Notes under the pieces: generated by a model
Database searches by the model: none
Seen by the model: the letters and a program-made list of their open reading frames with translations, nothing else
Told to the model about the DNA's origin: nothing
Shown here: piece by piece, positions 1 through 64,000 of the stretch
Numbering within the stretch: position 1 is the first letter of the stretch
How the letters are laid out: each line of letters starts with the position of its first letter
Program-made: the position numbers and the translations under genes
DNA from: Ancylobacter aquaticus
Lineage (GTDB): Bacteria > Pseudomonadota > Alphaproteobacteria > Rhizobiales > Xanthobacteraceae
Reading direction: 5' to 3'
Assembly (NCBI RefSeq): GCF_004339465.1
Contig: NZ_SMFY01000001.1
Span: 496,001 to 560,000 of the forward strand
DNA: 64,000 nt

Positions 1-31
1 ACGTCGCACCCGCCGCGAAGCCCGAGGAGGG

Positions 32-766
32 TCAAGCCCCGGCGAATAGCCTGCCAAGATCGACGCTCTTGCGGGTGTCGCGGTCGAGATCAAGGCGATC
101 CTCCACATTGCCGAGGTGCTCTTCCATCAGCAGAACGGCCTGCGCGTCGTCGTCCGTCAGAAGTGCGTCGAGGATCATCTGGTGTTCGTGGTGCGAGCAG
201 CTTGGCTGGCCGGGCTTCTCATAGACCAGGATCACCAGCGCCTCGCGGGTGATGAGCTCGCGCAGGAAGCGCAGCAAGATGCCGTTGCCGGCGATCTCGG
301 CCAGCAGCAGGTGAAACTCGCCGGACAGCCGCACCATCTCCTGCCAGTCGCGGCGCGCTTCGGCGGCGACCTCCAGGGCGATGTGGCGGTTCAGCGATGC
401 GAGTTCCGCCTTGCCGAGCCGGCCGGCCAGCAGCCGCACGATGGTGCCCTCGATGCCACGTCGCGCGGCGAAGATCTCGCGGGCTTCCTTCGGCGTCGGC
501 TGAAACACCGAGGCCCCCTTATTGGGCTCGATCGTTACCAGCCCGGCATAGGCGAGCCGCGAGAACACCTTCCGAATGCGCGCCCGGCTGACGCCGAAGA
601 TCTGGCGCATCTCATCTTCGCGCAGACGCGTGCCCGGTGGCAGATCCTGCGCGGCGATGGCCGCGTGGATCTTCGCGTAGATGGCGTCGTCGGCGCCGCC
701 TCCGCGCGCGTCGTCCTGCGCGTCCGCGCCACCGCCCACGTCGCCGGTTCCATCCTCGCGTGCCAT
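32..766 (-). CDS. GntR-family regulator, FCD subfamily
   Basis: A 244-residue transcription factor. Residues about 28-95 form the winged helix-turn-helix of GntR proteins (start of the domain at IYAKIHAAI, recognition helix around VSRARIRKVFSRL). Residues about 105-230 form an all-helical FCD ligand-binding domain with the expected metal-ligand histidines (FHLLLAEIAG, the SHHEHQ segment and MEEHLG). FCD regulators usually bind small carboxylic acids and repress an adjacent operon. This gene is divergent from the polyamine-type ABC transporter starting at 960, so it is the probable local regulator. The 193-base gap carries two short palindromes of the type these proteins bind. The ligand cannot be read from the sequence. 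Confidence 0.9.
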   Translation of the reverse strand: MAREDGTGDVGGGADAQDDARGGGADDAIYAKIHAAIAAQDLPPGTRLREDEMRQIFGVSRARIRKVFSRLAYAGLVTIEPNKGASVFQPTPKEAREIFAARRGIEGTIVRLLAGRLGKAELASLNRHIALEVAAEARRDWQEMVRLSGEFHLLLAEIAGNGILLRFLRELITREALVILVYEKPGQPSCSHHEHQMILDALLTDDDAQAVLLMEEHLGNVEDRLDLDRDTRKSVDLGRLFAGA

Positions 767-792
767 CGCCCACCGTATCGAAATTGCTACCG

Positions 793-804
793 CATGTAGA
801 CATG
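793..804. promoter_or_regulatory. candidate GntR operator (palindrome CATGT-AG-ACATG)
   Basis: CATGTAGACATG has 5-base arms around a 2-base centre and lies 27 bases upstream of the start codon of the divergent FCD-GntR gene. An ATGTAG direct repeat overlaps it. Position and symmetry fit autoregulation; that is inference. Confidence 0.35.
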
Positions 805-882
805 TAGCCGATCAGATGTCGAGTGAAGTGCCCATTTTTGTATCATGACGCGCAAATAATTGGTGCACATAACTGCATTGTT

Positions 883-892
883 TTGTCGACAA
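883..892. promoter_or_regulatory. candidate FCD-GntR operator TTGTCGACAA
   Basis: This is a perfect 10-base palindrome about 67 bases before the first ABC permease gene. It matches the general TTGT-n-ACAA form seen for FadR/LldR-type GntR proteins (family knowledge). A wider ATTGT...ACAAT pair overlaps it. It is the best candidate site for control of the operon at 960-8176. Confidence 0.4.
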
Positions 893-959
893 TCCTATGT
901 ACGATTATCGACGTCAAAACGGCGCGCTGGCGCCGCCTCCTCTCTGATGAGGGTGCTCC

Positions 960-1895
960 GTGTCGCTCGATCTGACCGAAGGTTCCAGGCCGATCCCCGT
1001 TGTTGCAGCGGCATCCGGTGTCGCCGCGCGACGCCGGCGACTGCTTCCGGCGTTCGTCCTTCTTGGCCCGGTGGTGGTTTTCTTTCTCGCCGTGTTTATC
1101 ATCCCGGTCGGGCTGATGGTGCGCTACAGCTTCCTGCAGCAGATGCCCGACGGCACGCTGAGCGACACGTTCACGCTGGCGAACTACATCCGGCTCGGCG
1201 CCGTCGATCTCTACCGAAACGTCATCATCACCACGTTGCGCATCAGCCTGTTCACCACCATCGGCGCCATGCTGCTGGCCTATCCGCTGGCACTGGTCAT
1301 CGCGCGCGGACCGGCGCTGATCGGCCGGGCGATCACCGTGCTGGTGATCGCACCGCTGCTGGTGAACGTGGTGGTGCGGGCCTATGGCTGGCGCATCATC
1401 CTCGGCAACGGCAATAGCGGCGTGCTCAACTGGGCGCTGTCCTCCATCGGCCTCGGACCCGTCGAAATTCTCTACACCGAATGGGCTGTCATCATCGGCT
1501 CGATGCAGGTGTTCCTGCCGATGATGGTGCTGCCGCTCGCCGCCGCCATCGGGCGCATCGACCCGGCGGTGGAAGACGCGGCCCGCACGCTCGGCGGGTC
1601 CAGTCTGGCGGTGTTCCGCCGCGTGACGCTGCCGCTCAGCGTGCCGGGGCTCGGGGTGGGCTGCACGCTGGTGTTCTCGCTCACCGCCTCGTCCTTCATC
1701 CTGCCGGCGCTGCTCGGCGGCAGCTTCACCAAGATGCTCGGCACGCTGGTGGAAGAGCAGATTCTCACCGTGTTCGACTGGCCGTTCGGCGCCGCCATCG
1801 CCACCGCGATGGTGCTGATCGTGATGGCGATCAACCTCGCCTATATGGCGCTGATCGAGCGGCGCTTCCGCTCCCGTGCGACGGAGGCCGCGTGA
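960..1895 (+). CDS. ABC transporter permease, spermidine/putrescine type (PotB-like)
   Basis: A 311-residue inner-membrane permease. About six hydrophobic segments are visible, the first near residues 30-52. The cytoplasmic EAA loop that docks with the ATPase is at about residues 198-222 (EDAARTLGGSSLAVFRRVTLP). Start is GTG. The stop overlaps the ATG of the next permease by one base, so the two are translationally coupled. With the second permease, substrate-binding protein and ATPase downstream it forms a complete importer of the PotABCD class. That class carries polyamines but also many other amines and organic acids. The linked amidohydrolase and deacetylase genes suggest a nitrogen-containing substrate other than a simple polyamine. 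Confidence 0.9.
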   Translation: MSLDLTEGSRPIPVVAAASGVAARRRRLLPAFVLLGPVVVFFLAVFIIPVGLMVRYSFLQQMPDGTLSDTFTLANYIRLGAVDLYRNVIITTLRISLFTTIGAMLLAYPLALVIARGPALIGRAITVLVIAPLLVNVVVRAYGWRIILGNGNSGVLNWALSSIGLGPVEILYTEWAVIIGSMQVFLPMMVLPLAAAIGRIDPAVEDAARTLGGSSLAVFRRVTLPLSVPGLGVGCTLVFSLTASSFILPALLGGSFTKMLGTLVEEQILTVFDWPFGAAIATAMVLIVMAINLAYMALIERRFRSRATEAA

Positions 1896-2698
1896 TGTCG
1901 GAGAACGGTCTCGGGCGCGCCGCGCCGCTCATCTACACGCTCACCTTCCTCATCGTGCTGTTCCTGCTGCTGCCGCTGATCTTCCCTATAGTGCTGTCGA
2001 TCTCCGACACCCCGTTCGTCACCTTCCCGCCCAAGGGCTTCACCCTGGAATGGTATGGCAAGGTGCTGCAGGATGCGGACTTCACCTCGTCCTTCAGCTT
2101 CAGCGTGCTGCTGAGCACGACGGCCGCCTGCGGCGCCGTGCTGCTGGGCACGCCCACCGCGGTGGGGCTGGTGCGGCTGTCCTTTCCCGGCAAGGGCGTG
2201 ATCCAGGCTCTGGTGCTGTCGCCGCTGATCTTCCCCTCGCTGGTCACCGGCATCGCACTGCTTAGGCTGTTCTCGTCGATCGGCTCGAACGATGCCTTCC
2301 TGAATTTGTGGATCGGCCACGTGCTGGTGACGACGCCCTATGTGGTGCGCACCGTCTCCGCCAGCCTCGTGGTGGTCGACCCCGGCCTTGAGGAAGCCGC
2401 CCGCACACTGGGCGCGGGCCGGTTCACCGCGTTCTGGCGCATCACGCGGCCGCAGATCATGCCGGGGCTGGTGGCCGGCGCCCTTTTCGCCTTCGTCACC
2501 TCGTTCGACAATTACGCGGTCTCGATGTGGCTGTTCGATGCCTCGCACGTGCCGCTGCCGATGATGATGCTCTCGCTCATCAGCCGCATGTTCGATCCCG
2601 GCATCGCCGCCATCGCCTCGCTGATGATCTTCTTCTCGCTGTTCATGGTGCTGGTGCTGGAGCGCCTTGCCGGCCTGAGACGCGCCATGAGTTTCTAG
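1895..2698 (+). CDS. ABC transporter permease, spermidine/putrescine type (PotC-like)
   Basis: A 267-residue partner permease starting at the ATG that overlaps the previous stop (TGATG). It has about six membrane segments and an EAA loop reading EEAARTLGAGRFTAFWRITRP at about residues 167-187. An open frame continues far upstream, but it lies inside the preceding permease in another frame and is not used. It should heterodimerise with the 960-1895 product. The gap to the substrate-binding protein gene is 78 bases. Confidence 0.9.
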   Translation: MSENGLGRAAPLIYTLTFLIVLFLLLPLIFPIVLSISDTPFVTFPPKGFTLEWYGKVLQDADFTSSFSFSVLLSTTAACGAVLLGTPTAVGLVRLSFPGKGVIQALVLSPLIFPSLVTGIALLRLFSSIGSNDAFLNLWIGHVLVTTPYVVRTVSASLVVVDPGLEEAARTLGAGRFTAFWRITRPQIMPGLVAGALFAFVTSFDNYAVSMWLFDASHVPLPMMMLSLISRMFDPGIAAIASLMIFFSLFMVLVLERLAGLRRAMSF

Positions 2699-2776
2699 CC
2701 ACCCGCCTCGAACACGCATCGCCTTTTCAATCGCTGCGCGCGGCCCGGGCCGGAGCGCGAACCCCGGAGCCTTGCC

Positions 2777-3880
2777 ATGACGACGACCACACCGAAGATA
2801 CTTTCCGCCAGCCTAAGCCGCCGCCGCCTGTTGAAGGCGGGCGCTGCCACCGCCGCGGGCCTTGCCGCCCCCAGCTTCTTCGTCCGCAACGCCTGGGCCG
2901 CCGGCAAGACCATGCAGATCGGCATCTGGGGCGGCGTGCAGGGCGAATTCATCCGCAAGCAGGTGCTGCCGGCTTTCGAGAAGGATTTCGACTGCAAGGT
3001 CGACGCCCAGCAGGGGTCGACGCTCGGCCAGATCGCGCTGCTGCGCGCCGGCAAGGAGGCGCCGAAGTTCACCGTGATGTTCGTCGACGATCTCGGCGTC
3101 GAGATCGCCAAGCGCGAAGGGCTGATCGACCCGCTGCCCCGGGACAAGATGCCCAACCTCGCCAAGGTCTACCCGCGCTTCATCTATAATGACGGCTACG
3201 GCGTCGCGCTCGCCATCTCCTCGGCCGGTCTGTTCTACAATCCGCAGGTCACCAAGCCGCTGGAAAGCTATGCCGAGCTGTGGGACCCGCGCTTTGCCCG
3301 CAAGGTCTCGCTGGTCGGCACCAAGACCACGCCGAGCGTGTTCACCGTCATCATTGCCGCCGCCATCGCCAGCGGGAAGCCTTACAAGGAAGCGCAGTAC
3401 CTTGCCGACCAGGCGTGGCCAAAGCTGAAGGAGCTGAAGCCCAACGTGCTGAACCTCTACAGCACCGATGACGCGCCGCTGCTGGTGGCGCAGGGTCAGG
3501 GCGCGATCGGCGGGCCGGAATATTCCAAATACGTCTACCCTTACAAGCTGAAGGGCGCGAGCATCGACATGTGCTACCCCAAGGAGGGAGCCTTCGCCGG
3601 CGTGAATTGCCAGATACTGGTGAAGAACGCCCCGAACGCCGACCTCGGTGCCGAGTTCATGAACCGCATGCTGGACCCGGCTGTCCAACAGGGCCTGGCC
3701 GAGACCGCGCTCGCCGCGCCCGCCATTGGCGGCCTCAGCTTCAAGCCCGAGATCGCCGGCCTGCTCGCCTATCCCGAGAGCAAGATGGACGAACTCGGCC
3801 TGTTCAGCCCGGACTGGGCCTATGTGAACTCGGTCCGGTCCAGCTGGATCGAAAACCTCAACCAGATCTTCACGGCCTAG
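2777..3880 (+). CDS. ABC transporter substrate-binding protein, PotD/extracellular family 1
   Basis: A 367-residue periplasmic binding protein. The N-terminus carries a twin-arginine-like signal (SRRRLLKAGAATAAG) followed by a hydrophobic stretch and a likely cleavage after NAWA at about residue 41, so export may be by Tat. The mature part has the two-lobe PotD-like pattern, starting with a GIWGGVQGEF strand. It provides ligand specificity for the permeases at 960-2698 and the ATPase at 3885. The ligand is not predictable from sequence alone. Confidence 0.88.
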   Translation: MTTTTPKILSASLSRRRLLKAGAATAAGLAAPSFFVRNAWAAGKTMQIGIWGGVQGEFIRKQVLPAFEKDFDCKVDAQQGSTLGQIALLRAGKEAPKFTVMFVDDLGVEIAKREGLIDPLPRDKMPNLAKVYPRFIYNDGYGVALAISSAGLFYNPQVTKPLESYAELWDPRFARKVSLVGTKTTPSVFTVIIAAAIASGKPYKEAQYLADQAWPKLKELKPNVLNLYSTDDAPLLVAQGQGAIGGPEYSKYVYPYKLKGASIDMCYPKEGAFAGVNCQILVKNAPNADLGAEFMNRMLDPAVQQGLAETALAAPAIGGLSFKPEIAGLLAYPESKMDELGLFSPDWAYVNSVRSSWIENLNQIFTA

Positions 3881-3884
3881 GGCA

Positions 3885-5006
3885 ATGGCGAATCCGCTCC
3901 CCGAAGGCACGACCCGCGCGGCCGACATCGCGGTCGACGACGTGCAGAAAAGCTATGGCGCGCACCGTGCCGTGCACGGTGTCAGCTTCACCATCGAGCC
4001 GGGGCATGTGCTGTCCTTGCTCGGTCCTTCGGGCTGCGGCAAGACCACGATCATGCGGATGATCGCCGGCCTCATCGACCCCAGCGCCGGCGATATCCGC
4101 ATCGCCGGCCGCTCCGTCACCCGCACGCCAGTGCATCGCCGCAACATCGGCATGCTGTTCCAGAACTACGCGCTGTTCCCCCACCTCACCGTCGCGCGCA
4201 ACCTCGCCTTCGGGCTCGAAATGCGGAAGGTGCCGAAGGACGAGATCGCCCGCCGCGTGACGGCGACGCTCAATACCGTGCGGCTCTCCGCCTTTGCCGA
4301 GAGGCTGCCGCATCAGCTCTCCGGCGGACAGCAACAGCGCGTCGGCCTGGCCCGCGCGCTGATCGTGGAGCCCTCCGTACTGCTGCTCGACGAGCCGTTC
4401 GGCGCGCTCGACAAGAAGCTGCGCGAGAACATGCAGATCGAGATGCGCCAGCTGCAGCAGCGGCTCGGCATCACCACGCTGATGGTCACCCACGACCAGG
4501 ACGAGGCGCTCACTCTCTCCGACCGCGTCGCGGTAATGAACAATGGCCGCATTGAGCAAGTCGGCACGCCGAAGGAGGTCTATGAGAACCCGGCGACGCG
4601 GTTCGTCGCGAGCTTCATCGGCACCTCGAACTTCTTCCATGGCCGTGTGACCCGGCGCGAGACCGGCGGCTATCTCGTCACCACCGGCGACGGCCTCACC
4701 CTCGCGCTGGACGGCACACCCCCAGCCGACGGACAGGCCACCATCGCGCTGCGTCCGGAATCGGTGCGGATCGCCCCGGCCACTGGCGAGGCCGGGCCGA
4801 ATGCGGCACGGATGACGGTCGAGCAGGTGGTCTATCACGGCATCAGCACGCATTATTACCTGCGCCGCCCGGGCGAGGAGCCGCTGATCGCGGTGCGCCA
4901 GAACGATGTGGTCGATGCCGTCGCGCCCGATATCGGGCCGGGCAGCGAGGTGCTGGCAAGCTGGCAGGCGGACCGCAACCGGCTGGTGCGGGAGGACGCG
5001 GCGTGA
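3885..5006 (+). CDS. ABC transporter ATP-binding protein, PotA-like
   Basis: A 373-residue cytoplasmic ATPase. Walker A GPSGCGKTT is at residues 47-55, signature LSGGQQQRVGLARAL at about 145, Walker B LLLDEPFGALD at about 166, and the switch histidine in VTHDQDEALTLSD. The C-terminal 130 residues are a TOBE regulatory domain as in PotA/CysA. It starts 4 bases after the binding-protein stop and its own stop overlaps the next gene by 4 bases, which places it firmly in the same transcript. Confidence 0.93.
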   Translation: MANPLPEGTTRAADIAVDDVQKSYGAHRAVHGVSFTIEPGHVLSLLGPSGCGKTTIMRMIAGLIDPSAGDIRIAGRSVTRTPVHRRNIGMLFQNYALFPHLTVARNLAFGLEMRKVPKDEIARRVTATLNTVRLSAFAERLPHQLSGGQQQRVGLARALIVEPSVLLLDEPFGALDKKLRENMQIEMRQLQQRLGITTLMVTHDQDEALTLSDRVAVMNNGRIEQVGTPKEVYENPATRFVASFIGTSNFFHGRVTRRETGGYLVTTGDGLTLALDGTPPADGQATIALRPESVRIAPATGEAGPNAARMTVEQVVYHGISTHYYLRRPGEEPLIAVRQNDVVDAVAPDIGPGSEVLASWQADRNRLVREDAA

Positions 5007-5749
5007 ACCCTTCTTCGCTTCGCCCGGATTATCGGGCCGCCATCGGCATGATCACCCCCTCGGCCAACCTCGTGGTCGAGCGCGTGACTTCAGCCATTCT
5101 CGCTGATTTCCCCGAGGTGTCCGGCCACTTCTCCCGCACCCCGGTGTTCGGGGCGAAGGACCTGTTCCCGGACGATTATGACTGGGACGGCATGCTGGGC
5201 GCCGCCCGGCTGCTGGCGCAGGCGCGGCCGGACGTCCTCGTGTGGAACGGCAGCAAGGGCGCGACGCTGGGCTTCGACGTCGACCGCGAACTCTGCCGCC
5301 GCGTGACCGGGGAGACCGGCATCCCCGCCACTACGTCCTCGCTGGCGCTGGAAGCCGCGCTCGGCAGCCTCCATGCCCGCCGCATCGCCGTGGTCGCCCC
5401 CTACGTCACCGGCTACCAGACCAAGCTCGTCGCCGGTTTTGAGCGTGAGGGGCTGGAAGTCGTGGCGCACGCGCATTCCGGCATCGCCGACAATCTCGCC
5501 TACGCCACGGTCACCGATGAGGCCATCGCGGCGATGATCCGCGATGTCGCCACCGCAAGACCCGACGCGATCCTTACCTGGTGCACCAATTTCCCCGCCG
5601 CCTATGGGGTGGACGCGCTGGAACGCGAGCTCGGCATCCCGATCCTCGATTCCGTCACGCTGGCGGTGTGGCACGGCCTGCACATGATCGGCCACGCCGA
5701 CACGCGCGGGCGGCGCTGGGGCCGGCTGTTCAGTGAGCCTGCGTCATGA
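5003..5749 (+). CDS. Asp/Glu racemase-superfamily enzyme (maleate isomerase / arylmalonate decarboxylase-like)
   Basis: A 248-residue enzyme with the N-terminal signature of maleate isomerases and arylmalonate decarboxylases (GMITPSANLVVE, residues 15-26). The second catalytic cysteine is present at Cys194 in TWCTNFPA. The position of the first cysteine is WNGSKG, with Asn82/Gly83 instead of Cys. In the family, two cysteines support racemisation or isomerisation. Arylmalonate decarboxylase has Gly plus one Cys. This protein is therefore probably not a simple racemase (inference). It overlaps the ATPase gene by 4 bases and the amidohydrolase gene by 4 bases. Confidence 0.8.
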   Translation: MNPSSLRPDYRAAIGMITPSANLVVERVTSAILADFPEVSGHFSRTPVFGAKDLFPDDYDWDGMLGAARLLAQARPDVLVWNGSKGATLGFDVDRELCRRVTGETGIPATTSSLALEAALGSLHARRIAVVAPYVTGYQTKLVAGFEREGLEVVAHAHSGIADNLAYATVTDEAIAAMIRDVATARPDAILTWCTNFPAAYGVDALERELGIPILDSVTLAVWHGLHMIGHADTRGRRWGRLFSEPAS

Positions 5750-7269
5750 GCACGCTGTTCCGGGGCGTCCATCTGCTTGAGCTCGACGGGACGCGCGGCA
5801 TGTCGCCGGCCACCGATGTGCTGGTCGAGGGCGATCGCATCACGGCGGTCGGCGTCGATGCCGCTCCGCGTGCGCCCGATGATGCCCGCCTCATCGAGGG
5901 GCACGGCAAGCTGCTGATGCCTGGCCTCATCAACGCGCATTTTCACTCGTCGGTGAACCACATGAAGGGCCGGCTCGACAGCCTGCCGCTCGAAATTTTC
6001 ATGCTGTACGAGTCTCCCGCGCTGGAAGCGCTGCGTCCCACGCCGCGCGAGGCCTATGTCCGCACCCAGCTCGCCTGCGCCGAGATGCTGAAAACCGGCG
6101 TCACATCTGTGCAGGACGACGCCTTCTTCGTCCCCGAGCCGACCACCGACATCCTCGACGCGGTGATGCAGGCCTATGCCGATAGCGGCATCCGCGCCAC
6201 GCTCGCGCTCGACGAGCCGGAACTGCCCGAGCTCGACAAGCTGCCCTTTCTCAAGGAATTGCTGCCGCCCGACCTGCGCGTGGAACTGGCGCGCCCGCGC
6301 GCGTTCGGTGCGCGGAGCCTGCTCGGCATGTACCATCACCTGATCACGCGCTGGCATGGCGCGGAGGGTGGGCGCCTGCGCGCCGCCGTCTCCTGCTCGG
6401 CGCCGCAGCGTGTCTCGACCGAGTATTTCCACGCGCTGGACGATCTCAGCCGCACCCATGGCCTGCCGTTCTACGCCCACATTCTGGAAACCAAGCTGCA
6501 GCGCGTGCTGGGGCATGAGCGCTTCAACGGCCGCTCGCTGGTCCGCTACGTCGCCGATCTCGGCCTGCTGTCGGCGCGCATGAACATCATCCACGCCATC
6601 TGGGTGGACGAGGACGATCTCGACCTGATCGCCGCCAGTGGCGCGGTGATCGCCCATAACCCGATCAGCAATCTGCGGCTCGGCAGCGGTGTCATGCCGT
6701 TCCGCGCCATCCGCCGGCGCGGCATTCCGATCTGCCTCGGCACCGACGAATCCATCGCCGACGACGCGGTGAATATGTGGGGTGTCGCCAAGATGGCGGG
6801 CCTCATCCACAACATCACCGGCCCGGACTACGACTCCTGGCCCCGTGCCGGCGAAATCCTCGACTGCCTGCTGCGCGGCGGCGCCCGCGCCATGGGGTTG
6901 CAGGACGAGTTGGGCAGCATCACACCCGGCAGGCTTGCCGATGTCACGCTGGTCGACCTCGACACGCTCGCCTTCACCCCGCTGAACGACCTGCATCGCC
7001 AGCTGGTCTATTGCGAGAATGGCGGCTCCGTCGTGCTCACCATGGTGGCCGGCCGGATCGTGTTCGAGAATGGCCACCTTACAACCATGGACGAGCCGGC
7101 GCTGCGGGCCGAGGCGCGCGAGCTGTTCGCCGCCCGCGCCCCGGCATTGCACGCCGCGTCAAAGGCCGCCGAGCGCCTGCTTCCCTCTTACCGCGCCATG
7201 TATGCCAAGGCCTCGGCCCTGGATGTCGGCATGAACCGCTGGCTCGGCGATGCCGACGCCTGCCATTAG
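5746..7269 (+). CDS. amidohydrolase, TRZ/ATZ (cytosine deaminase-like) family
   Basis: A 507-residue metal-dependent hydrolase. It shows the HxH metal motif at His65/His67 (NAHFHSS), further ligand or catalytic histidines in FYAHILETK and NIIHAIWVDEDD, and the late aspartate in CLGTDES. The C-terminal beta-sandwich (GRLADVTLVDLD) is typical. The family deaminates or hydrolyses s-triazines, guanine, cytosine, hydroxyatrazine and S-adenosylhomocysteine analogues; which one applies here is unknown. Start ATG overlaps the previous stop. Its placement after an ABC importer and before a deacetylase-fold hydrolase suggests an early step in degrading the imported compound. Confidence 0.88.
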   Translation: MSTLFRGVHLLELDGTRGMSPATDVLVEGDRITAVGVDAAPRAPDDARLIEGHGKLLMPGLINAHFHSSVNHMKGRLDSLPLEIFMLYESPALEALRPTPREAYVRTQLACAEMLKTGVTSVQDDAFFVPEPTTDILDAVMQAYADSGIRATLALDEPELPELDKLPFLKELLPPDLRVELARPRAFGARSLLGMYHHLITRWHGAEGGRLRAAVSCSAPQRVSTEYFHALDDLSRTHGLPFYAHILETKLQRVLGHERFNGRSLVRYVADLGLLSARMNIIHAIWVDEDDLDLIAASGAVIAHNPISNLRLGSGVMPFRAIRRRGIPICLGTDESIADDAVNMWGVAKMAGLIHNITGPDYDSWPRAGEILDCLLRGGARAMGLQDELGSITPGRLADVTLVDLDTLAFTPLNDLHRQLVYCENGGSVVLTMVAGRIVFENGHLTTMDEPALRAEARELFAARAPALHAASKAAERLLPSYRAMYAKASALDVGMNRWLGDADACH

Positions 7270-7279
7270 GAACCCATCC

Positions 7280-8176
7280 ATGTCCGCCCCCGCGCTTGTG
7301 ACTCACGGCCGCTACAGCTCGTCCTCGATCAAGGACCGCCCCACCTACCGCTGGCCGAACGGCACCGGCCTCGCCGTCTATATCGCGGTGGGCGTCGAGG
7401 AGTACTCCTTCGGCGAGGGACTGGCCGAGGACCTGTTCCCCGGCGCCTCCAAGCCCGATCTCGTCAACGCCTCCTGGCGCGATTACGGCAACCGCGTCGG
7501 CGCCTTCCGCCTGTTCGAAAGGCTCGCCTCGTTCGGTATCAAGCCGGCGGTTCTGTTGAACACGGCGGTCTACGACCACGCCCCGGCGGTCATCACTGCG
7601 GCGCGCGAGATCGGCGCCGAGTTCCTCGCGCATGGCATCAGCAATTCGCACACGCTCGCCGGCATGAACCCACAGGACGAGGCCGCCTATCTGCGCGCCG
7701 TTGTCGAGCGCATCACCCGCGAGGAAGGCGCCCCGCCCGCCGGCTGGTCCAGCCCGTGGCTCGCCCACAGCCCGGCGACGCTCGACCTGCTGGCGGCGGA
7801 AGGCTTCAAATACGTGGCGGATTTCCGCATGGACGACCAGCCGGTGTGGCTGAACACCCAGACCGGGCGGCTGATGTCGATGCCCTACGCGCTGGAGCTC
7901 AACGACAGCACCACCATCATCGGCCGGCAGGCCAGTGCCCGCGACTTCGCCGAGATGATCATCGACGAGTTCGACGAGATGCTGGAGGCATCAACCACCC
8001 AGCCGCTGGTGATGAGCGTTGTGGTGCACTCCTTCATCTCCGGCCAGCCCTTCCGCCTGCGCGCCTTGACGAGGGCGCTGGAGCACATCGCCGCGCGGCA
8101 CGAGCAGATCTGGCTGACCCGGCCGGGCGATATCGCTGGATGGGCCGAGGAGCGGATGGAGCCAGTGGCGCGATGA
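7280..8176 (+). CDS. polysaccharide deacetylase-family hydrolase (PuuE/allantoinase-like)
   Basis: A 298-residue NodB-fold protein resembling PuuE-type cofactor-light allantoinases and related amide hydrolases. The core has a degenerate first motif (AVGVEEYSFG in place of TFDD), the HGISNSH segment as second motif, and the WSSPWLAHSPATLDLL segment. The start at 7280 is chosen because AGGAA lies 8-12 bases upstream. An in-frame ATG at 7250 lies within the amidohydrolase gene. It is the last gene of the operon beginning at 960. A role in opening an amide or ring structure fits the context; real polysaccharide deacetylation is less likely without a signal peptide. Confidence 0.82.
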   Translation: MSAPALVTHGRYSSSSIKDRPTYRWPNGTGLAVYIAVGVEEYSFGEGLAEDLFPGASKPDLVNASWRDYGNRVGAFRLFERLASFGIKPAVLLNTAVYDHAPAVITAAREIGAEFLAHGISNSHTLAGMNPQDEAAYLRAVVERITREEGAPPAGWSSPWLAHSPATLDLLAAEGFKYVADFRMDDQPVWLNTQTGRLMSMPYALELNDSTTIIGRQASARDFAEMIIDEFDEMLEASTTQPLVMSVVVHSFISGQPFRLRALTRALEHIAARHEQIWLTRPGDIAGWAEERMEPVAR

Positions 8177-8202
8177 CGCGAACCCCAGTGCGCTTCTCTC
8201 GT

Positions 8203-8224
8203 GCAGTCGGCTGCGGCCTTTTTT
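8203..8224 (+). terminator. possible rho-independent terminator after the first operon
   Basis: A short GCAG-loop-CTGC hairpin is followed by GGCC and six T residues, in the 78-base convergent gap between the hydrolase gene and the LysR gene. The stem is short, so the call is weak. Confidence 0.35.
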
Positions 8225-8254
8225 CGGATGTCGCGCTGGGCTTTGCCTCAACCG

Positions 8255-9154
8255 TCAGGCGTTGAAGTGGTCGCGGTGGGCATGAAACAGCCCGCTGATG
8301 TAATCCATGACGATCCGCACGCGCGCGATGTCGCGCTGTGTTTCATGGACCACGAGCCACCAGCTGCGCGTCAGCCGCACCGTATCCGGCAGCACCAGTG
8401 TCAGTTCCGGGAACTGAGCGCCCAGAAAGTGCGGCAGCACGGCGAGCCCGGCTCCTGCGCGCGCGGCGTTCATCTGGGCGATGATGTTTGAACTCTGAAA
8501 GGCGGCCCGGGCGCCGCGGGCAGCTTCGTCGAGGTAATCAAGCTCGGCGGTGAAGATGAGGTCGTCGATGTAGTCAATGAAGCGGTGGCGCCGAAGATCA
8601 TTCGGCTCAACGATGAGTGGGTTCGCGGCGAGATAATCGACGCTGCCATAGAGCCCGAGCGTGTAATCGGTGAGCTTGCGGATGGCCAGGCGCCCTTGCG
8701 TCGGTATCGCCAGGACGATGGTGAGGTCCGCCTCGCGCTTTGTCAGGTTGAACAACCGGGGCATGGCGACGAGCTGCACCGTGAGGTTCGGGTAGGTATC
8801 AAGCAGTGGCTTGAGGTGGCGGGCGAGAAAGAAGGTGCCGACGCCGTCAGGCGCGCCGACGCGCACGGTGCCACCCGCTGAAAGATCCCGCCCGCCGATC
8901 TCCTCCTGAGCCAGCAATATCTGGTTTTCGACCGCTTCCGCCGCCTCGACGAGGCGTGCACCCGCGGCGGTGAGGGTAATGCCCGTCGGACTGCGATCGA
9001 CGATCTTGGTCTGGGTCGCCTCTTCGAGCGCGGTCAAGTGACGGCCTACTGTCGAATGCTTGACCCCGAGGCGTGCCGCCGCGCCGGACAATGTGCCGGT
9101 ACGTGCCACAGCAAGCAACGCCCGCAAATGCTCCCAGTTCGGTGTCGTGCTCAT
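8255..9154 (-). CDS. LysR-family transcriptional regulator
   Basis: A 299-residue LysR protein. Residues 1-65 are the winged helix (HLRALLAVARTGTLSGAAARLG, then KHSTVGRHLTALE). Residues about 90-290 are the periplasmic-binding-protein-like effector domain (GTVRVGAPDGVGTFFLARHL). It is divergent from the dehydrogenase gene at 9277 and is the likely regulator of the dehydrogenase / branched-chain-type ABC operon. The intergenic region has a TTGT...ACAA dyad and a repeated TTGTCGA. Confidence 0.93.
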   Translation of the reverse strand: MSTTPNWEHLRALLAVARTGTLSGAAARLGVKHSTVGRHLTALEEATQTKIVDRSPTGITLTAAGARLVEAAEAVENQILLAQEEIGGRDLSAGGTVRVGAPDGVGTFFLARHLKPLLDTYPNLTVQLVAMPRLFNLTKREADLTIVLAIPTQGRLAIRKLTDYTLGLYGSVDYLAANPLIVEPNDLRRHRFIDYIDDLIFTAELDYLDEAARGARAAFQSSNIIAQMNAARAGAGLAVLPHFLGAQFPELTLVLPDTVRLTRSWWLVVHETQRDIARVRIVMDYISGLFHAHRDHFNA

Positions 9155-9173
9155 GCCGCGCAGCGTAGCAGGG

Positions 9174-9202
9174 TTGTCGATTTATGCACAATGGATTGTC
9201 GA
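9174..9202. promoter_or_regulatory. candidate LysR binding region
   Basis: TTGTCGATTTATGCACAA (9174-9191) is an imperfect dyad with T-n11-A type symmetry. The half-site TTGTCGA recurs at 9196, exactly 22 bases (about two helical turns) downstream. The region lies 20 bases upstream of the LysR start and 75 bases upstream of the dehydrogenase start, the usual place for a divergent LysR regulator's sites. Confidence 0.45.
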
Positions 9203-9276
9203 AAATGGTAGATAGATGCCCATCAAATGAACAGCTATCGCTAAGGCAACAAGGCGGGAAACGTGAGGAAACAGCC

Positions 9277-10188
9277 GTGGCGATCATAGCGTTCATCGGG
9301 TTGGGCAATATGGGGACGCCCCTTGCCGCGAATGCGGTCAAAGCGGGCCACACGGTGCGTGGCTATGATATTTCCGCCGAGCGTAGGGATGCGGCCGCCT
9401 CGCATGGCGTCGCCGTCTCGCGCGAGGTGGCCGAAGCGGCGGCCGGCGTCGACATCCTCGTCACGATGCTCAATGCCGGCCCATCCGTGATCGAGGTATG
9501 GAGCCGCGCCGTTACCGTGATGAAGGCCGGTGGGCTGGTCATCGACTGTTCGACCATCGACGTCGAGAGCTCCCGCCGCGCCCACAGCATTGCCCACGAG
9601 GCGGGCATGCTGTCGCTGGATGCGCCGGTGTCGGGCGGGGTCGAAGGCGCCACCGCCGGCACGCTGACCTTCATGGTCGGTGGCGAGGCGGCAGCCTTTG
9701 AAGCCGGCCTGCCGCTGCTGGAGAAACTGGGCCGGCGCATCGTCCATTGCGGCGAAGCTGGCGCGGGGGAGGCCGCCAAGATCTGCAATAACATGATCCT
9801 GGGCATCAACATGATTGCCGTAAGTGAAGCCTTCTTGTTGGCGGACGGGCTCGGCCTGTCGCATCAGGCGCTGTTCGATGTGGCCTCCAACGCCTCGGGC
9901 CAGTGCTACGCGCTCACAACCCATTGCCCCGTGCCTGGCCCTGTGCCGACCTCGGCGGCCAATCACGACTACCGCCCCGGGTTCGCTGCCGAACTGATGG
10001 CGAAGGATCTACGCCTGTCGCAGGAGTGCGCCCGGTTCGCCGGTGCAGAGACGCCCCTCGGCCACGCGGCCTCGGCACTTTACGAACGGTTCATCGGCAA
10101 GGACGGCCGCGGGGTCGACTATGCCGGGATCATACGCTTCCTCGCCACGCTGAAAGACGAGGTGCCGATGGCACGGGCAGGGGGGTGA
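9277..10188 (+). CDS. NAD(P)-dependent beta-hydroxyacid dehydrogenase (3-hydroxyisobutyrate dehydrogenase-like)
   Basis: A 303-residue cytoplasmic dehydrogenase. It has an N-terminal Rossmann motif (GLGNMGTPLAANAVKAG), a substrate-binding segment (DAPVSGGVEGATAGT) and the catalytic Lys in EAAKICNNM. The length matches the family. The GTG at 9277 with AGGA 7 bases upstream is preferred over an in-frame ATG at 9184, which would give a non-homologous extension overlapping the LysR operator. It heads an operon with a branched-chain-type ABC importer. The substrate is likely a hydroxyacid derived from the imported compound; exact identity is unknown. Confidence 0.88.
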   Translation: MAIIAFIGLGNMGTPLAANAVKAGHTVRGYDISAERRDAAASHGVAVSREVAEAAAGVDILVTMLNAGPSVIEVWSRAVTVMKAGGLVIDCSTIDVESSRRAHSIAHEAGMLSLDAPVSGGVEGATAGTLTFMVGGEAAAFEAGLPLLEKLGRRIVHCGEAGAGEAAKICNNMILGINMIAVSEAFLLADGLGLSHQALFDVASNASGQCYALTTHCPVPGPVPTSAANHDYRPGFAAELMAKDLRLSQECARFAGAETPLGHAASALYERFIGKDGRGVDYAGIIRFLATLKDEVPMARAGG

Positions 10189-10279
10189 CACACTGGAACG
10201 ACGCCTGAACGGCGGACGCAACGACGTCAGCCGACGACGATAAAAACGACCCACGAGGAAACGCCAGGAGGAGAGACTG

Positions 10280-11488
10280 ATGAAGATCGTATCCGCATGC
10301 GCCATCGCTGCATTTGTGTTTTGCGCAACCGCGCCCGTTTCTGCACAGGAGAAGACACTCAAGATTGGCGTCCTCAACGACCAATCGGGGCTTTATGCTG
10401 ACATGGGCGGGCTCGGCTCGATCGCGGCCGCGAAGCTTGCGGTCGAGGATTCCGGCCTGCTCGCCAAAGGCTGGAAGATCGACGTTCTGGGGGCGGACCA
10501 CCAGAACAAGCCGGACGTCGCGTCGAACATTGCGCGCCGCTGGTTCGACATCGACGGTGTTGATGTCGTGACCGACGTCACAAATTCCGCCGTCGCTCTC
10601 GCCATCGCCCAGCTTGCCCGTGAGAAGAACAAGGTCGAGCTGGTTTCGGGCGCGGCAACCTCCGAACTGACCGGCAAGGCCTGCTCACCCAATACAATCC
10701 ACTGGACGCATGACACCTGGGCACTGGCCAACGGGACCGGCAAGGCAATCGTACAGACCGGCGGAGATACATGGTTCTTCCTCACTGCCGACTATGCCTT
10801 CGGCCACGCTCTTGAGCGGGACACCGAGGCCGTCGTGCTCAAGAGCGGGGGGAAGGTGCTCGGCAAGGTGCTGACGCCACTGAACACCGCAGACTTCTCG
10901 TCCTTCCTGCTTCAGGCGCAAAGCTCGGGCGCCAAGATCGTCGGGCTCGCCAATTCTGGCGTGGATACCAGCAATTCGCTCAAGCAAGCGGCCGAGTTCG
11001 GCATCGTTGAGAGTGGGCAGAAGCTGGCCGGTCTTCTCGTCTACATCACCGACGTCCATGCGGCGGGACTGCCGATTGCGCAGGGGCTGATACTTGAATC
11101 TGCCTTCTACTGGGACCTCAACGACGGAACCCGCGCCTTCTCCGAGCGGTTTTCCAAGGCCATGGACGGGCGCAAGCCGACCATGGTGCAGGCCGGCGTC
11201 TACAGCTCGGTCATCCACTATCTCAAGGCCGTGGAAGCGCTCGGCAATTCCAAGGATGGTGCGGCGGTCGTCGCGGAGATGAAGTCCATGCCCACGGAAG
11301 ACATCGCCATGGGTGAGGGCACTATTCGTATCGACGGTCGCAAGATCCACGACATGTACCTCCTGGAGGTCAAGAAGCCGTCGGAATCCAAGGGCCCGTG
11401 GGACTATTACACCCTGCGCACCACCATTCCGGCGGCTGAAGCCTTCCGCCCGCTCGACCAGGGCGGCTGCTCCCTCGCCGTCAACTGA
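10280..11488 (+). CDS. ABC transporter substrate-binding protein, branched-chain amino acid type
   Basis: A 402-residue periplasmic protein of the LivJ/K-like (Peripla_BP_6) class. It has a Sec signal peptide of about 23 residues ending in VSAQE, followed by KTLKIGVLNDQSGLYADMGG, the typical first strand and ligand loop. A strong ribosome-binding site (AGGAGGAGAG) precedes the ATG. Rhizobial-type relatives often bind amides, urea or aromatic acids rather than leucine. Its partner ATPases and permeases are at 12256-15603. Confidence 0.9.
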   Translation: MKIVSACAIAAFVFCATAPVSAQEKTLKIGVLNDQSGLYADMGGLGSIAAAKLAVEDSGLLAKGWKIDVLGADHQNKPDVASNIARRWFDIDGVDVVTDVTNSAVALAIAQLAREKNKVELVSGAATSELTGKACSPNTIHWTHDTWALANGTGKAIVQTGGDTWFFLTADYAFGHALERDTEAVVLKSGGKVLGKVLTPLNTADFSSFLLQAQSSGAKIVGLANSGVDTSNSLKQAAEFGIVESGQKLAGLLVYITDVHAAGLPIAQGLILESAFYWDLNDGTRAFSERFSKAMDGRKPTMVQAGVYSSVIHYLKAVEALGNSKDGAAVVAEMKSMPTEDIAMGEGTIRIDGRKIHDMYLLEVKKPSESKGPWDYYTLRTTIPAAEAFRPLDQGGCSLAVN

Positions 11489-11512
11489 GCGGGCCACTCG
11501 CGAGGCCACCTC

Positions 11513-11538
11513 AGCGCCGGCGCATTGCCGCCGGCGCT
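11513..11538 (+). other. intercistronic hairpin after the substrate-binding protein gene
   Basis: AGCGCCGGC and GCCGGCGCT form a perfect 9-base stem with an 8-base loop, without a T-run. Such hairpins after binding-protein genes commonly protect the upstream mRNA and lower downstream expression (known for ABC operons). That role here is inference. Confidence 0.55.
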
Positions 11539-11568
11539 CCTTCATCCAGCGCAATCTACGGAGTGACC

Positions 11569-12120
11569 ATGTCTGCCATGCAGGTGCGTAAAATCGTCGT
11601 GCAGCTTGAGGAAACCCATAGCGAGATCGGAAAGGCCGTGTCTCCGCCCTCGCGCAAAGTCACCATTGCCGCCGTCATCACGAATCCCTTTGCCGGCAAG
11701 CATGTGGAGGAACTTGCGCCGCTCTACGACCTTGGTGCCGAAGTCTCGGCCCTGCTCGCCGAGCGCGGGCTGGAAATACTCGGCGTTGGGCCGGAAGCCA
11801 TCCAGAACTATGGCAAGGCCGCGATCGTCGGCACGGAGGGCGAGATCGAGCACGCCGCCGCGCTGTTGCATCCGAAGTTTGGCGCTCCGGTTCGATCAGC
11901 CGTCGCCGGCAAGGACATCATCCCCTCGACGAAGAAGATCGGCGCGCCCGGCGCGGCTATCACCTTCCCGCTCACCGGCAAGACCTCAATCTGGGACTTC
12001 GACCAGATGGACGCGGCCGAAATCACAATCCCCGACGCGCCGCGGGCGAACGAGGTGGTGGTCATCCTCGCTCTGGGCATTGGCGGGCGACCGCTTCATC
12101 GGATCAAATTGCCGGCCTGA
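11569..12120 (+). CDS. AA_synth (DUF1185-like) family protein
   Basis: A 183-residue cytoplasmic protein matching what I know of the AA_synth / DUF1185 family, small proteins often found beside branched-chain-type ABC transporters and catabolic enzymes. Conserved-looking blocks are IAAVITNPFAGKHVEELAPL, GKAAIVGTEGEIEH, GKDIIPSTKKIG and VILALGIGGRP. ATG at 11569 is chosen because GGAG lies 5 bases upstream; a GTG at 11563 overlaps that site. The name amino acid synthesis comes from old complementation-type annotation, and the true reaction is unclear. Confidence 0.8.
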   Translation: MSAMQVRKIVVQLEETHSEIGKAVSPPSRKVTIAAVITNPFAGKHVEELAPLYDLGAEVSALLAERGLEILGVGPEAIQNYGKAAIVGTEGEIEHAAALLHPKFGAPVRSAVAGKDIIPSTKKIGAPGAAITFPLTGKTSIWDFDQMDAAEITIPDAPRANEVVVILALGIGGRPLHRIKLPA

Positions 12121-12137
12121 GCTCGGTTGGCCTGGAC

Positions 12138-12188
12138 GGGTGGGGATGCTGTGCTTCCCACCCCGGCTGACCGCTCTGATACAGAGCG
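12138..12188 (+). other. two consecutive hairpins in the livG leader
   Basis: GGGTGGG/CCCACCC (12138-12163) and CGCTCTG-ATA-CAGAGCG (12172-12188) can form two stems between the AA_synth stop and the ATPase start. No T-run follows. They may separate expression of the first three genes from the transporter core, or stabilise processed mRNA ends. Confidence 0.4.
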
Positions 12189-12255
12189 ACCGGACGGTAC
12201 CGCGCCAAGATTCGCAAAAAGAATCATGCGGGATCGGCACTAGGAGGAAACGCCA

Positions 12256-13011
12256 ATGACCGAGGACCACATCCTCGCGACGGAAGGGCTTTCGAAGAGC
12301 TTCGGCGGGTTTCATGCCGTCTCGGATGTCGATCTGCGGGTTCGGCGCGGCGCGATCCACGCGCTGATCGGGCCCAACGGCGCCGGTAAAACGACCTGCT
12401 TTAACCTGCTGACGAAGTTCCTGACGCCGACGACGGGCACCATCCGTTATAATGGCCGCGACATTACCAAGGTGCCGACGGCGGGCATCGCCCAGCTGGG
12501 GCTGGTGCGGTCCTTCCAGATTTCGGCGGTGTTTCCGCACATGAGCGTGCTGGAGAATGTGCGCGTGGCCCTTCAACGGCAGCGCGGCTTTTCCTTCGAC
12601 TTCTGGCGATCCGAGAAACTGCTGCGCCGCTACGATGCTCAGGCGCTTGAGTTGCTGGATGAGGTCGGCTTGGCGGGAGATGCCGGCCGGCACGCAAGCG
12701 AGCTTTCCTATGGGCGGAAGCGTGCTTTGGAACTTGCGACCACGCTGGCGCTGCAACCCGACATGATGCTGCTCGACGAGCCGATGGCGGGAATGGGCCA
12801 TGAGGACATTGACCGCATCACGGCGCTGATCCGAAAGGCGTCCGCTGGCCGCACCATCTTGATGGTGGAGCACAATCTTTCCGTCGTCGCGGACCTTTGC
12901 GACCGCATCACCGTGCTGGCACGCGGGCGTGTCCTCGCCGAGGGGGATTACGCAACGGTGTCCAGCGATCCGCGTGTGATCGAAGCCTATATCGGAGCCG
13001 GGCATGCTTGA
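12256..13011 (+). CDS. branched-chain-type ABC transporter ATPase (LivG-like)
   Basis: A 251-residue ATPase with Walker A GPNGAGKTT at about residue 38, a signature region degenerate as ELSYGRKRALEL, Walker B MMLLDEPMAGM and switch histidine VEHNLSVV. The C-terminal helix ending in VIEAYIGAG is typical of LivG. A strong ribosome-binding site (TAGGAGGAAA) lies before the ATG. It works with LivF, LivH and LivM encoded immediately downstream. Confidence 0.93.
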   Translation: MTEDHILATEGLSKSFGGFHAVSDVDLRVRRGAIHALIGPNGAGKTTCFNLLTKFLTPTTGTIRYNGRDITKVPTAGIAQLGLVRSFQISAVFPHMSVLENVRVALQRQRGFSFDFWRSEKLLRRYDAQALELLDEVGLAGDAGRHASELSYGRKRALELATTLALQPDMMLLDEPMAGMGHEDIDRITALIRKASAGRTILMVEHNLSVVADLCDRITVLARGRVLAEGDYATVSSDPRVIEAYIGAGHA

Positions 13012-13723
13012 GCGCGCTTCCGCGACGCCCCTGATGGCGGTGAAGAACCTTGAGGCCTGGTACGGTGAATCCCACATTCTGCACGGCATTGATCTCGATA
13101 TAGCCGAGGGCGAGGTCGTGACCCTGCTGGGCCGCAACGGGGCCGGCAAGACCACGGCGTTGCGCTCCATCATGGGAATGGTTAGTCGGCGTACGGGTTC
13201 GATCCGCATTGGCGGGAAACAGACCATCGGCCACACCTCGCGGCAGATCGCCCGGCTCGGGGTCGGCTATGTCCCGGAGGAGCGCGGCATCTATGCCAGC
13301 CTCACGGTGAAGGAAAACCTGCACCTGCCGCCCCGGATACGACCTGGCGGTCTCAGCGATGAGCAGATTTTCGAACTGTTTCCCAACATTCGCGAGCGGC
13401 TGGCGAGCCATGGGTCGAAGCTGTCAGGTGGGGAGCAGCAAATGCTGGCGCTCGGGCGCATCCTGCGCACCGGCGCCCAGCTCCTGCTGTGCGACGAGCT
13501 TACCGAAGGGCTCGCCCCGGTCATCGTGCAGCAAATCGGTGCGACCTTGCGCGCGCTGCGTCAGCGCGGCTTCACCATCCTGCTGGTCGAAAGTAATTTC
13601 CGGTTCGCGCAGGGCGTTGCCGATCGCCACTACATCGTCGAACAGGGTCGCATCGTCGACATGGTCGACAATGACGATCTGGAACACAGCCTGCCCCGGC
13701 TCAACCGCTATCTGGGGGTGTGA
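13004..13723 (+). CDS. branched-chain-type ABC transporter ATPase (LivF-like)
   Basis: A 239-residue ATPase. It has Walker A GRNGAGKTT, signature LSGGEQQMLALGRIL, Walker B LLLCDELTEGL (Asp-Glu retained, Pro replaced by Leu) and a switch residue in LVESNF, where the usual histidine is Ser. The start overlaps livG by 8 bases. It pairs with the LivG-like ATPase. The changed switch residue is unusual but is seen in some LivF subfamilies. Confidence 0.92.
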   Translation: MLERASATPLMAVKNLEAWYGESHILHGIDLDIAEGEVVTLLGRNGAGKTTALRSIMGMVSRRTGSIRIGGKQTIGHTSRQIARLGVGYVPEERGIYASLTVKENLHLPPRIRPGGLSDEQIFELFPNIRERLASHGSKLSGGEQQMLALGRILRTGAQLLLCDELTEGLAPVIVQQIGATLRALRQRGFTILLVESNFRFAQGVADRHYIVEQGRIVDMVDNDDLEHSLPRLNRYLGV

Positions 13724-13726
13724 GCG

Positions 13727-14614
13727 ATGATCCCGTTTCTCGATATTCCCGTACAGGCGCTCTTCGGCCAGTTGCTGCTCGGCCTCATCAACGGCTCGTT
13801 CTATGCCCTGCTGAGTCTGGGTCTCGCCATCATCTTCGGTCTGCTCAACATCATCAACTTCACCCATGGCGCCCAATATATGCTCGGGGCCTTCGTCGCC
13901 TGGATGCTGCTGAATTATCTCGGCATCGGCTATTGGTGGGCGCTGCTGCTGGTGCCGATTATCGTCGGTGCGAGCGGCGTCGTCATCGAGCGCTTGCTGA
14001 TCAGCCGGCTCTACAAGCTCGATCATATCTATGGATTGCTGCTTACCTTCGGCATTGCCCTGATCATGCAGGGCCTGCTGCGCAACGAATATGGCGCGTC
14101 CGGCATGCCCTACGCCATTCCGCCAGAACTGGCGGGCGGCCAGCGGCTGGGCTTCATGTTCCTGCCCAATTACCGGGCGTGGGTGATTGTGGCGTCGGTA
14201 TCGGTGTGCCTCGGCACCTGGCTGCTGATCGAGTGTACCCGGCTCGGCGCCTATTTGCGGGCAGCGACTGAAAACCCGGCGCTGACGCAGGCGTTCGGCA
14301 TCAACGTTCCGCTACTGGTGACGCTCACTTATGGCTTTGGCGTCGGTCTCGCCGCACTTGCCGGGGTGCTGGCCGCACCGATCTACTCGGTCAATCCAAA
14401 CATGGGTGCCGACATCATCATCGTCGTCTTCGCGGTGGTGGTGATCGGCGGGATGGGCTCGATCCTTGGGGCGATCGTGTCCGGCTTTGCGCTGGGCCTG
14501 ATTGAGGGCCTGACCAAGGTGTTTTACCCCGAGGCTTCGACGACCGTGATCTTTGTCATCATGGCAATCGTTCTGCTCGTGAAGCCGGCGGGACTGTTCG
14601 GGAGGACAGCATGA
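13727..14614 (+). CDS. branched-chain-type ABC transporter permease (LivH-like)
   Basis: A 295-residue inner-membrane permease with the typical LivH opening (LLLGLINGSFYALLSLGLAI), about eight hydrophobic segments and the conserved ATPase-contact loop around RAATENPALTQAFGIN. The start is 3 bases after livF. The stop overlaps livM in ATGA. Confidence 0.92.
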   Translation: MIPFLDIPVQALFGQLLLGLINGSFYALLSLGLAIIFGLLNIINFTHGAQYMLGAFVAWMLLNYLGIGYWWALLLVPIIVGASGVVIERLLISRLYKLDHIYGLLLTFGIALIMQGLLRNEYGASGMPYAIPPELAGGQRLGFMFLPNYRAWVIVASVSVCLGTWLLIECTRLGAYLRAATENPALTQAFGINVPLLVTLTYGFGVGLAALAGVLAAPIYSVNPNMGADIIIVVFAVVVIGGMGSILGAIVSGFALGLIEGLTKVFYPEASTTVIFVIMAIVLLVKPAGLFGRTA

Positions 14615-15603
14615 CGATGGTACAGGAAATTGCCGTGCCGCCGCTTACCGCGACGCCGACCCCCATGCGTGCGGCCGAGCCGGCTGCGCATTATGGGCGC
14701 CTGTTCATTGCCCTGACGGCCGTGCTGCTGGTGGCGCCGTTTGCGGTCTACCCGATGTTCCTGATGACGCTGCTGTGCTTCGCGTTGTTCGCCTGCGCGT
14801 TCAACCTGCTTCTCGGCTATGGCGGGCTTCTCTCGTTCGGACACGCCGCGTATTTCGGCATGGGCGCCTACATCACAGGCTATGCCGCCAAGTCGTGGGG
14901 GCTCGGGCCGGAGTTGACGGTTCCGCTCGGCGCGCTGACGGGGGCCGGGCTCGGCCTGGTGTTCGGCGCCCTCGCCATTCGCCGGCAGGGTATCTATTTC
15001 TCGATGATCACGCTCGCGCTGGCGCAGATGGTGTTCTTCTTCTGCCTGCAGGCGGCGTTCACCCACGGCGAAGACGGCATTCAAGGAATTCCGCGCGGGC
15101 ATCTGTTCGGTCTGGTCGACCTGTCCGACGACCGTGTGCTCTATTACGTCGTGCTGGCGCTGTTCATGGCCGGCCTGCTGGGTATTTTCCGCATCATCCA
15201 CTCGCCGTTCGGGCAGGTGCTGAAGGCGATCCGCGAGAATGAACCGCGAGCGATATCGCTTGGCTACAATGCCGCGCGCTACAAGCTGGCCGTGTTCGTG
15301 ATTTCGAGCGCCATAGCAGGTGCTGCTGGCGGCATGAAAGCGCTGGTGTTTCAACTCGCGACGCTCACAGACGTGCACTGGACCATGTCGGGCGAAGTGG
15401 TGCTGATGACGCTGGTGGGCGGTATGGGCACGGTGTTCGGACCTATTGTCGGTGCGGCCGTCATTATCACCATGCAGAACTACCTGGCGCATCTCGGCGC
15501 GTGGGTCACCGTCGTCCAGGGCGCCATATTCGTCGCCTGCGTGCTGCTGTTTCGCGAGGGGATCGTCGGCGTCATCGGCCGCTGCCTGCGCTGGCGCCTG
15601 TAG
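14611..15603 (+). CDS. branched-chain-type ABC transporter permease (LivM-like)
   Basis: A 330-residue permease. Characteristic segments are LLLGYGGLLSFGHAAYFGMG and the coupling loop KAIRENEPRAISLGYNAARYK. There are about nine hydrophobic segments after a roughly 30-residue cytoplasmic N-terminus. GGAGG lies 6 bases upstream of the start. It is the last gene of the operon; the next gene is convergent. Confidence 0.92.
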   Translation: MTMVQEIAVPPLTATPTPMRAAEPAAHYGRLFIALTAVLLVAPFAVYPMFLMTLLCFALFACAFNLLLGYGGLLSFGHAAYFGMGAYITGYAAKSWGLGPELTVPLGALTGAGLGLVFGALAIRRQGIYFSMITLALAQMVFFFCLQAAFTHGEDGIQGIPRGHLFGLVDLSDDRVLYYVVLALFMAGLLGIFRIIHSPFGQVLKAIRENEPRAISLGYNAARYKLAVFVISSAIAGAAGGMKALVFQLATLTDVHWTMSGEVVLMTLVGGMGTVFGPIVGAAVIITMQNYLAHLGAWVTVVQGAIFVACVLLFREGIVGVIGRCLRWRL

Positions 15604-15641
15604 CGAACATGCCGGCGGGGAGACCGCACTTCATGGTTCGC
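15603..15641. terminator. bidirectional hairpin between convergent operons
   Basis: GCGAACATG pairs with CATGGTTCGC (one bulged base) in the 46-base gap between livM and the enolase-superfamily gene. The symmetry would serve both strands. There is no clear T-run, so it may be Rho-assisted. Confidence 0.4.
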
Positions 15642-15649
15642 ACACGCTC

Positions 15650-16744
15650 CTAGGGCTGCTGCAGGGTGTCCTTGAGAAAGGCGTGGTTCGGCTCGACCCC
15701 CAGTCCCGGTGCCTCCGGAACCTTCAGGCAAAGGCCGTCAAACGTCGCGGCTCCGGGAAAGAGCAGGTCGCATACGGCGGTGGTGATGGCGTGCAACTCC
15801 ACCGGCCCACCATTCGACAGGCCCGCCATGAGATGCAGGTTGAAGGTCGGCCAGCCGCCGCCGACAGCGAGGGGCAGGTTGAACATCTGGGCCGCGTGCG
15901 CGACCTTCCGGGTGTCGGTGTAGCCACCGCCATAGCAGCAATTGGGCTGCAGGATATCCACCGAACGGTGCTCGATGAGTTCGCGGTAGCGCCAGCGGTG
16001 CCCCTCCATCTGGCCGGCAGCGATCGGGATCCGGGTTTGCCGGCGCAATTCGGCAAGGCCGCGGGCATCGTTCTGCAGCAGGGGCTCCTCGAAGAACGCG
16101 ATATCGAGTTCCTCCGCCGCCTGACAGAGCGCGCGGGCTTCGACGCCGTTCATGCAGTAATTCGCATCCATCGCCAGCGACCGTTCGCTTCCGATGGCGT
16201 CGCGCACCGCGCGCAGGCGCTTCAGATCCTCCCGCCAGCCGCCTTTCGCTACCCCCACCACCATTTTCAGCAACGGGTGGCCCTGATCGGCGGAATGCCG
16301 CGCCGCGGCGGTCAGCTGGTCGATGTCGTAGTCGGGAACACCGAAGGTGCAGTAGGTGTCGGCCCGGGTACTGAAACCGCCGAGCAGCTGCGCGACAGTG
16401 CGTCCCGCCGCCTTGCCCGCGATATCCCACAACGCAATATCGAGCGCCGAGAGCGCGTGGACGATCACCCCTGTCTGGCACCTCATGTTGAGCTTGCGCC
16501 AAACGGCGTGATGGATCGCCTCGGTGTCGCGCGGGTCCATGCCCTTGACCAGCCGGCCCACATCGCGCCTGAGCGTGTCGGCGACGGCGAAGGGCAGCAT
16601 CTTGCCCGTCAGCCCATAGCCGGTAATGCCGTCATCCGTGCCGACCTCGCAGAAGACGAATCCCCAGGACGTCGTTCGATTCTCGGTAAAGGGGAGCGGG
16701 ACCTCGACCTTGTGAACGGAGGCGGTGACGGAGACAATCTTCAT
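15650..16744 (-). CDS. enolase-superfamily enzyme (mandelate racemase / muconate lactonizing family)
   Basis: A 364-residue enzyme with N-terminal capping domain (residues about 5-115, ending ALDIALWDIAGKAAGR) and a C-terminal barrel. Metal ligands Asp193 (MDANYC) and Glu219 (FFEEP) are present. The third ligand region reads AAGQMEGHRW, so Gln245 stands where Glu is usual, with Glu247 nearby. The KxK base motif is KMV (only Lys160 kept), and the later His-loop reads AVGGGWPTF. This points to a dehydratase or isomerase subgroup of unknown substrate. It is the last gene of the minus-strand tctB-tctA-permease operon, 17 bases after the preceding gene, so it probably acts on the acid that TctAB imports. 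Confidence 0.82.
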   Translation of the reverse strand: MKIVSVTASVHKVEVPLPFTENRTTSWGFVFCEVGTDDGITGYGLTGKMLPFAVADTLRRDVGRLVKGMDPRDTEAIHHAVWRKLNMRCQTGVIVHALSALDIALWDIAGKAAGRTVAQLLGGFSTRADTYCTFGVPDYDIDQLTAAARHSADQGHPLLKMVVGVAKGGWREDLKRLRAVRDAIGSERSLAMDANYCMNGVEARALCQAAEELDIAFFEEPLLQNDARGLAELRRQTRIPIAAGQMEGHRWRYRELIEHRSVDILQPNCCYGGGYTDTRKVAHAAQMFNLPLAVGGGWPTFNLHLMAGLSNGGPVELHAITTAVCDLLFPGAATFDGLCLKVPEAPGLGVEPNHAFLKDTLQQP

Positions 16745-16761
16745 GGGGCGCTCGCTTGGGT

Positions 16762-17244
16762 TCAGGACAGCAGAAGGGCGATCAAGCCGGACAGCGGCGG
16801 CAGCACCAGCGAAGCCGCGAGACGGCGCAGGGCGAAGTGGACGCCCATCAGCGGCACCTCGAACGCGGCAAGCCGGTGAATGGCGACCACGGACCAGGCG
16901 GACAGCAGGGCAATGAGCTGCGGTGATCCCGCGCCCCCCGCCTGGAAGATGAGGACGATCGGGAAGGACACGACGGGCCCCCCGGGAATGATCGCGCCGA
17001 AGGCTGACGCAATCAGCACCCCGCCCATTCCCGATTCAGGTCCAATCCAGCCGCCGATCACCTTGTTCGGAATCAGCGGGGTGAGCAGTTGCGCGGCAAG
17101 CACCGCCAGGAACAGGGCGGGTATCGTACGGCCGAGTGTCGAGACGGCAATCTGAAGTGCATGCCTCAGTCGCGCGCGATCGCGGATGGCCGTGACCCCG
17201 ACGGCGGCACAGGCTGCGGCGCCCATGAGGTAATCGACCAGCAT
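16762..17244 (-). CDS. small membrane permease, half-size (second of a pair)
   Basis: A 160-residue membrane protein with about four or five hydrophobic segments. A conserved-looking core (GAIIPGGPVVSFPIVLIFQAG, LLSAWSVVAIHRLAAFEVPLMG) resembles one half of ArsP/DUF318-type permeases. It follows the equally small and related gene at 17249-17776 by 4 bases. The two products share the pattern GG-P-x3-FP, then W-S-x5-R, then E-x-PLMG, which indicates an ancient duplication. They may form a heterodimer equal to one full-length permease. The family assignment is by pattern only. Confidence 0.65.
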   Translation of the reverse strand: MLVDYLMGAAACAAVGVTAIRDRARLRHALQIAVSTLGRTIPALFLAVLAAQLLTPLIPNKVIGGWIGPESGMGGVLIASAFGAIIPGGPVVSFPIVLIFQAGGAGSPQLIALLSAWSVVAIHRLAAFEVPLMGVHFALRRLAASLVLPPLSGLIALLLS

Positions 17245-17248
17245 GGCG

Positions 17249-17776
17249 TCAGCGCCGCGAAAGTCGGCGCATCAACAGCCCCGCCAGCACCGGCAGGGTG
17301 ATGCAGGAGGCCAGACGTAGCACCACGAAATCAGAGCCCATCAGCGGCCATTCCCAGATGATGATCCGCTGGATGCCGATCAGGCTCCATCCGGTGAGGA
17401 AGGCGATGAGCAGTCCCGCCTCGACCCCGGCAGCGGCAAGCGCGGCGACCAGCGGAAAAGAGGCGAACGGACCGCCAACCGTGACCGCTCCCGCCGCCGA
17501 AGCGATGGCGAGGCCCCTCACGCCCCGCCCCTCGCCGAACCATTTGCCCAGGCCCTCGCGAGGCAGCCAGGCCTGCATGACGGCCGCCAGTATGACGGCT
17601 GCCATGATGCGGGGAGCAAGGGAGGCGAAGTCGGCCGTGCCTGCCCATAGCCCTGCGACAAAGCCCGAAGGACCGAGAAACGCGAGACTTAGAACGGTGG
17701 CGACCGACACCAGCGCCACGGGCAAGGCCAGGTGCCCGTGGCGCTGGAGGTGGGTCGGACTTGGCCGGTGCTCCAT
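17249..17776 (-). CDS. small membrane permease, half-size (first of a pair)
   Basis: A 175-residue membrane protein with about five hydrophobic segments. The core GAVTVGGPFASFPLVAALAAA followed by LTGWSLIGIQRIIIWEWPLMG mirrors the core of its neighbour at 16762-17244. ArsP/DUF318-like half permease is the best guess. It begins 11 bases after tctA and ends 4 bases before the sister gene, so it belongs to the TctAB operon. Why a TTT transporter operon carries two extra half-permeases is unclear; export of a product or of toxic intermediate is one possibility (inference). Confidence 0.65.
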   Translation of the reverse strand: MEHRPSPTHLQRHGHLALPVALVSVATVLSLAFLGPSGFVAGLWAGTADFASLAPRIMAAVILAAVMQAWLPREGLGKWFGEGRGVRGLAIASAAGAVTVGGPFASFPLVAALAAAGVEAGLLIAFLTGWSLIGIQRIIIWEWPLMGSDFVVLRLASCITLPVLAGLLMRRLSRR

Positions 17777-17787
17777 GTCGCCGGCCT

Positions 17788-19296
17788 TCAGACCAGCGAC
17801 TTCGCGCTCGGCCGCCGGCGCGACCAGATGTGCTGGGCCGTCGGCGCAAGAAGCGAGAAGAGCGTGAAAGCCGCCAGGATCAGGCAGACCGGGGTGGACA
17901 GGAAGATGAGAGGGTCGCCGCCCGAGATGGTCATGCCCTGCCGGAACGCCTGCTCCATCAGATTGCCCAGCACGACGCCCAGAATCAGCGGCGCCACCGG
18001 AATGGCCGCCTTGCGGAAGAAGTAGCCGACCACCGCAAATCCAAGGGCGAGATAGACCTCGGTGATCGAGTTGTTGACCGAATAGACGCCGGTCAGCGCG
18101 ACCACGAGAATGCCGGCCATAAGGATGCCCGACGGCAGGTAGAGAATGCGGACGAACAGCCCGATCAGCGGCAGGTTCAGCACCAGAAGAATGACGTTGC
18201 CGACATACATGCTGTCGATCAACCCCCAGACGAGCGCGGGCTGTTCCTGCATCAGCTGAGGTCCCGGCTGGATGCCGTACATGATGAAGGCGCCCAGGAG
18301 AACGGCGGTCACTCCCGAGCCGGGGATTCCCAGCGTCAGTAGCGGAACGAGGTTGCCCGAGACGGAGGAATTATTGGCGGCCTCCGGGCCCGCAACGCCC
18401 TCGATGGCGCCCTTGCCGAACATCTCAGGATGCTTGGATAGCCGCTTCTCGGTCGCATAGGACAGTACCGTGGCGATGATGCCGCCGGCGCCGGGAAGGA
18501 TGCCGACCAGGAAACCGATCACGCCACCACGGGTGATGGGTCCTATCGAGCGCCGCCACTCCTCCGGGGTACACCACAGTTTGCCGCTGATCTTGATTGG
18601 TTTCAGCTCGCCCGCGTACCAGGCCTTTATCTGGTAGAGCACCTCGGTCAGCGCGAAGAAACCCACGACGATGGACAGAAAAGGAACGCCGTCCTGGAGC
18701 GTCGGAAAGCCGAAAGTGAACCGCTCCTGCCCGCTTTGCAGATCGATGCCGGCTGTCGCGATCATCAGCCCGAAAAAGACCGAGAACATGCCCTTTGCCA
18801 GGGAACCGCCGGTGAACGCGCTGACGGCCGACATGGTGAACACCATCAGCATGAAATTCTCGGCGGGTCCGAATTCCAGCGCGACAGATGCGAAGGGAAT
18901 GGCCAGCACCGACAGCGCGATGACGCTGATCGTTCCCGCGACGAAGGAGCCAACGGCGGCCACCGCCAGCGCAGCGCCCGCACGCCCGTTGCGCGCCATG
19001 GGGTAGCCGTCGAAGACGGTGATGACCGAGGTTCCGTCGCCCGGCGTATTGATGAGCACCGAGGCCGCTGTGCCGCCGTAGGATGATCCGTAGTAGATAC
19101 CGCACAGCATGATCAGCGCCGATACCGGCTCAAGGCCGAAGGTCAGCGGCAACAGCAGGGCGATGCCGGCGGTGGCCCCGATGCCGGGAAGAATACCGAT
19201 GATCGTTCCAAGCAGCGCGCCGACGAAGACGAACATCAGGTTGGTTGGCTGCAAAGCGACGGCAAAGCCGTCAATCATGTAGGGAAGCGACTCCAT
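17788..19296 (-). CDS. tctA: tripartite tricarboxylate transporter large membrane subunit TctA
   Basis: A 502-residue, roughly 12-helix membrane subunit. Both TctA signature repeats are visible: [20 protein letters not shown] (residues about 31-50) and the related [15 protein letters not shown] in the second half. Also present is the [16 protein letters not shown] segment. GAGGAG lies before the ATG. It partners with the small subunit encoded 10 bases upstream and with a periplasmic TctC-like protein, probably that at 22990. TTT systems import citrate, tricarballylate, terephthalate and similar acids. Confidence 0.93.
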
Positions 19297-19306
19297 GACC
19301 TGCTCC

Positions 19307-19768
19307 TCAACCCAGGAATGACAGGATGCCGGAGGGAAGCGGAACGCCCAGGAACCGCTTCAATCCGACGTAGAGGAACGTGGCTGTGCCTAGCGAGACC
19401 GCGAGGTTGGTCGCGAGCTTCCCCCGGTGGAACGCGGACGTCACGCCGAGCATGAGCAGGAAAGTTGTCAGAAGATAACCCACGCTCTCCAGCGTGAGTG
19501 CATAGGCGACCGCCGCTGCCGCGGCACCGAAAATGCCCAGACGCTGGCGCCGCTGAAGCAGGGGGTCGACCGGCGCGGCGGCGACGGGCACGGCGCGCTG
19601 GGCTTCCATCCAGAGCATCATGCTGATCAGGAGCATCGCTCCCCCGAGCAGCATCGGATACATGCGCGGCCCTACCGGGTCCTCGGCAGCGCGCGTGGGA
19701 ATGTTGTAGGCGATGGCGAGATAGCTGCTGCCGATCAAAAAGGCGGCGATCGCGATTGACCTGCCCAT
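19307..19768 (-). CDS. tctB: tripartite tricarboxylate transporter small membrane subunit TctB
   Basis: A 153-residue protein with four hydrophobic segments and the TctB pattern: GSSYLAIAYNIP near the N-terminus, then GPRMYPMLLGGAMLL, with a cytoplasmic loop between helices 2 and 3. GGGAGG precedes the ATG. First gene of the minus-strand operon, divergent from the FAH-family gene. The shared gap contains an AT-rich site also found before the TctC-like gene. Confidence 0.88.
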   Translation of the reverse strand: MGRSIAIAAFLIGSSYLAIAYNIPTRAAEDPVGPRMYPMLLGGAMLLISMMLWMEAQRAVPVAAAPVDPLLQRRQRLGIFGAAAAAVAYALTLESVGYLLTTFLLMLGVTSAFHRGKLATNLAVSLGTATFLYVGLKRFLGVPLPSGILSFLG

Positions 19769-19828
19769 TGGGGCCCTCCCGTTTTCTATCGAGTTGCCCC
19801 CAGCCTAGGACCATCGGCCACTATGTGC

Positions 19829-19852
19829 AAATATATAAATATATGTATTATT
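19829..19852. promoter_or_regulatory. candidate operator of the local GntR/UTRA regulator (AT-rich site 1)
   Basis: AAATATATAAATATATGTAT is a strikingly AT-only run in a GC-rich genome, in the divergent gap between tctB and the FAH-family gene. It shares the 11-base core TATAAATATAT with the palindrome before the TctC-like gene. Joint control of both transcription units by the GntR protein encoded at 22160 is the simplest reading. Confidence 0.5.
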
Positions 19853-19919
19853 GCCCTGGCGCGGCACTCCCGGTAGGGTCCTGTGCTGACGCAAAGGAAA
19901 GCCGACAGGGAGAAGGCGC

Positions 19920-20795
19920 ATGAAACTCGTCTCGTTTCGCAGCAGCGCGCAGGCGCTGGCTTTTGGCGCCGTTATTGGCGACGAGGTCGCGGTGCTCGGC
20001 GGGGATGGGGACGCGCGCTGGGGTAGCTTGCGCGCGCTGCTGGAGCGCGGCGGCATCGCGGCAGCGGAAGCGGCGATCGCCGGCGCCCCGCGCGTTCCGC
20101 TGGCCGGTCTGCACTACGCGCCGGTCATTCCCGATACCGACATGATCTTCTGCGTGGGGCTGAACTATGCCAAGCACATCGCGGAGATGGGCCGCGAAAT
20201 GCCGCAATACGCGGCGCTGTTCCCGCGCACGGGTCGCAGCCAGATCGGGCATGGCGAGCCCATGGTGTTGCCGCGCGTTTCAACCCAGCTCGACTATGAA
20301 GGGGAGCTTGCCTTCGTCATCGGCACGGGTGGGCGCTACATCCGGGAAGAGGACGCCCTTTCGCACGTCGCCGGCTACTCCTGCTACAATGATGGCAGCC
20401 TGCGCGACTTCCAGCGCCACACCCACCAGTTCCTTCCCGGCAAGAATTTCTGGGGCACCGGCGCCTTCGGCCCCTGGCTGGTGACGCCCGACGAGTTCGG
20501 CGACGTCGCCTCACATGGCGTCACCACGCGCCTTAACGGTCAGGTGATGCAGCAGGCGGGCTTCGACGACTTCCTGTTCACCGTGCCCCATCTCATCGCC
20601 TACATCTCCAGCTTCACCGAGCTGAAGCCGGGCGACGTCGTCATCACCGGCACGCCGGGTGGCGTGGGCACGGCGCGCAAGCCGCCGGTCTACATGAAGC
20701 CGGGCGACGTCGTGGAAGTCGAGATCGACGGTATTGGCGTGCTTCGCAACACGGTCGTGTCAGAGGCTGACGTCACTGTCCCGGGCGTCGCATGA
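19920..20795 (+). CDS. fumarylacetoacetate hydrolase (FAH)-family enzyme
   Basis: A 291-residue enzyme with the FAH C-terminal domain from about residue 75. Metal ligands are seen in LDYEGELAFVIG (Glu-x-Glu) and in CYNDGSLRDFQ (Asp). The loop GKNFWGTGAFGPWLVTPDE and the motif GDVVITGTPGGVGTAR are characteristic. The family includes 2-hydroxyhepta-2,4-diene-1,7-dioate isomerases, acylpyruvases and 2-keto-4-pentenoate-type hydrolases, all acting on beta-diketo or enol acids. It is the first gene of the plus-strand unit; the stop overlaps the next start. Confidence 0.9.
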   Translation: MKLVSFRSSAQALAFGAVIGDEVAVLGGDGDARWGSLRALLERGGIAAAEAAIAGAPRVPLAGLHYAPVIPDTDMIFCVGLNYAKHIAEMGREMPQYAALFPRTGRSQIGHGEPMVLPRVSTQLDYEGELAFVIGTGGRYIREEDALSHVAGYSCYNDGSLRDFQRHTHQFLPGKNFWGTGAFGPWLVTPDEFGDVASHGVTTRLNGQVMQQAGFDDFLFTVPHLIAYISSFTELKPGDVVITGTPGGVGTARKPPVYMKPGDVVEVEIDGIGVLRNTVVSEADVTVPGVA

Positions 20796-21781
20796 GCGGG
20801 GTTCTCACCTTCGCCTGCGGCCGGACCGACCGCACCGAGGCGTTTTTTACTGGCGAGACCGTTCTGGAGGGCGGCCGGCTCGCGCCGCTCGCTTTGCCGC
20901 CGCCGGAAATTTTCCCCCGCGCGCTGAAGCGTGCTGAATTCGATGTGACCGAGCTGTCGGCATCCAGCTATCTGGTTCACCTCTCGCGCGGCGTGTCGGA
21001 ATATGTCGCGTTGCCGGTGTTTCTCTCGCGCTTCTTCCGCTTCGATTCAATCTATGTGCGCGCCGATCGCGGTATCGACGCGCCGGCCGATCTCCGGGGC
21101 AAAGTGGTTGGCACGCCCGAATTTCAGATGACGGCAGGCGTCTGGGTGCGGGGGATACTGCAGGAACATTTCGGCCTCGATCACCGCTCCGTGCGCTACG
21201 TCACCGGCGGGCTTAACCTTGCGGGGCGAAAGGAGCGGATCCCGCTCGCACCGGGTCCAGGCCAGGATATTCGCCCGATCGACCCCGCCGAGACGTTGAA
21301 CGCGCTGCTTGCGCGCGGCGAGATCGACGCGGTGGTGGCACCCGAGCCCCCGGCCTGTTTTCTCGACGGCTCCGCGCCGGTCCGCCGCCTCTTTCCGGAT
21401 TCGCGGGCGGCGGAACAGGCTTATTTCGCCGCGAGCGGAATCTTCCCCATCATGCACCTCGTCGCGGTTCGCCGCAGCCTGGTCGACGCGGATCCCACGC
21501 TGGCCGGCCGGCTGTTCAAAGCTTTCGTGCTGGCGCGCGATGCCGGCTATCGGCGCCTTGAGGCGATGGCGAACGCGGGCAGCCTCCCGCTGATGCTGCC
21601 CTGGCTGCAGGTCGAACTTGCGAATACCAGGAAGGCCCTGGGCCACGACCACTGGCCTTACGGATTTGAGGCCAACAGGGCGGCCATCGAGGCGCTGTGC
21701 CGCTACTCCTTCGACCAGTCGCTCTCGGCGCGCGCCGTCGCCCCCGAGGAGCTTTTCGACCCACGCGTACTCACCACCTGA
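20792..21781 (+). CDS. 4,5-dihydroxyphthalate decarboxylase-like protein (NMT1/THI5-like fold)
   Basis: A 329-residue cytoplasmic protein without signal peptide. Family landmarks are LTFACGRTDRTEAF at the N-terminus, REFDV-type text (RAEFDVTELSASSYLVHLSRG), GTPEFQMTAGVWVRGILQEH and SGIFPIMHLVAVRRSL. The fold is that of periplasmic binding proteins but the members are intracellular and several are annotated as 4,5-dihydroxyphthalate decarboxylases. Together with the FAH-family gene, cupin and TTT transporter this suggests catabolism of an aromatic or polycarboxylic acid (inference). It could also be a ligand-binding non-enzyme. Confidence 0.75.
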   Translation: MSGVLTFACGRTDRTEAFFTGETVLEGGRLAPLALPPPEIFPRALKRAEFDVTELSASSYLVHLSRGVSEYVALPVFLSRFFRFDSIYVRADRGIDAPADLRGKVVGTPEFQMTAGVWVRGILQEHFGLDHRSVRYVTGGLNLAGRKERIPLAPGPGQDIRPIDPAETLNALLARGEIDAVVAPEPPACFLDGSAPVRRLFPDSRAAEQAYFAASGIFPIMHLVAVRRSLVDADPTLAGRLFKAFVLARDAGYRRLEAMANAGSLPLMLPWLQVELANTRKALGHDHWPYGFEANRAAIEALCRYSFDQSLSARAVAPEELFDPRVLTT

Positions 21782-21794
21782 GGGAACAGGAACA

Positions 21795-22163
21795 ATGAAG
21801 TATTTCCATCGCTTCGAAGACATGGAGCAGTTCGCCTTCGGGCCCAGCGTGACCTCGTCCTTCGGCGCCAAGGTTCCGGGCGAGCGCATGATCCTGGGTC
21901 TGGCGCGCAAGACGCCGGGAACGGGTTCAAAGCCGCACAAGCATAATGCCGAGCAGTTCAACTACATGGTGCAGGGGACCGTTCACGCCATCGTCGGCGA
22001 CGAGGAGATGACCGTGACAAAGGGCGGAGTGGTCTACATCCCCGCCGGTGTCGTTCATACCATCACGGCGATCGGCGACGAGGATGTGGTATTCCTCACC
22101 GTCAAGGACAAGCTTGAAGAGTTCAAGGTCGAACTCGTTGGTGTGACGGAAGATACGGCATGA
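21795..22163 (+). CDS. small cupin-domain protein
   Basis: A 122-residue single-domain cupin. Metal-binding positions are complete: His48, His50 and Glu53 in PHKHNAEQ, and His88 in PAGVVHTI. A GGAACA-type ribosome site lies 8 bases before the ATG at 21795. Longer upstream reading is inside the previous gene and not used. Such proteins act as small dioxygenases, isomerases or decarboxylases on enols and acids. It probably serves the same pathway as its neighbours. The stop overlaps the GntR start by 4 bases. Confidence 0.85.
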   Translation: MKYFHRFEDMEQFAFGPSVTSSFGAKVPGERMILGLARKTPGTGSKPHKHNAEQFNYMVQGTVHAIVGDEEMTVTKGGVVYIPAGVVHTITAIGDEDVVFLTVKDKLEEFKVELVGVTEDTA

Positions 22164-22891
22164 GTCTGACAGCCGATCAGGACAATGGCCTGCCCCTTTA
22201 TCAGAGTGTGCGTCAGCAACTTCGCGCCGATCTGGAACAGGGGCGGTGGAAGCCGGGGGACATGCTCCCGACCGAGGCCGAGCTGGCCCGCCATTTCGGG
22301 CTCAGCGTCGGCACGATACGGCAGGCCGTTCTCGCGCTGGTGCGCGAGGGCTTGCTCACGCGGACGCCGGGCCGCGGCACCTTTGTCGCGCGCTTCGACA
22401 CCCGGGGTGGCTTTGGTCGGTTCTTCCGTTTCCGCGATGAGGCCAACAGCCCGATGGAGCCGAGCGTGCGCCATCTGGATACGACCCTGATCGAGGACGG
22501 CGACCCTGACATAGCGGCGCGGCTTCAGAGCCCGCCAGGTACGCCGATCTATCGCGTTCGCCGGATGCTGCTTGGAAATGGCGAGCCGATCAGTCTCAAC
22601 ATCTCCTATCTCGACAGCACGGCCTATCCCGGCCTCGAAACGCTCTCGCTCGACGACCAGCGCCTTTATACCGTGCTGGAACGTCGTCATGGCGTGCTTG
22701 TGCTGCGCGCGGAGGAAGATCTGCGCGCCGGGCTGCCGGAGGAAAGCGAGGCGACGCTGCTTGGCATTTCGCTGTCGACGCCGGTGATGATCGTCGAGCG
22801 CACCGCCTATGGACACCGCGGCTCGGTCATCGAGTGGCGTCGCACCATCGGGCGCAGCGACAAGTTCCGCTACCACATCTCCTTGCCCTGA
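22160..22891 (+). CDS. GntR-family regulator with UTRA domain (HutC subfamily)
   Basis: A 243-residue regulator. The N-terminal winged helix (residues about 8-80) reads PLYQSVRQQLRADLEQG, then LARHFGLSVGTIRQAVLALVREGLL and RTPGRGTFVA. The UTRA effector domain follows (residues about 100-240), with IYRVRRMLLGNGEPISLNIS and VIEWRRTIGRSDKFRY. It is encoded within the catabolic cluster it likely controls. Two AT-rich palindromic sites, at 19829 and 22937, are the candidate targets. Confidence 0.92.
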   Translation: MSLTADQDNGLPLYQSVRQQLRADLEQGRWKPGDMLPTEAELARHFGLSVGTIRQAVLALVREGLLTRTPGRGTFVARFDTRGGFGRFFRFRDEANSPMEPSVRHLDTTLIEDGDPDIAARLQSPPGTPIYRVRRMLLGNGEPISLNISYLDSTAYPGLETLSLDDQRLYTVLERRHGVLVLRAEEDLRAGLPEESEATLLGISLSTPVMIVERTAYGHRGSVIEWRRTIGRSDKFRYHISLP

Positions 22892-22936
22892 TCCCTGTGA
22901 GACCAAAGGCGTCGCCCAAGAAACGCTTTGACTCAA

Positions 22937-22960
22937 ATATAAATATATATATATTTATAT
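22937..22960. promoter_or_regulatory. perfect 24-base AT palindrome, candidate GntR operator (site 2)
   Basis: ATATAAATATAT and its exact complement form a 24-base perfect palindrome composed only of A and T, 30 bases before the TctC-like gene and 46 bases after the GntR gene. Its core TATAAATATAT recurs at site 1 between tctB and the FAH-family gene. It may overlap the -10 region, which would allow simple repression. Confidence 0.5.
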
Positions 22961-22989
22961 CATAAACAAAAACACAATGGGAGGAATCT

Positions 22990-23979
22990 ATGTCTCGAGC
23001 CCGCATCTTCGGCCGCGCGACCGCCCTCGCGTTCGCATTCTCCGCCACGGTCATGCCCGCCAGCGCCTGGGAGCCAACGGGTGACGTCGAAATTCTTGTA
23101 ACGGTCGGTCCAGGTACGTCGCCCGATCAGCTTGCCCGGCAGTTCCAGTCGATCTGGAGAAAGCAGGGCACCGTGAAGAACAACGTCATCGTCACCAACA
23201 AGCCCGGTGGCGGCGGGGCGGTGGGCCTCGGGTACCTCAACAACAGCCATGCCGGCAGCGGCGAGAACCTGGCGATCGCCGGCGCCAGCATGGTCTCCAA
23301 CAAGCTTGCGGGACGGTCCCCGATCGGTTGTGACGAGGTGACGCCGATCGGCCATGTCTTCGCCGAGTATATCGGCGTCGCCGTGCACCCGGATTCGCCG
23401 ATCAAGGATGCCAACGACCTGTTGGCACGGCTGAAGGCGGACCCCCAGTCGCTGTCGATCGGCATAGCCACCAGCCGGGGCAACTCGAACCATCAGGCCA
23501 TTGCCCTCCCGGCCAAGCTTGCGGGCGTTGACGTCTCGAAGCTCAAGACGGTCGTGTTCCAGGCCGGCAGCGAGGCGCGCACAGCGGTGATGGGCAAGCA
23601 TGTCGACGTCGTCCCCGCGAGCGTCGGCAGCCTTGCAAAGCAGGTCGAGGCCGGCCAGTTGCGCCTGCTGGCGATCAGCGCGCCGGAACGCATGACCGGC
23701 AGTGTTGCCGATGTCCCGACCTGGAAGGAACTCGGCTTCGATGCCGTGGTCTCCAACTGGCGCGGTTTGATCGGCCCGAAGGACATGCCGCCGGAAGCCG
23801 TGACCTATTGGGAAGGCGTCGTAGAGGCCACCATGCAGGACCCGGATTTCAAGAAATCCGCCGACGCGGCTTTCCAGACCGCAAAGCTCATGAAGCACGA
23901 TGAATTCGCGGCGTACTGCAAGGAAGAGGAAAAGAGCCTCGATCTGATCCTTGGGGACATGGGCATCGGCACCAACTGA
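22990..23979 (+). CDS. tripartite tricarboxylate transporter periplasmic binding protein (TctC/Bug-like)
   Basis: A 329-residue periplasmic protein with a Sec signal peptide of about 28 residues (cleavage after MPASAW or the preceding ASA). Bug/TctC landmarks are EILVTVGPGTSPDQLAR at the start of the mature part, NKPGGGGAVGLGYLNN, and the late segment SNWRGLIGPKDMP. GGGAGGAAT lies before the ATG. It should deliver substrate to TctAB encoded at 17788-19768. Its own palindromic operator separates it from the preceding gene. Confidence 0.9.
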   Translation: MSRARIFGRATALAFAFSATVMPASAWEPTGDVEILVTVGPGTSPDQLARQFQSIWRKQGTVKNNVIVTNKPGGGGAVGLGYLNNSHAGSGENLAIAGASMVSNKLAGRSPIGCDEVTPIGHVFAEYIGVAVHPDSPIKDANDLLARLKADPQSLSIGIATSRGNSNHQAIALPAKLAGVDVSKLKTVVFQAGSEARTAVMGKHVDVVPASVGSLAKQVEAGQLRLLAISAPERMTGSVADVPTWKELGFDAVVSNWRGLIGPKDMPPEAVTYWEGVVEATMQDPDFKKSADAAFQTAKLMKHDEFAAYCKEEEKSLDLILGDMGIGTN

Positions 23980-24027
23980 GGCGCCCAGTTAAAAGTCCTC
24001 CCTCTATTTGCCAGCGGGATCGCGAAC

Positions 24028-24783
24028 ATGCTGCGGGAACTGGATGGACAGGTGGCGCTCGTGACGGGTGCCACCCGGAATATCGGCCGGGCGATTGCCG
24101 AAGACCTCGCTGGCGGCGGGGCGGCGGTCGCGGTCGCAGGCCATAGCAATGCAGAGGCGGCGCGCGATGTGGTCGATGCCATAATGGCGCAAGGGGGCCG
24201 CGCCTTCGCCGTGCTGGGCGATGTGCGCGATCCGCAATCTGTGGCGCAGATGGCGGCACAGACGCGGGGCACCCTCGGCCCCATCTCGATACTGGTGAAC
24301 TGCGCCGCCGTCCGCGAGGAAACGCCGTTCGCTGATATCCAGCTCGCCGACTGGCAGCGGATACTGTCGATCGTGCTCGATGGCGCCTTCAATCTTGCTC
24401 AGGCCGTCCTGCCGGATATGCAGGCGGCGGGCGGCGGCACCATCATCAATATCGGTGGGGAAACCGGGCACACCGGCGCCCGCGAGCGCGCCCATGTGGT
24501 CACTGCCAAGGCGGGTCTGGCCGGTTTCACCAAGGCGCTCGCGCTCGACCTCGCCGGCGACGGCATCACCGTGAATTGCGTCGTGCCGGGCACCATAAAT
24601 ACCGAGAGCAGCGCCATGCGCCGCCATGCCGGCTCGCAGTTCAAACAGAAGCGCATGCCGCCGCTCGGTCGGCGGGGCGAGCCGTGGGAGATCGCGGCCA
24701 TGGTGCGGATGCTGTGCGGGCCGGGGGCGCGCTATATCACCGGCCAATCGGTCCATGTGAATGGCGGTCATTCATGTCCTTGA
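24028..24783 (+). CDS. short-chain dehydrogenase/reductase-fold protein lacking the catalytic Ser-Tyr
   Basis: A 251-residue Rossmann protein. The coenzyme motif TGATRNIGRA is intact (residues 13-22), NCAAV replaces NNAG, and the C-terminal part VNCVVPGTINTE is typical. The active site departs from classical SDRs: NIGGETG stands where the catalytic Ser is expected, and the YxxxK motif reads V157-V-T-A-K161, so Tyr is absent and only Lys remains. The protein may bind NAD(P) without classical hydride chemistry, or use another acid. It lies between the TctC-like gene and the MmgE/PrpD gene. Confidence 0.8.
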   Translation: MLRELDGQVALVTGATRNIGRAIAEDLAGGGAAVAVAGHSNAEAARDVVDAIMAQGGRAFAVLGDVRDPQSVAQMAAQTRGTLGPISILVNCAAVREETPFADIQLADWQRILSIVLDGAFNLAQAVLPDMQAAGGGTIINIGGETGHTGARERAHVVTAKAGLAGFTKALALDLAGDGITVNCVVPGTINTESSAMRRHAGSQFKQKRMPPLGRRGEPWEIAAMVRMLCGPGARYITGQSVHVNGGHSCP

Positions 24784-26141
24784 ATCCGTCCAGCACGCTC
24801 TCGCTTCGCCTGGCCGAATTCGTGGCCGGCACCGGCTATGACCAGCTTTCCCAGCCGGCTCTCGACGCCGCGCGCCGTTCACTGGTCAATTTCCTTGGTG
24901 TCACCATTGGTGGGGCCCATCACGAAGAAACCCAATCGGCGCTCGCCTCGGTCGAGGCGCTTGGTGCGGGTGGGCCGTTCACGGTCATCGGGCGATCGGA
25001 ACGGCTCGACGCGATGAGCGCGGCCCTCGTCAACGGCATCGGCTCCGCCGTGCTTGATTTCGATGCGACGCAGATGAAGCACACCAACATCCATCCCAGT
25101 GGACCCGTGCTGCCAGCGCTGCTTGCCATCACGGAGCTCCGGAACGTGAGCGGCCGTGACTTCATAGCGGCCTTCGTTCTTGGAACGGAGATCGCCTGCC
25201 GGCTGGCCAATCATCTGCTGGGTGGCAAGAACCCCGGCTGGCACGTTACGGGCATTACGGGTGGCGTGGGCGCTGCCGCGGGGGCGGCGAAGCTTCTCGG
25301 CCTTGATCCTCCGGCCATGGTCGCGGCGATGGGCATCGCCGCCAATCAGGCCGCTGGCCTGCGCGAGATGTATGGAACCGCGTGCAAGGCACTCACGCCC
25401 GGCCGCGCGGCGCGCGACGGTCTGCTCGCGGCCGTAATGGCGTCGCACGGCTTCTCCGCCCCAGCGCGACCGATAGAGGGTGGAAAGGGGCTGGCGCGTG
25501 TCTATGCCGATATGGAGGCGCCGGAGGAACTGGCGGCCGATCTCGGCGCCGGCTTCGAGATCGAATTGAACGTGTTCAAGCCCTATCCGTGCGCCATCGT
25601 CACGCACGCGGTCATTGATGGCGTTGCCGCAATATGTCGCGACAGCGCCGTGGTGCCGGGCGCGATTGCGCGGATCGAGCTGACGGTTTCCCCCGTAGCG
25701 ATTCAGCTTGCCGGCCACATGGACCCGCAAACGCCTCTACAGAGCAAATTCAGCCTGTCGCAGGCTGCCGCGCTTGCCGCCGTCCATCACGACGCACGCG
25801 TCGCGCACTTCAGCCGGATGTGCCTTGAAGATACGACATTGCGAGATTTGCGCGCGAAAGTCGTTGCCCGGCCGCAGGAGGGATATCGCAAGAACGAGGC
25901 GTTTATCCGCATCGTGCTGGAGGATGGGCGTACGCTGGAGCGCCGCGTTGAGCACGCCCTCGGCTCATTGGAAAACCCGATGTCCGATGCGGACATCGCC
26001 GGAAAGTACCGCAGCCTCGCCACCGGCGTGATCGGGCCGGCCCAGACCGAACAGCTCCTGGACGCCATCATCAATCTTGCCGCGTGCGACGACGCGAGCC
26101 TGCTTGTGCGCTACGCTTCAAGGCTGGAGGGGCGCTCCTGA
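24774..26141 (+). CDS. MmgE/PrpD family protein
   Basis: A 455-residue protein of the MmgE/PrpD family, which includes 2-methylcitrate dehydratase, cis-aconitate decarboxylase and iminodisuccinate-related enzymes. Landmarks are RRSLVNFLGVTIGG near residue 40, LDFDATQMKHTNIHPSGPVLPALLA, the HVTGITGGVGAAAGAAKLL segment, and NVFKPYPCAIVTHAVIDG with the conserved Lys-Pro-Tyr-Pro-Cys. The ATG at 24774 overlaps the SDR gene by 10 bases. It likely dehydrates or decarboxylates a tricarboxylic-type acid delivered by the nearby TTT transporter (inference). Confidence 0.88.
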   Translation: MSLNPSSTLSLRLAEFVAGTGYDQLSQPALDAARRSLVNFLGVTIGGAHHEETQSALASVEALGAGGPFTVIGRSERLDAMSAALVNGIGSAVLDFDATQMKHTNIHPSGPVLPALLAITELRNVSGRDFIAAFVLGTEIACRLANHLLGGKNPGWHVTGITGGVGAAAGAAKLLGLDPPAMVAAMGIAANQAAGLREMYGTACKALTPGRAARDGLLAAVMASHGFSAPARPIEGGKGLARVYADMEAPEELAADLGAGFEIELNVFKPYPCAIVTHAVIDGVAAICRDSAVVPGAIARIELTVSPVAIQLAGHMDPQTPLQSKFSLSQAAALAAVHHDARVAHFSRMCLEDTTLRDLRAKVVARPQEGYRKNEAFIRIVLEDGRTLERRVEHALGSLENPMSDADIAGKYRSLATGVIGPAQTEQLLDAIINLAACDDASLLVRYASRLEGRS

Positions 26142-26729
26142 ACTGTGACTCCCCAGTCCGATGACAATAACACCGTCATAGTTAACACCGTCATGGTTGG
26201 TCGAGAGCGCCAACAGAATGACGGCGGCTCAGCCCCTGCACTCGCCGCCCTATCGAATTCCTCGAAGCGCGCTGCGGCTATGCTGCCTTCTCCATAGCGA
26301 GCAACTTTCGCTTGCATCTCGGCAAAGACGCACAGCGAGCAAGCGGCCAAGTGCCCTTCGGGCGAAGGGCTCAACGGCCCAACTGCGATGCGCGCCGAAA
26401 TGCTCCCCACCGAACTGCACCTCACCCATGCCACGGGTGCCGACCGCACGGGTTGCTGCATCGCATGAGCCGTGAGCCGAAAGGCCGCGTCTGCGAGCTT
26501 ACCGCTGGCATTCTGGTCCGCGCTCTTGGACGCACGGCTCACCGCAGCGTGTCCGCCGCTAGCTATTTGGCCGCTCGGATGGCTTGGGGAAAGGGTCGAT
26601 CGTTGCGGCCTGTCGGCCGGGCTGCTTAACGTGCCGTAGCTGCCCGCTTCTTGCCGCAAAGCACAGGGCTTAAGCGGCTCTCATTGATGATCCATGGCGT
26701 TGGTGACTTCAGAAACCTCCCATGCAAAA
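26142..26729. other. 588-base gap without a supportable gene
   Basis: Open frames exist on both strands (for example 26111-26659 minus, 26197-26475 plus), but their translations are low-complexity, Ser/Arg/Ala-rich and look like no family I know. Codon choice does not favour either strand. The stretch begins with a 15-base tandem duplication and leads into a low-GC gene, so it is probably eroded mobile or foreign DNA. Confidence 0.5.
26169..26198. repeat. 15-base tandem duplication
   Basis: AACACCGTCATAGTT is followed directly by AACACCGTCATGGTT (14 of 15 identical), 28 bases after the MmgE/PrpD stop, at the border between the catabolic cluster and the foreign scar. Confidence 0.75.
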
Positions 26730-27140
26730 CTATCCCTGTGGGATAACATCATTACGCATCAAAGTAATCATCTCAATTAAATTAGATTTCCCGTACGATA
26801 CATGCAAGGCATACTTGGTGAGGTCAAACCGGTCCCATATTTTTCCCGATTTGGTAGGGACGCCTAGCCGATGGCGTACCTCATGAGAATCCCAATCAAT
26901 ACGAACGTCTAATCTGTCAGAAAGGTCGCTTTCTCTGGATACAAATATCGATGTAATTCGTTTGTCTTCATCGCATTGAAACTCAAATCCATGTTTTTCA
27001 CAAACGTACATGTACAGATAATTAGGTATGTCATTTTCTACATTCAGCGTGAACTTATAGTTTTTAAATGGCTCGTCGTTGAGCAATATTTCAATGTTCT
27101 CTCCAATGTATTCATAAATCATTTTAATGTTGCTATTCAT
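26730..27140 (-). CDS. orphan low-GC hypothetical protein (possible immunity-type protein)
   Basis: A 136-residue acidic, soluble protein (start MNSNIKMIYEYIGENIEILL, end MRNDVIPQG). The gene is around 40 % GC against roughly 65-70 % for neighbours, with A/T-ending codons, a clear sign of transfer. I recognise no family with certainty. Size, acidity, aromatic content and a stand-alone location in a mobile scar resemble immunity proteins of polymorphic toxin systems, but no toxin gene is visible. The frame continues upstream to 27293 as a charged sequence (GGRNTKDRQREGALDLDKAA and following). It could be a genuine N-terminus or the tail of a lost partner. A weak GGA site precedes 27140. Confidence 0.5.
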   Translation of the reverse strand: MNSNIKMIYEYIGENIEILLNDEPFKNYKFTLNVENDIPNYLYMYVCEKHGFEFQCDEDKRITSIFVSRESDLSDRLDVRIDWDSHEVRHRLGVPTKSGKIWDRFDLTKYALHVSYGKSNLIEMITLMRNDVIPQG

Positions 27141-27348
27141 ATTTAATCCGTTCTTGTCAGAATCGCGACCAGCCATCGCTTTCTCGAACGCATTACGGTC
27201 GCGTTTGGCAGCTTTATCGAGGTCCAACGCGCCTTCGCGTTGACGATCTTTTGTGTTGCGCCCCCCAACGGTCGGGCTTGTACGTTCGTGCACCGATTTC
27301 GGAGAGGCGACGGCGGGTGTATCGCGCTTTAGATTGGCTATCTAGACG

Positions 27349-27840
27349 GTGGACATCAAGCGCAAACGGCCGAAGCGCGGAAGCCACCGCCAGGAGCGAC
27401 TTGAGCGGCGGCGCGAGCACATCGCCGAACTCATCAAGCGCGGGACAGAGGCGGATCAGCGGCTGCGCCGGCTCTATGCCGCCATCGAATCAGGCGTCGC
27501 CGACATCACCGATCCGGCGCTGAAGGAGCGTATAGACGGATTGAAGGCGATCCGTGACCAAGCCCAAGCCGATGCGGCCCGCGCGCAAACCTCTCTCGCG
27601 ACTTCAGGCGAAGATGCCGTCACGCCTGCCATGGTTGCGCGCTTCGCCGACATTGCCCGCAAGCGCATGCGCATCGAAGGTGGTGGCTACCGGCGCGATC
27701 ATTTGCGCGCCTTGGCTCAGCGCGTGGAAGTCGGAGCGAGGGAAGTCCGCATCATCGGATCGAAGGGAGACTTGCTCAGAACGCTGGCTGCCGTCTCGGG
27801 AGGGAAATCGGCGGCAATAGGCGTGCCCAGCTTGGGACTG
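27349..27840 (+). pseudogene. C-terminal stump of a site-specific (serine) recombinase
   Basis: About 160 residues corresponding to the extreme C-terminus of large recombinases common in Hyphomicrobiales. It is a coiled, Arg/Glu-rich region (RREHIAELIKRGTEADQRLRRLYAAI), then GGGYRRDHLRALAQRVEV, then GSKGDLLRTLAAVSGGK. The catalytic domain is missing: an in-frame TAG lies directly upstream at 27343, and nothing before it resembles a resolvase domain. The frame runs on without stop into the tRNA-Ser gene on the opposite strand; that tail ([10 protein letters not shown]...) is a translation artefact of the tRNA. It marks an old integration at the tRNA. Confidence 0.7.
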
Positions 27841-27843
27841 AAG

Positions 27844-27933
27844 TGGCGGAGGGAGCGGGATTCGAACCCGCGATACGGTTTCCCGTATACACACTTTCCA
27901 GGCGTGCGCCTTCAACCACTCGGCCACCCCTCC
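27844..27933 (-). tRNA. tRNA-Ser (anticodon GGA)
   Basis: On the minus strand the 90-base gene begins GGAGGGGTGGCCGAGTGG and ends with encoded CCA. The anticodon loop reads CTGGAAA, giving GGA. A long variable arm (TGTGTATACGGGAAACCGTATC region) and the T-arm GCGGGTTCGAATCCCGC identify a class II serine tRNA. The acceptor stem pairs fully with one G-T wobble. Its 3' end abuts the recombinase stump, the usual side for integration. Confidence 0.97.
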
Positions 27934-28156
27934 GTCGCCGGCCCATGAGGCCGGATGCCTTCGATCGCGGCGGGCGCGCCCGCGAACCATCGAAGAGGCG
28001 CGGAATATAGCGAAGCGCGCCACTCTGGCAAGCGCCGCGCGCAAGCCGGCGTGGCCAATCGTGCCGGGCTGTTGAAAAGCGACGTTTCGTGCGGTCCGAC
28101 GGCCCTTCCGGCAGGCATCCTGTCCGCGTCTGCCGGGCCGACGGGCGTCGTGCGCG

Positions 28157-28555
28157 TCAGTTCAGCGGCGCGCCGATGGCGGTGATGGCGCAGCTGGCGG
28201 CGTCGGCCTTCGGGCCCATCAGGTTCACCCGGTCCTGCCCGGTCGCGCCGGCGACGATGTTGTAGATGGTGGTGCCCGCCGATCCCGCCGGCTTGCCTTT
28301 CGCGGTGAAGGTGCACTCCACCGTGGCCGATCCGACCGTGGCGGCGGTGTTGTTGGCCACCGTCACCCCCATCACCGTTCCCACGTCATTGGTGAAAATG
28401 TCGCCCTGGGCGAGCGACAGGCCGGCGAAGCGGGCATCGCCCGCCTGTGCACGTGCGGCCGGCGCCGCCCCCGGCAGGAAAAGCACCGCGGCCGGCAGCG
28501 CCGCCAGCGACAGGGTGGCGAGAAGGGCGCGGTGGCGAAGGGGCGTGTGCGACAT
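28157..28555 (-). CDS. small secreted protein of unknown function
   Basis: A 132-residue protein with a clear N-terminal signal (HRALLATLSLAALPAAVLFL, cleavage near ARAQA at about residue 38). The mature domain of about 95 residues has two cysteines (VECTF and ASCAI), likely disulfide-bonded. The pattern is immunoglobulin-like beta (GVTVANNTAATVGSATVEC). No family is recognised with confidence. A longer reading frame upstream is low-complexity and is not used. Confidence 0.65.
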   Translation of the reverse strand: MSHTPLRHRALLATLSLAALPAAVLFLPGAAPAARAQAGDARFAGLSLAQGDIFTNDVGTVMGVTVANNTAATVGSATVECTFTAKGKPAGSAGTTIYNIVAGATGQDRVNLMGPKADAASCAITAIGAPLN

Positions 28556-29025
28556 GAAAGGCCTCGCGGTCCGCCGCGGCGTCCGGACCGGAACTCGGGC
28601 TGCAAGTTCGCCGCGCCGGCGCAGCCTAGTCGATGCACGGCAAAAGTCGAGGCGGCCCCGGCCCTCGCGAAAAGGGGGCCGGGCCGATGCACGCCGGGTC
28701 GGCGCGGCGCGGCGCGGCGCGGTGCAAGATCTTCCGGTGGCGCCATCGGCGCTCGACCTCGATGGCGTCCAAAAGGTGCGGTGATGTCGCGAAGCTGGCG
28801 GGTGAGGCGAACTATAGCGACCGTTTCCGCCGGACAAATAGGTCGTCGAAGCGGGGTTCGACACGCTGCCGCGCCGCCGGTTGCACAAGATGACAAATGT
28901 ATGTTTCGCGATTTTCTATTTCTGAAACATTTCTTTTTATTGAATACGCGAAGATGGGCGCAACTAGACAAGGGGGCGCTCGGCGGTATAGTCCGGTGGC
29001 GGAAATGGCGCCACGGGAGAGTGGA
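28556..29025. other. 470-base divergent gap before the RND adaptor gene
   Basis: The first 340 bases are very GC-rich with no convincing gene. From about 28890 to 28960 the base composition becomes AT-rich, consistent with the promoter of the RND operon. Confidence 0.6.
28901..28930. promoter_or_regulatory. inverted repeat ATGTTTC-n16-GAAACAT, candidate efflux-operon operator
   Basis: Perfect 7-base arms lie inside the only AT-rich patch of the gap, about 96 bases before the adaptor start. A TetR- or MarR-type repressor site is plausible for an RND operon; no such regulator gene is in the window. Confidence 0.35.
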
Positions 29026-30312
29026 ATGGGTCCGAGCGTGAGTAAGGCCGGTTGGCGGCGTGCGGGAGCCGGTTTGCTCGGCGTCGGGATGACGTCCGTG
29101 CTGCTGGCGGCGTGCTCGGAAGAGAATAAATATGTCCCGCCCCCGCCGGCGCAGGTCACGGTCGCCACGCCCGTGCAGCAGGCGGTGACGCGCTATCTCG
29201 AATTCACCGGCAACACGGCGTCCATCAACTCGGTCGATCTGGTCGCTCGTGTCGAGGGCTTCCTGATGTCGATCGACTACAAGGATGGCGCGGTGATGAA
29301 GAAGGGCGACCGCCTCTTCCTCATCCAGCAGAACACCTATCAGGCCGATCTCGACCAGGCCAAGGCGCAGCTCGCCTCGGCCGAGGCCCAGCTCACCAAC
29401 AACCAGGCCGAGTTCCAGCGCCAGTCGACCCTCGGCCAGCAGGATTTCTCCTCGCAGGCGACCGTCGACAAGGCGCGCGCGGCGCGGGACGAGGCCGCCG
29501 CCTCGGTAGACGCGGCCAAGGCCAATATCGAGATCGCCACCATCAATCTCGGCTACACCACGGTGCAGGCGCCGTTCGACGGCATCGTCACCCGCCATCT
29601 CGCCGATGTCGGCCAGCTGGTGGGCCATACCCAGCCGACCAAGCTCGCCACCATCGTGCAGATGAACCCGATCTACGCCTATTTCAACATCGGCGAGAAT
29701 CAGGTCCTGCGCATCAAGCAGGCCCTGGCGGCGCAGGGCCGGACCATCGAGGATGTGAAGCAGATCGAGATTGATCTCGGCCTGCAGGACGAGGGCGACG
29801 CTTACCCGCACAAGGGCCGGCTCGACTATGTGTCGCCGGAAGTCGACCCCGCCACCGGCACGCTGCTGGTGCGCGGCGTGTTCGACAACCCGACGCTCCA
29901 GCTGCTGCCGGGCCTGTTCGTGCGCGTGCGCATTCCCGCCAAGCAGATTCCCGACGCCTTCCTCGTCGCCGATACGGCGATCGGCACCGCGCAGCAGGGC
30001 AAATATGTGCTGGTGGTGAACAAGGACGACGTGGTCGAGCAGAAGATCGTCACCGTCGGCCAGCAGATCGGCGACAACCGCGTGATCGAAACCGGCCTTG
30101 CGGCCGGGGATCGCGTGGTGGTGGGCGGCATCCAGCGGGCGACGCCGGGCTCCAAGGTGGCGCCGGTCGAGGTCACGGCGGCGGGCAGCGCGGCGGCGAC
30201 GCCCGATGCGGCCAAGAGTGATGCGGCCAAGAGTGACGCGGCCAAGAGTGACGCGGCCAGCACCGACGCCTCGAAGACCGGGGCCGCGACCCCGGACAAG
30301 CCGGCGAACTGA
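29026..30312 (+). CDS. RND efflux membrane-fusion (adaptor) lipoprotein
   Basis: A 428-residue periplasmic adaptor of the AcrA/MexA class. The N-terminus has a lipobox (VLLAAC, Cys at about residue 28). The order then is a barrel-lipoyl segment (TGNTASINSVDLVARVEGFL), an alpha hairpin (residues about 100-165, Ala/Gln-rich), the second lipoyl half (TTVQAPFDGIVTRHLADVGQ) and a beta-barrel. The ATG at 29026 is chosen because GGGAGAG lies upstream. The C-terminal 40 residues are a repetitive AAKSD-type tail not typical for adaptors. It pairs with the pump encoded 148 bases downstream. An outer-membrane factor is not encoded here. Confidence 0.9.
   Translation: MGPSVSKAGWRRAGAGLLGVGMTSVLLAACSEENKYVPPPPAQVTVATPVQQAVTRYLEFTGNTASINSVDLVARVEGFLMSIDYKDGAVMKKGDRLFLIQQNTYQADLDQAKAQLASAEAQLTNNQAEFQRQSTLGQQDFSSQATVDKARAARDEAAASVDAAKANIEIATINLGYTTVQAPFDGIVTRHLADVGQLVGHTQPTKLATIVQMNPIYAYFNIGENQVLRIKQALAAQGRTIEDVKQIEIDLGLQDEGDAYPHKGRLDYVSPEVDPATGTLLVRGVFDNPTLQLLPGLFVRVRIPAKQIPDAFLVADTAIGTAQQGKYVLVVNKDDVVEQKIVTVGQQIGDNRVIETGLAAGDRVVVGGIQRATPGSKVAPVEVTAAGSAAATPDAAKSDAAKSDAAKSDAASTDASKTGAATPDKPAN
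30205..30264 (+). repeat. four 15-base tandem units at the 3' end of the adaptor gene
   Basis: GATGCGGCCAAGAGT is repeated three times with single C/T changes, and a fourth diverged copy follows, encoding repeated D-A-A-K-S. The following non-coding 100 bases contain further degenerate GCCGGCGAA-type repeats. Confidence 0.85.
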
Positions 30313-30460
30313 CGGCCGGCGAACGGACCGTCGAAAAACTCATCGCCGGCGAATTCACCGCCGGCGAACCCACCGCCGAACGACGCACCGAACGCCAGCC
30401 ACTATCCCACGACGACCCCGCGACTTTCGCTCCGGCCCGCTTGAACCGAAGGCCCGTCCC

Positions 30461-33400
30461 ATGATCTCCCGCTTCTTCATCGAACGGCCGGTCCTCGCCA
30501 ACGTTCTCGCGCTGGTCTTCGTGCTGATCGGCGCCGTCGCGCTCTACTCGCTGCCCGTGGCGCAATACCCCAACGTCGTGCCGCCGACCATCCAGGTGAC
30601 GACGCTCTATCCCGGCGCCAGCGCCCGCACGCTGGTCGACACCGTCGCGCTGCCCATCGAGCAGCAGGTGAACGGCGTCGAGGACATGCTGTACATGCAG
30701 TCCACCAGCGCCAGCGACGGCACCTATACGCTGACCGTGACCTTCGCCATCGGCACCGACCCGAACATGGCGCAGGTGCTGGTGCAGAACCGCGTCGCCA
30801 TCGCGCTCGCCTCGCTGCCGCAGGCGGTGCAGGTGCAGGGCGTGACGACGCAGATCAAGTCGACCGCGATCCTGCAATTCGTCACGCTCTATTCGCCCGA
30901 CGGCACCTATGACAGCCTGTTCCTCGCCAATTACGGCGTCATCAACCTGCAGAACGAGATCGCCCGCCTCGACGGCGTCGGCAATGTCGCGGTGTTCGGC
31001 GCAGGCCAGTACGCGATGCGCGTCTGGCTCAATCCCGACGAATTGCAGACCCGCCAGCTGACCCCGCAGGATGTGATCGACGCCATCCAGCAGCAAAGCC
31101 AGGAAGTGGCGTCCGGCGTGGTCGGCATGCCGCCCGTGCCGAAGGGCCAGAATTTCCAGTTCAGCCTGCTGATGGACGGTCGTCTCAACGACGTCGCCGA
31201 CTATGAAAATATCATCGTCAAGGTGTCGAACGCCGATGGCGGACGCATCACCCGGCTGCGCGACGTGGCGCGGGTCGAGATCGGCGCCCAGACCTACAGC
31301 CAGATCTTCACCTTCAACGACAAGCCGGCGGCGGCGCTCGGCATCTACCAGCTGCCGGAGGCGAACTCGCTGCAGGTGGCGACCGAGGTGCGGGCGAAGA
31401 TGGAGCAGCTCGCCAAGAGCTTCCCGCCGGGCCTCGCCTTCGCCGTGCCGTTCGACACCACCGTTTTCGTGAACGCCTCGATCTCGGAGGTCTACAAGAC
31501 CCTGTTCGAGGCCGGCATTCTGGTGCTGATCGTCATCCTCGTCTTCCTGCAGGACTGGCGGGCGATGCTGGTGCCGGCGACCACCGTGCCGGTGACGATC
31601 ATCGGCACGTTTGCCGCCATGGCGGCCATGGGCTTCACGGTCAACCTGTCCACCCTGTTCGCCATCGTTCTCGCCATCGGCATCGTGGTCGACGACGCCA
31701 TCGTCATCGTCGAAGGCGTGGCGCGCCATATCGAGAAGGGCCTGCCGGGCCGCGAGGCCGCCGAAAAGGCGATGGACGAACTGCTCGGCCCGATCATCGG
31801 CATCACGCTGGTGCTGATGGCGGTGTTCCTGCCGGCGGCGTTCATGCCCGGCCTCACCGGGCAGATGTACAAGCAGTTTGCCCTCGTTATCGCCGCCACC
31901 GCCTTCATCTCGGCGATCAACGCGCTGACGCTGAAGCCGACCCAGTGCGCGCTGTGGCTGCGCAAGCCGGTGCCGGAAGACCAGCGCAATTTCTTCTACC
32001 GGGGCTTCAACGCCGTCTACAACAAGGCCGAGCACTGGTATGCCGGGCTCATCCACCACATGGTCAAGGCGAGCGGGATCGTGGTCACGGTCGGGCTGGT
32101 GCTGATCGGCCTGGCGGTGTGGGGCATCACGCGGGTGCCCACCGGCTTCCTGCCGACCGAGGACCAAGGCTATGTGCTGATCGGCGCGCAGCTTCCCGAC
32201 GCCGCCTCGCTGCAGCGCACGACCGAGGTGATGGACCAGATCTCCGCCATCGCCGGCAAGACACCCGGCGTGAAGGACGTCATCGCCATTTCCGGCGTCT
32301 CGGTGCTCGACAACAACGCCACCCTGCCCAATGGAGGCGTCGCCTATGTGATGCTCAATTCCTGGGATGAGCGCGACAAGGCCGGGCAGGGGCTGCGCGA
32401 CATCTACGACACGCTGAACAAGGAGCTGCGGCAGGTCGACAAGGCCTTCACCTTCGTGCTGGTACCGCCGGCGATCCAGGGCGTGGGCAACGCGTCCGGC
32501 TTCACCATGATGCTGCAGCAGAAGGACGGCAGCTTCGATTTCGCCGAGCTTCAGGCGGTGACGCAGCAGATCCTGTCGAACGCCGCGACGCAGACGGCGC
32601 TGCAGCGACTGTCCTCCTCGTTCCGCGCCAACGTTCCCCAGCTGCTGCTCAAGATCAACCGCGTCAAGGCCGAAACGCTGGGCGTGACGGTCGGTCAGGT
32701 GTTCTCGACCGTGCAGGGTTATGTCGGGTCGAGCTACGTCACCCAGTTCAACGAGTTCGGCCAGACCTTCCAGGCCTATATCCAGTCCGAGCCCGATTTC
32801 CGCCGCACGCCGGAGGAAATCCTCAACCTGAAGATACGCACGCCGGACAATGTCATGGTGCCGCTCGGCACTCTGGCCGAGGTCGAGCCCGCCTTCGGCC
32901 CGCCGCTGATCACGCTGTACAATCTCTACCCCGCCACCACCATCCAGGGCGCGCCGGCCCCCGGCTTCTCCTCCGGCCAGGCGCTGGACATCATGGACCA
33001 GGTCGCCGATCGGACCATGCCGGCCGGCATGGGCTTCGACTGGACCGCCATGTCCTATCAGGAGGAGGTGGTCGGCAACGAAGTGTACTTCGTCTTCGGC
33101 CTCGCCATCCTGCTGGTCTATTTCGTCCTCGCCGGCCAGTATGAAAGCTGGGTGCTGCCCTTTGCGGTGCTGCTTGCGGTGCCGCTGGCCCTGCTCGGCA
33201 CGGTGGCGGCGCTCACCGGGCTCGGCATCTCGAACAATCTCTACACCCAGATCGGGCTGATATTGCTGATCGCGCTCTCGGCCAAGAACGCCATTCTGAT
33301 CGTGGAGTTCGCGCGCGAGAAACGGGCGGAGGGAATGGAGATCGCCGAGGCGGCGACCGAGGCCGCGAGGCTACGATTCCGACCGATCCTGATGACCTCC

Positions 33401-33661
33401 TTCGCCTTCATCCTCGGCGTGCTGCCGCTGGTGCTGGCCACCGGCGCGGGCGCCGCCTCGCGCAAGTCGATCGGCATCGCGGTGTTCTCCGGCATGCTCG
33501 CCTCCACCTGCCTCGCCGTGCTGTTCGTGCCGTCCTTCTATGCGGTGCTGCAGCGCTTCGAGGAATGGCGCACGCGCGGCAAGACGCCTGCCGGAACCGC
33601 GCCTGCCGGAACCGCGCCTGCCGGAACCGCGCCGGGCGAGGGAACGGCGCATTCGGCGTGA
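30461..33661 (+). CDS. RND efflux pump inner-membrane transporter (HAE1/AcrB-like)
   Basis: A 1066-residue pump starting MISRFFIERPVLANVLALV. It has twelve membrane segments in two halves and two large periplasmic loops. Proton-relay residues are present: adjacent Asp at about 409-410 in GIVVDDAIVIVEG, and Lys at about 942 in ALSAKNAILIVEFA. The ATG at 30461 is the conserved family start; open frame upstream is repeat-derived. It should expel hydrophobic or amphiphilic compounds with the adaptor upstream. The last 25 residues are a PAGTA tandem repeat. Confidence 0.94.
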   Translation: MISRFFIERPVLANVLALVFVLIGAVALYSLPVAQYPNVVPPTIQVTTLYPGASARTLVDTVALPIEQQVNGVEDMLYMQSTSASDGTYTLTVTFAIGTDPNMAQVLVQNRVAIALASLPQAVQVQGVTTQIKSTAILQFVTLYSPDGTYDSLFLANYGVINLQNEIARLDGVGNVAVFGAGQYAMRVWLNPDELQTRQLTPQDVIDAIQQQSQEVASGVVGMPPVPKGQNFQFSLLMDGRLNDVADYENIIVKVSNADGGRITRLRDVARVEIGAQTYSQIFTFNDKPAAALGIYQLPEANSLQVATEVRAKMEQLAKSFPPGLAFAVPFDTTVFVNASISEVYKTLFEAGILVLIVILVFLQDWRAMLVPATTVPVTIIGTFAAMAAMGFTVNLSTLFAIVLAIGIVVDDAIVIVEGVARHIEKGLPGREAAEKAMDELLGPIIGITLVLMAVFLPAAFMPGLTGQMYKQFALVIAATAFISAINALTLKPTQCALWLRKPVPEDQRNFFYRGFNAVYNKAEHWYAGLIHHMVKASGIVVTVGLVLIGLAVWGITRVPTGFLPTEDQGYVLIGAQLPDAASLQRTTEVMDQISAIAGKTPGVKDVIAISGVSVLDNNATLPNGGVAYVMLNSWDERDKAGQGLRDIYDTLNKELRQVDKAFTFVLVPPAIQGVGNASGFTMMLQQKDGSFDFAELQAVTQQILSNAATQTALQRLSSSFRANVPQLLLKINRVKAETLGVTVGQVFSTVQGYVGSSYVTQFNEFGQTFQAYIQSEPDFRRTPEEILNLKIRTPDNVMVPLGTLAEVEPAFGPPLITLYNLYPATTIQGAPAPGFSSGQALDIMDQVADRTMPAGMGFDWTAMSYQEEVVGNEVYFVFGLAILLVYFVLAGQYESWVLPFAVLLAVPLALLGTVAALTGLGISNNLYTQIGLILLIALSAKNAILIVEFAREKRAEGMEIAEAATEAARLRFRPILMTSFAFILGVLPLVLATGAGAASRKSIGIAVFSGMLASTCLAVLFVPSFYAVLQRFEEWRTRGKTPAGTAPAGTAPAGTAPGEGTAHSA
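33587..33633 (+). repeat. three 15-base tandem units at the 3' end of the pump gene
   Basis: GCCTGCCGGAACCGC occurs three times head to tail, encoding P-A-G-T-A units just before the stop at 33661. The sequence is different from, but the period equal to, the repeat at the end of the adaptor gene. Confidence 0.85.
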
Positions 33662-33950
33662 GCCGGCGCGTGGCGCGCATGTGTTGCGCCTCGCCCCGAC
33701 GATCTGCCCCCTGCACCTCGCCCCCTGCGCCTCAATTCGCGCCACGGCGCTGGCGCCGCTCTAGGCGACGCGCGGCACCTCGCGCGCTGGCGGCTTGCGC
33801 CCGCGCCTCGTTCGGCCCGGGCTGGCGCCTCCGCCGGAGACGGCCCGTCCCATTGCCCTGCGGCACGATTCCTGCGTTCATCACACCGTTCCGCTCCGCA
33901 CGCCGCTTCCGGGCGCGTGCGGCGTCGTCTTCGTCTGTCGGTTGGTGCCT

Positions 33951-36900
33951 ATGACAATCTTCGCGAGCCTGCATCACGTCACGGCCTACACCTATGACCG
34001 CCCGGTCCTGCTCGGGCCCCAGATCATCAGGCTGCGGCCGGCGCCCCATTGCCGAACCCCGGTGCAGAGCTATTCGCTCAAGGTCACGCCCTCGAACCAT
34101 TTCGTGAACTGGCAGCAGGACCCGTTCGGCAATTGGATGGCCCGCTTCGTCTTCCCGGAGAAGGCGACCGAGTTCCGGGTCGAGGTCGACCTCATCGCCG
34201 ACATGACGGTGTACAACCCGTTCGACTTCTTCATCGAGGAATATGCCGAACGCCTGCCCTTCGCCTATCCGCCCGGCCTTGCCAAGGAGCTGATTCCCTA
34301 TCTGGAGCTGGAGGAGGGTGGCCCGGGCCTCGACGCCTTCGTCGACAGCATCCGCCCCCCCGCCGGGTCGATGACGGTGGATTATCTGGTCGAGCTGAAC
34401 CAGAAGGTGCAGGGCCGCGTCGGCTATCTCATCCGCATGGAGCCCGGCGTGCAGACGCCGGACGAGACGCTGGCGCTGGCCTGTGGGTCCTGCCGCGATT
34501 CCGGCTGGCTGCTGGTGCAGGTGCTGCGCCGGCTCGGCCTCGCCGCCCGCTTCGTCTCCGGCTACCTCATCCAGCTCAAGCCCGATGTGAAGGCGCTGGA
34601 CGGGCCGACCGGCACCGAGGTTGATTTCACCGATCTTCACGCCTGGTGCGAGGTCTATCTGCCCGGCGCCGGGTGGATCGGGCTCGACCCGACCTCCGGG
34701 CTCCTGTGCGGCGAGAGCCACCTGCCGCTCTGCGCCACGCCGAACCCGTCCTCGGCGGCGCCGATCACCGGCGGCTTCACGGCGGAGGAGGGCACGAACT
34801 CCGAGTTCGAGTTCAACATGCGGGTGACGCGCATCGCCGAGAAGCCGCGCGTCACGCTGCCTTTCTCGGACGAGGCCTGGGCGGCGCTCGACGCGCTCGG
34901 CGACAAGGTCGATGCCGATCTGGCGGCGCAGGATGTGCGCCTGACCATGGGCGGCGAGCCGACCTTCATTTCCATCGACGACTATCAGGGCGCCGAGTGG
35001 AACACCTCGGCGGTCGGCCCCACCAAGCGGGCGCGGGCGGATGAGCTGATCCGCCGCCTGCGCACCCGCTTCGCCCCCGGCGGCATGCTGCATTACGGCC
35101 AGGGCAAGTGGTATCCGGGCGAGAGCCTGCCGCGCTGGACCTTCTCGCTCTACTGGCGCAAGGACGGCAAGCCGATCTGGCGCGATCCCTCGCTGGTCGC
35201 CACCGAGGTGCAGGCCGGCGCCACCATCACGCAGGCGCAGAATTTCATCGAGACGCTGGCCGACAGCCTCGGCGTCGACGCCACCTATGCCGAGCCGGCC
35301 TATGAGGACCCCGCGCACTGGATCATCAAGGAAGGCGAGCTGCCGGACAATGTCGACCCGTTCGACACCAAGCTGGAGGATGCCGAAACGCGGGCGCGCT
35401 TCGCCCGCGTCTTCGAGCGGGGGCTGGGCAAGCCGAGCGGCTACGTGCTGCCGATCCAGCGCTGGCAGGCCCGCGCCTCGCGCGGCTGGGTCAGCGAGAA
35501 GTGGCAGTTCCGGCGCGGCCGCATGTTCCTGGTGCCGGGCGATTCGCCCGCAGGCTTCCGCCTGCCGCTGGCGAGCCTGCCCTGGGTGCCGCCCGCCGCC
35601 TACCCCTATGTGAACCCCGCCGACCCCATGGCCATCTCCGGCGACCTGCCGGATGCCGAGGTGCTGCAGCAGCGCTACCGTCGCTCGGCGAGCGAGGAGC
35701 CTTCGCAGGAGCAGGTCGGCCAGGTGCTCACCGGCACCGGCTCGGTCCGCACCGCCCTTACCGTCGAGCCGCGCGACGGGCGGCTGTGCGTGTTCATGCC
35801 ACCGACGGAGCGGCTGGAGGACTATCTGGACCTGCTCGCCGCCATCGAGGTGACGGCGGCTGAGCTCAAGCTGCCGGTGCATATCGAGGGCTACACCCCG
35901 CCGGTCGATCCGCGCCTCAATGTCATCCGCGTGGCGCCCGATCCGGGCGTCATCGAGGTCAATGTCCACCCCGCCGCCAACTGGAAGACCTGCGTCGAGA
36001 TTTCCCGCGACCTCTACGAGGAAGCCCGGCTTTCGCGCCTCGGCACCGAGAAGTTCATGGTCGACGGGCGCCACACCGGCACGGGCGGCGGCAACCATGT
36101 GGTGGTGGGCGGCGCCATGCCGGCGGACAGCCCGTTTCTGCGCCGGCCGGACCTGCTGAAGAGCCTCATCACCTACTGGCAGCGCCACCCGGCGCTGTCC
36201 TATCTGTTCTCGGGGCTGTTCATCGGCCCCACCAGCCAGGCGCCGCGCGTCGACGAGGCGCGCCATGACGCGCTGTACGAACTCGAAATCGCCATGGCGA
36301 GCGTGCCCACGCCCGGCAAGGGCATGGCGCCGCCGCCCTGGCTGGTCGACCGGCTGTTCCGCAACCTGCTGACCGACGTCACCGGCAACACCCACCGCTC
36401 CGAGATCTGCATCGACAAGCTTTTCTCGCCGGACGGGCCGACGGGTCGGCTCGGCCTGGTCGAGTTCCGCTCCTTCGAGATGCCGCCGGACTGGCGCATG
36501 TCGCTCGCCCAGCAATTGCTGCTGCGCGCGCTTATCGCCTGGTTCTGGCGCGAGCCGCAGGAAGGCCCGCTCGCCCGCTGGGGCACGGCGCTGGCCGACC
36601 GCTTCATGCTGCCGCATTTCGTCTGGGCCGACTTCATGGACGTGCTGCACGACCTCGGGCGGGCCGGCTACCGGGTCGATCCGCTGTGGTTCGAGGCGCA
36701 GCGCGAGTTCCGCTTCCCCTATTTCGGCCAGGTCGAGCGTGGCGGGGTGACGCTGGAACTGCGCCAGGCGCTGGAGCCGTGGAACGTGCTGGGCGAGGAA
36801 GGGGCAGCCGGCGGCACGGTGCGCTTCGTCGATTCCTCGGTGGAGCGGCTTCAGGTGCGGGTGGAGAGTCTCAACCCGGTCCGCCACGTCGTCGCCTGCA

Positions 36901-37262
36901 ATGGCCGCCGCCTGCCGCTGATGCCGACCGGGCGCTCCGGCGAGTATGTCGCCGGGGTGCGCTTCAAGGCGTGGCAGCCGGCCTCCGGCCTGCACCCGAC
37001 CCTGCCGGTGCAGGCGCCGCTGACCTTCGACATCGTCGATCTGTGGTCGAACCGCTCGCTGGGCGGCTGCGTCTACCATGTCGCCCATCCCGGCGGGCGC
37101 AACTACGAGACCTTCCCGGTGAACTCCTATGAGGCGCAGGCCCGGCGGCTGGCGCGCTTCCAGGACTACGGCCACACGCCGGGCTATCTGTTCGTCCCGC
37201 CCGAGGAGCCCTCCAGCGAATTCCCCGCGACGCTGGACCTGCGCCGCCCGGCGCGGATGTGA
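33951..37262 (+). CDS. transglutaminase-like protein with DUF2126 C-terminal region
   Basis: A 1103-residue cytoplasmic protein. It has an N-terminal bacterial transglutaminase leader (residues 1-90, [18 protein letters not shown]), then a papain-like transglutaminase core with Cys182 in [15 protein letters not shown], His in [13 protein letters not shown] and Asp in LDPTSG. A DUF2126 region of about 800 residues follows (from [20 protein letters not shown]). It heads a three-gene set with an ATP-grasp/alpha-E fusion and a second transglutaminase. Comparative genomics in the literature (Iyer and Aravind) proposed such sets to make or trim peptide-like products; substrate unknown. No signal peptide. 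Confidence 0.9.
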
Positions 37263-37429
37263 CGGGCGCGGATGTGACCAGCGCCAGCCGGGCGCTGGTC
37301 CTCCGGCATGGTTCATTCCAGCCACAGGTCCGGTCTTGCGGGGCCGGTCGCGTCGGTTTGGCGCGCAGGGGGCGTGCGGTGGCGGCAAGGGGATGGTATG
37401 CCCATCCTTTGCGGGGCTGAAAGGAAGCC

Positions 37430-39943
37430 ATGCCCGTTCGTACGGACCCGCAGGCGCGCACGCGCCGCTTTGAAGAAGCGGCCGTCGAGGCGCTCCTGGC
37501 GCAGTACAAGCCGCTTCCCGGCGTTCACGATGAACTCGTGGATGGCGAAGGGCGCCCGCGCGCGCACTGGACCTCGCTGCTGGCGGCGCTGGCCGAGATG
37601 GGCGTGGAGGAGGTCAACCGGCGATTCCGCGCCGCCGACCGCCACCTCTACCGCTCGGGCGTGTTCTACCGCGTCTATGACGACCCCAATGGCGGCGAGC
37701 GACCCTGGCCGATCTCGCATCTGCCGCTCGTCATCGACGCCACCGAATGGCGGGCGCTGGAGCGCGGGCTGATCCAGCGCGCGCAGATGATGGAAGGACT
37801 GCTCTCCGACCTTTACGGCGAGGGCAGGCTGGTGGCCTCGGGCGCGCTGCCGGCGGCGGCGGTGGCCGGCAATCCGGATTTCCTGCGCCCCATGGTCGGG
37901 GTCGATCCCCATGGCGGCAGCTTCCTGAAGATCTATGCCGCCGATATCGGGCGCGGGCCGGACGGCAATTGGTGGGTGCTTTCCGACCGCACCCAGTCAC
38001 CCTCGGGTGCCGGCTATGCGCTGGAGAACCGCATCGCCATCGCGCGGGCGCTGCCGGACCTCGCGCGTTCGCTCAACGTCATGCGGCTGGCCAGCTATTT
38101 CCAGGGGCTGCGCGCGGGGCTGACCCGGCTCGACCGTTCCGGCGAGGGGCGCGTGGGGCTGCTCACCCCCGGCCCGCTCAACGAGACCTATTTCGAGCAC
38201 GCCTATCTCGCCCGCTATCTCGGCTTCGTGCTGCTGGAGGGCGACGACCTCACGGTGCGCGACAACATCGTCTATGTCCGCACCGTGGCCGGCCTCAAGC
38301 GCGTGGACGTGCTGCTGCGCCGCCTCGATGCCGATTACGCGGACCCGCTGGAGCTCAACCCCTCCTCGCGCCTCGGCGTGCCCGGGCTGATGCAGGCGAT
38401 CCGCGCCGGCGGGGTGGCGATGGCGAACGCGCTCGGCGCCGGCGTGGTGGAAGCCCCCGCCATGATGGGCTTCCTGCCCCGGCTCGGGCGCCAGGTGCTG
38501 GGCGAGGCGCCGATCCTGCCCAATGTCGCCACCTGGTGGTGCGGCCAGCCGGCCGAGCGCGAACGGGTGCTCGACAGCCTCGACGACCTGGTGCTTTCCC
38601 CCGCCTTCCGCCGGCCGGTGCCGGGCGCGCTGGAGGATGGGCCGGTGATCGGCGCCGATCTCGATCCGCTCCGCCGCGCGGCGGTGGAGCACGCCATCCG
38701 CACCCGCGGGGTCGACATTGTCGGCCAGGAGGCGGTGCGCCTGTCCACCATGCCGGTGTGGAGCAATGGGCGGCTGGAGCCGCGCCCCTTCATCCTGCGC
38801 ATTTTCGTCGCCGCCACCGAATCGGGCTGGACCGTCATGCCCGGCGGCTTCTGCCGCGTCTCCGACAGCCTCGACGCCCGCGCCGTGTCGATGCAGGGCG
38901 GCGGCCGCTCGGCCGATGTGTGGGTGCTGGACGCCGCGCCGGTGGAGCAGACCACGCTGCTGCCGGCCCCCGATGCGGTGGAGGTGAAGCGCCAGACCGG
39001 CCCGCTGCCGAGCCGCGCGGCGGATAATTTCTTCTGGCTCGGGCGCTATGTCGAGCGGGCCGAATGCACGCTGCGCCTGCTGCGGACACTGGCCGGCCGG
39101 CTGTCCTCCACCGCCGATGGCGGCGGCGGCTCGGTGCCGGCGCTGCTCGACCTGCTGCAATCCTGGGGCGCGGTGCCGGACGAACTGACCCGCGCCCGCC
39201 CGATCCGCCATGTGCTGGCGGCGCTGACGCGGCGCGACCGGCCCGGCGCCCTTCCCAACCTCATCGACAATGCCCGCCACACCGCTTCGGTGATCCGCGA
39301 CCGGCTCTCGCCCGATGCCTGGCGCACGCTCGCCGATCTCGGGCTGATGATGGCCGAGCCGGCCCCCCCGGGCAGCGCCGAGCCGGATGCCTATGAGCGC
39401 GCCGACCGCGCCTTGCGGGCGCTCGCCGCCTTCTCCGGCCTCGCCTCGGAGAACATGAACCGGCTGGCCGGCTGGCGCTTCCTCGATCTCGGCCGCCGCA
39501 TCGAGCGCGCCATCGCGGTGTGCCGCTTCGCCCGCGCTCTCGTCGGCGAGACGCCGAGCGCCAGCACGCTCGATGTGCTGCTGGAGCTGTGCGACAGCCA
39601 GATCACCTATCGCTCGCGCTATGTGATGGTGGAGAGCCGCGCGCCGGTGCTCGATCTGGTGCTGCTCGACCCGGTCAATCCGCGCTCGCTCGCCTTTCAG
39701 ATTGCCGCCATAAGCGACCATCTGGACGTGCTGCCCGGCCATGCCGGCGATGCGCTGCCGCCCCCCGAGGAGCGTCTCGTCGCCCGTCTTTCGGCGACGA
39801 TGAAGGCGTTCGACGCCGTCGAGTTCGACGATGCCCGCCTCGGCCAGATCGAGAGCCGGCTGATGGAGCTCTCCAACGAGGTGGCGGAGCGCTATTTCAT
39901 CCATCGCCAGCCGGTGGAGACGCCGTGGGACCTGCTGGCATGA
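37430..39943 (+). CDS. circularly permuted ATP-grasp / alpha-E domain fusion protein
   Basis: An 837-residue protein. Residues about 60-500 are a circularly permuted ATP-grasp domain (GLIQRAQMMEGLLSDLYGEG, LTPGPLNETYFEHAYLARYL, then VDVLLRRLDADYADPLEL and PNVATWWCGQ). Residues about 530-830 are the all-helical alpha-E domain (NFFWLGRYVERAECTLRLL). In many bacteria these are two separate genes; here they are fused. ATP-grasp enzymes join a carboxylate to an amine, so an amide or peptide ligation is expected. The stop overlaps the second transglutaminase gene by 4 bases. Confidence 0.9.
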   Translation: MPVRTDPQARTRRFEEAAVEALLAQYKPLPGVHDELVDGEGRPRAHWTSLLAALAEMGVEEVNRRFRAADRHLYRSGVFYRVYDDPNGGERPWPISHLPLVIDATEWRALERGLIQRAQMMEGLLSDLYGEGRLVASGALPAAAVAGNPDFLRPMVGVDPHGGSFLKIYAADIGRGPDGNWWVLSDRTQSPSGAGYALENRIAIARALPDLARSLNVMRLASYFQGLRAGLTRLDRSGEGRVGLLTPGPLNETYFEHAYLARYLGFVLLEGDDLTVRDNIVYVRTVAGLKRVDVLLRRLDADYADPLELNPSSRLGVPGLMQAIRAGGVAMANALGAGVVEAPAMMGFLPRLGRQVLGEAPILPNVATWWCGQPAERERVLDSLDDLVLSPAFRRPVPGALEDGPVIGADLDPLRRAAVEHAIRTRGVDIVGQEAVRLSTMPVWSNGRLEPRPFILRIFVAATESGWTVMPGGFCRVSDSLDARAVSMQGGGRSADVWVLDAAPVEQTTLLPAPDAVEVKRQTGPLPSRAADNFFWLGRYVERAECTLRLLRTLAGRLSSTADGGGGSVPALLDLLQSWGAVPDELTRARPIRHVLAALTRRDRPGALPNLIDNARHTASVIRDRLSPDAWRTLADLGLMMAEPAPPGSAEPDAYERADRALRALAAFSGLASENMNRLAGWRFLDLGRRIERAIAVCRFARALVGETPSASTLDVLLELCDSQITYRSRYVMVESRAPVLDLVLLDPVNPRSLAFQIAAISDHLDVLPGHAGDALPPPEERLVARLSATMKAFDAVEFDDARLGQIESRLMELSNEVAERYFIHRQPVETPWDLLA

Positions 39944-40863
39944 AATACGACATTCATCAGAGCACGGCCTATTCCTATGCCTCGGCGGTGCCGGTGGCGC
40001 GCCATGTGGTGCGCATGGTGCCGGTGGAGCGCCCGAACCAGCGCGTCGTCGCCAGCCATTTCGCCGTCGAGCCCGAGCCGGTGGAATGGACCGAGACGCG
40101 CGATTTCTTCGGCAACAAGGTGGTGCATATCCGCATCGAGACGCCCCATCGCAGCTTCATCGTGAAAACGCGGGCGCGGGTCGAGGTGACGGCGCCGCCC
40201 GAGGTCGCCCCCGGTTCGGGTCCCTCCTGGGAAGAGACGCGCGAGGCGGCCAATGGCAGCGCCGACCTTTCCGCCCTCTCGCCGGCGCATTTCCTCTTCC
40301 CTAGCCCGGCCGTGGTGCTGAGCCCTGCAATCACCTCATGGACGGCGGAGAGTTTTCCGCCCGGCCGTCCCATGCTGGCCGGCGCGCTCGACCTGATGAA
40401 CCGGATCTATGCCGACTTCACCTATGACCCGCGCGCCACCGATGTCTCGACCCCGGCGCTGAAGGCCTTCGAGCTGCGGGCCGGCGTCTGCCAGGATTTC
40501 GCCCATATCATGATCGCCGGCCTGCGCGGGCTCGGCCTGCCGGCGGCCTATGTCTCCGGCTTCCTGCGCACCGAGCCGCCGCCGGGCAAGGAAAGGCTGC
40601 AGGGCGCCGACGCCACCCATGCCTGGGTCTCGGTGTGGTGCGGCGAGGAGATCGGCTGGCAGGGGCTCGACCCGACCAACGCGCTCCATGTCGCCACCGA
40701 TCATGTCGTGCTGGCGGTGGGCCGCGACTACACCGATGTCGCCCCGATCGGCGGCGTCATCTTCGGCTCTGGCAAGCAGAAGCTGAAGGTCGAGGTCGAC
40801 GTCATTCCGATGCCGGACGAGAGCCCCGCGCGCAAGGACATCCCCCCTGTCTCCCTCGCCTGA
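39940..40863 (+). CDS. transglutaminase-family protein (small partner)
   Basis: A 307-residue protein with N-terminal leader (YDIHQSTAYSYASAVPVARH) and a transglutaminase core. The Cys lies in RAGVCQDFAHIMIAGLRGLG, the His in DATHAWVSVWCGE and the Asp in LDPTNALHV, so the triad is complete. The start at 39940 overlaps the ATP-grasp/alpha-E stop (ATGA). A proteasome or peptide-processing role has been proposed for such genes. It is the last gene of the set; a hairpin follows. Confidence 0.9.
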   Translation: MKYDIHQSTAYSYASAVPVARHVVRMVPVERPNQRVVASHFAVEPEPVEWTETRDFFGNKVVHIRIETPHRSFIVKTRARVEVTAPPEVAPGSGPSWEETREAANGSADLSALSPAHFLFPSPAVVLSPAITSWTAESFPPGRPMLAGALDLMNRIYADFTYDPRATDVSTPALKAFELRAGVCQDFAHIMIAGLRGLGLPAAYVSGFLRTEPPPGKERLQGADATHAWVSVWCGEEIGWQGLDPTNALHVATDHVVLAVGRDYTDVAPIGGVIFGSGKQKLKVEVDVIPMPDESPARKDIPPVSLA

Positions 40864-41464
40864 CCGGGCATCCGGCCTGTCGCCGGTGCGCTCGAGGCCG
40901 GGATGCCGGCCTTCGCCAGGTAATCGTGGGACCTCCCCGCCGGCGCGGTGCAAGCCGCGCTCAGGGCGCGGGACGTCCCTGCCGGCTCGCGCCCCGTCCG
41001 CATCCGCGTGATCGGGCCGCCCTCTGCGTGGTAAATCTGCAACGTTGGGAGAGATAGGTGCGGTTGGAGCGCCAGGCAGGCGCCGTCGGCAGAATCCGCC
41101 TATCGCGGTACCGTGGTCTTCGCGCATAGTGCGGCGGGGACTCGCGCATTGGCGAGAGCAGTGCTTGGGCGGTACGACATGCTGGACGAGAACGCGAAGT
41201 GTGCCGGCACGCGAATGTCGAGGCGGCCAACCATTCGCCGACCTGCCTCGCCCGTGTCCCTGACGGCGCACACCGGGGAGGCCGCCTGTCGCCCCTTGAG
41301 CAACCGCCGGCGGTATGCCGGAAACAAATGAAAAATTGTGCGGGACGCGCGCCTTTCGGCGGAGCGGCAGATCTTGGAAGCGTGTTGCGGCGGGGGTGCC
41401 CGTCAGAGGCGCGTCTCCCGGCCCGGCTCCGGCGCGCGGTTACCGACCATGTGGGAATGTGCAG
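40864..41464. other. 601-base gap upstream of the autotransporter gene
   Basis: There is no convincing protein gene; short frames on both strands are arginine- and alanine-rich shadows. A hairpin occupies its first 45 bases. The last 150 bases are in frame with the autotransporter but lack a good start. The gap is long enough for a promoter region or a small RNA, but I see no recognisable one. Confidence 0.5.
40867..40907 (+). terminator. hairpin just after the second transglutaminase gene
   Basis: GGCATCCGGCCT pairs with AGGCCGGGATGCC (one bulged G), with a 16-base loop, starting 4 bases after the stop. No T-run is present, so it is either a weak terminator or an mRNA end stabiliser. Confidence 0.45.
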
Positions 41465-44400
41465 ATGAAGCGTTTCGAGACTGTCGATAGCCGTGCAGCT
41501 TTCTGCGTCGCGACCCTTGCCGGCAAGGGCCCCGGCGGGGCGCGGCGGCGCGCGTTCCGGCGCGGGCTGCTGCTGTCATCGGCGTTGATCTCGGCGCTGA
41601 GCCTCGCCGCTCCCGCGAGCCATGCCGAGCCGCTCCCTGCCAACCCCTACTGGAACGGCGCGGTCGACCAGCCGGGCGGCGCTGAAGTCGTCGGCGGGGC
41701 GGGCACGTGGAATGCCGCCAACACCAACTGGACCGACGCCGCCGGGGCCACCGCCGGGACGTGGGACGGCGCGCTGGCGATCTTCGCGGGCACGGGCGGC
41801 GCGGTGAGCGTGGCCGGCGCGCCGGGCGTGATTTCCGTCACCGGCATGCAGTTCGACGTCGACGGCTACGCGCTTTCCGGCGACAGCATCACGCTGGCTG
41901 CGATTTCGGGCCAGACGGGTATTTCCGTCGCCACCGACGCCAGCGCCACCATCGGCTCGGCACTTATCGGCACCACCGGCCTTGAGAAGATCGGCGACGG
42001 CACGCTGGTCCTGTCGGGCAACAACACGTATTCCGGCGGCACCACGGCCAGCGCCGGCACGCTGGAGTTCACCGGCAACAACACGCTGGGCGGAGACATG
42101 GTGGCGTCCAACGGGTCGCTCATCTTCTCCGGCGGCACCTCCACAGCCCAAGCCCCCATTATCGGAAGCGATGCCGGCACGTCGGGCTCCCTGACGGTGA
42201 CCGGGGAGAGCACGAGCCTCGCTCTCAGCTCTGAGCAAGGGGTGTTGGTCGGCAATTACGGCACCGGCACCATGACCATTTCCGATGGCGCGACCGTGAC
42301 GGCGATCCGGGTCTCACTTGGAAGCGAAGTCGGCGGGGACGGCACCGCCACGGTGACGGGAGCGGGATCGAACCTGACCCTCCAGGAAGGTCTCGTCGTG
42401 GGCAGTGATGGCGCCGGCACGCTGACCATTTCCGACGGCGGCGCGGCGAGCGCCGTCTTCGTCGCGGTCGGCTCTGGAGACGGCTCGTCGGGCTCGCTCA
42501 CGGTGACGGGGGAGGACTCGACCGTCACCAGCTCGGGCGGGGTGACCGTCGGCGGATCCGGCGTGGGCGCGATGACCATTTCCCATGGCGGCTCGGTGAC
42601 CGGCACGTACGGCGTGATCGGGCAGTATGCGACGGTTATGTCCACGGCAACGGTGACCGGCGCCGGCTCCAGCTGGACCAATAGCGGCTCTCTGACGATC
42701 GGCGCGAATACCGGTGCCAAGGGAACGCTCACTGTCGCCGCCGGCGGCAAGGTGTCGAGCACATCGGCCGCTCTCGGTAGCTACCGGGGATCCCAGGGCA
42801 TCGTGACGGTCACGGGTGCCGGGTCCACGCTGGACCTGGCGGGCGGCTCCTTCACTGTCGGGGTCGCGGGCGAGGGCATCGTCACGGTCGCCGCCGGGGG
42901 CACGGTGCTGAGCGGCTATGTCACAATGGCCCTTTCCGAGTACGGCACGGGCGCCATCACGGTGACGGGCGCCGGCTCGCTGTGGGATGCTGGCACCAAC
43001 TCGGTCTCCATGGGCTCTTACGGCACCAATGCGAGCATCACCGTCGAGGACGGCGGCACCATGGCGGCGAGCTCTTTCTACCAGGACTACTCGCCGGGGA
43101 CCCGGTCAATCACCCTCGACGGCGGCACGCTGCGGGCTACGGCCACCCAGTCGTACTTCCTCTCCGGCTTCGATGCGGGCGATGTCACGCTCGCGGCGGG
43201 CGGCGGCACGATCGATTCCAACGGGTTCGACATCGGCGCCGACAGCGTGCTCGGCGGCGAAGGGGCGCTGACCAAGACCGGCACCGGCACGCTAACGCTG
43301 ACCGGCGCCAACACCTATACCGGTGGCACCGTCATTTCCGGCGGCACGCTGCAGATCGGCAATGGCCGCGCGGCGGGGTCGATCCTTGGCGATGTGACCA
43401 ATAACAGCGTGCTGGCGTTCAACCGCAGCGACGCATTCACCATGGCGGGGGCGATCTCCGGCACCGGCGCGGTGGTGCAGGCGGGCAGCGGCACGCTGTA
43501 CCTGACCGGCGCCAACACCTATTCCGGCGGCACCACCATCACCACCGGCACGCTGCGCGTCGACACCGCAAACGCACTCGGCAGCGGCGGGCTGACGGTC
43601 GGCGAGGCCGGCACGTTCCGCGCCAGCGGCACGTTTGACTTTGGCGGCGCGGTGGTACTGGACGGCACCGCCTCCACGGCGGGCACGTTCGAGGTGGACG
43701 CATCGCAGGCGCTGACCCTCTCCGGCGTGATCTCGGGGGAGAGCGGCCTGACCAAGACCGGCGACGGCCTGCTGATCCTGACCGCGACCAACACCTTCAC
43801 CGGCGTGACGACCATCTCGGACGGCACGCTGCAAATCGGCGATGGCGGCACCACCGGCTCGCTGGCCGGCGAGGTGGTCAACAATGCGAGCCTGGTGTTC
43901 GACCGTTCCGGCACCTACGCCTTCACCGACGCTGTCACCGGCAATGGCACGGTGAGCTTCACCGGCGGCGGCACGGTGCTGTTCTCCGCCTCCTATGGCG
44001 GGACCATTTCGGTGGACGATGCCAATGTACAGCTGGCGTCCGGGTCGACCAACAGTTCGGCCTTCACCCTCAACGAGGGCGGCGTGCTCGGCGGCACGGC
44101 GACCATCGGTGCCCTCACGGTGAACAGCGGCGGCACGGTGGCGCCGGGCACTTCGCCCGGCACGCTCACCGTGAATGGCCCCGTCGCCTTCAATGCCGGC
44201 TCGACCTACGAGGTGGACATCACGGCGGACGGCGCGCACGACCTGATCACCGCCACCGGGGCGGTGACTTTGTCCCCGGATGCGGGCGTCGAGGTGGTGG
44301 CGACGCCGGGGAACTATTCCTCGATGGGCACGATCACCATCCTTTCCACGTCCAGCACGCTGACCGGCACCTTCGGCCCCGCGACGTCGGACTTCGCCTT

Positions 44401-45604
44401 CCTGACGCCGGAACTGACCTATGACGCGCAGAACGTGTTCCTGACCCTGGTCAGCAACGGCAAGAACTTCGTCGACTATGCCCGCACGCCGAACCAGGCG
44501 GGCGTGGCCGTGGCGGCGCAGGCGCTGGGCGGCGGCAACACGCTCTATGAGGCGATCTTCTCGCTGCCGGAAGGCGCCGTGGCGCCGGCCTTCAACCAGC
44601 TCACGGGCGAGGTCTACACCTCGGCCCGGACGGTGATCCAGCAGCAGTCGATCTATCTGCGCGACGCGGTCGGCAGCCGGCTGCGCCAGTCGCTTACCGC
44701 CCCGTCCGCCGGCGCCCTGTCCTATGCGGCGAAAGCGGCCGGCCCGGCCTCGGCACAGCTGGGCCAGGGCTTCACCCCGACGCTCTGGGCGCAAGGCTTC
44801 GGCGGCTGGGGCGAGACCTCGGGCAATGCCAACGCCGCCTCGGTCAGCAACACGGTCGGCGGCGTCTTCGGCGGCGTCGACGTGGCGGTGCTCGACAATG
44901 TGAGGGTCGGCCTCATCGGCGGCTACAGCCGGACCTCGTTCGATGTCGACGCCCGCTCGTCCTCGGGCTCGATGGATAATTACGATATCGGCCTCTATGC
45001 CGGTGCTCAGTTCGACGCTGTCGCGTTGCGCGGCGGCGCCTCCTACACCTGGCACGACATATCGGCGTCGCGCTCGGTGTTCTTCCCCGGCTATTACGGC
45101 GCCAACGACGCGGACTACACGGTGGGCACCACCCAGCTGTTCGGCGAGATCGGCTACGACATGTCGGTCGGGGCCTATGCCTTCGAGCCCTTCGTCGGCC
45201 TCGCCTATGTCAACATATCCGGCGACAGATTCACCGAAAGCGGGACGATCGCCTCGGCACTTTCGGTCGACGCGCCTTCGCAGGGCACGTTCTACTCCAC
45301 CCTGGGCATTCGTGCGGCCACCAGCTTCACGGTGGCGGGCCGCACCCTCACCACGAGCGCGACGCTGGGCTGGCAGCATGCCTTTGGCGACACGGATGCG
45401 TCGGCCACCATGCTGTTCGCCAATGGCGGCACCACCCCGTTCGGCGTGCAGGGCGTGCCGATCGCGGAAGACGTGGCGCTGGTCGGCGTCGGGCTGGGCT
45501 ACCAATTGTCCGAGAGCGCGGAACTGCAGTTCAACTATGCCGGCCAGCTGGCCGGCGAGGCCAACCAGAACACCTTCAGCGCGCAGTTCTCCCTCTCTTT
45601 CTGA
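41465..45604 (+). CDS. type V autotransporter with PATR and T5SS/PEP-CTERM-type repeats
   Basis: A 1379-residue outer-membrane protein. A long, Arg-rich N-region is followed by the signal core LLLSSALISALSLAAPASHA. The passenger carries repeated blocks of about 50-60 residues of the form GTMTISDGATV...GTATVTGAGS (residues about 230-530), like T5SS/PEP-CTERM-associated repeats. PATR beta-strand repeats follow (LTKTGTGTLTLTGANTYTGGT and relatives). Residues about 1100-1379 are the beta-barrel (TPTLWAQGFGGWGE) ending in FSAQFSLSF with the required terminal Phe. A surface adhesin is likely. The ATG at 41465 is chosen by the signal peptide; its ribosome site is poor. Confidence 0.9.
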   Translation: MKRFETVDSRAAFCVATLAGKGPGGARRRAFRRGLLLSSALISALSLAAPASHAEPLPANPYWNGAVDQPGGAEVVGGAGTWNAANTNWTDAAGATAGTWDGALAIFAGTGGAVSVAGAPGVISVTGMQFDVDGYALSGDSITLAAISGQTGISVATDASATIGSALIGTTGLEKIGDGTLVLSGNNTYSGGTTASAGTLEFTGNNTLGGDMVASNGSLIFSGGTSTAQAPIIGSDAGTSGSLTVTGESTSLALSSEQGVLVGNYGTGTMTISDGATVTAIRVSLGSEVGGDGTATVTGAGSNLTLQEGLVVGSDGAGTLTISDGGAASAVFVAVGSGDGSSGSLTVTGEDSTVTSSGGVTVGGSGVGAMTISHGGSVTGTYGVIGQYATVMSTATVTGAGSSWTNSGSLTIGANTGAKGTLTVAAGGKVSSTSAALGSYRGSQGIVTVTGAGSTLDLAGGSFTVGVAGEGIVTVAAGGTVLSGYVTMALSEYGTGAITVTGAGSLWDAGTNSVSMGSYGTNASITVEDGGTMAASSFYQDYSPGTRSITLDGGTLRATATQSYFLSGFDAGDVTLAAGGGTIDSNGFDIGADSVLGGEGALTKTGTGTLTLTGANTYTGGTVISGGTLQIGNGRAAGSILGDVTNNSVLAFNRSDAFTMAGAISGTGAVVQAGSGTLYLTGANTYSGGTTITTGTLRVDTANALGSGGLTVGEAGTFRASGTFDFGGAVVLDGTASTAGTFEVDASQALTLSGVISGESGLTKTGDGLLILTATNTFTGVTTISDGTLQIGDGGTTGSLAGEVVNNASLVFDRSGTYAFTDAVTGNGTVSFTGGGTVLFSASYGGTISVDDANVQLASGSTNSSAFTLNEGGVLGGTATIGALTVNSGGTVAPGTSPGTLTVNGPVAFNAGSTYEVDITADGAHDLITATGAVTLSPDAGVEVVATPGNYSSMGTITILSTSSTLTGTFGPATSDFAFLTPELTYDAQNVFLTLVSNGKNFVDYARTPNQAGVAVAAQALGGGNTLYEAIFSLPEGAVAPAFNQLTGEVYTSARTVIQQQSIYLRDAVGSRLRQSLTAPSAGALSYAAKAAGPASAQLGQGFTPTLWAQGFGGWGETSGNANAASVSNTVGGVFGGVDVAVLDNVRVGLIGGYSRTSFDVDARSSSGSMDNYDIGLYAGAQFDAVALRGGASYTWHDISASRSVFFPGYYGANDADYTVGTTQLFGEIGYDMSVGAYAFEPFVGLAYVNISGDRFTESGTIASALSVDAPSQGTFYSTLGIRAATSFTVAGRTLTTSATLGWQHAFGDTDASATMLFANGGTTPFGVQGVPIAEDVALVGVGLGYQLSESAELQFNYAGQLAGEANQNTFSAQFSLSF

Positions 45605-45651
45605 GCGAACGGCGCGTGCTCTGCGCAAGCGACCGCACCTGACCGAGTGAT

Positions 45652-46188
45652 ATGATGACGCATCGTTTCCTCATGCTGGCGGCTTTGCTGGGAGGCCTCG
45701 GCCTCGCCGGCGCTGCCTCGGCGCAGCAACCGGCCGCGGCGCCCCCGGCGGCCGCGCGGCCCGGCCTCACGACCGCCACCTATGAGGACTGGGTGGTGCG
45801 GTGCGTCGCGAGCGATAAAGGGCGGACCTGCGAGGTGGTCCAGAACATCCAGGCGCAGGGGCAGGGACTGATCGCCAGCGTTGCGGTCGGCCGGGCCGAT
45901 GCCAAGGCACCGCTAAGGCTGGTCGTGCAGCTGCCCGCCGGGGTCTGGCTGCCGGCCGGGGTGAAGGTCCAGGTGAGCGCGAAGGCCAAGCCGCTGGCGC
46001 TCGTCTTCACGCGCTGCCCGCAGGGCTGCTTCGCCGAGACCGAGCTGGACGCAGCCTCGGTGCAGGCCCTGAAGGCCGCCAGCGAGGCCGGCAGCTTCTC
46101 CTTCGAGGACGGCGCCCGCCGCCCGGTGACGCTGCCGCTCTCCTTCAAGGGTTTTGCCGCCGCCCTCGACGCGAGCCTGAAGCCGTAG
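45652..46188 (+). CDS. invasion-associated locus B (IalB)-like periplasmic protein
   Basis: A 178-residue protein with signal peptide (FLMLAALLGGLGLAGAASAQ, about 25 residues). The IalB-type domain has YEDWVVRCVASDKGRTCEVV, GVWLPAGVKVQVSAKAKPL, TRCPQGCFAETELDA and a final RRPVTLPLSFKGFAAAL. Four cysteines form the usual disulfides. Members are common in Hyphomicrobiales; IalB aids erythrocyte invasion in Bartonella, but the general role is periplasmic and poorly known. It lies 47 bases after the autotransporter. Confidence 0.88.
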   Translation: MMTHRFLMLAALLGGLGLAGAASAQQPAAAPPAAARPGLTTATYEDWVVRCVASDKGRTCEVVQNIQAQGQGLIASVAVGRADAKAPLRLVVQLPAGVWLPAGVKVQVSAKAKPLALVFTRCPQGCFAETELDAASVQALKAASEAGSFSFEDGARRPVTLPLSFKGFAAALDASLKP

Positions 46189-46829
46189 GGGCAAGCCTCC
46201 GTGGAGAGGCAAGCCTCCGGCCTCACGCCCCCCCCTTCACGCACCCCCTTCACGCGGACGGACCCGCCTGAGAGGGACGCCCGTCGCTCCGGCAGGCGAC
46301 AAGGTCTGCCTTGACGAACCAGGCCCCGGCCCCTCCCGCCGGGGCTCCACCGCGCCCCGGCGCCGCCGCGCTCCCACAACCTCGCCCGGCTCGGCGTCCG
46401 ATGGACGTCCACGTCGCTACCGCCGAAATGGCAATTCGGCGGGTGGCGGGCGAGTTTGCGGGCCCGGGCCACGCCTGTTCCCTCGTATTCGCCAATAACC
46501 GACCGGCGGCTCGACCCGCAGCGCTGGCCGGACCTCACCAGCGCCGCCTCGAAGACCCGCGGCCAAGCCGCGACGAGAGCGGCGTCGCCAACCGTTATGT
46601 CAGATAGCGGGGTACGCGATGGCGGGGCGCGCCGCTGCTCTTGCGCGACACGGCGCCCGATGTCGCCGCCGCTCCCGCTCTCGGCCGTCGGGGCGAGGCG
46701 GCCCGCGTCTCCTTGCGAAAGGGCGGCGTGATGGTGTTGGCGATTCAATCGGGGGCGAAAGCGCTTTAGAGATAGGCGGGACGCCCCCCGAATCGCGCGC
46801 CAGCGAGCACCCCGCCGAGACCGCTGACC
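46189..46829. other. 641-base gap without a supportable gene
   Basis: It begins with a doubled GGCAAGCCTCCG (46191-46218). Short open frames in all directions give proline/arginine-rich translations without similarity to known proteins. The last 80 bases form the leader of the MFS gene. I see no RNA gene. Confidence 0.5.
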
Positions 46830-48182
46830 ATGACCGACACCGCCCGCAACGCTGCTGCCGCCCGCGACGAGGACGGCCTTCTCGCCAGCCTCGCTGTGTA
46901 TCTCCACCGGCGCGTGCTCATCGTCGTGCTGCTGGGCTTCTCCTCCGGCCTGCCGCTGGCGCTCTCGGGCGCCACGCTGACCATCTGGATGGCCGAGGCG
47001 CAGGTGAACCTCACCACCATCGGTCTCTTCGCGCTGGTCGGCGTGCCCTATAATTTCAAGTTCATCTGGGCTCCGCTGGTGGACGCGCTCGACGTGCCGC
47101 TGCTGGGGCGCTGGCTGGGGCGGCGGCGCGGCTGGCTCGTGTTCACCCAGCTTCTGCTCATCCTCGCCGTCGCCTGGCTCGGCTTCCAGGACCCGGTGCT
47201 CTCGCCCTGGCATGTCGCCTTCGGCGCCCTGCTGGTCGCCACCGCCTCGGCGACGCAGGACATCGTGGTCGATGCCTTCCGCGTCGAGAGCCTGGAGGTG
47301 CGCGAACAGGCCGCCGGCATGGCCGGCTATGTCGCCGCCTACCGGGTCGGCATGCTGGCCTCGGGTGCGGGCGTGGTGCTGCTGGTGGCATGGTTCGAGG
47401 TGCTGGGCGCGCCGCGCGCCGAGGTGTGGGCGTGGGGCTATCTCGCGGCCGCCGCCATGGTCGGGGTCGGCCTGTTCGCCGCCCTGATGGCCAAGGAACC
47501 GCCTGCGCCCGCCGATGCGCCCCCGCGCGAGGGCAAGGTGGCCAAGCGGGTGATGCAGACCGCGGTCGGCGCCTTCAGCGAGTTCCTGACCCGCAACAGC
47601 GCCGTCGCCATCCTTCTTTTCGTGGTGCTGTTCAAGTTCTGCGACGCCTTCGCCGGCGCGCTGTCCGGCGCCTTCGTCATCGGCATCGGCTTCGACAAGG
47701 CGACCTATGCCGGCGTGGTCAAGGGTGTCGGCTTCGCGGCGGCGCTGGCCGGAGGCTTCGCCGGAGGGGTGATCGCCCGCGCCATGCCGCTCTCCACCGC
47801 GCTCTGGGTGGGGGGCATCCTGCAGATGCTGTCCAATCTCGCTTTCTCCTGGCAGGCCTGGATGGGCGTGAACGTGCCGGCGCTGATGATAACCATCGTG
47901 GTCGAGAACTTCGCCGGCGCCATCGGCACCGTGATCTTCGTCGCCTATATCTCGGCGCTCTGCGGCAACCGCGCCCACACCGCCACCCAATACGCGCTGC
48001 TGACCGCGCTGGCGGCGGTGGGGCGGACCTTCCTCGCCTCCTCGGCCGGCTTCATTGCGGTGGAGACGGGGTGGATCGTGTTCTTCGCCATCACCTCGGT
48101 CGCCGCCCTGCCGGGGCTGGCGCTGCTGGCCTATCTGCAGGCGCGCGGTCATTTCCGCGAGCTGGCAGCCGGCGGACGCTGA
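46830..48182 (+). CDS. AmpG-like MFS transporter
   Basis: A 450-residue inner-membrane protein with about 12-14 hydrophobic segments. It matches AmpG/PAT-type muropeptide permeases in the opening block (LGFSSGLPLALSGATLTIWMAEAQV), in PYNFKFIWAPLVDALDVPLLGRWLGRRRGW and in GALLVATASATQDIVVDAFRVE. AmpG carries anhydromuropeptides into the cytoplasm for recycling and AmpR signalling. No ampC/ampR gene is adjacent, so the role as true AmpG is probable but not proven. Confidence 0.85.
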   Translation: MTDTARNAAAARDEDGLLASLAVYLHRRVLIVVLLGFSSGLPLALSGATLTIWMAEAQVNLTTIGLFALVGVPYNFKFIWAPLVDALDVPLLGRWLGRRRGWLVFTQLLLILAVAWLGFQDPVLSPWHVAFGALLVATASATQDIVVDAFRVESLEVREQAAGMAGYVAAYRVGMLASGAGVVLLVAWFEVLGAPRAEVWAWGYLAAAAMVGVGLFAALMAKEPPAPADAPPREGKVAKRVMQTAVGAFSEFLTRNSAVAILLFVVLFKFCDAFAGALSGAFVIGIGFDKATYAGVVKGVGFAAALAGGFAGGVIARAMPLSTALWVGGILQMLSNLAFSWQAWMGVNVPALMITIVVENFAGAIGTVIFVAYISALCGNRAHTATQYALLTALAAVGRTFLASSAGFIAVETGWIVFFAITSVAALPGLALLAYLQARGHFRELAAGGR

Positions 48183-48264
48183 GGCGGCAGCGCTGCAGTC
48201 TGGATTCTGCAGTCAGATGCAGCAGTGTCCGCAGTTCCCCCGCAGCCGGCTGCAGCCTCAGAAG
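48179..48264. terminator. inverted-repeat region between convergent MFS and recR genes
   Basis: CTGAGGC and CTGCAG elements at the left are answered by CTGCAGCCTCAG at the right, with two further CTGCAG copies between. The gap is the convergent end of both genes. The structure is branched rather than a simple terminator, and no long T-run is seen. Confidence 0.3.
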
Positions 48265-48863
48265 CTGGTGCGGGCGCGGATCGCCGCCGAGAGCGTGCCT
48301 TCGTCGAGATAGTCGAGTTCGCCGCCCACCGGCACGCCATGGGCGAGGCGCGTGACCTTCACATTTGCTTCCCGCAGAAGCTCGGTGATGTAGTGGGCGG
48401 TGGTCTGCCCATCCACCGTGGCGCCAAGCGCCAGAAGGACTTCCGTCACCGTGTCGCCCTGCACCCGCGCGATCAGCGAGGCGAGGTTGAGCTCCTCCGG
48501 CCCGATCCCGTCGAGCGGCGACAGCGTACCGCCGAGCACGTGGTAGCGCGCGTTGAGCGCGCCCGCCCGCTCCAGCGCCCACAGGTCCGACACATCGGCG
48601 ACCACCACCAGCAGGGCGGGATCGCGCGTGTCGTCGATGCAGATCGAGCAGGGATCGCGCACGTCCATATTGCCACAAACCCGGCACGTGCAGATCTTGC
48701 CCAGCACGTCTTCAAAGGCGCTGGAAAGCGGGCTCATCAGTTGCTCACGCTTCTTGATGAGGTGCAGAGCCGCCCGTCGGGCCGAGCGGGGGCCGAGGCC
48801 GGGCACGCGGGCCAGCAACTGGATCAGGCGTTCGATTTCGGGGCCGGCGACGGCGCGGGGCAT
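48258..48863 (-). CDS. recR: recombination protein RecR
   Basis: A 201-residue DNA-repair protein that acts with RecF and RecO to load RecA at gaps. It has an N-terminal helix-hairpin-helix ([20 protein letters not shown]), a Cys4 zinc finger ([18 protein letters not shown]), a Toprim domain ([32 protein letters not shown]) and a C-terminal Walker B-like helix. The length matches the family. In many bacteria it follows dnaX and ybaB, but here it stands alone. Confidence 0.97.
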
Positions 48864-49054
48864 GGCATCCTCAGGGTCGGCCGGTTGGCCACCGGGCTGC
48901 TTCGTCTAGCGCACCGGCGCGCGGGCCGCAAAGGGCGCGCCTCTCGCCCCCGCGCCTCGACGATACCGGGCCGCCGCGCTGTGGTTTTGCTCGACACTCC
49001 GGCAGCGGGTTGCTAACCGGTTTCAGCGCGGGGAGCGCCGTACGGGGGAGACTG

Positions 49055-50536
49055 ATGACGACGACGAGAGCCGCCGCGCGTGCCATCCTGGGCCTTTCTC
49101 TCCAGCGCCTGTTTTCCTTGCGCGGCCTGCCCTTGCTCGCCACGCTGGTGATCGGGGCCGCCCTGCCGGCCCATGCCGCCGAGGGCATGGGGATAGAGGG
49201 CGCGCGCCTGCCCCTCGTCTGGGGACTTCCCTTTGTCGGCATGCTGCTGTCGATCGCCATCATTCCGCTGTTGGCGGGGCATTTCTGGCATCACCATTAT
49301 GGCAAGGTGGCGCTGTTCTGGGCGCTGGCCTTCCTGGTGCCGTTCATCCTCATCTATGGGGGAGGCCTCGCCACCTATGAGGTGGCCCATGCGGCGCTGC
49401 TGGAATACATCCCGTTCATCATCCTGCTGTTCGCGCTGTTCACCATTTCCGGGGGCATTCTGCTCACCGGCAATCTGCACGGTAGTCCGGGCGTGAACAC
49501 GGCCCTGCTCGCCATCGGCACGGTTCTGGCGAGCCTGATCGGCACCACCGGGGCCTCCATGGTGCTGATCCGCCCGCTGCTGCGCGCCAATGACGCGCGA
49601 CGCTTCAACGTCCACACCGTGGTGTTCTTCATCTTCCTGGTGTCGAACATTGGCGGCTCGCTGACGCCGCTGGGCGATCCGCCGCTGTTTCTCGGCTTCC
49701 TCAAGGGCGTCGACTTCTTCTGGACAACGCAGCATCTGTTCCATGATACCGCCTTCGTGGCGGTCATCCTGCTCGGCGCGTTCTATCTGCTCGATCGCTA
49801 TTTCTATGCGCGCGAGGAGAAATTGCCGCCCAAGCCGGACCCGACGCCCGATACGGAGCGGCTCGGTCTGTGCGGGCTGCGCAACCTGCCGCTTCTCGCG
49901 GGAGTGATCGCTGCCATCCTGATGAGCGCGCTGTGGAAGCCGGGCATCGAGTTCAACATATTCGGCACCCATGTGCCGCTGCCCTCGATAGCCCGTGATC
50001 TCAGCCTGCTGGCGCTGGCGGGGATTTCCATCTGGATCACGCCGGCCTTTATCCGCGAGCGCAACGGCTTCGACTGGGAGCCGATCCGCGAGGTGGCCAA
50101 GCTGTTCGCGGCGATCTTCCTCACCATCATTCCTGTGATCGCCATCCTGCGAGCCGGTGCCGACGGCGCGCTCTCGCCGCTGGTGGCGCTGGTGACGGAC
50201 GCCGCCGGCGAGCCGGTGAATGCCGGCTATTTCTGGATGACCGGCCTTCTTTCCGGCTTCCTCGACAACGCGCCGACCTATCTGGTTTTCTTCAATCTGG
50301 CGGGCGGCGACGCGCAGGAACTGATGACACGCTATGCGGTGACGCTGGAGGCGATCTCGGCCGGCGCGGTCTTCATGGGCGCGCTCACCTATATCGGCAA
50401 CGCTCCCAATTTCATGGTGCTCGCCATCGCCAAGAGCCGCGGCGTCGCCATGCCGAGCTTCTTCGGTTACATGGTCTGGTCGGGGCTGTTCCTGCTGCCC
50501 TGCTTCGCGCTGCTGACCTGGCTCTATTTCATCTGA
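49055..50536 (+). CDS. NhaD-type sodium:proton antiporter
   Basis: A 493-residue membrane protein with about 12 hydrophobic segments, of the ArsB/NhaD permease superfamily. It has a possible cleavable leader (residues about 10-40, ending AHAAEG), then LPFVGMLLSIAIIPLLAGHFWHHHYGKVA, GTTGASMVLIRPLLRAN, FIFLVSNIGGSLTPLGDPPL and the late SGFLDNAPTYLVFFNLAGGD motif. The ATG at 49055 has GGGGGAG 4 bases upstream; the frame opens earlier without a better site. Exchange of Na+ for H+ is expected from the family. Confidence 0.88.
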   Translation: MTTTRAAARAILGLSLQRLFSLRGLPLLATLVIGAALPAHAAEGMGIEGARLPLVWGLPFVGMLLSIAIIPLLAGHFWHHHYGKVALFWALAFLVPFILIYGGGLATYEVAHAALLEYIPFIILLFALFTISGGILLTGNLHGSPGVNTALLAIGTVLASLIGTTGASMVLIRPLLRANDARRFNVHTVVFFIFLVSNIGGSLTPLGDPPLFLGFLKGVDFFWTTQHLFHDTAFVAVILLGAFYLLDRYFYAREEKLPPKPDPTPDTERLGLCGLRNLPLLAGVIAAILMSALWKPGIEFNIFGTHVPLPSIARDLSLLALAGISIWITPAFIRERNGFDWEPIREVAKLFAAIFLTIIPVIAILRAGADGALSPLVALVTDAAGEPVNAGYFWMTGLLSGFLDNAPTYLVFFNLAGGDAQELMTRYAVTLEAISAGAVFMGALTYIGNAPNFMVLAIAKSRGVAMPSFFGYMVWSGLFLLPCFALLTWLYFI

Positions 50537-50542
50537 GCCGGT

Positions 50543-51076
50543 TCAGCTCGCCGGCGGCTTTGCCGACAGGGAGGCGAAGCGGCTGAGGAACCAGTCGTCC
50601 AGCATCGCCTTTTCGAAGCGCAGCGGCTCGGTGGAGCGCACTGCCACCGGGTCCATGAGGTAGTTCATCGCTCGCAGCGTGTCCTCGCCGCGTGCGATCA
50701 CCTTGCCGCCCCGGCGCAACGTGTAGCGCAGCGTCATCGAGGGCCATGTGTTCTGCCGCATGACACGGAGCTCTCCCGTGCGCGAGCGTAACGGATTGAT
50801 CGCGCCGGCGAGGTCGAGGTCGATCACCGCGATGTCCAGATCGGTACCCGTCGGCAATCGCTTGGCGGCGAGGCGCTGGATGAGACGCTGCAGCCCCTCC
50901 AACGTCAGGCGCTGGTCCACCGGCCCCCAAGCGAGATTGCCGTCGCGGTAATTTTGCGGCGCAGTGAAGGTGACGCGCGTCGCCGCCCGCGCATCGCCGG
51001 GCAATAGCGTCGCTGCCAGTGCGAGCGCCACGCCGGCGAGCCTGCCGAAGGAGAGGGGCGCAATTCCAAGGCTCAT
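50543..51076 (-). CDS. DUF3016-family secreted protein
   Basis: A 177-residue protein with a signal peptide (LAGVALALAATLLPGDARA, cleavage at about residue 31). The mature part follows the DUF3016 pattern: VTFTAPQNYRD near the start, LPTGTDLDIAVIDLDLAGAI in the middle, MRQNTWPSMTLRYTLRRGG, and a final RFEKAMLDDWFLSRF. Function unknown; probably periplasmic. It is convergent with the antiporter gene, leaving only 6 bases between the stops. Confidence 0.85.
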   Translation of the reverse strand: MSLGIAPLSFGRLAGVALALAATLLPGDARAATRVTFTAPQNYRDGNLAWGPVDQRLTLEGLQRLIQRLAAKRLPTGTDLDIAVIDLDLAGAINPLRSRTGELRVMRQNTWPSMTLRYTLRRGGKVIARGEDTLRAMNYLMDPVAVRSTEPLRFEKAMLDDWFLSRFASLSAKPPAS

Positions 51077-51117
51077 CTCTTCCTCCGCCAGTGGTGAAAG
51101 GCGGGCCGAGTGTGGCG

Positions 51118-52722
51118 CTATTCCGCCGCAAGAACCATCCCCGGCTGCGCGCTCTCTGGCTGCGCGCCTTGTGCCTCGCCCGAAGCCGCCTCAAAACGGG
51201 CGAGCTGGGCGGCAAACCACCTCGCCAGCCGGCGGGCGGCCGCGCCATGATCGCTATGGCTGGCGAAGGCCTGCGCCGGATCGAGCAGGCCGGGGTCGAC
51301 GCCCTCCAGGGCGGCCGGCACCTCGAAACCGAAATGCGGATCGGTGCGCCATTCGCCCGAGGCCAGCTCGCCGGCCTGCGCCGCGTCGACGAGGCGACGG
51401 CTGGCGTCCGGCGGTACGCGCTGGCCTGTGCCGGCAGCCCCGCCGACCCAGCCGGTATTGACCAGCCAGCAACTGGGCGCGTGCTGTGCGAGGAGCCGGC
51501 GCAGCCGCGGCTCGTGACACTCCGCCAGCGCGGGGACGCCGTCCGTGGTGGAAAGGCAATGGCCAAGCGCCTGTGCCGGGTTCAGCCGGGCGATGGCGGG
51601 GAGCGCGCCGCTTGCGTCCTGCACCAGTAAGAACAGATGCGCCGGCGGGCCCATGGCAGGGTGAGGGGCGCCGTCCGAGGGGTCTGCGGGCAGGATGATC
51701 CGGGAAGCGGCAGTGCTTGCCGCTTCGGTCAGGTCGGGCGTGCGGCTGGCCGGATCGAGGGCGACATTTTCCAGCACGGCGGCAAAGCCCCGCGCCGCGC
51801 GGGCCGCCTCTGCGGAGTGGGCGAGGTCGGCGGGCCGGGCATAGGCGCCTGCCTCCAGCGCGATAAGCCCCTCCTCGCCCCAGCCGAGCGCGCCGTCGGC
51901 GATGCGCGCCGACACGCCATCGTCCGTCAGCCCATTCGCCAGCGCGCCCGCCAATGCACTTTTGCCCGTGCCGGCGCCGCCGAGGAACAGGGCGACATTG
52001 CCGGTCGGGCCGGTGGTGGCGGCCGCTTCGAGCGGCAGTACCTTCTGTTCCATGAGCGGGCCGACGAGCAGGTGCGCGAGCGCCGCGCGGATCACCTCGC
52101 TGCGGGCCGTGCCGGCGATGAGCGCCAACCCGTTGGCGGGGTCCAGCGCGAGTGCGCCGTCGGCCGCGACCCCATGGGTCTCGGGGGTGGGGCGGAAGCC
52201 CGGAGCGCACAACACGGTGAGGCGGGTCGCCATCTCTCCGCCCTCCGCCGCCGCGCAGGGACGGATGAGGTGGCGCATGGACAGCGCATGCCAGGCCTGT
52301 TCGGACAAAATTCGCAGGGCAAGGCCGCGACCCGGCCCGGTCTCGACGCTCAGATCCTGCCCGAATAGCGTGCGGCTGCCGACATAAGCCAGCATGTCGG
52401 CCTTGAGCGCCTCGAAATGCGTGCGCGTAAGAGGCGCGACGCTGTTTGGGGCGGGGGCCTCCTTGCCGGCCTGCGGGGCAGGCGTTGCCGGGGCCGCACC
52501 GCTTTCGCTCGCCGCGTCGTCGACGAGAGCGAGGCTGATCTCCCGGCCGCTCTGGGCGGTGGAGACGACCAAAGCGCCGGTGGTGGAAAGCCTCGCTTCG
52601 CCCCGCGCCACGGCACGCTCGCACAGGGCCGCCATGCCGAGGTTCCAGAACACCCGGCCGGTGCCGGCGGGATCAAGGCCCTCAAGGGTGGAATGGTCGC
52701 TCGGCGCGCCGGTTTGCTTCAC
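51118..52722 (-). CDS. degenerate phosphoenolpyruvate carboxykinase (ATP) homologue, probable pseudoenzyme
   Basis: A 534-residue protein with full-length PEPCK similarity: NEARVAAGGAL-type start (RGEARLSTTGALVV), FEALKADMLAYVGSRTLFGQD, VLENVALD, ALPAIARLNPAQALGHCLS, SCWLVNTGWVGGAAGTGQR and EWRTDPHFGFEVP. The P-loop GGAGTGKS (residues 248-255) is intact, but most catalytic elements are lost. YAGEMKK reads ARSEVIR (Lys pair gone). The Mn-binding His (MHCSAN) reads PLEAAAT. DDEHGW reads DGALGW. EGGCYAK reads EAGAYAR. About 20-30 residues around the TAKxAGTE loop are missing. GTG start with AGGAGG 8 bases upstream. pckA normally occupies this place beside chvI, so this is likely a retired pckA with a new role. 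Confidence 0.85.
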   Translation of the reverse strand: MKQTGAPSDHSTLEGLDPAGTGRVFWNLGMAALCERAVARGEARLSTTGALVVSTAQSGREISLALVDDAASESGAAPATPAPQAGKEAPAPNSVAPLTRTHFEALKADMLAYVGSRTLFGQDLSVETGPGRGLALRILSEQAWHALSMRHLIRPCAAAEGGEMATRLTVLCAPGFRPTPETHGVAADGALALDPANGLALIAGTARSEVIRAALAHLLVGPLMEQKVLPLEAAATTGPTGNVALFLGGAGTGKSALAGALANGLTDDGVSARIADGALGWGEEGLIALEAGAYARPADLAHSAEAARAARGFAAVLENVALDPASRTPDLTEAASTAASRIILPADPSDGAPHPAMGPPAHLFLLVQDASGALPAIARLNPAQALGHCLSTTDGVPALAECHEPRLRRLLAQHAPSCWLVNTGWVGGAAGTGQRVPPDASRRLVDAAQAGELASGEWRTDPHFGFEVPAALEGVDPGLLDPAQAFASHSDHGAAARRLARWFAAQLARFEAASGEAQGAQPESAQPGMVLAAE

Positions 52723-52841
52723 GGTCGGCTCCTCCTACGCATGACAGGAGGCGGGACCATGGGAGTCCAAAGGGGCGTTTTGCGTGAGTTTCCGGGTCGA
52801 TTATGTGGCCAAAACGGGAAAAGTCGACGCGTAAGACGGGT

Positions 52842-53591
52842 TCACACCGCCGCCGCCCGGGCGGCATTGGCACGTTCGACCAGCGCCGCGCGCATCTCCT
52901 GCGCAGTGGTGACGCGCTGGCCGAAGTCGAGCCGGCGCACCTGCACCCCGTCCATCAGGTCGCAGCCCTCGGGGTCGAGGCCGGCCAGCTTCCAGTGGCC
53001 GGGGCCGGTGCCGATGAGATGGAGCGCATAGAGCTGGACAGCATCAGCATGGTCAGCATTCATGTGCGCGACCGCGCCTTCCTCGGCGGCCAGCACCCCG
53101 GCGGCATCGTCGACGCGGGTGGAGAGTGCGGCGCCCTCGACGTCCTTGATCCGCCCAAAGCCCGCGACCAGATGGGCGCTCTCCATCTCCATGCGGTAGA
53201 ACGCGAAATCGCTGAAGCCGACGAAGCCGGCCGCATCCGGGTGCCGGGCGAGAAAGCGGCGGCGCGCCGTGGCCAGCATGTCGGGAGCGCTGATGACCTC
53301 GATGCGGCCCTTCAGCCCGGCCCGGGCGCCCTGCAATTCGTCGCCCGGCCGATGCTCATCGACCAGCAGCGAGACGCGGGTGTCGCGCTGCAGGTTGGCG
53401 GTGTGGCGGGCGAGCCGGGAGAGCAGTAGCAGAGGGGCACCATCGGGCAGTGTAGCGAGCTGGACCAGCGAGGCGTAGGGGCCGCCATCGGCATCGAGGG
53501 TCGCCAGGGCGGCGGTCTGGCTTTCGCGGATCAGGCGCTTAACCGCTTGTGCGGGGTCAAAAGCGTCTGACGTGGAAGAGGACTCTGACAT
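52842..53591 (-). CDS. HugZ-like / pyridoxamine-phosphate-oxidase-fold protein
   Basis: A 249-residue cytoplasmic protein. The split-barrel domain occupies residues about 12-150 (ATLDADGGPYASLVQLATL, LLLSRLARHTANLQRDTRVSLL, and FLARHPDAAGFVGFSDFAFYRM). A C-terminal DUF2470-like domain follows (EEGAVAHMNADHADAVQLYA). This combination is found in HugZ-type haem-utilisation proteins and general FMN-binding proteins. The ATG at 53591 is preferred; an in-frame start 19 codons earlier has no ribosome site. It is divergent from chvI. Confidence 0.87.
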   Translation of the reverse strand: MSESSSTSDAFDPAQAVKRLIRESQTAALATLDADGGPYASLVQLATLPDGAPLLLLSRLARHTANLQRDTRVSLLVDEHRPGDELQGARAGLKGRIEVISAPDMLATARRRFLARHPDAAGFVGFSDFAFYRMEMESAHLVAGFGRIKDVEGAALSTRVDDAAGVLAAEEGAVAHMNADHADAVQLYALHLIGTGPGHWKLAGLDPEGCDLMDGVQVRRLDFGQRVTTAQEMRAALVERANAARAAAV

Positions 53592-53779
53592 GTGGAAAGG
53601 CTGCTCCCTATATGGCCAAGAGGTGTGCGTCGCCGTGCCCGCCGTCAAGCGCTTCGCCGCAATTGGCGGGCGGGAGCGAAACGCGCTAATTTCCGCTGAA
53701 TCAGTTTGCGTGTCACATTGTGGCCACGCCGGCGGGGTTCACCCCTTCGTGTACCGCCGCCGAACAGGAAAGTGCGCAG

Positions 53780-54478
53780 ATGCCGACCATCGCTCTCGTC
53801 GACGACGATCGCAACATTCTTACCTCCGTTTCCATCGCCCTGGAGTCGGAGGGCTATCGCATCCAGACGTATACCGACGGCGCCACCGCCCTGGACGGCT
53901 TCAAGACCAATCCGCCCGACCTCGCCATCTTCGATATCAAGATGCCGCGCATGGACGGCATGGAGCTGCTGCGCCGGCTGCGCCAGAAGAGCGACATGCC
54001 GGTGATCTTCCTCACCTCCAAGGATGACGAGATCGACGAATTGTTCGGCCTGAAGATGGGCGCCGACGACTTCATCAAGAAGCCGTTCTCCCAGCGCCTG
54101 CTGGTCGAGCGGGTGAAGGCGGTGCTGCGCCGCTTCGCCCCCAAGGATGGCAGCCTGCCGCGCGAGACCGACAGCGCCAAGGTGCTGGAGCGCGGCCTGC
54201 TGCGCATGGACCCAGAGCGCCACACCTGCACCTGGAAGGGCGACAACGTCACCCTAACCGTCACCGAGTTTCTCATCCTGCAGGCGCTCGCCACCCGCCC
54301 CGGCGTGGTGAAGAGCCGCAATGCGCTGATGGACGCGGCGTATGACGACCAAGTTTATGTCGACGACCGTACCATCGACAGCCACATCAAGCGGCTTCGC
54401 AAGAAGTTCAAGGTGACGGACGACAATTTCGAGATGATCGAGACGCTGTACGGCGTCGGCTACCGCTTCAAGGAGTAG
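53780..54478 (+). CDS. chvI: response regulator ChvI
   Basis: A 232-residue OmpR-class regulator. The receiver domain carries the phospho-acceptor Asp52 in [12 protein letters not shown] and the acidic pocket DDD at residues 8-10. The C-terminal winged helix (from about residue 130) has [18 protein letters not shown]. ChvI with ChvG responds to acid and envelope stress, controlled by ExoR in rhizobia, and governs exopolysaccharide, motility and virulence genes. ATG at 53780 gives the conserved [10 protein letters not shown] start; a longer frame upstream is not used. The sensor gene follows after 7 bases. Confidence 0.96.
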
Positions 54479-54485
54479 CGGGTCC

Positions 54486-56423
54486 TTGCTCGATCCGGAA
54501 CTGACCCGGAATGGCGCCGGCCAGGCGGTCGTCGAGGACGGGGACCCGATGGACAGGTCCCGCTCGCCCGAACGGGCAGGGCTTCTCGGCGCCTTGCGCC
54601 GGGCGCGCAACTTCGTTGCGTTCAAGAGTTTTTCCAGCCTCACCCGCCGGATCGTGCTGCTCAACCTCGCGGGCATGTGCGTTCTGGTTTCGGGCATCCT
54701 CTACCTCTCCGAATTTCGAGCCGGCCTGATCGACGCGCGGGTGCAGAGCCTGATCGTGCAGGGCGAGATCATCGCCGGCGCCATCGCCGCCTCGGCGCAG
54801 GTCGAGACCAACGCCATCACCATCGACCCCGAGCGGCTGCTGGAGCTGAAGGCGGGCGAGAGTTACGGGCCTGGCGAAGAAGGCTTCGCCCCACTCGAAT
54901 TCCCGATCAATCCCGAGCGCGTTGCCCCGGTGCTCAAGCGCCTCGTGGAGCCCACCGGCACGCGGGCCCGGATCTATGACCGGGACGGTGCGCTGCTGCT
55001 CGATTCGCGCTCGCTTTATGCGCGCGGCGAAATCCTGCGCTTCGAAATGGCAGCGCCGACCACGCCCAAGCCCAACTGGATGGAGCGCGGCTGGAACAGC
55101 ATGAAGTTCTGGTTCGAGCGCGGCGACCTCCCGCTCTACAAGGAGCTGGGCCCCAATAACGGCAAGGGCTACCCGGCGGTGATAGAGGCGCTGCAGGGGC
55201 AGAAGGCCAGCGCCGTGCAGATCAACGACCGCGGGCAGGTCATCGTCTCGGTCGCCGTGCCGGTGCAGCGCTTCCGCGCCATTCTCGGTGTGCTGCTGCT
55301 CTCCACCCAGGGCGGCGAGATCGACGAGGCGGTGGCGGCCGAGCGGTTGGTCATCGTGCGCGTGTTTCTCGTGGCGATGGCGGTGATGGTGGTGCTTTCG
55401 CTTCTGCTCGCGGGCACCATTGCCGGGCCGGTGCGCAAACTGGCCGATGCCGCCGAACGGGTGCGCCGGCGGACCCGCTCGCGGGTCGAAATTCCCGATT
55501 TCACCAGCCGCTCGGACGAGATCGGACATCTCTCCGGGGCGCTGCGCGACATGACCGACGCGCTCTATTCGCGGATCGAGGCCATTGAGAGCTTTGCCGC
55601 CGACGTTTCGCACGAATTGAAGAACCCGCTCACCTCCCTGCGCTCCGCCGTGGAGACGCTGCCTCTTGCGAAGTCCGACGTCTCGCGCGGGCGGCTGCTG
55701 GAGGTGATCCAGCATGACGTGAAGCGCCTCGATCGCCTGATTACCGACATTTCCGACGCCTCGCGGCTCGATGCCGAACTGCAGCGGCAGGAATCCGAGC
55801 CGGTCGATCTTGTCCGGCTGCTCAACACCGTGGCTGGCGTGCACAATGACGTGCTGCGGGGCGACGGGGTGCGGGTGAGCCTCACCTTCGATCCGGCGCC
55901 GGGGCAGGGGCAAGGGGCGGTGACGGCCGCTACCTATGTCATCCCCGGCCATGATTCCCGCCTCGGCCAGGTGATCAACAACCTCATCGACAATGCCCGC
56001 TCCTTCTCTGCCAAGGACGGCGAGGTTCGCGTCGCCTGCCGGCGGAACCGCGACACCATTGAAATCATCGTCGACGATGACGGACCGGGCATTCCGCCGC
56101 ACGCGGTGAGCCGCATCTTCGAGCGCTTCTACACCGACCGGCCCGAGGAGCAGGGTTTCGGCCAGAACTCCGGGCTCGGCCTGTCGATCTCGCGCCAGAT
56201 CATCGAGGCCCATGGCGGACGCATCTGGGCGGAGAACCGTCCCGCAGAGGACCGCCCGCCACCGCCGGCCGCGAAGAAGCCGAGGGCCTCGCGCGCCAAG
56301 GCCAAGGTGGCCGCGCCGGCGGCTGTGACGACCGATGTGGTAAATGCGGAAGACGATATGCAGACGCCGCCGGCACCAAAATTCGCTGGCGCGCGCTTCG
56401 TCGTCCGCCTGCCGGCCAGTTGA
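54486..56423 (+). CDS. chvG: sensor histidine kinase ChvG (ExoS)
   Basis: A 645-residue inner-membrane kinase. Two membrane segments (about residues 56-80 and 298-318) flank a periplasmic sensor of about 215 residues. A HAMP linker follows (AGPVRKLADAAERVRRRTRS), then the H-box DVSHELKNPLTSLRSAVETL, N-box INNLIDNARSF, and G-boxes DDDGPGIP and GLGLSISRQI. The C-terminus is an Ala/Pro/Lys-rich tail. The TTG at 54486 has AGGAG 10 bases upstream. An ATG at 54549 (start MDRSRSPER) would give 624 residues and is an equally possible start. Confidence 0.95.
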   Translation: MLDPELTRNGAGQAVVEDGDPMDRSRSPERAGLLGALRRARNFVAFKSFSSLTRRIVLLNLAGMCVLVSGILYLSEFRAGLIDARVQSLIVQGEIIAGAIAASAQVETNAITIDPERLLELKAGESYGPGEEGFAPLEFPINPERVAPVLKRLVEPTGTRARIYDRDGALLLDSRSLYARGEILRFEMAAPTTPKPNWMERGWNSMKFWFERGDLPLYKELGPNNGKGYPAVIEALQGQKASAVQINDRGQVIVSVAVPVQRFRAILGVLLLSTQGGEIDEAVAAERLVIVRVFLVAMAVMVVLSLLLAGTIAGPVRKLADAAERVRRRTRSRVEIPDFTSRSDEIGHLSGALRDMTDALYSRIEAIESFAADVSHELKNPLTSLRSAVETLPLAKSDVSRGRLLEVIQHDVKRLDRLITDISDASRLDAELQRQESEPVDLVRLLNTVAGVHNDVLRGDGVRVSLTFDPAPGQGQGAVTAATYVIPGHDSRLGQVINNLIDNARSFSAKDGEVRVACRRNRDTIEIIVDDDGPGIPPHAVSRIFERFYTDRPEEQGFGQNSGLGLSISRQIIEAHGGRIWAENRPAEDRPPPPAAKKPRASRAKAKVAAPAAVTTDVVNAEDDMQTPPAPKFAGARFVVRLPAS

Positions 56424-56436
56424 GGCGCGGGAGGAC

Positions 56437-56916
56437 ATGGCGCAGGCGAAGGACAGCGCGGCGGCGGCTCTTCAGCCCACGGTGCACGCCTCTTGCGTCC
56501 GCATCGGCGACCGGGGGGTGCTGATCCGTGGTGCCTCGGGGGCGGGAAAGTCGCATCTGGCCTTCGCACTCATCCTGGCGGGGCGGGGCGGGCTGGCGCC
56601 GCCGGTCGAACTGGTGGCTGATGACCGAGTGTTTCTTTCGCGCCGGGGCGCCCGGCTGTTCGCCTCCGCGCCGCACTATCTCGCCGGGCTGATCGAGATA
56701 CGCGGCCTCGGCCTGCGGCGCCTGGCCTTCACGGCGGAGGCGGCGGTCGATCTGGTGGTCGATCTCGGCGCTGACGACGCGGCCCGCCTGCCGGAGCCCT
56801 CGGCGCGGCGTGTCGCGATCGAGGGGCTAGAAATCGAGCGTCTGCCGGTGTTTGCTGGCGGCGATGGGGTGCAGCAGGTGCTGGCGCTGCTCCTCACCGA
56901 GTCCGCGCCGGACTAG
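56437..56916 (+). CDS. hprK: HPr kinase/phosphorylase, short alphaproteobacterial form
   Basis: A 159-residue protein equal to the catalytic C-terminal domain of HprK only, the normal form in alphaproteobacteria. Walker A is GASGAGKSH (about residue 33). The Asp pair in VADDRVFLSRRG and the HprK signature IEIRGLGLRRLAF are present. It phosphorylates HPr on a serine and can reverse the reaction. Start ATG at 56437 follows GGGAGG directly. The gene lies 13 bases after chvG and upstream of EIIA-Man and HPr, coupling PTS signalling to the ChvGI locus. Confidence 0.95.
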   Translation: MAQAKDSAAAALQPTVHASCVRIGDRGVLIRGASGAGKSHLAFALILAGRGGLAPPVELVADDRVFLSRRGARLFASAPHYLAGLIEIRGLGLRRLAFTAEAAVDLVVDLGADDAARLPEPSARRVAIEGLEIERLPVFAGGDGVQQVLALLLTESAPD

Positions 56917-57097
56917 GTTCTCCCGGTGCGGCAGCGGGTCGCTTGCGGCCTCGCGCGGATTTTCCCCAGCGGTACTTGCCATTCATGTGCAGCGCAACGA
57001 TGATGTGCGCCCCGCAAAGGGGGCGGCGGGCACTCCCATCTCAATGCCTCCGGCAGTAGCATTGCAGTCGCGTCGAACCGACGTGCGGCGGAGCAAG

Positions 57098-57499
57098 ATG
57101 ATAGGTCTCGTACTCGTAACGCACGGACGCCTTGCCAGCGAATTCCGCGCCGCGCTCGAACATGTCATGGGACCGCAGTCCCACATCGAGACGATCACCA
57201 TTGGCCCTGACGATGACATTGAGCGGCGCCGGCAGGATATCGTCGATGCGGTCGCGGCGGTGAACAGCGGCGGCGGCGTGGTGATCCTCACCGACATGTT
57301 CGGCGGCACCCCATCCAATCTCGCCATCTCGGTCATGAACTCGCCGGATATCGAGGTGGTCGCCGGCATCAACCTGCCGATGCTGGTCAAGCTCGCCACC
57401 GTGCGCGGCGAGGTGCCGATGGGCGAGGCGGTGGCGCAGGCCCAGGAGGCAGGGCGCAAATACATCAACATCGCCAGCCGCGTACTGGCCGGAAAATGA
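57098..57499 (+). CDS. manX: PTS EIIA component, mannose family (regulatory)
   Basis: A 133-residue EIIA-Man domain protein. The phospho-acceptor His9 lies in LVLVTHGRLA, and TDMFGGTPSNLAI is the family signature. No EIIB, EIIC or EIID gene accompanies it, so it serves regulation through its phosphorylation state rather than sugar transport, as in other Hyphomicrobiales. The site GCGGAG precedes ATG at 57098. The stop overlaps the HPr start by 4 bases. Confidence 0.94.
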   Translation: MIGLVLVTHGRLASEFRAALEHVMGPQSHIETITIGPDDDIERRRQDIVDAVAAVNSGGGVVILTDMFGGTPSNLAISVMNSPDIEVVAGINLPMLVKLATVRGEVPMGEAVAQAQEAGRKYINIASRVLAGK

Positions 57500-57783
57500 G
57501 CGCCACCACGGACGCTCTGCGGCGGGAACTGGCCATCGTCAACAAGCGCGGGCTGCATGCGCGTGCCTCAGCGAAATTCGTGCAGACGGTGGAGCGCTTC
57601 GACGCGGATGTGCGCGTCACCCGCGCCGGCGAGACCGTCGGCGGCTCGTCCATCATGGGTCTGATGATGCTGGCGGCGGCGCCCGGCACGACCATTCTGG
57701 TGGAGGCCAGCGGCCCGCAGGCGCAGGCGGCCATCGAGGCGCTGGAGGCGCTCGTGTCCGACCGCTTCGGCGAAGGGGAATGA
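57496..57783 (+). CDS. ptsH: phosphocarrier protein HPr
   Basis: A 95-residue HPr. The active-site His21 lies in KRGLHARASAKFVQ. The regulatory serine is Ser52 in GGSSIMGLMML, equivalent to Ser46 of classical HPr and the target of the HprK encoded two genes upstream. It transfers phosphate from enzyme I to the EIIA-Man next to it. The overlap with manX indicates one transcript. Confidence 0.95.
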   Translation: MSATTDALRRELAIVNKRGLHARASAKFVQTVERFDADVRVTRAGETVGGSSIMGLMMLAAAPGTTILVEASGPQAQAAIEALEALVSDRFGEGE

Positions 57784-57818
57784 GCCCGCCGCGCTCGCAC
57801 TCTTCAATCTCACACGTC

Positions 57819-57838
57819 ATATAAAGACATCTTTATAT
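57819..57838. promoter_or_regulatory. palindromic operator candidate upstream of ahcY
   Basis: ATATAAAGA-CA-TCTTTATAT has two perfect 9-base arms and lies 85 bases before the ahcY start in an otherwise short intergenic region. The form and position recall ArsR-type methionine-cycle regulators (SahR-like) of proteobacteria; that link is from memory and is inference. No riboswitch-like fold was recognised in this leader. Confidence 0.55.
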
Positions 57839-57923
57839 CGTTATTGTATTTGCGGAGCGCGGCTGCTATCACCCCAGCCAGCTCATCCGCACCGCTTTGC
57901 GTCAGGCAGCAGGGAAATCCATC

Positions 57924-59336
57924 ATGGCCTTTGCCACCGACTACATCGTCAAGGACATCAACCTCGCCCCGTTCGGCCGCAAGGAACTCTCGATCGCCGA
58001 GACCGAAATGCCGGGCCTGATGGCCACCCGTGAGGAATACGGCCCCGCGCAGCCGCTCAAGGGCGCGCGCATCGCGGGCTCGCTGCACATGACCATCCAG
58101 ACCGGCGTGCTGATCGAGACGCTGGTCGCGCTCGGCGCCGATGTGCGCTGGGTGTCGTGCAACATCTATTCGACGCAGGACCACGCGGCTGCCGCCATCG
58201 CCGCCGCCGGCGTGCCGGTGTTCGCCATCAAGGGCGAGACGCTGACCGAATACTGGGACTACACCGCCAAGCTGTTCGACTGGCATGGCGGCGGCTACCC
58301 CAACATGATCCTCGATGATGGCGGCGACGCCACCATGTATGTCCATCTCGGCCTGCGCGCCGAGAATGGCGACACCGCCTTCCTCGACGCGCCCGGCTCG
58401 GAAGAAGAGGAAGTGTTCTTCGCCCTGCTGAAGAAGCAGCTGAAGGAGAAGCCCAAGGGCTACTTCAAGGCGATCGCCGACAGCATCCAGGGCGTCTCGG
58501 AAGAGACGACCACGGGCGTGCATCGCCTGTACGACATGCAGAAGGCCGGCACGCTGCTGTGGCCTGCCATCAACGTCAATGACAGCGTCACCAAGTCGAA
58601 GTTCGACAACCTCTATGGCTGCCGTGAATCGCTGGTCGACGGCATCCGCCGCGGCACCGACGTCATGATGTCCGGCAAGGTCGCCATGGTTGCCGGCTTC
58701 GGCGATGTCGGCAAGGGCTCGGCGGCTTCGCTGCGCCAGGCCGGCTGCCGCGTGATGGTCTCCGAAGTCGACCCGATCTGCGCGCTGCAGGCGGCGATGG
58801 AGGGCTATCAGGTCGTGACCATGGAAGAGGCGGCACCGATTGCCGATATCTTCGTCACCGCCACCGGCAACAAGGACATCATCACCATCGAGCACATGCG
58901 CGCGATGAAGGACCGGGCGATCGTCTGCAACATCGGCCACTTCGACAACGAGATTCAGATCGCGTCGCTGAAGAACCTGAAGTGGGACAACATCAAGCCG
59001 CAGGTCGATGAGATCACCTTTGCCGACGGCAAGCGCATGATCCTGCTGTCTGAGGGACGTTTGGTGAACCTTGGCAACGCCATGGGTCACCCGTCCTTCG
59101 TGATGTCGGCCTCGTTCACCAACCAGACGCTGGCGCAGATCGAGCTTTACGCCAACAATAAGGACGGCAAGTACAAGAAGGAAGTGTACGTGCTGCCGAA
59201 GTCGCTGGACGAGAAGGTGGCCATGCTGCACCTCGCCAAGATCGGTGTGAACCTCACCAAGCTGCGCCCCGACCAGGCCGAGTATATCGGCGTGACGGTG
59301 GAAGGCCCCTTCAAGTCGGACCACTACCGCTACTGA
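57924..59336 (+). CDS. ahcY: adenosylhomocysteinase
   Basis: A 470-residue NAD-dependent enzyme that splits S-adenosylhomocysteine to adenosine and homocysteine. Landmarks are [30 protein letters not shown], the [10 protein letters not shown] segment, [17 protein letters not shown], the Rossmann loop [17 protein letters not shown] and the C-terminal KSDHYRY. A 40-residue insertion typical of the bacterial form is present near [19 protein letters not shown] at 57924 gives the conserved start. Its position after ptsH is the common Hyphomicrobiales order. Confidence 0.97.
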
Positions 59337-59362
59337 GCGACCGGAGGCGAGCGTGAATGATG

Positions 59363-59391
59363 AAAGGGCGCCCGCCGGGCGCCCTTTTTAT
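59363..59391 (+). terminator. rho-independent terminator of ahcY
   Basis: AAAGGGCGCCCG and CGGGCGCCCTTTTT form a stem of at least 9 base pairs followed by a T-run. The T-run overlaps the stop codon of the convergent membrane-protein gene, and the A-run on the other side allows it to work in both directions. Confidence 0.9.
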
Positions 59392-60707
59392 TTGGGCAGC
59401 AGCGGTTTCCCCAGCGGCGACAGGTAATCGAACTGGGTGCCGAGGCGCGTGACCACGGTTTCCCATACTTGCCGCAGCCGGTGGACGTGAAGGTCGTCCA
59501 TCATCACCGTGAAGAGGTGGACGAGGTCGTCGTCGGACAATTCGATGGGCGCCTGTCCTTCAGGCAGGTGTCCCGCCGTTTTCTGTTCGGGCGGCATGAC
59601 AATGTCGGCAATCCCGCGGCGGATGGCGGGCGACGAGCCGTGGTGCAGTGTGGCCCGCTCGAGGTCGAAGATCGTCCGAATGTTGCGAAGACGAAGATCG
59701 AGGAACGCTTCCGGCCCGACGATGGTGCATAATTGCGCCTGCGCCACCCAGTCGATCGACTCGTAGAAGCCGAAGGGCGTCTCGACGTGCAGCAGGATCG
59801 GGTTGAAAGTGGCGAGGTTTTGAACGTCGTAGATCACCAGCTCTTCGAGACGGAAGGCTGAGCCGGCGTCGATCCCGTCGATCAATTGGATCGGGACGAT
59901 GGGCGATTTGGGCAGCAGGTCCTGCCTGTGCCCCTTCACGTAAAGCGGCAAGCGGGAGAGCACATAGCGCAGTCCGAATTCCGGGAAAAACCCGAAGGCG
60001 AAGCCGATTATGTACCAGGCAGATCCGAACTCTCGAAACATCGGCAGGTCGGGGGAAAAGCGCCATAGCGCCATGACGGTGGCAAGTGCGAACAGCATAT
60101 GCACCGTCACCCGCAGAAAGGTCAGCGGACCCAACTCGAAATTGGTCACGGCGCGCAACAGATAGTGCAGCGAGAACAGGATGCCGCCGGCGAAAGTGAA
60201 GGCGAGTATCGTTAAGGCGTCAGCGAAGTCACATTCCGTCACAGTTCCGGGCATTGCCAAGGGTGCGGCCGGCGCCGCTTCAGCGGGTAATGCCGCAGGC
60301 GCCGCCTGTGGCTCCAGCGTGTTTTGAGTGGCCGGCAGAGGCGGGCACTTCTCCAGATTGGTCATGAACAGGAGTGGATGGAACAGCGCCCCCCTCGTGG
60401 CTGTCGTTCCGTCGAAGACGGTGTCCACTGGGGTCAGTATAATGCCGATTCCGATCGTGGATATCATCATATAGGGTATCGCGCTGAATATAAGTTGGCG
60501 CGCTTTTATCTTATTCTCAGCTTGATCGTATTTTGACTTAACTAATTCGAGCGAGGGATTTTTGGTTGGGAACTGAAATGCTTTTTCGAGTTCTATGATT
60601 ATGCCGATGCGTTCAGCGCGTATATTGCCTCGAATGGCAATTACAATGAGCGGAAACGCAATGGCGATCAGGGCAGCGACTGCCCAAACATAATAGTGGC
60701 CGGTCAT
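59388..60707 (-). CDS. multi-pass membrane protein of unknown function
   Basis: A 439-residue protein. A first hydrophobic segment lies at residues about 8-26, and others near 75-95, 165-185, 205-225 and 232-250. Residues 250-439 form a soluble domain (IDGIDAGSAFRLEELVIYDVQNLATF, ETPFGFYESIDWVAQAQL, then an IRTIFDLERATL segment). The pattern is reminiscent of a helix-hairpin-helix-like scaffold, but I know no named family. The first third is richer in A/T than neighbours, hinting at transfer. The ATG at 60707 has GGGGG upstream; a GTG at 60731 has none. Confidence 0.6.
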   Translation of the reverse strand: MTGHYYVWAVAALIAIAFPLIVIAIRGNIRAERIGIIIELEKAFQFPTKNPSLELVKSKYDQAENKIKARQLIFSAIPYMMISTIGIGIILTPVDTVFDGTTATRGALFHPLLFMTNLEKCPPLPATQNTLEPQAAPAALPAEAAPAAPLAMPGTVTECDFADALTILAFTFAGGILFSLHYLLRAVTNFELGPLTFLRVTVHMLFALATVMALWRFSPDLPMFREFGSAWYIIGFAFGFFPEFGLRYVLSRLPLYVKGHRQDLLPKSPIVPIQLIDGIDAGSAFRLEELVIYDVQNLATFNPILLHVETPFGFYESIDWVAQAQLCTIVGPEAFLDLRLRNIRTIFDLERATLHHGSSPAIRRGIADIVMPPEQKTAGHLPEGQAPIELSDDDLVHLFTVMMDDLHVHRLRQVWETVVTRLGTQFDYLSPLGKPLLPK

Positions 60708-60777
60708 AGCAGCCCCCAAACTGAGAGCCACAACTATAAATTGTTTTATTTAAAAAACACAACCATATAAATTTCGC

Positions 60778-61263
60778 TCACAACTCTCTCTGCACGAAGA
60801 CGAGATCGAGCCGCCGGCCGAACTTGGTGCCGATGCCGGGCATGCAGCCGGTTTCCCGAAAGCCGAGGCGGGCGTGCAGGGCGAGGGAGGCCTCGTTGCC
60901 GCCGGTGACGCCGCCGATCATCACCTTCTTGCCGAGCGCCCGGGCCGGGGCGAACAGGGCTTCCACCAGCGCTCGCCCCAGCCCGCGCCCGCGCGCCGCC
61001 TCCGCCACATAGACCGAATGCTCGACGCTGATGCGGAAGCCCTCGAAGGGGCGGAAGTCGCCGAAGCTGGCATAGCCCAGCACCTCGCCCGCCTCCGCAG
61101 CGACGATGACCGGGTAGCCGCGCCCCTGCCGGTCACGCAGCCAGGCGAGGCGGTTGGCGAGATCGGTCGGGGTGTCGTTCCAGATCGCTGTCGAGTTCAG
61201 CACGGCGTGATTGTAGATGGCGAGAATGCCGGCGAGATCGTCTTCCACCGCGTCGCGTAGCAT
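60778..61263 (-). CDS. GNAT N-acetyltransferase (phosphinothricin acetyltransferase-like)
   Basis: A 161-residue acetyltransferase. The N-terminal block LRDAVEDDLAGILAIYNHAV and STAIWNDTP are typical of the PAT/Pat-like group. The acetyl-CoA loop is ARGRGLGRALVEAL, followed by VTGGNEASLALHARLGFRETG. Substrate is probably an amino-acid-like amine; resistance to phosphinothricin-type compounds is possible but unproven. ATG at 61263 has GGGGGA 5 bases upstream; a start two codons earlier is too near that site. Confidence 0.88.
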   Translation of the reverse strand: MLRDAVEDDLAGILAIYNHAVLNSTAIWNDTPTDLANRLAWLRDRQGRGYPVIVAAEAGEVLGYASFGDFRPFEGFRISVEHSVYVAEAARGRGLGRALVEALFAPARALGKKVMIGGVTGGNEASLALHARLGFRETGCMPGIGTKFGRRLDLVFVQREL

Positions 61264-61422
61264 CGGCATCCCCCGTTCTGGTCCCGGCCCGCGGCCCCTC
61301 CGATGGGAAGGGCTCCGGACGCCGTGTCATTGAAATTGCACATGCGGCGCTGGAATGCCGCGTGCCGGCTCCCCATATCGCATTTTCGCGGGGTGACCGC
61401 GTCAGGAGGAAAGACCTAAAGG

Positions 61423-61734
61423 ATGAGCTCGACCGACCCGTTCGATCGTATGCGTTTCACTGTCCGAAAAGTGAGCTGGTGGCAGGTGGCGCTCGTCGTC
61501 GCCGTCGCGCTGGCGCTCGGCACCGCGCTGGCGCTGGTGGCGGCCAGCGTGTTCCTTGTTGTCTTTCCCATCATCGTGATCGCCGGTCTGGCTTATCGCC
61601 TGTTCGGCGGGCGCCGGCGCACCGGCCGCAGCGGGGGCCCCGATATTATCGAGGCCGAATACCGCGTCTTGTCGCCGGAAGAGGCGGCGCGCGCCGACCG
61701 GGACCGCTGGGATTCCGACCGCCGGGTGCGCTGA
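61423..61734 (+). CDS. small membrane protein of unknown function
   Basis: A 103-residue protein with one long or two closely spaced membrane segments (residues about 17-65, VALVVAVALALGTALALVAA, then VFLVVFPIIVIAGLAYRLFG). A basic loop and an acidic C-terminal tail (DIIEAEYRVLSPEEAARADRD) follow. A strong AGGAGG lies about 17 bases and AAAGG about 5 bases upstream of the ATG. No family recognised; similar short proteins occur widely in Hyphomicrobiales genomes. Confidence 0.75.
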   Translation: MSSTDPFDRMRFTVRKVSWWQVALVVAVALALGTALALVAASVFLVVFPIIVIAGLAYRLFGGRRRTGRSGGPDIIEAEYRVLSPEEAARADRDRWDSDRRVR

Positions 61735-61769
61735 GAAAAGCGGCGCGCCCCTGAGGCGACCGCATCGCC

Positions 61770-62543
61770 TCACTTCTCGACGAATGCCTTTTCGATCACG
61801 AAGTCGCCCGGCTCCGTGGTCGAGCCTTCCTCGAAGGCTTTTTCCTTGAGAATGACGCGCATGTCGTCGAGCAACTGCGGGCTGCCGCAGAGCATGACGC
61901 GGTCGTCCTGCTTGTCGAGGGGGGGCAGGTCGAGATCGGCGAACAGCTTGCCCGAGGTGATGAGGTCGGTGATGCGGCCCTGATTGCGATAGGGCTCGCG
62001 CGTCACGGTGGGGTAATAGACGAGCTTTTCCCGCACCAGTTCGCCGAAATAGTCGTTCTCCGGCAGCTCGTTCTCGATGAAGTCCTGATAGGCGAGTTCG
62101 CCGACCGTGCGCACGCCATGGACGAGGATGACCTTCTCGTAGGTCTCGTAGGTCTCCGGGTCCTTGATCAGGCTCATGAACGGCGCCAGCCCGGTGCCGG
62201 TGGAAAGCAGATAGAGCCGGCGGCCGGGGACGAGATAGTCCACCAGCAGCGTGCCAGTGGGCTTGCGCCCGACGATCACCTCGTCGCCGACCTTGAGGTG
62301 CTGGAGGCGCGAGGTTAGCGGTCCGTTCGCCACCTTGATCGAGAAGAACTCTAGCGTCTCCTCGTAATTGGCGCTGGCGATGGAATAGGCGCGCAGCAGC
62401 GGCTTGCCGTCCACCTGCAGGCCGATCATCACGAACTGGCCGTTCTTGAACCTCAGCGCCGGGTCGCGCGTGGTGGTGAAGGTGAACAGGTTGTCGGTCC
62501 AGTGATGCACCGACAGGACACGTTCGGTGTGAAGATTGCTCAT
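61770..62543 (-). CDS. fpr: ferredoxin-NADP reductase
   Basis: A 257-residue flavoenzyme passing electrons between NADP(H) and ferredoxin or flavodoxin. The FAD-binding motif RAYSIASANYEETLEF is at about residue 50. A lipid-like turn VGRKPTGTLLVDYLVPG follows, the NADP motif GTGLAPFMSLIKDPE is at about residue 117, and the C-terminus is EKAFVEK, as in bacterial subclass I enzymes. It supports iron-sulfur assembly and oxidative stress response. Start ATG at 62543. Confidence 0.94.
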   Translation of the reverse strand: MSNLHTERVLSVHHWTDNLFTFTTTRDPALRFKNGQFVMIGLQVDGKPLLRAYSIASANYEETLEFFSIKVANGPLTSRLQHLKVGDEVIVGRKPTGTLLVDYLVPGRRLYLLSTGTGLAPFMSLIKDPETYETYEKVILVHGVRTVGELAYQDFIENELPENDYFGELVREKLVYYPTVTREPYRNQGRITDLITSGKLFADLDLPPLDKQDDRVMLCGSPQLLDDMRVILKEKAFEEGSTTEPGDFVIEKAFVEK

Positions 62544-62747
62544 TTACAATCCATATATGTGAAAACTTCCAAACAAACTGGAAGTCGATGTAATTCCCTG
62601 GCCACCGTTTACTGCGCATTCGGGCCGGTGTCGACCCTTTGTCACGGCTTTGCGGGCCATTCTCGCCTCGGCTTGCGCGGCGCGTCCCGGATGGGGAAAC
62701 ATGGGTCGCCGGCATGGCCGTGCATCAGCAGGATTAGGGAGGCCCCG

Positions 62748-63173
62748 ATGTTCAGCCACATCATCCTCGGCGCGCGTGATCTTTCCCGGCTGACCGCCTT
62801 CTACGACGCGGTGCTGGCGCCGCTTGGTCTGGAGCGGGTCGACGAGCCGTCCGATGGCGGGCCGCCCGGTTCGATGTGGCTGATGCCGGGGCGGCGCTGG
62901 CCGCAATTCTTCGTGCAGCTGCCGTTCAACGGCCTGCCAGCGAGCTGGGGAAATGGCACGCAGGTGAGCTTCGCCGCGCCCTCGCCGGCGGCGGTGGACG
63001 CGGCGTGGCGGGCGCTTTTGTCGAATGGCGGCATTGATGAGGGAGCGCCGGGCCTGCGGCCGGACTATGCCCCCGACTATTACGGCGCCTATGGCCGCGA
63101 CCCCGAGGGCAACAAGCTGTGCTTCGTGCATCTGGCCGAGCTGCAAGACCTGACCGTGCGGGCCGGCGCCTGA
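62748..63173 (+). CDS. VOC (glyoxalase/bleomycin resistance) family protein
   Basis: A 141-residue single VOC domain. It opens with FSHIILGARDLSRLTAFYDAVLAPLGLE and closes with YYGAYGRDPEGNKLCFVHLAE; the Glu/His pattern fits a metal site (HIILGARD, DPEGNKL). GGGAGG lies 5 bases before ATG 62748. The family includes glyoxalases, dioxygenases and resistance proteins, and its substrate cannot be assigned. Confidence 0.88.
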   Translation: MFSHIILGARDLSRLTAFYDAVLAPLGLERVDEPSDGGPPGSMWLMPGRRWPQFFVQLPFNGLPASWGNGTQVSFAAPSPAAVDAAWRALLSNGGIDEGAPGLRPDYAPDYYGAYGRDPEGNKLCFVHLAELQDLTVRAGA

Positions 63174-63206
63174 GGCGGGCACACGCCTGTCTCAAGTGGA
63201 CGGGGG

Positions 63207-64000
63207 TCAAAGGCCGGGATCGGCCGGTCGCCGGTCCTCTACCATTTTCGCTTCCGCTCGGCGGACCACCAATTCCAGCCGGTCGCCCGGCGCGCTGGTG
63301 GCGAGGCCGAGCGACAGGCTGAGTGTGCTGGCGGAATAGAACTGGTTGTTGAGCACCGCCAGCTCGCGGATGTTCTCCATTACCGCATGTCCCGCTTCCG
63401 CATCGGTCCCCGGCATGAGCACCGCGAATTCGTTGCCGGCGATGCGGGCGGCGCAGTGCTGCGGGTCCACAGCCTTGGCGATGATCTCGCCGGCGCGGCG
63501 CAGCAGCATGTCGCCGGCGGCCTGGCCGAGATGATCGTTGACCTTCTTCAGGTCGTTGAGGTGAATCATGATGACCGTGACCGGGAACGGCCCGCGACGC
63601 TCCAGCCGGTTCAACTCGTCGACATAGAAGGTGCGGTTGCAAAGCTTGGTCAGCACGTCGTGCTTGCCGAGATATTCGAGATAGGCCTCGGCTTTCTTGC
63701 GGGCGGTGATGTCGGTGAGCGCCACCTGCACCAGCGACCAGTCGTCCTCATGGCCGGGCAGCACCGAGAACTGCAGATGCACATGCAGCAGCTCGCCGCC
63801 CAGCGTGTAGTTGACCACCTCGCGGGTGTCGAAGATCCGGCCGTTCCACAGTTCGATCAGCTGCTCGCGGAAATGGCGCTGCATGTCGTCGCGAAAGATA
63901 TCCGCCACATTCTCGGTGAGTTCGGCGGTGCTGCCGGCGCCAAACATTTCCAGCGTATGGTGGTTGACCTCGATCACCCGGATTTCGCTGAGGCAGCGCT
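63207..64000 (-). CDS. PAS-GGDEF protein with degenerate GGDEF motif, cut by the window end
   Basis: At least 264 residues are in the window; the 5' part continues beyond base 64000, as the frame stays open (SEIRVIEVNHHTLEMFGAGS). It holds a PAS domain with its PAC end (WSLVQVALTDITARKKAEAYL), then a diguanylate-cyclase domain from about YLGKHDVLTKLCNRTFYVDELNRL. The active-site motif reads RIAGNEF rather than RxGGDEF, so the metal- and substrate-binding Asp/Glu position is changed to Asn and cyclase activity is probably lost. It may instead sense or bind GTP or c-di-GMP. Confidence 0.85.
   Translation of the reverse strand, partial: RCLSEIRVIEVNHHTLEMFGAGSTAELTENVADIFRDDMQRHFREQLIELWNGRIFDTREVVNYTLGGELLHVHLQFSVLPGHEDDWSLVQVALTDITARKKAEAYLEYLGKHDVLTKLCNRTFYVDELNRLERRGPFPVTVIMIHLNDLKKVNDHLGQAAGDMLLRRAGEIIAKAVDPQHCAARIAGNEFAVLMPGTDAEAGHAVMENIRELAVLNNQFYSASTLSLSLGLATSAPGDRLELVVRRAEAKMVEDRRPADPGL

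Follow-up and report, generated by a model that had tools for sequence, protein, structure and literature searches.

Recurrent loss of the phosphoenolpyruvate carboxykinase catalytic site in one bacterial genus, with the full-length protein kept under purifying selection

Introduction

The pckA position beside chvI in Ancylobacter aquaticus is occupied by an open reading frame (ORF) that resembles phosphoenolpyruvate carboxykinase (PEPCK) along its full length and has lost residues of the active site. The locus raises the question of whether such a gene is decaying, has turned to another reaction, or is maintained for a role that outlives catalysis. A first-pass annotation, made from the sequence of the window alone (the window being the whole 64,000-nucleotide stretch of DNA that was analyzed), had proposed that a former gluconeogenic enzyme kept its ATP-binding core and became a regulatory ATP/PEP sensor, possibly tied to the neighboring HprK-HPr-EIIA-Man and ChvGI modules. 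Among the open-licence papers listed in literature searches, none presents a bacterial PEPCK pseudoenzyme in its title or abstract opening. Here we compare the locus among 30 genomes of the genus and a wider set of relatives.

Results

The gene (51118..52722, minus strand) starts with GTG and encodes 534 amino acids. A Shine-Dalgarno sequence, AGGAGG (52731..52736, minus strand), lies 8 nt 5' of the GTG, and AGGAG, GGAGG or GAGGA was found just 5' of the N-terminus in all 30 genus genomes, bearing out the strong ribosome site described at first pass. In a predicted structure model compared with known structures, the ATP-type PEPCK fold spans the whole chain. The ORF scored 234.8 bits against Pfam PF01293, above the gathering score of 26.5, and missed the NCBIfam PEPCK cut-offs in all six models listed for it (for example, 315.9 bits at best against 806, and 186.2 against 590.05 bits). 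The suggested search of the same genome for a second PEPCK, intact or otherwise, found none and returned one match only.

Residue positions are given in E. coli numbering unless the window protein's own number is stated, the roles of the residues (substrate/Mn2+ or nucleotide site) are those commonly assigned to them, and all features of the protein lie on the minus strand. At Y207, K212, K213, H232 and D269 the window copy has R, R, A, E and G. The substrate/Mn2+ site is thus lost at residues 207–213 (52084..52104), and Glu stands where the Mn2+-ligand His was at residue 232 (52027..52029). The Walker A motif GGAGTGKS (own residues 248–255; 51958..51981) is intact, including K254, and in the kinase-2 motif (51892..51897) D276 (E. 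coli D268) is present and the D269 position is taken by G277. E270 and H271 are replaced by A and L, and EGGCYAK is replaced by EAGAYAR (own residues 290–296; 51835..51855), with K288 changed to R. In the mobile lid (386–418), 9 of the 33 residues are left (remnant and edges, 51517..51564). R333 (own R341; 51700..51702) and R449 (own R435; 51418..51420), both invariant in the 30 genus proteins, are retained, as are N440, G442 and the VNTGW block (own residues 421–425; 51448..51462). The assignment of R65 is alignment-dependent (Gly in one alignment, R60 in another), and the residue is not conserved in the nearest sisters. The first-pass reading of full-length similarity with an intact P-loop and VNTGW block, and of a lost Lys pair, Mn-ligand His, second kinase-2 Asp, EGGCYAK block and TAKxAGTE loop, was therefore correct, and its picture of a former PEPCK that lost the substrate/metal site and kept nucleotide-site residues agrees with the residue table. 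The window protein combines the homologous fold with missing catalytic residues, as expected of a pseudoenzyme.

The residue table divided the 30 genus genomes into seven with a canonical copy (G003, G007, G010, G021, G022, G023, and G026), five with a partial copy (G005, G006, G012, G017, and G018) and 18 with a deeply eroded copy. K213, H232 and D269 were missing in all 18 deep copies, including that of the window, and the P-loop Lys was lost in two genomes (G001 and G011). All five partial copies had lost Y207 and K288 and had H232 and D269, and three had K213; as far as aligned residues can tell, the erosion of the site looks stepwise. Among 143 reference positions that were invariant in 15 canonical proteins, a position was retained on average in 9.66 of the 18 deep copies. 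The mean was 0.17 of 18 for six substrate/Mn2+ positions, a set picked by assigned residue roles, and none of 100,000 random draws was as low; for nine nucleotide-site positions it was 14.56 of 18 (p = 0.011). The loss is targeted at the substrate/Mn2+ residues.

In the window's clade, 36 canonical-invariant positions were wholly lost, and eight of these were re-fixed to one new residue in all eight copies, including Y207R and K212R. These re-fixed positions and the retained nucleotide-site residues are what might be expected if the ATP-binding fold had come to catalyze a different reaction (ATPase, kinase or phosphotransfer) in the pocket left empty. However, the lineages filled the pocket differently (R, H, L or D at 207; R, E or T at 212), unlike a single new active site, the metal ligands are gone, the lid was shortened in two clades, and G001 and G011 are without the P-loop Lys. 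We consider a new enzyme unlikely.

All 30 genus genomes had one pckA-locus ORF, full length and with no internal stops, as an orthologue in the same place. Outside the genus, 23 of 23 relatives and E. coli were canonical at the sites of the residue table. A family-wide scan gave a PF01293 match in 370 of 391 genomes, 340 of them outside the genus. Of these 340, 26 were weaker than 1e-185, all in assemblies of at least 110 contigs, and the rest scored as canonical, a status judged by match score. Among the 20 genomes listed out of the 21 in the family without a match, most of the complete ones belonged to g34 (five, 99–100% complete), g68 (three, 100%) and g61 (one, 98%). In the order-wide scan, 323 of 396 genomes had a PEPCK match, and five matches outside the genus were weaker than 1e-170 (G489, G511, G550, G609, and G619). 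Within the genus, 23 of 30 matches were weaker than about 1e-160, and these were the same 23 that the residue table marked as eroded; all 23 pass the Pfam cut-off yet have no canonical site. Judged largely by these scores, an eroded but retained PEPCK seems peculiar to this genus, the gene elsewhere being mostly canonical in score or absent. Three of the weaker order-wide matches (G489, G550 and G609, with PEPCK_ATP values of 1.6e-44, 9.6e-178 and 3.9e-104 in assemblies of 10–20 contigs) fall in another genus of the order (f33, g79) and are possibly another case of a decaying PEPCK. In two family genomes outside the genus (G030 and G031; L128 and L129), a pckA with canonical motifs is split over two frames, which may equally be a sequencing error or a young pseudogene.

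The number of losses was assessed with two trees. In the gene tree, built under a mixture model after removal of 107 eroded columns, the non-canonical copies fell in four places (G006/G018; G012/G029/G004/G025/G008/G028; G005/G017/G014/G015/G019; and G001/G011 with the window's clade), with canonical G026 and G022/G007/G010 between them. The branches that part the four places had support of 85–90 and were unstarred; taken by themselves, the starred branches require a single change for "deep" and two changes for "canon". In the species tree (11 proteins, two of them unidentified; 4,540 columns), eroded copies fell in six places, assuming irreversible loss and with weak backbone nodes (36, 44, 58, and 69). 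The AU test rejected a single clade of all 23 non-canonical copies on both data sets (gene p = 0.019, species p = 0.0084) and gave p = 0.033 on the gene data for the 18 deep copies as one clade. A clade of the 21 copies without G006/G018 was not rejected by the gene data (p = 0.138) and had p = 1.35e-6 on the species data. We take this to mean that the site was lost at least twice in the genus, and most likely four or more times. Independent loss steps are also supported by the sister pair G012 and G029, the former having H232 and D269 and not R65, and the latter the opposite. With the eroded columns left in and a site-homogeneous model, the eroded copies were drawn together, probably by long-branch attraction. 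Horizontal replacement is not needed for the mixed pattern, as the gene and species trees broadly agree after removal of these columns.

Selection after loss was estimated as omega under a codon model in eight eroded groups, none of which includes G013: five deep groups, each with a lost site common to its members, and three with partial copies. In the five deep groups, omega was 0.255 (G000, G024, G027, and G020), 0.142 (G002, G009, and G016), 0.135 (G004, G025, G028, and G008), 0.141 (G014, G015, and G019) and 0.188 (G001 and G011), and omega = 1 was rejected in all five (2dlnL 148–319). It was also rejected in three pairs with partial copies (omega 0.056, 0.086 and 0.092; 2dlnL 92–287). In the deep groups, chvG and recR had omega of 0.03–0.09; canonical PEPCK groups had 0.035–0.113. 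Omega of the deep PEPCK groups was 2.0–6.4 times that of chvG and recR, indicating that the constraint on the deep copies is relaxed. The eroded protein is constrained, less so than chvG and recR, and is kept as a protein under purifying selection; part of the constraint on deep copies could be avoidance of misfolding. The dN/dS comparison proposed at first pass thus gave purifying selection (omega 0.13–0.26 in the deep groups), and neither a frameshift in the window copy nor an absence of such selection, which would have spoken against a pseudoenzyme, was found.

By the NG86 method, deep pairs gave 0.21–0.52, the canonical pair G003/G023 gave 0.40, and PNPOx pairs reached 0.52. In a frame control with 10 pairs, low omega and freedom from stops coincided only in frame +1. 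Selection on an overlapping ORF was rejected, with omega of at least 1.02 in frames +2, +3, -1 and -3, frame -1 being stop-free in four of the 10 pairs. Frame -2 had omega of 0.28–0.58 because its third positions are shared with those of the real frame, and it contained 4–12 stop codons in each of the 10 pairs.

These results bear on whether the gene is dying, that is, whether catalysis became useless and a functionless ORF is decaying slowly, its frame kept open by the luck of GC-rich codons. When neutral evolution was simulated at this GC with indels ignored (200 draws for each of four distances), 3–9% of copies stayed stop-free, an outcome that would be needed in several lineages, whereas the frame is open in 30 of 30 genomes, omega = 1 was rejected in eight of eight eroded groups, and the ribosome site and the C-terminal AAE tail (below) are retained. 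Decay would account for omega above that of the neighbors, the raised GC at codon positions 1 and 2 (0.63–0.70 in eroded copies, 0.55–0.59 in canonical ones), the lid deletions and the absence of pckA from complete genomes in other genera of the family, and we regard it as distinctly unlikely. The first-pass view that the gene is maintained and is not a simple pseudogene is upheld by omega below 1 and the 30 open frames.

A PNPOx/DUF2470 ORF (52842..53648, minus strand) sits between the pseudoenzyme gene and chvI, and is followed by the cluster of chvI, chvG, hprK, EIIA-Man-like and HPr genes in ancestral order (53720..57783, plus strand). The order pckA, PNPOx, chvI, chvG, hprK, HPr, ahcY was found in all 30 genus genomes, the seven canonical and 23 eroded alike; on the other flank, recR and nhaD were found in 28 and DUF3016 in 17. 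The placement of pckA beside chvI, known from rhizobia, extends through the genus, and one report describes a comparable order in other Alphaproteobacteria (PMC2937029). An order common to canonical copies and other Alphaproteobacteria is inherited and uninformative on a new role. The proposed tie to HprK-HPr-EIIA-Man or ChvGI accordingly loses its footing, the neighbors being identical around the canonical copies and no gene association being specific to eroded ones. An ATP/PEP sensor working with these modules would be in keeping with the neighborhood and with the binding of BvrR upstream of pckA reported in Brucella (PMC9491525); however, the partners that a Brucella two-hybrid screen reported for NPr and EIIA-Man were Ppa and SucA (PMC2937029). 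Deep copies are unlikely to sense PEP because the residues lost are those of the PEP/oxaloacetate site, and the ATP-sensing part is weakened because G001 and G011 lost the P-loop lysine. We consider the sensor highly improbable. Persistence of weak PEPCK activity, at least in part-eroded copies, would fit their H232 and D269 (five of five) and K213 (three), and is the least probable reading of all, to judge from the residues, given that K213, H232 and D269 are gone from 18 of 18 deep copies, the window's included.

Other features of the window were noted. The match of the hprK-like gene (56344-56916) to the C-terminal domain of HPr kinase covers only positions 4–80 of 171, resembling the short form of Alphaproteobacteria. 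A 1429-aa ORF (41315-45604), autotransporter-like with repeats by eye, is overlapped by an antisense 778-aa ORF (43292-45628); antisense ORF overlap is common in GC-rich DNA. Two adjacent arrays of 15-bp tandem units occupy 30203-30390.

Sixty positions were invariant in all 30 genus proteins, and the sole run of three was the C-terminal AAE (codons 51121-51129). It closes the tail of the window protein (own residues 517–534; 51121..51174, minus strand), a segment whose other residues vary strongly in the window's clade and which has pLDDT below 50 from residue 517 on in the structure model. Across the 30 genomes the Ala codons varied between GCG and GCC (16:14 and 18:12), the Glu codon between GAA and GAG (20:10), and the stop codons in the ratio 18:10:2. 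Because these codons, the stop and the downstream DNA vary, the constraint acts on the peptide, and a DNA-level constraint was ruled out. Among 80 named relatives, 53 end in AAE, 14 in AA and 13 otherwise, so that 27 of the 80, and E. coli, are without the AAE end. The tail may serve as a peptide for docking or as a signal to a protease.

Matches to PPDK_N, RuBisCO-large and PEPC were present in all 30 genus genomes, ICL in 29 and malic enzyme in 27; none of these metabolic correlates cleanly separates dead from canonical copies among the 30. Outside the genus, 29 of 31 sampled relatives also matched PPDK_N; being common there, PPDK permits the loss and does not explain it. These enzymes could supply PEP without PEPCK. 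The facultative chemolithoautotroph Starkeya novella is placed in Ancylobacter. In this organism, PEP carboxylase and the enzymes of the Calvin cycle are reported to be expressed in every condition (PMC3797975). A second strong malic-enzyme match (306–327 bits) occurred in 10 of the 30 genomes, 10 of the 23 eroded and none of the seven canonical; seven of the ten belong to the window's clade, and the association may be coincidence.

Discussion

The PEPCK site was lost recurrently in one genus, with the full-length ORF kept under purifying selection. The explanation that we favor, with moderate confidence, is that PckA had a second role, non-catalytic in nature, which persists after catalysis is lost. 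Such a role would predate the losses in this genus; PEP supply through PPDK and CO2 fixation would have made PEPCK catalysis dispensable, and after the losses selection would act on the second role only. With less assurance, the second role would use the folded body and, in most lineages, nucleotide binding (Walker A, D268, R333, and R449), and the flexible AAE-COOH tail might contact a partner or protease. The loss of the P-loop Lys in G001 and G011 indicates that ATP binding is not universal. Some canonical and PNPOx NG86 values match those of eroded PEPCK pairs, which counts against the favored explanation. To go by conservation, nucleotide binding and the AAE tail appear to be the best handles on the second function. 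A broader proposal, which we put forward only tentatively and with some doubt, is that alphaproteobacterial PckA has a conserved second, non-catalytic function exerted through a PxxxxAAE-COOH-like tail, and that the genus amounts to a natural separation-of-function experiment, catalysis having been discarded several times and the second function kept.

That the active site was lost repeatedly and the whole protein retained points indirectly to a second function of bacterial PckA. Canonical, half-eroded and dead alleles of pckA all occur naturally in the genus, making such a function directly testable. A PF01293 match, or annotation as pckA, is no proof of gluconeogenesis from C4 acids, since 23 of 30 genus genomes carry a non-canonical copy.

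The window protein shares with ATP-dependent PckA (E. coli 1aq2/2pxz, Thermus 1j3b) the full-length fold, Walker A, VNTGW, R333 and R449, and its gene has the same genomic position as alphaproteobacterial pckA. It differs from the former in the absence of K212, K213, H232, D269 and Y207, the largely deleted lid and the missed NCBIfam cut-offs. Pseudoenzymes are homologues that lack activity and are retained as scaffolds or regulators, usually as a paralogue beside the active enzyme. The window protein resembles them in having lost catalytic residues with fold and selection kept; in contrast to the usual case, no further copy was found, and the loss happened repeatedly among orthologues in one genus. 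The Brucella abortus pckA pseudogene (PMC9491525) occupies the same slot by bvrR/bvrS and has likewise lost PEPCK function; it carries a premature stop, whereas the window gene encodes a full-length protein under selection.
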